Origin: a virus
DNA: 20,278 bases
Reading direction: 5' to 3' (one strand)
Virus record (IMG/VR): IMGVR_UViG_3300005738_000081
Span: 1 to 20,278 of that record
Part shown: positions 1 through 20,278 of the stretch, piece by piece
Position numbering within the stretch: the stretch's first letter is position 1
Layout of the letters: the number at the start of each line of letters is the position of its first letter
The notes under the pieces: generated by a model
What the model saw: only the letters and a program-made list of their open reading frames with translations
What the model was told of the DNA's origin: nothing
Databases searched by the model: none
Made by a program: the position numbers and the translations under genes

Positions 1-3000
1 TTGTATTCAACATCTTCATTAAATGGAGTTGTGTATGCTCCAACAGGCAACTCCACACCTGTGAATAAGTTATCTGCTTCAGCAAAAGCACCTGTGATTT
101 GATTTACATATAATAAAGTACGTGTTCCTTCTCTTCTGATGTAAACAATACGTGCTTCACCTGAACCTGTGTACACAATGTCATTGACTTCAGGATCATT
201 CACTGTTTCTTCAATCACAAACATTTTCTCAACTTTGTAAACAATCGCATGTTCGCCTGTTAAAAAAGAAGAATCAATGTTCTGTGCAGTGTACTCGCCA
301 CCAAATGGTTCTCTGCCATTTGGATATATTGTTGTGTATTTGTTCCATTTCAATTGTAATTTGTCACCTATTGCTGTGCCTGTGAATTGTTCTCTACTGG
401 CTCTGATCAACATGTGTTGAGTTGGCACATTTGGAAATACATGATCACCAATCACAAGGTTTGTTGTGTTAAAGTATTGAAATAAATTTGGATTGTAAGT
501 GGATTCAAAAGCAAAAACATGACTGTCAAAACTGTTGAAGTCCACACTGTCATCTCTGCTGTAAATTGTATTCAATGCCTTCCACAATTGTTCTTTGTAC
601 AACACAATTTGATTAACATCGTATGTCACTGTTGGATCGTATGTACCTTCAAAATTAGTTCTAATATTAGAAGCATTAGGCACACCTACCATTAGATGTA
701 AACCATCGTCACTCAATGCCAATGTTCTACCATATTCAACTCCAGTATCAAATGTTTGACTATCGGTGGCAAAAATATTTTCAACAGGAGAATCTATTAT
801 TTGTAATAAACTGTATTGTCCTGTTTCTGTGCCTTTTTCGTACACATAAATTTTTCCTTCAGATTCAGTGGGTGCAGAAATGGCAAGCAAAGTGTTGTTG
901 CTGTTGGCACTGATTGACTTACCGAATTGTGTATCTGTATTCTTTGTGTTGCTTATTTCTTGATGTGATTTATAAACAGAATTATTTTTTACCACTGCCC
1001 AACGATTAGCATCTGACTCGTCGATCCAAAAAGTGTCATTCTCTTGCAACCCTCTATTGTTAACAATGTTATTGATTTGATCTGCTGATGCAAGTCTGGA
1101 TTCTGCAAAAGTTAAAATTTGTGCGTCCTCATCATCAGGAACGTCCGGATTAAGTTCCACCAACAATGTGTTCACACTGTTGCTGATCACTTTGCAAATA
1201 AATTTTTGTTCTGCAAACACCAAAACAACAAATTCATCATTGGACACACTAATGCCTTGATCTAATGTTATTGTGATATTTGATTCATTCAGTGTAATTT
1301 GTGTACTGGTTGCTCCGCTGTTTACAATTTTATACACATTCCACAGTCTATTGTTGTAGCCTGACCAAATGTATTGATCTGCAAAAATATTGTTGGCTTC
1401 TAAATTTGCTAGGTCTTTGTATTCGAACACTGTGTGATCCACATCTTCTAGGTCCACATAGCCTGCACTCTGAAGCACAGAACTGTCTATAAACTTTGCT
1501 GGAAATGGATTACCATTGTATTCAGCACTTTTTAAGTATACATCATTTTGAGGAATAGTAATACGTAAATCTGTGTTGTTAACATTTGAAGTTTCACTCA
1601 ATTCAATTGGTTGAGGGTTTAATCTAAAAGCAGATTCGTCTAAAGCAAATTCTACTTCTTGATATGCTTCACTGGCTCCGAACTGTCCTTTACGTATTGC
1701 CCATTCTTCATTGAATTCTACACTTTCTTTATCTGCACTGGTCAGTGCTTTAAACAGTTTATCTAAACTGTTGCGTGTTCCTTTTTCTCTAATATATCCT
1801 TGATAAAACTTGTATTGACTCACATCATCGTTTATGATATTGGTCAAATAATTTCTAGGTTGGTAACCCATTAAATGCTGTGACATTTTTTGCTGTTCAA
1901 TGTCAAAATTATCTGTTTCTAAATCATAAAAGTCAGTGAACTGAAGTGCTTTGTAATCAAAATTCGGTATTAATTTTGATTCTGGTCTTTCATCTAATCT
2001 AACCCATTTTTTACTGTCAAAATCTGCACTGCCTTCCACTTTGTTTTTTGCAGAGTAATAATACTGTTTGTATTTGATCAATGCTGATGCAGTGTAATTT
2101 TTAAAAGGAGTCCAATCTTCAACTGTGGCTTTATCAAACACAAAACCTGGTACACTGCTACTTCCATTCCAATCTGCAGAAATGTATCCAAGCACTTTTA
2201 ATCTTTCTTGTCTGTACCCTGCTTCGGGTTGATAAATCACATCATTGAACACTGTTGTATTGTTTAATATACACACATGCTCTTTTTGTACTACAGGAAT
2301 ACGAGCAAAATATATTCCATTTACAGTGTTTTTTGTGATCAATTCAAAATGATTATCTTGTCTAACAATTCTTAATTTTTCTTTCTCAATTTTTCTACCG
2401 TCTTCTTTTAAAATTTCATATTGACTTCTTAATTCAAACAAATTGTCTGCTGTTGAAAAACTACTGTCTAACACTAATTTAGTAGCGGACGGACTCAAAC
2501 TAATTACTGAACCTGCTTGCCAGTTTTGTGTACTCCAAAATAAAAATTCTTGTAAACTTAATCTCCAATTGGCAACTTTTTCTAAACGTTCGTCAAATTG
2601 ATCAAACTTAAAACCTAAACTTTTTAGATAAGCATCATAGCTCAATATAAAATCAGAAACATCTTGTACAGATTTATACACAGTGCCATAAGGAACTTGT
2701 TGTACAATATTACTAAAGTTTTTTCTAATTGCTACTGTTACCCCTCCTTCAAGTGGTAAAGTTGCTAATTTTGTAAACTTTGTAGAATCAAATGTTTGTG
2801 TTGAAGAATGTGTTTCTGACACAGCATAAAAACTACGATCATATTTTACATATGCAGATTTGACGTAATATTTTTCGGCTTCCCATTCAACAAAATTTGC
2901 ACTGACACCTCCCACTGTGGTGTTTGGATCTACAGATGTTTTGATTGATGGTAAAATTTTAAATGTTGGATTTAGTCTATCATACCCTCTTACAATGTAA

Positions 3001-6000
3001 CCTGCACCTTGTTTTTCAATTATCAACCCACTGTAAGTGTAGTTGTCTATTGGTGCACTACTGTTAAAAGCAATTGTATAATCTTCTTCAGGTACAAAAA
3101 CGTTTGTAGATGCAGTGGTTGTTTTGCTGTCTAATTTAATTTTAAATTTTTCTTTAGAAGTATATCCTCTTACTTTGAAACCCAATCTTGGTTCCAAAGA
3201 ATTTACTAATTGTTTGTATTCTGTGTAATTTTGCAAATCCACAACATTTACATATTCTGCGATGTAGTTGGTCAATCCTGCTGTAGACACTTTGTCTGTA
3301 TCATTCACTGTGTTAGGAAAAATTAAATTTTTTGTGCTTATTCGATTGTTAGTGTTACTGTAAACCAACTGACCTGCACTATTTTTCTTTATTCTAGATC
3401 TATCAAACGCAACTCCCATAAACTTGGCTGGTTTATTCAACAAAAATCCTGTCATTAAAGCAAAAGGATAATTTGAACTTCTACGCCATGCAGTTTCGAC
3501 TGGTGCTTCATCTCCAAACACAAAACTATTTTTAGTGGGTTCTAACACATATTGTTTTGCAAAATTACTTTCTAATGGACTTAATAAATTTCCCGAACTA
3601 TCAACAGGTATATGTCCTGTTAGACCAGGTCTTTTAAATTTTTTAACGAACACTGCACTTTTATTTGGCTCCCTAATAACTCCATCTTGTAGGTCTTGCC
3701 ATAGCACAAGGTTATCACTGGTGTAAGGCGCTGGACCATACACACTTTCCCACCAAGTGGGCTGTTCTGTAAATCCTAACATTTCCCAAGGTGTTATGTG
3801 CGGTCTATCAGTGTCATATGCCATTTTGTAAACTGAACGCCAGAATCCTGGCAATACATCACCTGTTGGAGACAACATACTTGAATAATTGAATGTAAAA
3901 CTGTCTGTATCTGAATGCACATCATTTTCAGTGTAATCAATATTACCCACTAACCTTAGCCAATCAACAAAGTCTGACAAAAGCACATTGTCTAACGATT
4001 GCTTGTCGATTCCTGTGGGTCTGTAAAATCCTGGAACATAATCTTTTATGTCAAATATAGATTGATCATATTTTACTTTTATGTTGTTGTATATTCTTTT
4101 TTCCAACTCTAACAATAAATCATCTCTGTAATCGTCATACGCCAACACAATTGAACCATCATGTCCTTGAATAACTTTTTGAGTTTCATTATAAGTGGAA
4201 TCTTGCAATATTTTTGGTTCAAATTTTGGATATAATCCTAATGTGGTCGGTGTTTCTGGAACATACGTTGCATCCGTGGTTTCATATTCATAAACTGAGA
4301 TTACATCATCTAATTCAATTGTTGCTGTTACTGTTACAAAACCTGTGTTGTCAAAATTATAATCTTTGCCATGCAACAAGATGCTGTTGTTAAGATAAAC
4401 TAAAACTGATCTAGATGACAGAGTTGTTAAGTCAAAGTTTTGATTGAGCTGATAGTATGGATTTGCCGCATTTATAACTGTGTGTTCTGTTAAAATATAA
4501 GCACCGTGGGCAAACATGTCTGAAAAATAAAAAGCATTTGAACGTGTACTGTCTTTGTTGATTTCAAAAATTATTTTGTTAAAAACATCTTGTGTGTCTC
4601 CATCAATTCCTATTGTTTCAGCAGTTTGTAAAAACTTACGTTTAAATTTTCCATATTCATTTTGAGCATTTTTTATTGCTTCAATCACTTGACTAGATTT
4701 ATTGTTAAGATAAAATAATGGTAATGCAATACTACCTGAGTGCTGAACAAATTTTGTTGCATATCTACTCTGTTCTCCAAGGTCTCTTAAGTTTCCAACT
4801 CCTGGATATGTGCCTTGCCATTCTGGATGATTTTCTGTGATAGTTTTGATATGATCCCCAACTTCTCCTAAACTGAAACTGGTGATGTTTTGATTCATCG
4901 GATTTGATTCTAAATTGCTTGGTATTTCATAATATCCTTGACTGTTTTTTTTGGCTGAACTGGTAGTTTTAAGAATTAGATTTTGATCTACATTTAAATC
5001 AGTGTTAAATTTAACTGCTTTGGATCCACTAACATCAATCAAAGTGTAATCAGTGTTAAGTCTTTTGCGTTTGTTGTCTACAATAACTGTGACATCAAGA
5101 TCAGACAGTTCAGCACTGCTGTCGTACATATCAATTAAAAAATTATTTGTTTGTGACGCTGTTGCAACATATTGTCTTATAACTTTTTGTACAGAATCTG
5201 TTTTACCTTTTGTCCAACCGTTCACAACTGAAAAATTACTTTGATCTGAATATTGTCGTAAAAACCCTTTATCGCTGGTGATTGAATTTGTACTTGTGGT
5301 TTGGTAAGTGTAAGTTTCTTGTAAAAGATCAAAATCAAACACAATGTCTCCAACGTTTTCAACATTCTGATAAGACAATGGGAACCCTAATTCTGTATCA
5401 TTTACCCCTTCTCCCCTTTGGTACGAAAATATTTTGTTGCCTAAAAAGTTTGATGATGGATACACATTAGTATTGGAAAAACTGTTGCCTAAATCATCAA
5501 ACAATTCAAATAATGGTGACTGGTTAACAGATATTTTCTTTTGTCCTTCTATCCAAGATGTTCCGTTGTAATAAAAACTGTTTCCTGCATTCTTTGTTCC
5601 TTGAGTAACAAACAAAACATCATTGTTTGTTGGATCACCATCCAATTCTTTGATTAAAGAAATTTGTTTTGTTGTTTCATTACCGTCATAAAAATCTATA
5701 AATTTTACCTTGTATATTTTATTGTTGGCATCATCGCTGGTGTCTGCTGTGAACAAAACTCTCATTCCGTCAATAAGTTCTACACCATCTACAAAATGTC
5801 CTGTTGATCCTTCTATTAAACTGAATATATCTGTGGTTGTATTATCAATCAGATTGATATTGTCTTTGGACTTTGTTCCAAATTTAAATAATTTTAAACC
5901 GGCATTAAATTCAATTATGGGTCTTCTTGCTCTTGCATTTTGATCAACAGTGGACTCAAACCCATTAATTTTTGCACTGTTTTCGACCACTTCTTTGTGT

Positions 6001-7181
6001 ACCCATCTATTGTATCTGCTCCATGGATTTCTGTCTGTTGATGATCTTGATATCACAACATAATCTTTTGTTACTGCAAAACTGGTTGCTGTTCCAAATC
6101 CCACTCGATCAAAATTTTGACTGTCGAATGGTACTGCGTATTCTGTGGTGTAGTCAGCAGTAATTTCTACTTCTGATGCTTTGATCAATTTGATTGCACT
6201 GCCTACGCCATCAACATAATATTCATCATCTTTGTAAGAGGCCGGAGTTACTTCTCCTCTAAAATTGATTTTCATTCCATTTGATAAACTATAACCATTG
6301 GCGAGCACATATTCTTTTTTGCCTATTATGTCTTTTGCAACATCTATCTCGCTGTTTTCATCGATATTATAAATTCTAAATTCTCCATATGTATTGATAT
6401 CATTGGTTGATTGATAGTACAACACATCGGGTGCTGTGTCTGGCACTGTGAACGTTATCACACCGTTTTCTATTTTTTGTTGGTCAACACCTTCATTGTA
6501 TAGATACTCGTCACCTTCATTAACTGAACTTCTAATTGTGAATGGCATTCCTTCCACATCAAGATTAAATTTGTAAGTTTGTCCTCTGAATAATTTTAAT
6601 GCTGGATTTTGTGTGATTCCGTCTGGACTGAAAACATATGAATAATTAATCTGTGTTGTGTCTAATACAACTGTGTACGTTGAAACAATATCTCTTTGTT
6701 GTCCTGTTACTGTAACTGTCAATGGTCCATACGGTAACCAATAATATTCTCTAAAATTATAAAATTTGTCCCAGTCTATTTGAGGATTCCAAGCATAATA
6801 CTCTTGTCCATTTAACTTGCTGTGATCTGCTGTGTTTCCACCATATGCTTTGATTGAATTAATGTAGTCAATATAATCTTTATAAAATACAGTGTTACCA
6901 AGACTGTCTTTGGCAGTTATAGCCGGTTCTAATTTATAATTCTGTCTATCATTTGAAACTTCTTGCAAATAAGGATCTGATGAGTTAAATGCTTTGGCAT
7001 TTTGTCTACCGTAGTATGCACTTATTTTTTCAGTTTGTCCTTCAGATATAAGTTGGTCAATTGTGCTGTGTAGAAATTTTGTGTTTACAGGCGTTCTATA
7101 ATACTTGGGTAAGAAATCTGCAGACTCTTTCTTGTTGTTGCCGATGGGTGAATTTTCTTTTTGATCTTTATTATATGCCAT
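1..7181 (-). CDS. Giant tail/baseplate structural protein in the gp7 position (C-terminus cut by window edge)
   Basis: One continuous frame starts with ATG at 7181 and was read by eye to position 3 without a stop, so at least about 2,393 residues are present; the 3' end is missing. The start lies 2 bases after the gp6 stop with no close Shine-Dalgarno, which suggests translational coupling. Visible parts: an N-terminal block (about 1-150) with FLPKYYRTPVN and YYWLPYGP; a cupredoxin-like beta domain (about 164-271); a Trp/Pro-rich core (about 1124-1164, ITPWEMLGF, YGPAPYTS); three similar short Tyr-rich modules (about 1429-1474, 1688-1731, 2177-2214); a segment near 1784-1813 (FYQGYIREKGTRNSLDKLF) reminiscent of the gp7/tail-protein-I region; and two FG-GAP-like repeats (about 2086-2115, 2148-2170). 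T4 has wedge protein gp7 (1,032 residues) after gp6. Assignment as a gp7 equivalent rests on position and that weak resemblance. It could also carry fibre or host-contact functions. Confidence 0.88.
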   Translation of the reverse strand, partial: MAYNKDQKENSPIGNNKKESADFLPKYYRTPVNTKFLHSTIDQLISEGQTEKISAYYGRQNAKAFNSSDPYLQEVSNDRQNYKLEPAITAKDSLGNTVFYKDYIDYINSIKAYGGNTADHSKLNGQEYYAWNPQIDWDKFYNFREYYWLPYGPLTVTVTGQQRDIVSTYTVVLDTTQINYSYVFSPDGITQNPALKLFRGQTYKFNLDVEGMPFTIRSSVNEGDEYLYNEGVDQQKIENGVITFTVPDTAPDVLYYQSTNDINTYGEFRIYNIDENSEIDVAKDIIGKKEYVLANGYSLSNGMKINFRGEVTPASYKDDEYYVDGVGSAIKLIKASEVEITADYTTEYAVPFDSQNFDRVGFGTATSFAVTKDYVVISRSSTDRNPWSRYNRWVHKEVVENSAKINGFESTVDQNARARRPIIEFNAGLKLFKFGTKSKDNINLIDNTTTDIFSLIEGSTGHFVDGVELIDGMRVLFTADTSDDANNKIYKVKFIDFYDGNETTKQISLIKELDGDPTNNDVLFVTQGTKNAGNSFYYNGTSWIEGQKKISVNQSPLFELFDDLGNSFSNTNVYPSSNFLGNKIFSYQRGEGVNDTELGFPLSYQNVENVGDIVFDFDLLQETYTYQTTSTNSITSDKGFLRQYSDQSNFSVVNGWTKGKTDSVQKVIRQYVATASQTNNFLIDMYDSSAELSDLDVTVIVDNKRKRLNTDYTLIDVSGSKAVKFNTDLNVDQNLILKTTSSAKKNSQGYYEIPSNLESNPMNQNITSFSLGEVGDHIKTITENHPEWQGTYPGVGNLRDLGEQSRYATKFVQHSGSIALPLFYLNNKSSQVIEAIKNAQNEYGKFKRKFLQTAETIGIDGDTQDVFNKIIFEINKDSTRSNAFYFSDMFAHGAYILTEHTVINAANPYYQLNQNFDLTTLSSRSVLVYLNNSILLHGKDYNFDNTGFVTVTATIELDDVISVYEYETTDATYVPETPTTLGLYPKFEPKILQDSTYNETQKVIQGHDGSIVLAYDDYRDDLLLELEKRIYNNIKVKYDQSIFDIKDYVPGFYRPTGIDKQSLDNVLLSDFVDWLRLVGNIDYTENDVHSDTDSFTFNYSSMLSPTGDVLPGFWRSVYKMAYDTDRPHITPWEMLGFTEQPTWWESVYGPAPYTSDNLVLWQDLQDGVIREPNKSAVFVKKFKRPGLTGHIPVDSSGNLLSPLESNFAKQYVLEPTKNSFVFGDEAPVETAWRRSSNYPFALMTGFLLNKPAKFMGVAFDRSRIKKNSAGQLVYSNTNNRISTKNLIFPNTVNDTDKVSTAGLTNYIAEYVNVVDLQNYTEYKQLVNSLEPRLGFKVRGYTSKEKFKIKLDSKTTTASTNVFVPEEDYTIAFNSSAPIDNYTYSGLIIEKQGAGYIVRGYDRLNPTFKILPSIKTSVDPNTTVGGVSANFVEWEAEKYYVKSAYVKYDRSFYAVSETHSSTQTFDSTKFTKLATLPLEGGVTVAIRKNFSNIVQQVPYGTVYKSVQDVSDFILSYDAYLKSLGFKFDQFDERLEKVANWRLSLQEFLFWSTQNWQAGSVISLSPSATKLVLDSSFSTADNLFELRSQYEILKEDGRKIEKEKLRIVRQDNHFELITKNTVNGIYFARIPVVQKEHVCILNNTTVFNDVIYQPEAGYRQERLKVLGYISADWNGSSSVPGFVFDKATVEDWTPFKNYTASALIKYKQYYYSAKNKVEGSADFDSKKWVRLDERPESKLIPNFDYKALQFTDFYDLETDNFDIEQQKMSQHLMGYQPRNYLTNIINDDVSQYKFYQGYIREKGTRNSLDKLFKALTSADKESVEFNEEWAIRKGQFGASEAYQEVEFALDESAFRLNPQPIELSETSNVNNTDLRITIPQNDVYLKSAEYNGNPFPAKFIDSSVLQSAGYVDLEDVDHTVFEYKDLANLEANNIFADQYIWSGYNNRLWNVYKIVNSGATSTQITLNESNITITLDQGISVSNDEFVVLVFAEQKFICKVISNSVNTLLVELNPDVPDDEDAQILTFAESRLASADQINNIVNNRGLQENDTFWIDESDANRWAVVKNNSVYKSHQEISNTKNTDTQFGKSISANSNNTLLAISAPTESEGKIYVYEKGTETGQYSLLQIIDSPVENIFATDSQTFDTGVEYGRTLALSDDGLHLMVGVPNASNIRTNFEGTYDPTVTYDVNQIVLYKEQLWKALNTIYSRDDSVDFNSFDSHVFAFESTYNPNLFQYFNTTNLVIGDHVFPNVPTQHMLIRASREQFTGTAIGDKLQLKWNKYTTIYPNGREPFGGEYTAQNIDSSFLTGEHAIVYKVEKMFVIEETVNDPEVNDIVYTGSGEARIVYIRREGTRTLLYVNQITGAFAEADNLFTGVELPVGAYTTPFNEDVEY

Positions 7182-7183
7182 TT

Positions 7184-10100
7184 TTAGTAACTAGAGCCTC
7201 CAGAAGATCCAGAACCTCCGTTACTTGATGATGAACTGCTATTCACTATGGTTTGATCCGAGGTGTAAGATGTGACCACATTACCTGATGCTTTTAATTT
7301 GTTCGCCGTTACTGCATCTATCACTTGAACATCGTTTACTGTTGCTCCGCTGATGAATATTTCATTGCTTTCAGATTTTATTTCGTAAAGACTGCCAAAA
7401 CCTTGATTGCCTGCATTTGGTACAATTACAAATGTACTTAAATCAGGAGCCAGTCTGTTCATCACATACGCACTCAATTCTGAAAAATAAAATGTATCAC
7501 CAAATTCCCAATTTTCTAAAGCAAAAAATTGATTGATTGCTGAAATAATTCTCACTTTTAAATCGCTGTCGTTGGTCACTTGTTCTTTATTCTTAACAAT
7601 TTTAAAAGTTGCTTGTAGTGTGCTGTCTGCTTTACTGCCAAACAATACTTTGTATGACACAGGATGGTAAACTAATTCATCAGAAATACTTTTTATTTTG
7701 TTTAACTCTGAGCCATAACTTTGAAATAAACTGTCAGCACTTGGTGTTTTAGGTTTTGATGAATTGACACCGTCTAGCCACAATCTAAAATCTCTATCAA
7801 AAGTTCTTGTCAACAAATAAATGTCAATTATGTTGCTGGTGCTAGGATCTATTCTAGAATCACTGTCTGCTGAATGCACGTAATGAAACTTCAAACTGCC
7901 TCTACCTGTTAAGGCAACGTAGTTGTTATTGTCCACTAATAGATTATTTTCTTTGTCTATGTTTTTAAAAGAATTAGAGTCCACCAAGTATAAAATTGTA
8001 TTATCATTGTATGAACTGAAAGGTAAAACACTGTTTTTGTTTTGCACTGTGATAATTCCTTCTGATTCAGCATCGACATAATTAATTTCGTTGGTTCCAT
8101 CATTAAAGTCTTTAATTTTTTGAAAAATAAATTTTGAAGTATCTACTATCAGTTCAAAACTTTCTGGATTGTCAATAAATCCATCTTGGTCACCGTCAAA
8201 CAATGCAATTTCTAATTTTTTAGAATTAACATATCCGCTTGATTCTCTGTATTCTTTGATCCCTTCAAAACTCACATCATCATTTAAAGGATTATTTGTG
8301 TTAGGTTTGGTGTTGATGCTTAACACACTTATTCTGTCTTTTGTTGTTTTACCTGTGATTGGATTGTAATTTTGATTGCTTGAATCGTAAAAGAATCTAA
8401 TTTCTTTATCTGATTCGAACACATATCTCATGCCTCTGTTTTCAATTGTGTAAGATTCACCGTTGTTTGTGAACAACAATAACCAACTGCTGTCCAGTCT
8501 TTGATTGCTGTCATCACCGCTTTTTCCAATATTAAAGTTTCCATACACATCAAGATTGGTTTCTTTTATTAATTTCCAACTTCTTGTGTCCACATCAAAT
8601 CTTAATCCAAAAGTGTTGTAAGCAAAAATTTGATCTATGATATCATTCTTTAAACCCTCTGACAAAAATTTTGTAAATTTGGATTTAATTTTTGTTAATA
8701 TTGCATTAGTAGGAATCACATCGCTGAACACAATAGGTCCAGAACCATCTGGTTGGGCTGTTTTACCATCACCGATCACACTAACAACTGACGTCCACTT
8801 GTATGTTGAACTACCTGGATGATCTGCATCACCCAGCATTAATGTTCCGTCTTTCATAAAATGATAGCCTGCAGGCGCTTCAAATTTACACAAAGCACCA
8901 GTTTCAATATATTTCAATTGACTGACTGTGGTTGGTCCTGCTGAATATTTTAAACCATCAGGATCCTGTAATATTCCAGTACTAATATTGTTGCCTTTTG
9001 TTGATTGAACAAAAGTGGCTTCTAGATCATTTACTAGAATGTTGGGAAAATTATTGATGTAGTAATTGAATAATCTGTTCTCACTTAAGATAGGTTCTAT
9101 ATTATTAATGATCACCCCTTCAATGTCTGTTCTTGTTGAGAAATTAAATGTTTGAAGATCATTGATATTTTCTCTGTAAATGGCTCCATCATTTCCGTAC
9201 ACATTTACATCACTGCTAACTCCTGTGGCATCTACAAAATCAAAATATTTAGAAATCCCTGTGCTCACTCTGTTGACGCTTTTTACTTTAACTATTTCTC
9301 TATTTTTTCCTAATGGTGCGACATTGTAATCTTCACCAGTGATCATTCTGTTTTGAGTGTAAAACTGTGTGGGTGCATTTACTTTAATATTGTTGTTGGT
9401 TTCAGATGTTGTACTGTTGTCCACAGTGTATTGTAGACTACAAACCAAACTGAGTGTTTCTGCTTTGCCTGATCCACTTAGGTATGGAATATCAATTTGT
9501 ATGTTTGACATTTCTGTTGGATCTATTGTGAATTCTAAATTATCCGATGTTCTGTAGTATACTCTAAAATTTCCTTGTGGTAGATTACCAAACACACCAT
9601 CTGAAAACTGTAAAGACACACGATCTTCAACTCTAGTTAAAACACTGTATACAGATTTAATATTTTTATTAAGTGAGTTGTAAATTATGTTGTTACCAAC
9701 CAAAGAATCTAGTTTAGTCCATAAAGTATTTTCATTACCGTTTTCGTCTAAATTGTACAACCAAACATCTGTGTTGTTCACATTTTTTGCGTTTATTGCC
9801 ACTGACTGATTAGGAGTTGGAAGATTAATATCAAATTCTCCTTGATCTAAAAATCCTTGTCTGAAATGTACAAAAAAACCTGTGTTGGCACTTGAAGCAC
9901 CTTGCCCGTCATCTCTGTGTAACAAAGAAAATTTTCTGCCTGGTAAAGGATTTTGTTCATTGATTGCACCATCTCTCACTGCGGCACTGACAATTTCAAA
10001 ATCAAAATTTCTTCCGTCCACAGATTTGCTAAAAGCATACACAGGAACTTCAGTGTTGTTTGACTCGACTTGATATTGTTTGGTCAAAATACTGTTCACT

Positions 10101-10633
10101 GTGTCTGATGCTACAGGTTTTCCAAATTTTCCATTTACTGGAAAAGCCGCATTCATCACTTTTATAAACTGCTCATACCAATCTGTATTTGTTGTATCGC
10201 TCCAACTTATTTCTGCATCTGCAAGATTTACATTGTTACTGTCAACAACTGTTTCAGTAGTAGATACTGCCACTACTTTCAATAAGCCGTTTGCACATTG
10301 ATTACGTGTTGCATTGTAACTGAGTAAACGTGCTAATCTTAAAACAGACTCACGTCTTTCTGCTAATTCTAAAAAATTTTCTCTTGCGTTAAGATCAATT
10401 CTGTACGATAAATTTTGTCCTAAGAAAGCAATTAAATCTATCAGTGCCAAATACTCTGATGATTCAATATAGTCGTTAAAATCTTCAGGATAGTTTTCAC
10501 GCAAATAGGTAATCATTACCCTTTTAAGATTGTCAAAATCGTAACTTTGAAATTCAGCATTACGGAAACTTTGATAGATACGTTTCCAATCTTCTGCCAG
10601 TACTAATCTATTTTGTCTATCTGTGGTTGACAT
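7184..10633 (-). CDS. gp6: Baseplate wedge protein gp6, enlarged
   Basis: gp6 forms the inner ring of the T4-type baseplate, joining wedges around the hub and transmitting the sheath-contraction signal. At 1,149 residues it is far longer than T4 gp6 (660). The N-terminus is recognisable: LAEDWKRIYQSFR, then the helical block EYLALIDLIAFLGQNLSYR and ENFLELAERRESVLRLARLL (about 58-110). A baseplate-J-type segment, NRMITGEDYN, sits near residues 426-436. The C-terminal part contains ISAINQFF and FYFSELSAYVMNRLAPD, as in wedge proteins, followed by a Ser/Gly-rich tail ending SSGGSSY. Residues 813-824 (DGDQDGFIDNPE) form a full EF-hand-like calcium loop in the region that exceeds T4 gp6. The ATG at 10633 has no Shine-Dalgarno but lies 14 bases after a late-promoter-like box. 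The gene follows gp25 after a 42-base gap and is followed by the giant gene after 2 bases. Confidence 0.93.
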   Translation of the reverse strand: MSTTDRQNRLVLAEDWKRIYQSFRNAEFQSYDFDNLKRVMITYLRENYPEDFNDYIESSEYLALIDLIAFLGQNLSYRIDLNARENFLELAERRESVLRLARLLSYNATRNQCANGLLKVVAVSTTETVVDSNNVNLADAEISWSDTTNTDWYEQFIKVMNAAFPVNGKFGKPVASDTVNSILTKQYQVESNNTEVPVYAFSKSVDGRNFDFEIVSAAVRDGAINEQNPLPGRKFSLLHRDDGQGASSANTGFFVHFRQGFLDQGEFDINLPTPNQSVAINAKNVNNTDVWLYNLDENGNENTLWTKLDSLVGNNIIYNSLNKNIKSVYSVLTRVEDRVSLQFSDGVFGNLPQGNFRVYYRTSDNLEFTIDPTEMSNIQIDIPYLSGSGKAETLSLVCSLQYTVDNSTTSETNNNIKVNAPTQFYTQNRMITGEDYNVAPLGKNREIVKVKSVNRVSTGISKYFDFVDATGVSSDVNVYGNDGAIYRENINDLQTFNFSTRTDIEGVIINNIEPILSENRLFNYYINNFPNILVNDLEATFVQSTKGNNISTGILQDPDGLKYSAGPTTVSQLKYIETGALCKFEAPAGYHFMKDGTLMLGDADHPGSSTYKWTSVVSVIGDGKTAQPDGSGPIVFSDVIPTNAILTKIKSKFTKFLSEGLKNDIIDQIFAYNTFGLRFDVDTRSWKLIKETNLDVYGNFNIGKSGDDSNQRLDSSWLLLFTNNGESYTIENRGMRYVFESDKEIRFFYDSSNQNYNPITGKTTKDRISVLSINTKPNTNNPLNDDVSFEGIKEYRESSGYVNSKKLEIALFDGDQDGFIDNPESFELIVDTSKFIFQKIKDFNDGTNEINYVDAESEGIITVQNKNSVLPFSSYNDNTILYLVDSNSFKNIDKENNLLVDNNNYVALTGRGSLKFHYVHSADSDSRIDPSTSNIIDIYLLTRTFDRDFRLWLDGVNSSKPKTPSADSLFQSYGSELNKIKSISDELVYHPVSYKVLFGSKADSTLQATFKIVKNKEQVTNDSDLKVRIISAINQFFALENWEFGDTFYFSELSAYVMNRLAPDLSTFVIVPNAGNQGFGSLYEIKSESNEIFISGATVNDVQVIDAVTANKLKASGNVVTSYTSDQTIVNSSSSSSNGGSGSSGGSSY
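8162..8197 (-). other. EF-hand-like calcium loop inside gp6 (residues 813-824)
   Basis: The twelve residues DGDQDGFIDNPE match the canonical EF-hand loop: Asp at loop positions 1, 3 and 5, Gly at 6, Ile at 8, Asp at 9 and Glu at 12. The fit is seen in the sequence; calcium binding is inferred. No obvious flanking helix pair was confirmed, so a dockerin-type or stand-alone loop is as likely as a true EF-hand. Confidence 0.6.
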
Positions 10634-10647
10634 AATTTTTTTATTTG

Positions 10648-10655
10648 TATTTATT
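10648..10655 (-). promoter_or_regulatory. Late-promoter-like box upstream of gp6
   Basis: On the minus strand the gap between gp25 and gp6 reads CAATAAATAC. The core AATAAATA matches the T4 late consensus TATAAATA at 7 of 8 positions. It ends exactly 14 bases before the gp6 ATG, the same distance as the matching box before gp48. With T4 late geometry the transcript would start near 10642, giving a leader of about 9 bases. There is no Shine-Dalgarno in the gap. The repeat and spacing are observed; promoter function is inferred. Confidence 0.5.
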
Positions 10656-10675
10656 GGCTATTGTTAAATACCCAC

Positions 10676-11122
10676 TTAATTCAGTAACCCAGCATCTTCA
10701 TCAAATTTTAATCTTAAATTCTCTGAAATGTTGTAGGTCAAATAGGTCAACTGGCACTCAACTTGAATTCCACTAAGGTATTGGCTAACAGTTACAGCAT
10801 CTACTTGTACTCTGGGGTCATAGTTAATAATCTCGGTAACATTTTCAGCAACAAAATCCCTATTTGCTGTGGTCAATGGTTCATGCACCATATCCCATAT
10901 AATGGTGCCGAAATCGGGATCTTCTAGTTTTTCACCTTTACGTATATGAAATAGATTGATAATATCCTGTTTGATCAAAGCAATATCAAACAGTTTAAAA
11001 TTTGTATTATCAGGATTAACTGTGCTGATTCCTTTGTAAACTCTTTGTTTGGGCTGTACTGTGGCTCGCTGATTGGCTTGTACAGTGACTTGCTTGTATA
11101 ATTTTTTTTCTTCTGTGGACAT
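10676..11122 (-). CDS. gp25: Baseplate wedge protein gp25
   Basis: gp25 is a small wedge protein of the contractile-tail core, conserved also in type VI secretion and pyocin-like systems, where it links the wedge to sheath initiation. The 148 residues carry the family core: RKGE at 61-64, DPDFG at 68-72, a D-M-V-H-E-P stretch, then a helix ending INYDPRV (99-105) and a beta-rich C-terminus. T4 gp25 is 132 residues and has RKGS, DPEFG and NYEPR at matching places. About 40 extra N-terminal residues are polar and Gln/Lys-rich. The ATG at 11122 lies 15 bases after the gp5 stop. The only Shine-Dalgarno-like bases are AAAGG 12 bases upstream and a weak AGGT right next to the ATG, so coupling with gp5 is likely. 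Confidence 0.93.
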   Translation of the reverse strand: MSTEEKKLYKQVTVQANQRATVQPKQRVYKGISTVNPDNTNFKLFDIALIKQDIINLFHIRKGEKLEDPDFGTIIWDMVHEPLTTANRDFVAENVTEIINYDPRVQVDAVTVSQYLSGIQVECQLTYLTYNISENLRLKFDEDAGLLN

Positions 11123-11137
11123 ACCTATATTTAACCT

Positions 11138-12631
11138 TTAAAAATCACCAACCACTCTACCTTCTGGATCCACATACACATTAAGATAAAACGGATCTCT
11201 AGTATTGGTAGCACTGCTGGAAGGTATTTGTTCTATTGTTGTTCTGTCTGTTTTTGTTGTGGACACATTGTTAGGATTTAAATTTTCATGATGTCCCCAA
11301 GGTTCATGTTGAGGCACACGTTTCATTATGTTTCCATCACTTTCGCCAGGATTTGTATGTGTACTCAATGGAGTTGGTGGCGTTTCCACAGCAATGCCAT
11401 TGTTTAAATTTATCACTCCTCCTGTGTCTAGATTTATATTTCCTGTGGCGTAATGATTTGTTGTGGCCACTGACATGGTTTGAGTATTATTAACTGTGAT
11501 TGTTTGATTGGTTCCAACTGTGACTGTGTGACTGCCCAGTGTTTCTTCAGTGAGACTGCTTTTTGCTTTTAAATTGATACTTCTGCCTGCTTCTAGATTT
11601 ATATCTCGATCTGCTTTAAAATTGAAATCTGTTTGAGTGTGCAAACTGATACTGTCTTGTGCAAATATATCAATCTTTCCGTTTGCAGTCATTTCTATCC
11701 ATGTTGTTCCTTTAGCATTACCGATGTAAATTAAATCTTCTGAATTGTGCATCAATATTTGATGTCCTGTTCTTGTACGCAACCTAATCAACTCATTGAA
11801 AGGAATATTTGTTTTTCCACCTTCTTGTTTTTGCTCTTTATCAATATACTCGTATTCTGTATCTTTGGCTTCGCCTTTTCTAATAAACTTATCGTCACCG
11901 TCATCCATCACAAATGATGATCCACCCTTACGTTGAAAATGTTTTGCTTTGGTCGGTTTGAACACTTCATCAAAATCTTTATCAACAGGCCCAGGTGTTG
12001 TGATTCCAAACACAGATGATGGTGCTTCTCGTCTTGCACTTGACGTTGTTAACCCTCTTGTTTCATCTTCTAGTAATCCTTGATTTTTTAAAATATTTTT
12101 GAACGAGTTTTGAACAGGTTTAAGATAATGATTGGCTTCTTTTTTAGGACTGTTTGAATTGTATGCCTTGTTGTATTCTACTACAGGCAACTTTTTATTC
12201 ATTTCTCCTGCTTCTGTAGAATTATGTAAAACTGTGGATGGTCTACCGTCAGGTAATTGTATATTCATTCCTTCTTGTTGAATGCAACCAAACCAATAAG
12301 CCTTTTCGATATTGCCTTCAACAAAAATAACCATCACTCTATTACCAACATCTGGTGGTACAAACCACATACCATAACTGCTTTGACTGTATCTGTAATC
12401 TTTGTCATTTTTAACTGCATCCACTGGTGTTACACCATAAAAAGGATTTAGATACTTTGCTCTAATAATTTGTCCTGTTGTAGAAGTTTGTCCGCTTTCT
12501 ACAGTTTTCAAAAGTTCAACTTTTAAAGCACCTTGAAACTTTGGATCCATTACTGCTCTCACTATGGCTTCATAAGGTCCTGGATTTCTTCTTGGATCTA
12601 TCTGTTGTGTGGTTCTACTAATTGTTGGCAT
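11138..12631 (-). CDS. gp5: Central spike / baseplate hub protein gp5, without a lysozyme domain
   Basis: gp5 forms the membrane-piercing needle under the tail tube. The 497-residue protein opens with the OB-fold domain (about 18-125), whose family signature FVPPDVGNRVMVIFVEG is clear. A polar linker (about 130-235) follows, then SFVMDDGDD, RLRTRTGHQILMHN and a long beta-helix (about 290-415) of alternating short strands (IDIFAQDSISLHTQ, INLEAGRSINLKA, TVTVGTNQTITVNN). In T4 gp5 the space between OB domain and helix holds a T4-lysozyme-like domain with a Glu-Asp-Thr catalytic set. Nothing like it is visible here and the linker is too short and polar. After the helix comes a His cluster, HEPWGHH (442-448), near the expected spike tip, then a tail of about 49 residues. 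The ATG at 12631 is set by AAGGA (12638-12642) 6 bases upstream. Confidence 0.92.
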   Translation of the reverse strand: MPTISRTTQQIDPRRNPGPYEAIVRAVMDPKFQGALKVELLKTVESGQTSTTGQIIRAKYLNPFYGVTPVDAVKNDKDYRYSQSSYGMWFVPPDVGNRVMVIFVEGNIEKAYWFGCIQQEGMNIQLPDGRPSTVLHNSTEAGEMNKKLPVVEYNKAYNSNSPKKEANHYLKPVQNSFKNILKNQGLLEDETRGLTTSSARREAPSSVFGITTPGPVDKDFDEVFKPTKAKHFQRKGGSSFVMDDGDDKFIRKGEAKDTEYEYIDKEQKQEGGKTNIPFNELIRLRTRTGHQILMHNSEDLIYIGNAKGTTWIEMTANGKIDIFAQDSISLHTQTDFNFKADRDINLEAGRSINLKAKSSLTEETLGSHTVTVGTNQTITVNNTQTMSVATTNHYATGNINLDTGGVINLNNGIAVETPPTPLSTHTNPGESDGNIMKRVPQHEPWGHHENLNPNNVSTTKTDRTTIEQIPSSSATNTRDPFYLNVYVDPEGRVVGDF

Positions 12632-12637
12632 GTTTGT

Positions 12638-12642
12638 TCCTT
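12638..12642 (-). promoter_or_regulatory. Shine-Dalgarno site for gp5
   Basis: The minus strand reads AAGGA 6 bases before the gp5 ATG, directly downstream of the stop codon of the preceding gene. It supports the start at 12631. Confidence 0.7.
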
Positions 12643-15093
12643 TTAAGCACTTACTCCTGGTCCTGTTAAATCATCTTCAATTCCAAATGCATCATTAGGA
12701 TCTTGGGGATTAACTTCCATTGCACTTTTATTTTCCACTGCTGGAGCATCTGTGTTTCCTGTTTTCACACGGATCATTTCTATTTCTTGTATAAATTTAT
12801 TCCCTGCATAAGAACTTCTAACTTTAATTGGATAATAAAACCCACTGAATTCTCCCAGTGTTTGAAGTTCAGTTTCAGATGTTTTTGCTTTGTCTTCTTT
12901 TACGTCTGTGAAAGCCATAGATCCGTCACCATCAATATCAATTGGCGTTCTAAAATTTACTTTGGTCAAAACAACTCCAGAAAGGAAGTTGGCATTGGCA
13001 TCTCCATCCATAAACAATTCTGGTTGATCACTCAAGGAGTAGTAACCTTTTGACACGTAATTGCCTAAGCCTGATTGAGGAACATAATAAGGATCTCCTA
13101 CGATGTTTAGAGTTAGTTTTACCAAGTCAACATCACTGTTTAGTATTGCTTCGTTAAATTGTCGTGCAAATCTTAATTCTAAAGTTTCTGCATTTCCTCC
13201 GTCTCTGCCTCTTGGATCACCAAATCCTATTGCAGGATTAATTGGTGTAAACGAGTTATTTGCTGTACTCATACTTGCATTTTTTTTGTCTCGTTTCACA
13301 CTGCTATCAGCACTATCTTTGTTATTAGGTGAATTGTTACCAAGATCATTTTGCAATGCTGTAAAAAATGCACTGTTGAATTCCACATTAAAATCAATTA
13401 CATCCTTGTTTTGTCCTGTGTAAATTATATCATACTGTTTCCTAACCAGATAATCCAGACTGGGAATTCTACTCACTTCATCTGGAGCCATGAATTTATC
13501 ATCAGGCACTGCGTAAGGCACTATTCTAAACATGATCACTTCTGGATTCATATTGTACTGTTTTTTGATTGCATCATCATTAAACACATATCTTCCAGGA
13601 ATAATAGTAAACCAATTTATAAGTCCAGTGTCGGACTCTTTTTTTCTTTTCAGTATGCTTTGCCCGTATTCACTACATAAAATTAAATCTTCTATAATTT
13701 TTACAATTGATGTTCCTTTTTTAAATGCGATATGTTTGTTATGAAAGTCTATTTTTGCCGACCCTCTAGTATAAGACTTTGTTTTTTTGTCATAATAAGT
13801 TAACTTATCTGTGTTGTCATCTGCAAATCCTTTACCAGCATCACTGCTGTTGTTTAAGTAATCTGTAATCATGCGAGACTTTCCAATTACATTAGGATTG
13901 TATGCTTCTCCACTAAAACCTTCTTTTGTGCTGTAAGTTAAATTTTTATACAAACTACCAAACGTTTTTGAAACATTAAACCCATATCCTGTAGGATTTA
14001 AATCTCCTGTATCAATTTGTACAATTTTGTTGGATTGTTCTGCCCCTCTTTTTATTGCTTCTGAAACATTTTGCTCTTTGTTAGGAAATAAAAAAATATA
14101 ATCCCTAATTGAGACAGGCTTGGCTTTCTTTCCTATTAATTTTGCAAAAAAACCGGGTTCATTATCTAAATTTTTTTCATTTAAATATTTGGCTAAACTT
14201 TGTTCTCCGGAAAATATCATTTCTTCCAATGTTTCGCCTTTGAGTTCGACATCTGTTGGGATAGTTTGATATTGATCAGAAAACGCAATATCGTTGTATA
14301 TCACCGCTTGTACACTGTAATTAGATATTCCGTTGCTGTTGCTGAAATCAACTTTCATTAACTGTATAGGTAAAACTTTTCTCAATTGACCACGTTCTAA
14401 CGTGGACAGTTCTTTGTCAACTGCTCCTTTTGTTTCTATGATCAGTGCCATTGGATGTGTTAGGTAATTTGCATCTGGTGTTCCAGCCGCTTGAGCAACT
14501 TGCAATTGAAGGTTTGTTAAAAATAATCCCAGACTGAATGGCTCTGCTACATTAAAATTTAATGTTGTACCTTTGGTATGTCCTGTTGTTGGATTTGAAT
14601 GCACAATTGCATCTATTTCAAGATTTTCAATATAAAATTCTAATCTACTGCCTTTGTTTAATTGAGTTTCTCTTGACGATCCTCCAGCACTTTTTGCCGC
14701 CACATACTTTGGTGGTTGAACCATAATCGTTTCATCTGGGAAGTTTACTTCGTCTAAAGTTAAAGCACACAGAGTAAACACATGATTGGCTGAAGCAAAT
14801 TTGTGCATTGGATTTTCAATACGAGGCAATGGTTGTGGTTTTACATTCTCACTGTTTGCAAATCCGTCATCTGCAGTTAGAGAACCTCCGTCAACTCTAT
14901 CAACTATGTTATCAACAAAACCTTCGTTAGCATCTGATAAGACTGAAATTTTTTTTGCGGCAATTTTTTTTGCGGCGTTCTTTGGACCAGAAAATCTGTT
15001 GCTTTCAATACTTCCGGCAAATGTTTTTTTGAATTTTTTAGTTTGGGCTTCCGCTTCTTGTCTTGCTCTCAATCCTTTATCATAGACACCCAT
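12643..15093 (-). CDS. Large baseplate/hub structural protein in the gp27 position
   Basis: I do not recognise this 816-residue protein by a defining motif. It lies between gp53 and gp5, where a hub protein that seats the gp5 spike is expected; T4 gp27 is 391 residues. The N-terminus (about 1-95) is polar, with an Ala/Lys run (KNAAKKIAAKKIS). A beta-rich body follows, with LRKVLPIQLMKVDF, then RIPSLDYLVRKQYDIIYTGQN, where DYLV...YDIIYTGQN...DFNVEF has the look of a tail-hub beta domain. Near the C-terminus GDPYYVPQSG and a closing FYYPIKVRSSYAGNKFIQEIEMIR-type strand pair (seen as two shorter motifs) resemble tail hub proteins. Residues 719-730 form an EF-hand-like loop. The ATG at 15093 is set by TAGGA 7 bases upstream, one base after the gp53 stop. 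Hub role is inferred from place and style; a fold search would settle it. Confidence 0.75.
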   Translation of the reverse strand: MGVYDKGLRARQEAEAQTKKFKKTFAGSIESNRFSGPKNAAKKIAAKKISVLSDANEGFVDNIVDRVDGGSLTADDGFANSENVKPQPLPRIENPMHKFASANHVFTLCALTLDEVNFPDETIMVQPPKYVAAKSAGGSSRETQLNKGSRLEFYIENLEIDAIVHSNPTTGHTKGTTLNFNVAEPFSLGLFLTNLQLQVAQAAGTPDANYLTHPMALIIETKGAVDKELSTLERGQLRKVLPIQLMKVDFSNSNGISNYSVQAVIYNDIAFSDQYQTIPTDVELKGETLEEMIFSGEQSLAKYLNEKNLDNEPGFFAKLIGKKAKPVSIRDYIFLFPNKEQNVSEAIKRGAEQSNKIVQIDTGDLNPTGYGFNVSKTFGSLYKNLTYSTKEGFSGEAYNPNVIGKSRMITDYLNNSSDAGKGFADDNTDKLTYYDKKTKSYTRGSAKIDFHNKHIAFKKGTSIVKIIEDLILCSEYGQSILKRKKESDTGLINWFTIIPGRYVFNDDAIKKQYNMNPEVIMFRIVPYAVPDDKFMAPDEVSRIPSLDYLVRKQYDIIYTGQNKDVIDFNVEFNSAFFTALQNDLGNNSPNNKDSADSSVKRDKKNASMSTANNSFTPINPAIGFGDPRGRDGGNAETLELRFARQFNEAILNSDVDLVKLTLNIVGDPYYVPQSGLGNYVSKGYYSLSDQPELFMDGDANANFLSGVVLTKVNFRTPIDIDGDGSMAFTDVKEDKAKTSETELQTLGEFSGFYYPIKVRSSYAGNKFIQEIEMIRVKTGNTDAPAVENKSAMEVNPQDPNDAFGIEDDLTGPGVSA
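12904..12939 (-). other. EF-hand-like calcium loop in the 816-residue hub-position protein (residues 719-730)
   Basis: Residues DIDGDGSMAFTD place Asp at loop positions 1, 3 and 5, Gly at 6 and Asp at 12. This is a good EF-hand-type calcium loop, though position 8 is Met rather than Ile/Val/Leu. A looser acidic stretch, DGDANAN, lies shortly before it. The pattern is seen; calcium binding is inferred. Confidence 0.5.
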
Positions 15094-15094
15094 G

Positions 15095-15397
15095 TTATAT
15101 TCCTAGATAATCAAATAATGCTTTTTTTTCTGTGACATAAATTTCTGTACCTGCTGTAAAATCGAACACAGGATCTTTAATTGTATCAAAATTTCTTTGT
15201 GCAAATACCCACCACAGTTTAGGAGTTCCGTACAACACATGACTGGCAATATCTGGTCTTTGATGAAATTGAGCTTCTATGGTGTAAGGTAAATCGTATT
15301 GCGTTATGGGTACTGGTCTAGGCTGTAAAATATCTAGATAGTCCTCGTTTACTATTGGTGTAATAGCATAAGGCGATGTTTTGCTGTAATTTGACAT
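15095..15397 (-). CDS. gp53: Baseplate wedge protein gp53
   Basis: gp53 clamps neighbouring wedges together around gp6 in the T4 baseplate. This 100-residue form is about half the length of T4 gp53 but has the conserved core: PITQYDLPYTIEAQFHQRPD, then LYGTPKLWWVFAQRN, then DPVFDFTAGTEIYV, a short LysM-like end in which the protein finishes at a leucine/glycine-rich helix. The Tyr-Gly-x-Pro-x-x-Trp-Trp signature in the middle is the strongest evidence. The start ATG overlaps the last base of the gp48 stop (TAATG arrangement) and the stop is one base before the next gene, so translation of gp48, gp53 and the following gene is probably coupled. Confidence 0.9.
   Translation of the reverse strand: MSNYSKTSPYAITPIVNEDYLDILQPRPVPITQYDLPYTIEAQFHQRPDIASHVLYGTPKLWWVFAQRNFDTIKDPVFDFTAGTEIYVTEKKALFDYLGI
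15101..15105 (-). promoter_or_regulatory. Shine-Dalgarno site for the 816-residue gene, inside gp53
   Basis: TAGGA on the minus strand lies 7 bases before the ATG at 15093 and forms part of the last sense codons of gp53. It supports the chosen start and coupled expression. Confidence 0.65.
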
Positions 15398-16287
15398 TAG
15401 ATAAATCCATCTCCAGATTTCATATATCCGCCTTTAATAAATTTATTAAGACTAAACGTGCTTTGAGTAGTTCTGCTGTATTGTGGAGTGACATTTACTG
15501 TAACAATACTGGTGCTCGGTGCCCAACCTGTTGGTCCAGTAGATATGTCTTGTTGTGGTCCATTTGCTTGAAGTGTGCCTTCGCCTAAACTTGTTGAAAT
15601 ATAATCTACATCTTTGGGCATGTCAAATTGGAAACTGTTTATGATGACTGGAACGTTGTTAAAAACAAAATCTCCATAACCATTCAATCTAACAACTGGT
15701 GGTGGTTGACCTGCATCTGCATCAATTCCATAATTCATTTTAGTGATACTTCTCAAATAGTGAATACATGCAACCCAATATCTGGCTTCGGCGGCATTTT
15801 GCACAAAGAAATCTCCTGTGATGGTCATTTGATCCACTTGACTGTTTTGATATGAGTAGTAAGGATAGTTTGTGTGCACCGGTTGAATGGACTGATAGTT
15901 TGCTGATTGCGAAACCAACACAGTTGGAGTATAAGGAAAAACAAAGCCTGAAGTTTTCATCAATGGTGCTAACAAGTCAGAATCTGTTTCTGTCACATCT
16001 TTCATGGTGTTTGGCATGCTTAATCTTATGCGCCAGTCTTTTTCGCTGTCTTGAACAACCACATCTGCTTTCTTTATACTTTTTAAATCATAAAATTTGT
16101 TAGAGTAAGTAGAAAGCACTGAATTCCTTAGGTTTGTGAATTTGTTTGTTAATGAGCCCACTCCGTCCTTAACGGTGTTGACAATATCTGGCAGTTTTGC
16201 CGCTATTGTACTTTTTCCTTCATTAATCAGACCTTGGGCTTTGCCTGTGAGATTATCGGTAACTTTTTTAAAACTTTCGTTGCTCAT
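15397..16287 (-). CDS. gp48: Baseplate tail tube cap protein gp48
   Basis: gp48 sits on the hub and caps it as the platform from which the tail tube grows. The 296-residue product carries the T4-like pattern: VVVQDSEKDWRIRLSMP, SGFVFPYTPTVLVS, the ITGDFFVQNAAEARYWVACI stretch leading into a leucine-rich helix with SITKMNYG, then RLNGYGDFVFNNVPVII and a C-terminal strand VTVNVTPQYSR that ends in a flexible tail. The frame can be extended nine codons to a TTG at 16314, but I prefer the ATG at 16287 (MSNESFKK): the extension would overlap the likely late-promoter box. It is the first gene of the minus-strand operon. No Shine-Dalgarno is visible. The related tail-tube protein gp54 is the main alternative identity. 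Confidence 0.86.
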   Translation of the reverse strand: MSNESFKKVTDNLTGKAQGLINEGKSTIAAKLPDIVNTVKDGVGSLTNKFTNLRNSVLSTYSNKFYDLKSIKKADVVVQDSEKDWRIRLSMPNTMKDVTETDSDLLAPLMKTSGFVFPYTPTVLVSQSANYQSIQPVHTNYPYYSYQNSQVDQMTITGDFFVQNAAEARYWVACIHYLRSITKMNYGIDADAGQPPPVVRLNGYGDFVFNNVPVIINSFQFDMPKDVDYISTSLGEGTLQANGPQQDISTGPTGWAPSTSIVTVNVTPQYSRTTQSTFSLNKFIKGGYMKSGDGFI

Positions 16288-16301
16288 AATATTGATACAT
16301 T

Positions 16302-16309
16302 TATTTATT
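16302..16309 (-). promoter_or_regulatory. Late-promoter-like box for the baseplate operon
   Basis: The minus strand reads CAATAAATAA. AATAAATA differs from the T4 late element TATAAATA only at the first base. It ends 14 bases before the gp48 ATG, identical to the spacing of the same box before gp6. The predicted start near 16296 gives a leader of about 9 bases. The box overlaps the -35 of the divergent gp55 promoter. Promoter function is inferred from match, recurrence, spacing and gene class. Confidence 0.55.
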
Positions 16310-16336
16310 GACAAAATTAACTGCGTAGTTTATATT
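16308..16336 (+). promoter_or_regulatory. Host-sigma (sigma70-type) promoter of gp55
   Basis: TTGACA at 16308-16313 is a perfect -35. After exactly 17 bases comes TATATT (16331-16336), a 5 of 6 match to TATAAT. Transcription would start near 16343, only about 4 bases before the gp55 ATG at 16347, so the mRNA would be nearly leaderless. The -35 overlaps the late-promoter-like box on the other strand by two bases. Confidence 0.7.
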
Positions 16337-16337
16337 G

Positions 16338-16345
16338 TATAAATA
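16338..16345 (+). promoter_or_regulatory. Exact T4 late-promoter motif at the gp55 start
   Basis: The plus strand reads TATAAATA, identical to the T4 late consensus, ending one base before the gp55 ATG. With late-promoter geometry transcription would start a few bases inside gp55, missing its start codon. This makes a simple gp55 promoter role doubtful; a chance match in AT-rich DNA is quite possible. Confidence 0.25.
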
Positions 16346-16346
16346 T

Positions 16347-17189
16347 ATGGCATTGAAAAAAGTAAATTACCTCAATAATAGAGATCTACTGGCAGAGATA
16401 CACAAATCCAAGTCCAGTTTTTGCAGTTTTGTTGATGATGCGTATCATCAATACGACGTAATATTAACCGATATAGATAGAATAAATCTACGCACAATAG
16501 CAGAAGCCAAGCGAGCAAGAGCCAAGAGATTGTCTCAGAAAGCATATGAAACTGCCAAAAAGACCAATCCAAAGATACGTTTGAGTCAGTGTGAAGTCAA
16601 ATACACCAGTGTGCCCAAAGAAGATTTAGTTTTCAGAATATACACCTATGAGCATGTTCCAGACGAGCCTGGCAGAAAAAAGAATCCAAAAACAGTGGCA
16701 GATGGCAAAGTCAAAGTGAACTTTACCCCTTTTCAACATTGGAAGTTCGACGAAAAGGACAATTTAATTTGTGTGGGTAAAAGTCACTGGGAAGGTGGAA
16801 TGGAGAACGGATACTTTAACAAGGAAAAAGGCAAAGCCACCAATGAACTGGCAAAAATGTGGATGAAACTGTGTGAACGTTATGGCACCAGAGGTAACGT
16901 GAGAGGTTACACCTACAACGACGAAATGCAAGGACAAGCCATACTTCAATTGGCACAGATTGGTTTACAGTTTGATGAATCCAAATCAAACAATCCGTTT
17001 GCTTACTACACAGCGGCAGTGACCAATTCATTTGTGAGAATTATCAATATCGAAAAAAGAAATCAAAACATTAGAGATGATATATTAGAACTCAACAACA
17101 TGATGCCGAGTCTTACACGTCAAGCACAAACAATAAACAGTAAAACTCCTGCACCAAGTAAAACCAAAAAAAGTAAATCCAAAAAGTAG
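16347..17189 (+). CDS. gp55: Late-transcription sigma factor gp55 with a large insertion
   Basis: gp55 is the divergent sigma factor that directs host RNA polymerase to T4-type late promoters. The N-terminus (KVNYLNNRDLLAEI, residues 5-18) matches T4 gp55 (YNYVNNKELLQAI). The sigma region-2-like part (about 180-240) has RGYTYNDEM, LQFDESKSNNPFAYYT and FVRIINIEKRN, equivalent to T4 GYTQSWKQEM, FDETKYKNPHAYIT and FVQRIKKERK. Between these lie about 165 residues where T4 has about 45, so roughly 120 are extra: a basic helix (EAKRARAKRLSQKAYETAKK) then a beta-type stretch with KVKVNFTPFQHW. The C-terminus is Lys-rich (KTKKSKSKK) and lacks the hydrophobic SLDFLYE clamp-binding tail of T4 gp55. The frame extends to a TTG at 16335, but that lies within the -10, so ATG 16347 (280 residues) is chosen. 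It has no Shine-Dalgarno. Confidence 0.88.
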   Translation: MALKKVNYLNNRDLLAEIHKSKSSFCSFVDDAYHQYDVILTDIDRINLRTIAEAKRARAKRLSQKAYETAKKTNPKIRLSQCEVKYTSVPKEDLVFRIYTYEHVPDEPGRKKNPKTVADGKVKVNFTPFQHWKFDEKDNLICVGKSHWEGGMENGYFNKEKGKATNELAKMWMKLCERYGTRGNVRGYTYNDEMQGQAILQLAQIGLQFDESKSNNPFAYYTAAVTNSFVRIINIEKRNQNIRDDILELNNMMPSLTRQAQTINSKTPAPSKTKKSKSKK

Positions 17190-17191
17190 TC

Positions 17192-17220
17192 TTGACAATT
17201 TAAGTTTTAGACTTTAAACT
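17192..17220 (+). promoter_or_regulatory. Host-sigma (sigma70-type) promoter of gp47-gp46
   Basis: TTGACA at 17192-17197 is a perfect -35, followed after 17 bases by TAAACT (17215-17220), a 4 of 6 match to TATAAT. It starts three bases after the gp55 stop. The start near 17227 gives a leader of about 13 bases that contains the gp47 Shine-Dalgarno. It would allow gp47, gp46 and the small gene to be transcribed separately from gp55. Confidence 0.6.
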
Positions 17221-17228
17221 AAAGAGAT

Positions 17229-17233
17229 AGGAG
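17229..17233 (+). promoter_or_regulatory. Shine-Dalgarno site deciding the TTG start of gp47
   Basis: AGGAG lies 6 bases before the TTG at 17240. There is no ATG near by in frame before the conserved TDIH motif, so this site fixes the unusual start. Confidence 0.75.
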
Positions 17234-17239
17234 ATAGAT

Positions 17240-18247
17240 TTGTTTAAAAAATTAGCGGTTTTTACTGACATACACTTCGGACTAAAATCCAATAGTAAAT
17301 TACACAACGATGATTGTGAAGAATTTGTAGACTGGTACATAGAACAAGCCAAAAAGGAAGGCTGTGAGATAGGAATGTTTTGTGGCGATTGGCATCACAA
17401 CAGAAACAGTGTGAACATAACCACAATGGATGCTTCAATCAGATGTTTAGAAAAATTAGGAAAAGCATTTGATAAATTTTATTTCTTTCCAGGCAATCAT
17501 GATTTGTATTACAAGGACAGTAGAGATATTCAATCAGTAGAATTTGGCAGATTTATTCCAGGCATCACCATGGTGACTGAAATCACAGAAATAGAAGGTG
17601 TTGTAATGGTGCCTTGGTTAGTGGGTGATGAATGGCGTAAAATTGGCAAAATGAAATGCAAATACATGTTTGGTCATTTTGAATTGCCCAACTTTTTTAT
17701 GAATGCAATGGTGGAAATGCCTGACACAGGTGAATTACAAGGTTCCGACTTTAAAGCACAAGAATATGTTTTCTCAGGACATTTTCATAAAAGACAGGTA
17801 AAAAATAATATTCACTATCTGGGTAATGCATTTCCTCACAACTATGCAGATGTAGATGACGATGAACGTGGCATGATGATATTAGAATGGGACAAAGAAC
17901 CAAGATATTTAAACTGGCATAACTGTCCCAAGTATAGAAATACAAAATTAAGTGTGTTGTTAGACAAAACAAAAGAAATTATGAAACCCAAGATGCATCT
18001 TAGAGTGACCTTGGACATAGACATATCGTATGAAGAAGCCAGTTTTATAAAAGAAACTTTTATGAAAGATTATGATTGTAGAGAAATTACACTGATTCCA
18101 AGCAAAAAAGATGAAGAAATAAACAGCGATTTAGATTTAACAACATTTGACAGTGTAGATGAAATTGTTGCAAAAGAATTAGATTCCATAGAGTCTGAAA
18201 ACTACGACAAAAAGATATTAATGGACATATATGGAGATTTAGGTTGA
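17240..18247 (+). CDS. gp47: Recombination nuclease subunit gp47 (SbcD/Mre11-like)
   Basis: gp47 is the metal-dependent nuclease partner of gp46. Together they resect double-stranded DNA ends, feeding recombination-dependent replication and host DNA breakdown. The 335 residues hold all calcineurin-type phosphoesterase motifs: D10-x-H12 (TDIHFG), GDWHH with D50, GNHD at 85-88, GHFE with H146, and SGHFHKRQ with H181 and H183. These provide the expected two-metal ligands. The length is close to T4 gp47 (339). The C-terminal part (about 245-335) is acidic and is the expected gp46-contacting region. The start is TTG with a strong Shine-Dalgarno. The gene ends in a TTGA overlap with gp46, and the order 55-47-46 is that of T4. 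Confidence 0.95.
   Translation: MFKKLAVFTDIHFGLKSNSKLHNDDCEEFVDWYIEQAKKEGCEIGMFCGDWHHNRNSVNITTMDASIRCLEKLGKAFDKFYFFPGNHDLYYKDSRDIQSVEFGRFIPGITMVTEITEIEGVVMVPWLVGDEWRKIGKMKCKYMFGHFELPNFFMNAMVEMPDTGELQGSDFKAQEYVFSGHFHKRQVKNNIHYLGNAFPHNYADVDDDERGMMILEWDKEPRYLNWHNCPKYRNTKLSVLLDKTKEIMKPKMHLRVTLDIDISYEEASFIKETFMKDYDCREITLIPSKKDEEINSDLDLTTFDSVDEIVAKELDSIESENYDKKILMDIYGDLG
18233..18236 (+). promoter_or_regulatory. Shine-Dalgarno site deciding the TTG start of gp46
   Basis: GGAG lies 7 bases before the TTG at 18244, within the last codons of gp47. It supports the TTG start and coupled translation. Confidence 0.65.
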
Positions 18248-20025
18248 GATTAAAAGAACTCACAGTAAAGAACTTTATGAGTGTGGGTAATCAGACACAG
18301 GGTTTAAATTTTGATCAAAAACATTTGACTCTTGTGCTTGGTGAAAACATGGATCAAGGTGGAAATGATGCAGGTTCTCGTAATGGAACAGGTAAAACCA
18401 CAATGGTGAATGCACTGTCTTACGCACTGTATGGAGAAGCATTGACCAAGATCAGACGTGACAACCTTGTGAACAAAACCAACGGCAAAAACATGTTGGT
18501 CACATTGACGTTTGAACAAAATGGCACAGACTACAGAATAGAACGTGGAAGAAAACCAGGAGTGATGAAATGGTTTGTTGACGACCAAGAACAAGAACTG
18601 GCTGACATCAGTCAAGGTGATTCAAGAAAAACACAAGAAGAATTAAACAAAATGATTGGTATGACTCCGCAGATGTTCAAACACATTGTGGCACTAAACA
18701 CCTACACACAACCTTTTCTCAGTTTGCATCACACTGAACAGCAACAGATCATCGAACAACTGTTAGGAATCACACTGTTGTCGGAAAAAGCAGATATTCT
18801 TAAACAAAAAGTTAAGAAGTCCAAAGAGGACATTGCACTTGAAAACGCAAGAATAGAAGGTGTAAAAATAGCCAACGAAAAAGTGCAAGAAACAATACAG
18901 TCTTTACACAGCAAGTCAAGTGCGTGGGATTCACAAAAGAACGAGGACATACGCAAACTTGAACGCACAATCACAGAATTAGTAGATGTCGACATTGAAT
19001 CTGAATTAGAAGCACATAAAAAATTAGAGTCTTGGACAAAAGTTAATGATGCAATCAATCAACTGTTGAAAGATAAGAGTAATTACGAAGCATCTATCAT
19101 ACAAGCAGACAAACAGGTTAAAAAATTAGGCAATGATCTAGACAGTTTACATGATGATGCCAAGTGCTACGCTTGTGAACAGGATTTACCACACGATAAA
19201 GTGGAAAAAATGCAAAGAGATCTTGAGGAACAATTTGGAGATGCAAACAGTTACGTGATGGATCTAGCAGAAAAAATCAGTTTTGTAGAAAAAGAATTGA
19301 AAGAATTAGGAGAGCCCGATCACAAACCTAATACTTTTTACGACACAATACAACAGGCATATGAACACAAACAACACTTGACCACACTGCAAACTGCTGT
19401 AAAAAATAAAAAAGAGGAAAGCAATCCATATCAAGATCAGATTGTGGACTTGGAGAATCAGGCAGTACAAGAAGTTGATTGGTCTATTATAAATGATATG
19501 CAAAAATACAAAGACCATCAAGAATTTTTATTAAAACTATTAACAAACAAAGACTCTTTCATAAGAAAAAAAATTATCGATCAAAATTTATTATTTTTGA
19601 ACAACAGACTAACAAATTACTTGGATCAGTTGGGCTTGCCTCATCTTGTTACATTTAAGAATGATCTCAGTGTTGAAATCACACAACTAGGTCAAGAACT
19701 AGATTTTGACAACTTGAGCAGAGGTGAAAGAAACAGATTGATATTGGGATTAAGTTTTGCATTTAGAGATGTGTGGGAAAGTTTGTATCAAAACATAAAC
19801 TTGTTGTTCATTGATGAGTTGATAGATAGCGGTATGGACACAGCAGGTGTTGAAAGCAGTTTGGCTATCCTGAAGAAAATGAGCAGAGAAAGAGGCAAAA
19901 ACATATTCCTAATCAGTCACAGAGACGAATTGATGGGCAGAGTGAACAGAGTGTTGAGAGTTATCAAGGAGAACGGATTTACATCATATGCAAACGATGT
20001 GGACGTTATGGATTCAAATGGATGA
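18244..20025 (+). CDS. gp46: Recombination ATPase subunit gp46 (SbcC/Rad50-like)
   Basis: gp46 is the SMC-like ATPase that opens DNA ends for the gp47 nuclease. Its 593 residues (T4: 560) show: Walker A G44-SRNGTGKT-52; two long coiled-coil arms (about 170-300 and 320-440, rich in Lys/Glu heptads); a central C308-Y-A-C311 zinc hook where two molecules would dimerise; the ABC signature LSRGERNRL (491-499); Walker B LLFIDE (520-525, with D524 and E525); and H559 in the switch ISHRDE. A Gly/Asp-rich insertion of about 11 residues lies between G33-E-N and the Walker A glycines, absent from T4 gp46 (GRNGGGKST). It starts at a TTG that shares a TTGA overlap with the gp47 stop. All catalytic motifs are intact. 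Confidence 0.96.
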   Translation: MRLKELTVKNFMSVGNQTQGLNFDQKHLTLVLGENMDQGGNDAGSRNGTGKTTMVNALSYALYGEALTKIRRDNLVNKTNGKNMLVTLTFEQNGTDYRIERGRKPGVMKWFVDDQEQELADISQGDSRKTQEELNKMIGMTPQMFKHIVALNTYTQPFLSLHHTEQQQIIEQLLGITLLSEKADILKQKVKKSKEDIALENARIEGVKIANEKVQETIQSLHSKSSAWDSQKNEDIRKLERTITELVDVDIESELEAHKKLESWTKVNDAINQLLKDKSNYEASIIQADKQVKKLGNDLDSLHDDAKCYACEQDLPHDKVEKMQRDLEEQFGDANSYVMDLAEKISFVEKELKELGEPDHKPNTFYDTIQQAYEHKQHLTTLQTAVKNKKEESNPYQDQIVDLENQAVQEVDWSIINDMQKYKDHQEFLLKLLTNKDSFIRKKIIDQNLLFLNNRLTNYLDQLGLPHLVTFKNDLSVEITQLGQELDFDNLSRGERNRLILGLSFAFRDVWESLYQNINLLFIDELIDSGMDTAGVESSLAILKKMSRERGKNIFLISHRDELMGRVNRVLRVIKENGFTSYANDVDVMDSNG

Positions 20026-20212
20026 CACACACGACAAACTGTACAAAGCCTACATGGAATATCACAAAGCAAATGAACAATTTGAAAAAAGAAAATCCTA
20101 CAGAACCAAAATCACAGCAAGAAAATTTCTCAGTCTGATCAGAAGACTCGCAATCAAACGCAGAGCAGAGATCATGGCGGACTTCAACGAAGCAAAAAAT
20201 AAGAGATCGTGA
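20018..20212 (+). CDS. Small basic helical protein downstream of gp46
   Basis: A 64-residue protein, not recognised by name. It starts at ATG 20018 (MDDTHDKLYKAYMEY), overlapping the gp46 end by 8 bases; a longer form from ATG 19988 would add ten residues (MQTMWTLWIQ) that look like read-through of gp46 coding DNA and have no well-placed Shine-Dalgarno. The sequence is predicted almost all helical, with a Tyr/Glu first helix and a strongly basic second half (FLSLIRRLAIKRRAEIM). Small helical proteins of this type follow gp46 in other marine T4-like phages as I recall, without known function. The position in the gp47-gp46 transcript suggests DNA binding or a recombination accessory role, which is inference only. 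Confidence 0.65.
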   Translation: MDDTHDKLYKAYMEYHKANEQFEKRKSYRTKITARKFLSLIRRLAIKRRAEIMADFNEAKNKRS

Positions 20213-20220
20213 AGTCCGTA

Positions 20221-20245
20221 GGCGGAGCCTCGCCCAAATTTTTTT
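20221..20245 (+). terminator. Possible intrinsic terminator 1 after the gp46 cassette
   Basis: GGCG (20221-20224) can pair with CGCC (20231-20234) around a 6-base loop, followed by CAAA and seven Ts (20239-20245). The four-pair GC stem is short, so the call is weak, but it lies 8 bases after the last stop codon and is far richer in GC than its surroundings. Confidence 0.45.
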
Positions 20246-20248
20246 AGA

Positions 20249-20278
20249 GCGAAGCGATGCTACGCAAAATTTTTTTTT
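20249..20278 (+). terminator. Possible intrinsic terminator 2 at the window end
   Basis: GCG (20249-20251) and AGC (20253-20255) pair with GCT (20259-20261) and CGC (20263-20265), with one A-A mismatch and a GAT loop. Four As and at least nine Ts (20270-20278) follow to the window edge. With the hairpin just upstream this makes a tandem arrangement. Confidence 0.45.

Follow-up and report, generated by a model that had tools for sequence, protein, structure and literature searches.

How a late sigma factor gene is controlled when it stands back to back with the operon that its own product should activate is the question raised by the window, a virus record of 20,278 bases whose source is a large marine virus infecting bacteria. 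Its minus strand carries a T4-type baseplate operon (the gp48-position gene, gp53, a structural gene, gp5, gp25, gp6 and further), headed by the gp48-position virion structural gene (15397-16287, phrog_12050). Its plus strand carries gp55-gp47-gp46. Only 59 letters (16288-16346) separate the gp48 ATG (16287-16285, minus strand) from the gp55 ATG (16347-16349, plus strand). Neither gp48 nor gp6 is preceded by an obvious Shine-Dalgarno sequence in the window.

The gp55 product (16347-17189, plus strand, 280 aa) matched phrog_12791 over most of the protein (E=5e-81), phrog_234 at residues 158-261, a similarity that runs over sigma region 2, and T4 gp55 in PDB 7d7c and 7d7d (7d7c chain F, E=8e-5). 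These matches bear out its assignment to the T4 gp55 family of late sigma factors in the original prediction. PF16805 and PF02916, searched for the gp33 and gp45 sliding clamp partners, had no match in 10 records, and none in the controls either. Full-length similarity to gp55 was found in the jumbo phages PA5oct, RaK2, CBB, GAP32, 121Q and Atu_ph07 and in many marine IMG/VR contigs, and searching viral contigs with the gp55 proteins of Vibrio 2.275.O and Atu_ph07 brought up no additional relatives. The divergent order of gp48 and gp55 is retained in nearly all relatives looked at; in Atu_ph07 and a Sinorhizobium phage an additional gene sits between the two.

Overlapping promoters between gp48 and gp55

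The original prediction had placed in this gap a promoter facing gp55 and, on the other strand, a late-type box facing gp48, sharing two letters; we found all three at the positions given. The promoter, on the plus strand, consists of a -35 TTGACA (16308-16313) and a -10 TATATT (16331-16336) separated by exactly 17 letters, and the whole (16308-16336) scores 11/12 as a sigma70-type promoter (TTGACA, 16-18 bp, TATAAT). The late box facing gp48, AATAAATA, occupies 16302-16309 on the minus strand, with a predicted start at about 16296, and shares letters 16308-16309 with the gp55 -35. A minus-strand TTGTCA-N17-TATTAT was also considered as a gp48 promoter and rejected, its -10 overlapping the gp48 start codon.

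Taken by itself, the window offers only moderate evidence, because promoter-like sites across it show no excess (81 versus 75 expected) and because, in sequence of the gap's composition, the chance P is about 0.18 for a reverse ATAAATA, about 0.009 for a promoter scoring 11/12 or better and about 0.003 for both. That the observation is real was settled by conservation in relatives and by the rarity of ATAAATA, present in three copies in 20 kb against seven expected, each directly upstream of a gene. Aligning the gap across related phages had been proposed as a check, with loss of either box counting against the reading, and both boxes and their overlap persist in all 79 close relatives with sequence at the site, which form 21 clusters at 90% gp55 identity (two more loci end at contig edges). 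In every one, TATTTA(G)TTGAC is followed by an invariant 17-letter spacer and a -10, which reads TATAMT in most. The overlap of promoter and late box is thus confirmed. Among pairs at 65-75% gp55 identity, TATTTA is 100% identical, the -35 96%, the -10 86% and the -35/-10 spacer 76%, against 36% at four-fold degenerate sites and 32-43% in the flanks; the six letters of the late box outside the overlap are 100% conserved. A more distant group carries the late box as ACTAAATA, abutting the -35 with one additional base.

The fused element is also specific to this place. TATTTA(G)TTGAC occurs as a single copy per contig, at gp48/gp55, in contigs of up to 134 kb. A 22-base version was found in 102 IMG/VR stretches, one copy each, with gp55 downstream in 91 of the 93 that hold enough sequence and gp48 before it in 90 of 97. 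The clear exceptions, L204 and L273 (apparently one phage), have the TATTTATTGACAAAATTAACTG element in the gp25-gp6 gap, before gp6. We rejected a transplant of the whole element for these two: gp6 promoters generally bear the operator described below, and only the adjoining TTGAC is odd.

The two boxes fall into the two promoter classes of the lineage. In an unbiased count over seven contigs of 53-134 kb and the window, ATAAATA ranked first among the 7-mers upstream of genes (51 upstream segments with it in sense against 16 in antisense; 115 copies in total on both strands). Head, tail or connector genes made up 11 of the 20 genes scanned behind ATAAATA, and DNA metabolism none; behind TTGAC promoters a single gene of 20 was structural, and most others with a match were DNA-metabolic, ATPase or auxiliary metabolic genes. 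The octamers upstream of late genes resemble TATAAATA, as in T4-type late promoters. Assignment of the gp48-facing box to the late class and of the gp55-facing promoter to the early class is supported by these comparisons, as the original prediction had it. A further promoter of the early class, TTGACA-N17-TAAACT, faces gp47 (17192-17220, plus strand) and lacks the operator.

A palindrome inside the gp55 promoter

The spacer of the gp55 promoter holds a third element that the original prediction did not mention. A quasi-palindrome reading AATTAANTRCGYANTTWAT lies between the -35 and the -10 (operator-like palindrome AAATTAACTGCGTAGTTTAT, 16314-16333) and precedes the gp48 late box by about 16 bp. 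Spacer identity in the marine clade, well above the 36% of neutral sites, is too high for a sigma70 promoter alone and so points to such an element; in the freshwater clade the same spacer is neutral, at 28-33%.

The palindrome recurs 15-18 bp ahead of the gp6 late box and, in relatives, at the same distance from the late box of a baseplate-hub gene. In the window, gp6 is faced by a late box AATAAATA (10648-10655, minus strand), with the second operator copy, GAATTAAGTGGGTATTTAAC, upstream of it (10663-10682, minus strand). Among distinct gp6 loci, 66 of 71 gave an alignable site, always 27 bp ahead of ATAAATA, with the consensus AATTAaaTaCGcActTtac. A matrix trained on these gp6 promoter sites only ranked the gp48/gp55 gap first in the window, with a score of 20.7, ahead of the gp6 site (17.6) and of a site inside a gene (10.9), and in 26 of 28 distinct marine loci the top-scoring site fell in the gap. 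Four sites in the contig G002 scored at least 16.7, the next being 9.9; one of the four lies between the baseplate-hub gene and a portal-adjacent gene. Further copies in relatives (L085:4618-4637, L082:10983-11002, L102:5015-5034) were seen between divergent late genes, one being the hub gene and the other a pre-portal gene of about 735 aa, and in G002 beside a weakly QueC-like gene.

The matrix found the operator at 21 of 94 late promoters, its centre mostly 15-18 bp before the box, followed by a sharp drop in score, and no operator at the other 73. A simple operator pattern had 36 matches in the marine contigs versus 3 for the reversed pattern; in seven named jumbo phages it showed no excess (19 versus 19 reversed), and on the freshwater clade the matrix recognised 5 of 24. 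We had at one point taken the extended gp55 promoter as unique in each genome, a claim we dropped: the pattern demanded TTGAC and missed operator copies without it. Two-fold symmetry and recurrence at a few promoters are the marks of an operator bound by a dimeric regulator, and we infer that the palindrome is the operator of a phage dimeric regulator, common to gp55 and the baseplate late promoters.

A fourth element, equally absent from the original prediction, faces gp55 itself in the window phage and in the relatives closest to it (L001-L005, L011). This perfect T4-type late box, TATAAATA at 16338-16345 on the plus strand (TATAAATA or GATAAATA within this subclade, where (T/G)ATAAATA is kept), is separated from the operator by roughly the distance seen for the gp48 box on the opposite side and in this resembles other late promoters; forward late boxes are also found in other lineages (L077, L146, L161-L165). 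Its use is uncertain, since the predicted start, at about 16351, falls past the annotated gp55 ATG, within the annotated ORF and just before a TTG at 16353. In this subclade, late polymerase may sustain gp55 instead of shutting it off, and the box predicts late, self-sustaining gp55 synthesis, the reverse of a self-limiting loop. As a side observation, the TTG at 16353 lines up with the gp55 ATG of relatives, and a start at the annotated ATG (16347) makes the protein two residues longer in this subclade only.

Letter sharing is a matter of clade. The late box lies 9-11 bp from the gp55 -35 in several enterobacterial-type jumbo phages, 29 bp in PA5oct and exactly 42 bp in 25 distinct loci of a freshwater PA5oct-like clade (L131-L174). 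Conserved ATAAAC and TTTTATNNNGAAA were noted between late box and -35 in this last clade. With sequences aligned at the late box, the marine spacer matches the freshwater stretch that precedes the -35 at 57% with zero shift and at no more than 39% with other shifts. As separations outside the marine clade range over 9-42 bp or more, the overlap is inessential to the arrangement: judged from these alignments, back-to-back early and late promoters are general for this gene order, and the sharing of letters is a feature of the marine clade.

A candidate stacked control region and its alternatives

Built on the boxes, their classes and conservation and the recurring palindrome, all established by sequence comparison, our preferred model treats the gap as a divergent control region with stacked elements, comprising early and late promoters, mutual exclusion, a regulator at the palindrome and a second late box; we consider this probable. 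Early in infection, host sigma70 polymerase would read gp55-gp47-gp46 from TTGACA-N17-TATATT. Once gp55 is made, gp55-polymerase would open the ATAAATA promoter on the opposite strand, leading into gp48-gp53-gp5-gp25. Given the usual size of a polymerase footprint, sigma70-polymerase and gp55-polymerase should be unable to sit on the site together, and the geometry of the promoters thus suggests that the two complexes, occupying the same DNA, should exclude one another. A putative phage dimeric DNA-binding protein would occupy the palindrome between the gp55 -35 and -10 and hinder or modify the early promoter, repression being favoured there. As its site also lies near -28 of the late promoters of gp48, gp6 and the hub gene, the protein would link gp55 to a regulon of baseplate genes, and at these promoters the position allows either repression or MotA-like activation. 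In the subclade, the second late box would let late polymerase transcribe toward gp55 too. Counting against this stacked arrangement are the start of the forward-box RNA past the annotated ATG, the weak recognition of the freshwater clade by the operator matrix and the equal numbers of pattern and control matches in the named jumbo phages. Competition by the late polymerase might also be moot if host sigma70 is already inactive by the late phase. For the more specific proposal, that an undescribed palindrome-binding regulator of marine jumbo phages, with sites at about -28 of the baseplate late promoters (gp48, gp6 and hub) and within the gp55 early promoter, links production of the late sigma to a baseplate sub-programme of late transcription, we see an even chance.

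The original prediction read the gap as a simple self-limiting switch. On this model gp55-polymerase, once on the gp48 late box, covers the gp55 -35 and turns gp55 off without the help of an extra factor. Invariance of the overlap in the marine clade, a late box within 9-11 bp of a -35-like site in several enterobacterial-type jumbo phages and the necessary overlap of the polymerase footprints all suit it. We nevertheless find it unlikely as a full account: a forward TATAAATA faces gp55 in the same phage, with counterparts in the other lineages named above, another clade separates the two boxes by up to 42 bp or more, and the conserved palindrome in the spacer, recurring at gp6, is left unexplained while offering, between -35 and -10, an alternative control missing from that model. 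Compaction, by which independent promoters come to overlap through genome density and persist because indels break a box, with no regulatory interplay, would fit contigs that are 93-97% coding by ORF calls, an overlap that leaves no neutral letters, and the persistence of both promoters at different spacings elsewhere. It too appears improbable, as neither the 76% identity of a spacer that is neutral in a related clade nor the shared palindrome follows from it.

The TATTTA next to the -35 could also be an UP-like piece of the early promoter and no late promoter at all, since in the marine clade it is AT-rich and immediately precedes the -35. This can very nearly be dismissed, since the remaining TTGAC promoters lack TATTTA, the same box precedes dozens of structural genes without TTGAC, and a long stretch separates it from the -35 in other clades. 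What binds the palindrome is a separate matter: a host regulator could do so, or a special late holoenzyme could read the palindrome as an extension of its recognition sequence. The fixed register between palindrome and late box agrees with this, as does a related ATWAAC-N6-TTTTAT that holds the register in the freshwater clade. It remains a doubtful option when set against an operator on just 21 of 94 late promoters, a palindrome that at gp55 sits in an early promoter, and a two-fold symmetry suggestive of a dimer.

Relation to known phage systems

The late sigma, the late box and an RpoD-like gp55 promoter are already known. T4 late promoters are read by the gp55 sigma from an 8-bp TATA-type box that precedes the start by about one turn, without an upstream element (reviewed by Geiduschek and Kassavetis, PMC2988020). 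The sigma family and the type of box are common to T4 and the phages studied here; however, the palindrome centred near -28 on 21 of 94 late promoters is a conserved upstream element on a subset of them. Also, gp55 follows co-directional genes in the T4-like phages P-SSM4 and Melnitz, whereas here it diverges from gp48. In the jumbo phages CBB and GAP32, ATAAATA precedes structural genes and an RpoD-like promoter precedes the gp55 gene, and the passages of that account covered here do not discuss overlap or operator (PMC5259590). Their gp48/gp55 order is the same as here, but the CBB -35 is TGAAACG-like and goes with no operator excess, in contrast to the TTGACA and operator of the window.

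Overlapping early and late promoters serving one gene have been described in RB49, S-PM2 and Syn9 (PMC2984593). The forward TATAAATA would likewise give gp55 both promoter types. Unlike those pairs, the overlapping gp48 and gp55 promoters stand back to back, and a palindrome occupies the stretch between -35 and -10. In the accessible, incomplete literature we found no description of the invariant gp55 overlap or of the palindrome at baseplate late promoters.

Middle promoters of T4 bind the phage activator MotA near -30 and have a -10 element and no -35. The candidate regulator site at about -28 is alike in position, but it is an 18-20 bp palindrome of different sequence and stands on late promoters. 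Late transcription of the T4 type is usually portrayed as gp55 reading a plain octamer without an upstream element. If our reading is true, with a conserved operator on a subset of late promoters and in the gp55 early promoter, the late genes of this group would be sub-divided and the late sigma would be tied to one late-gene subset. The four sequence elements give separate predictions, and the 59-bp gap is small enough for complete in vitro dissection.

Two observations concern leader length. The leader from the gp55 early promoter is predicted at 0-5 nt in the window (16343-16347), and several late genes in G001, G004 and G011 have their ATG 5-6 nt past ATAAATA; the 0-5 nt leaders predicted for gp55 here and for these late genes are suggestive of leaderless mRNAs.
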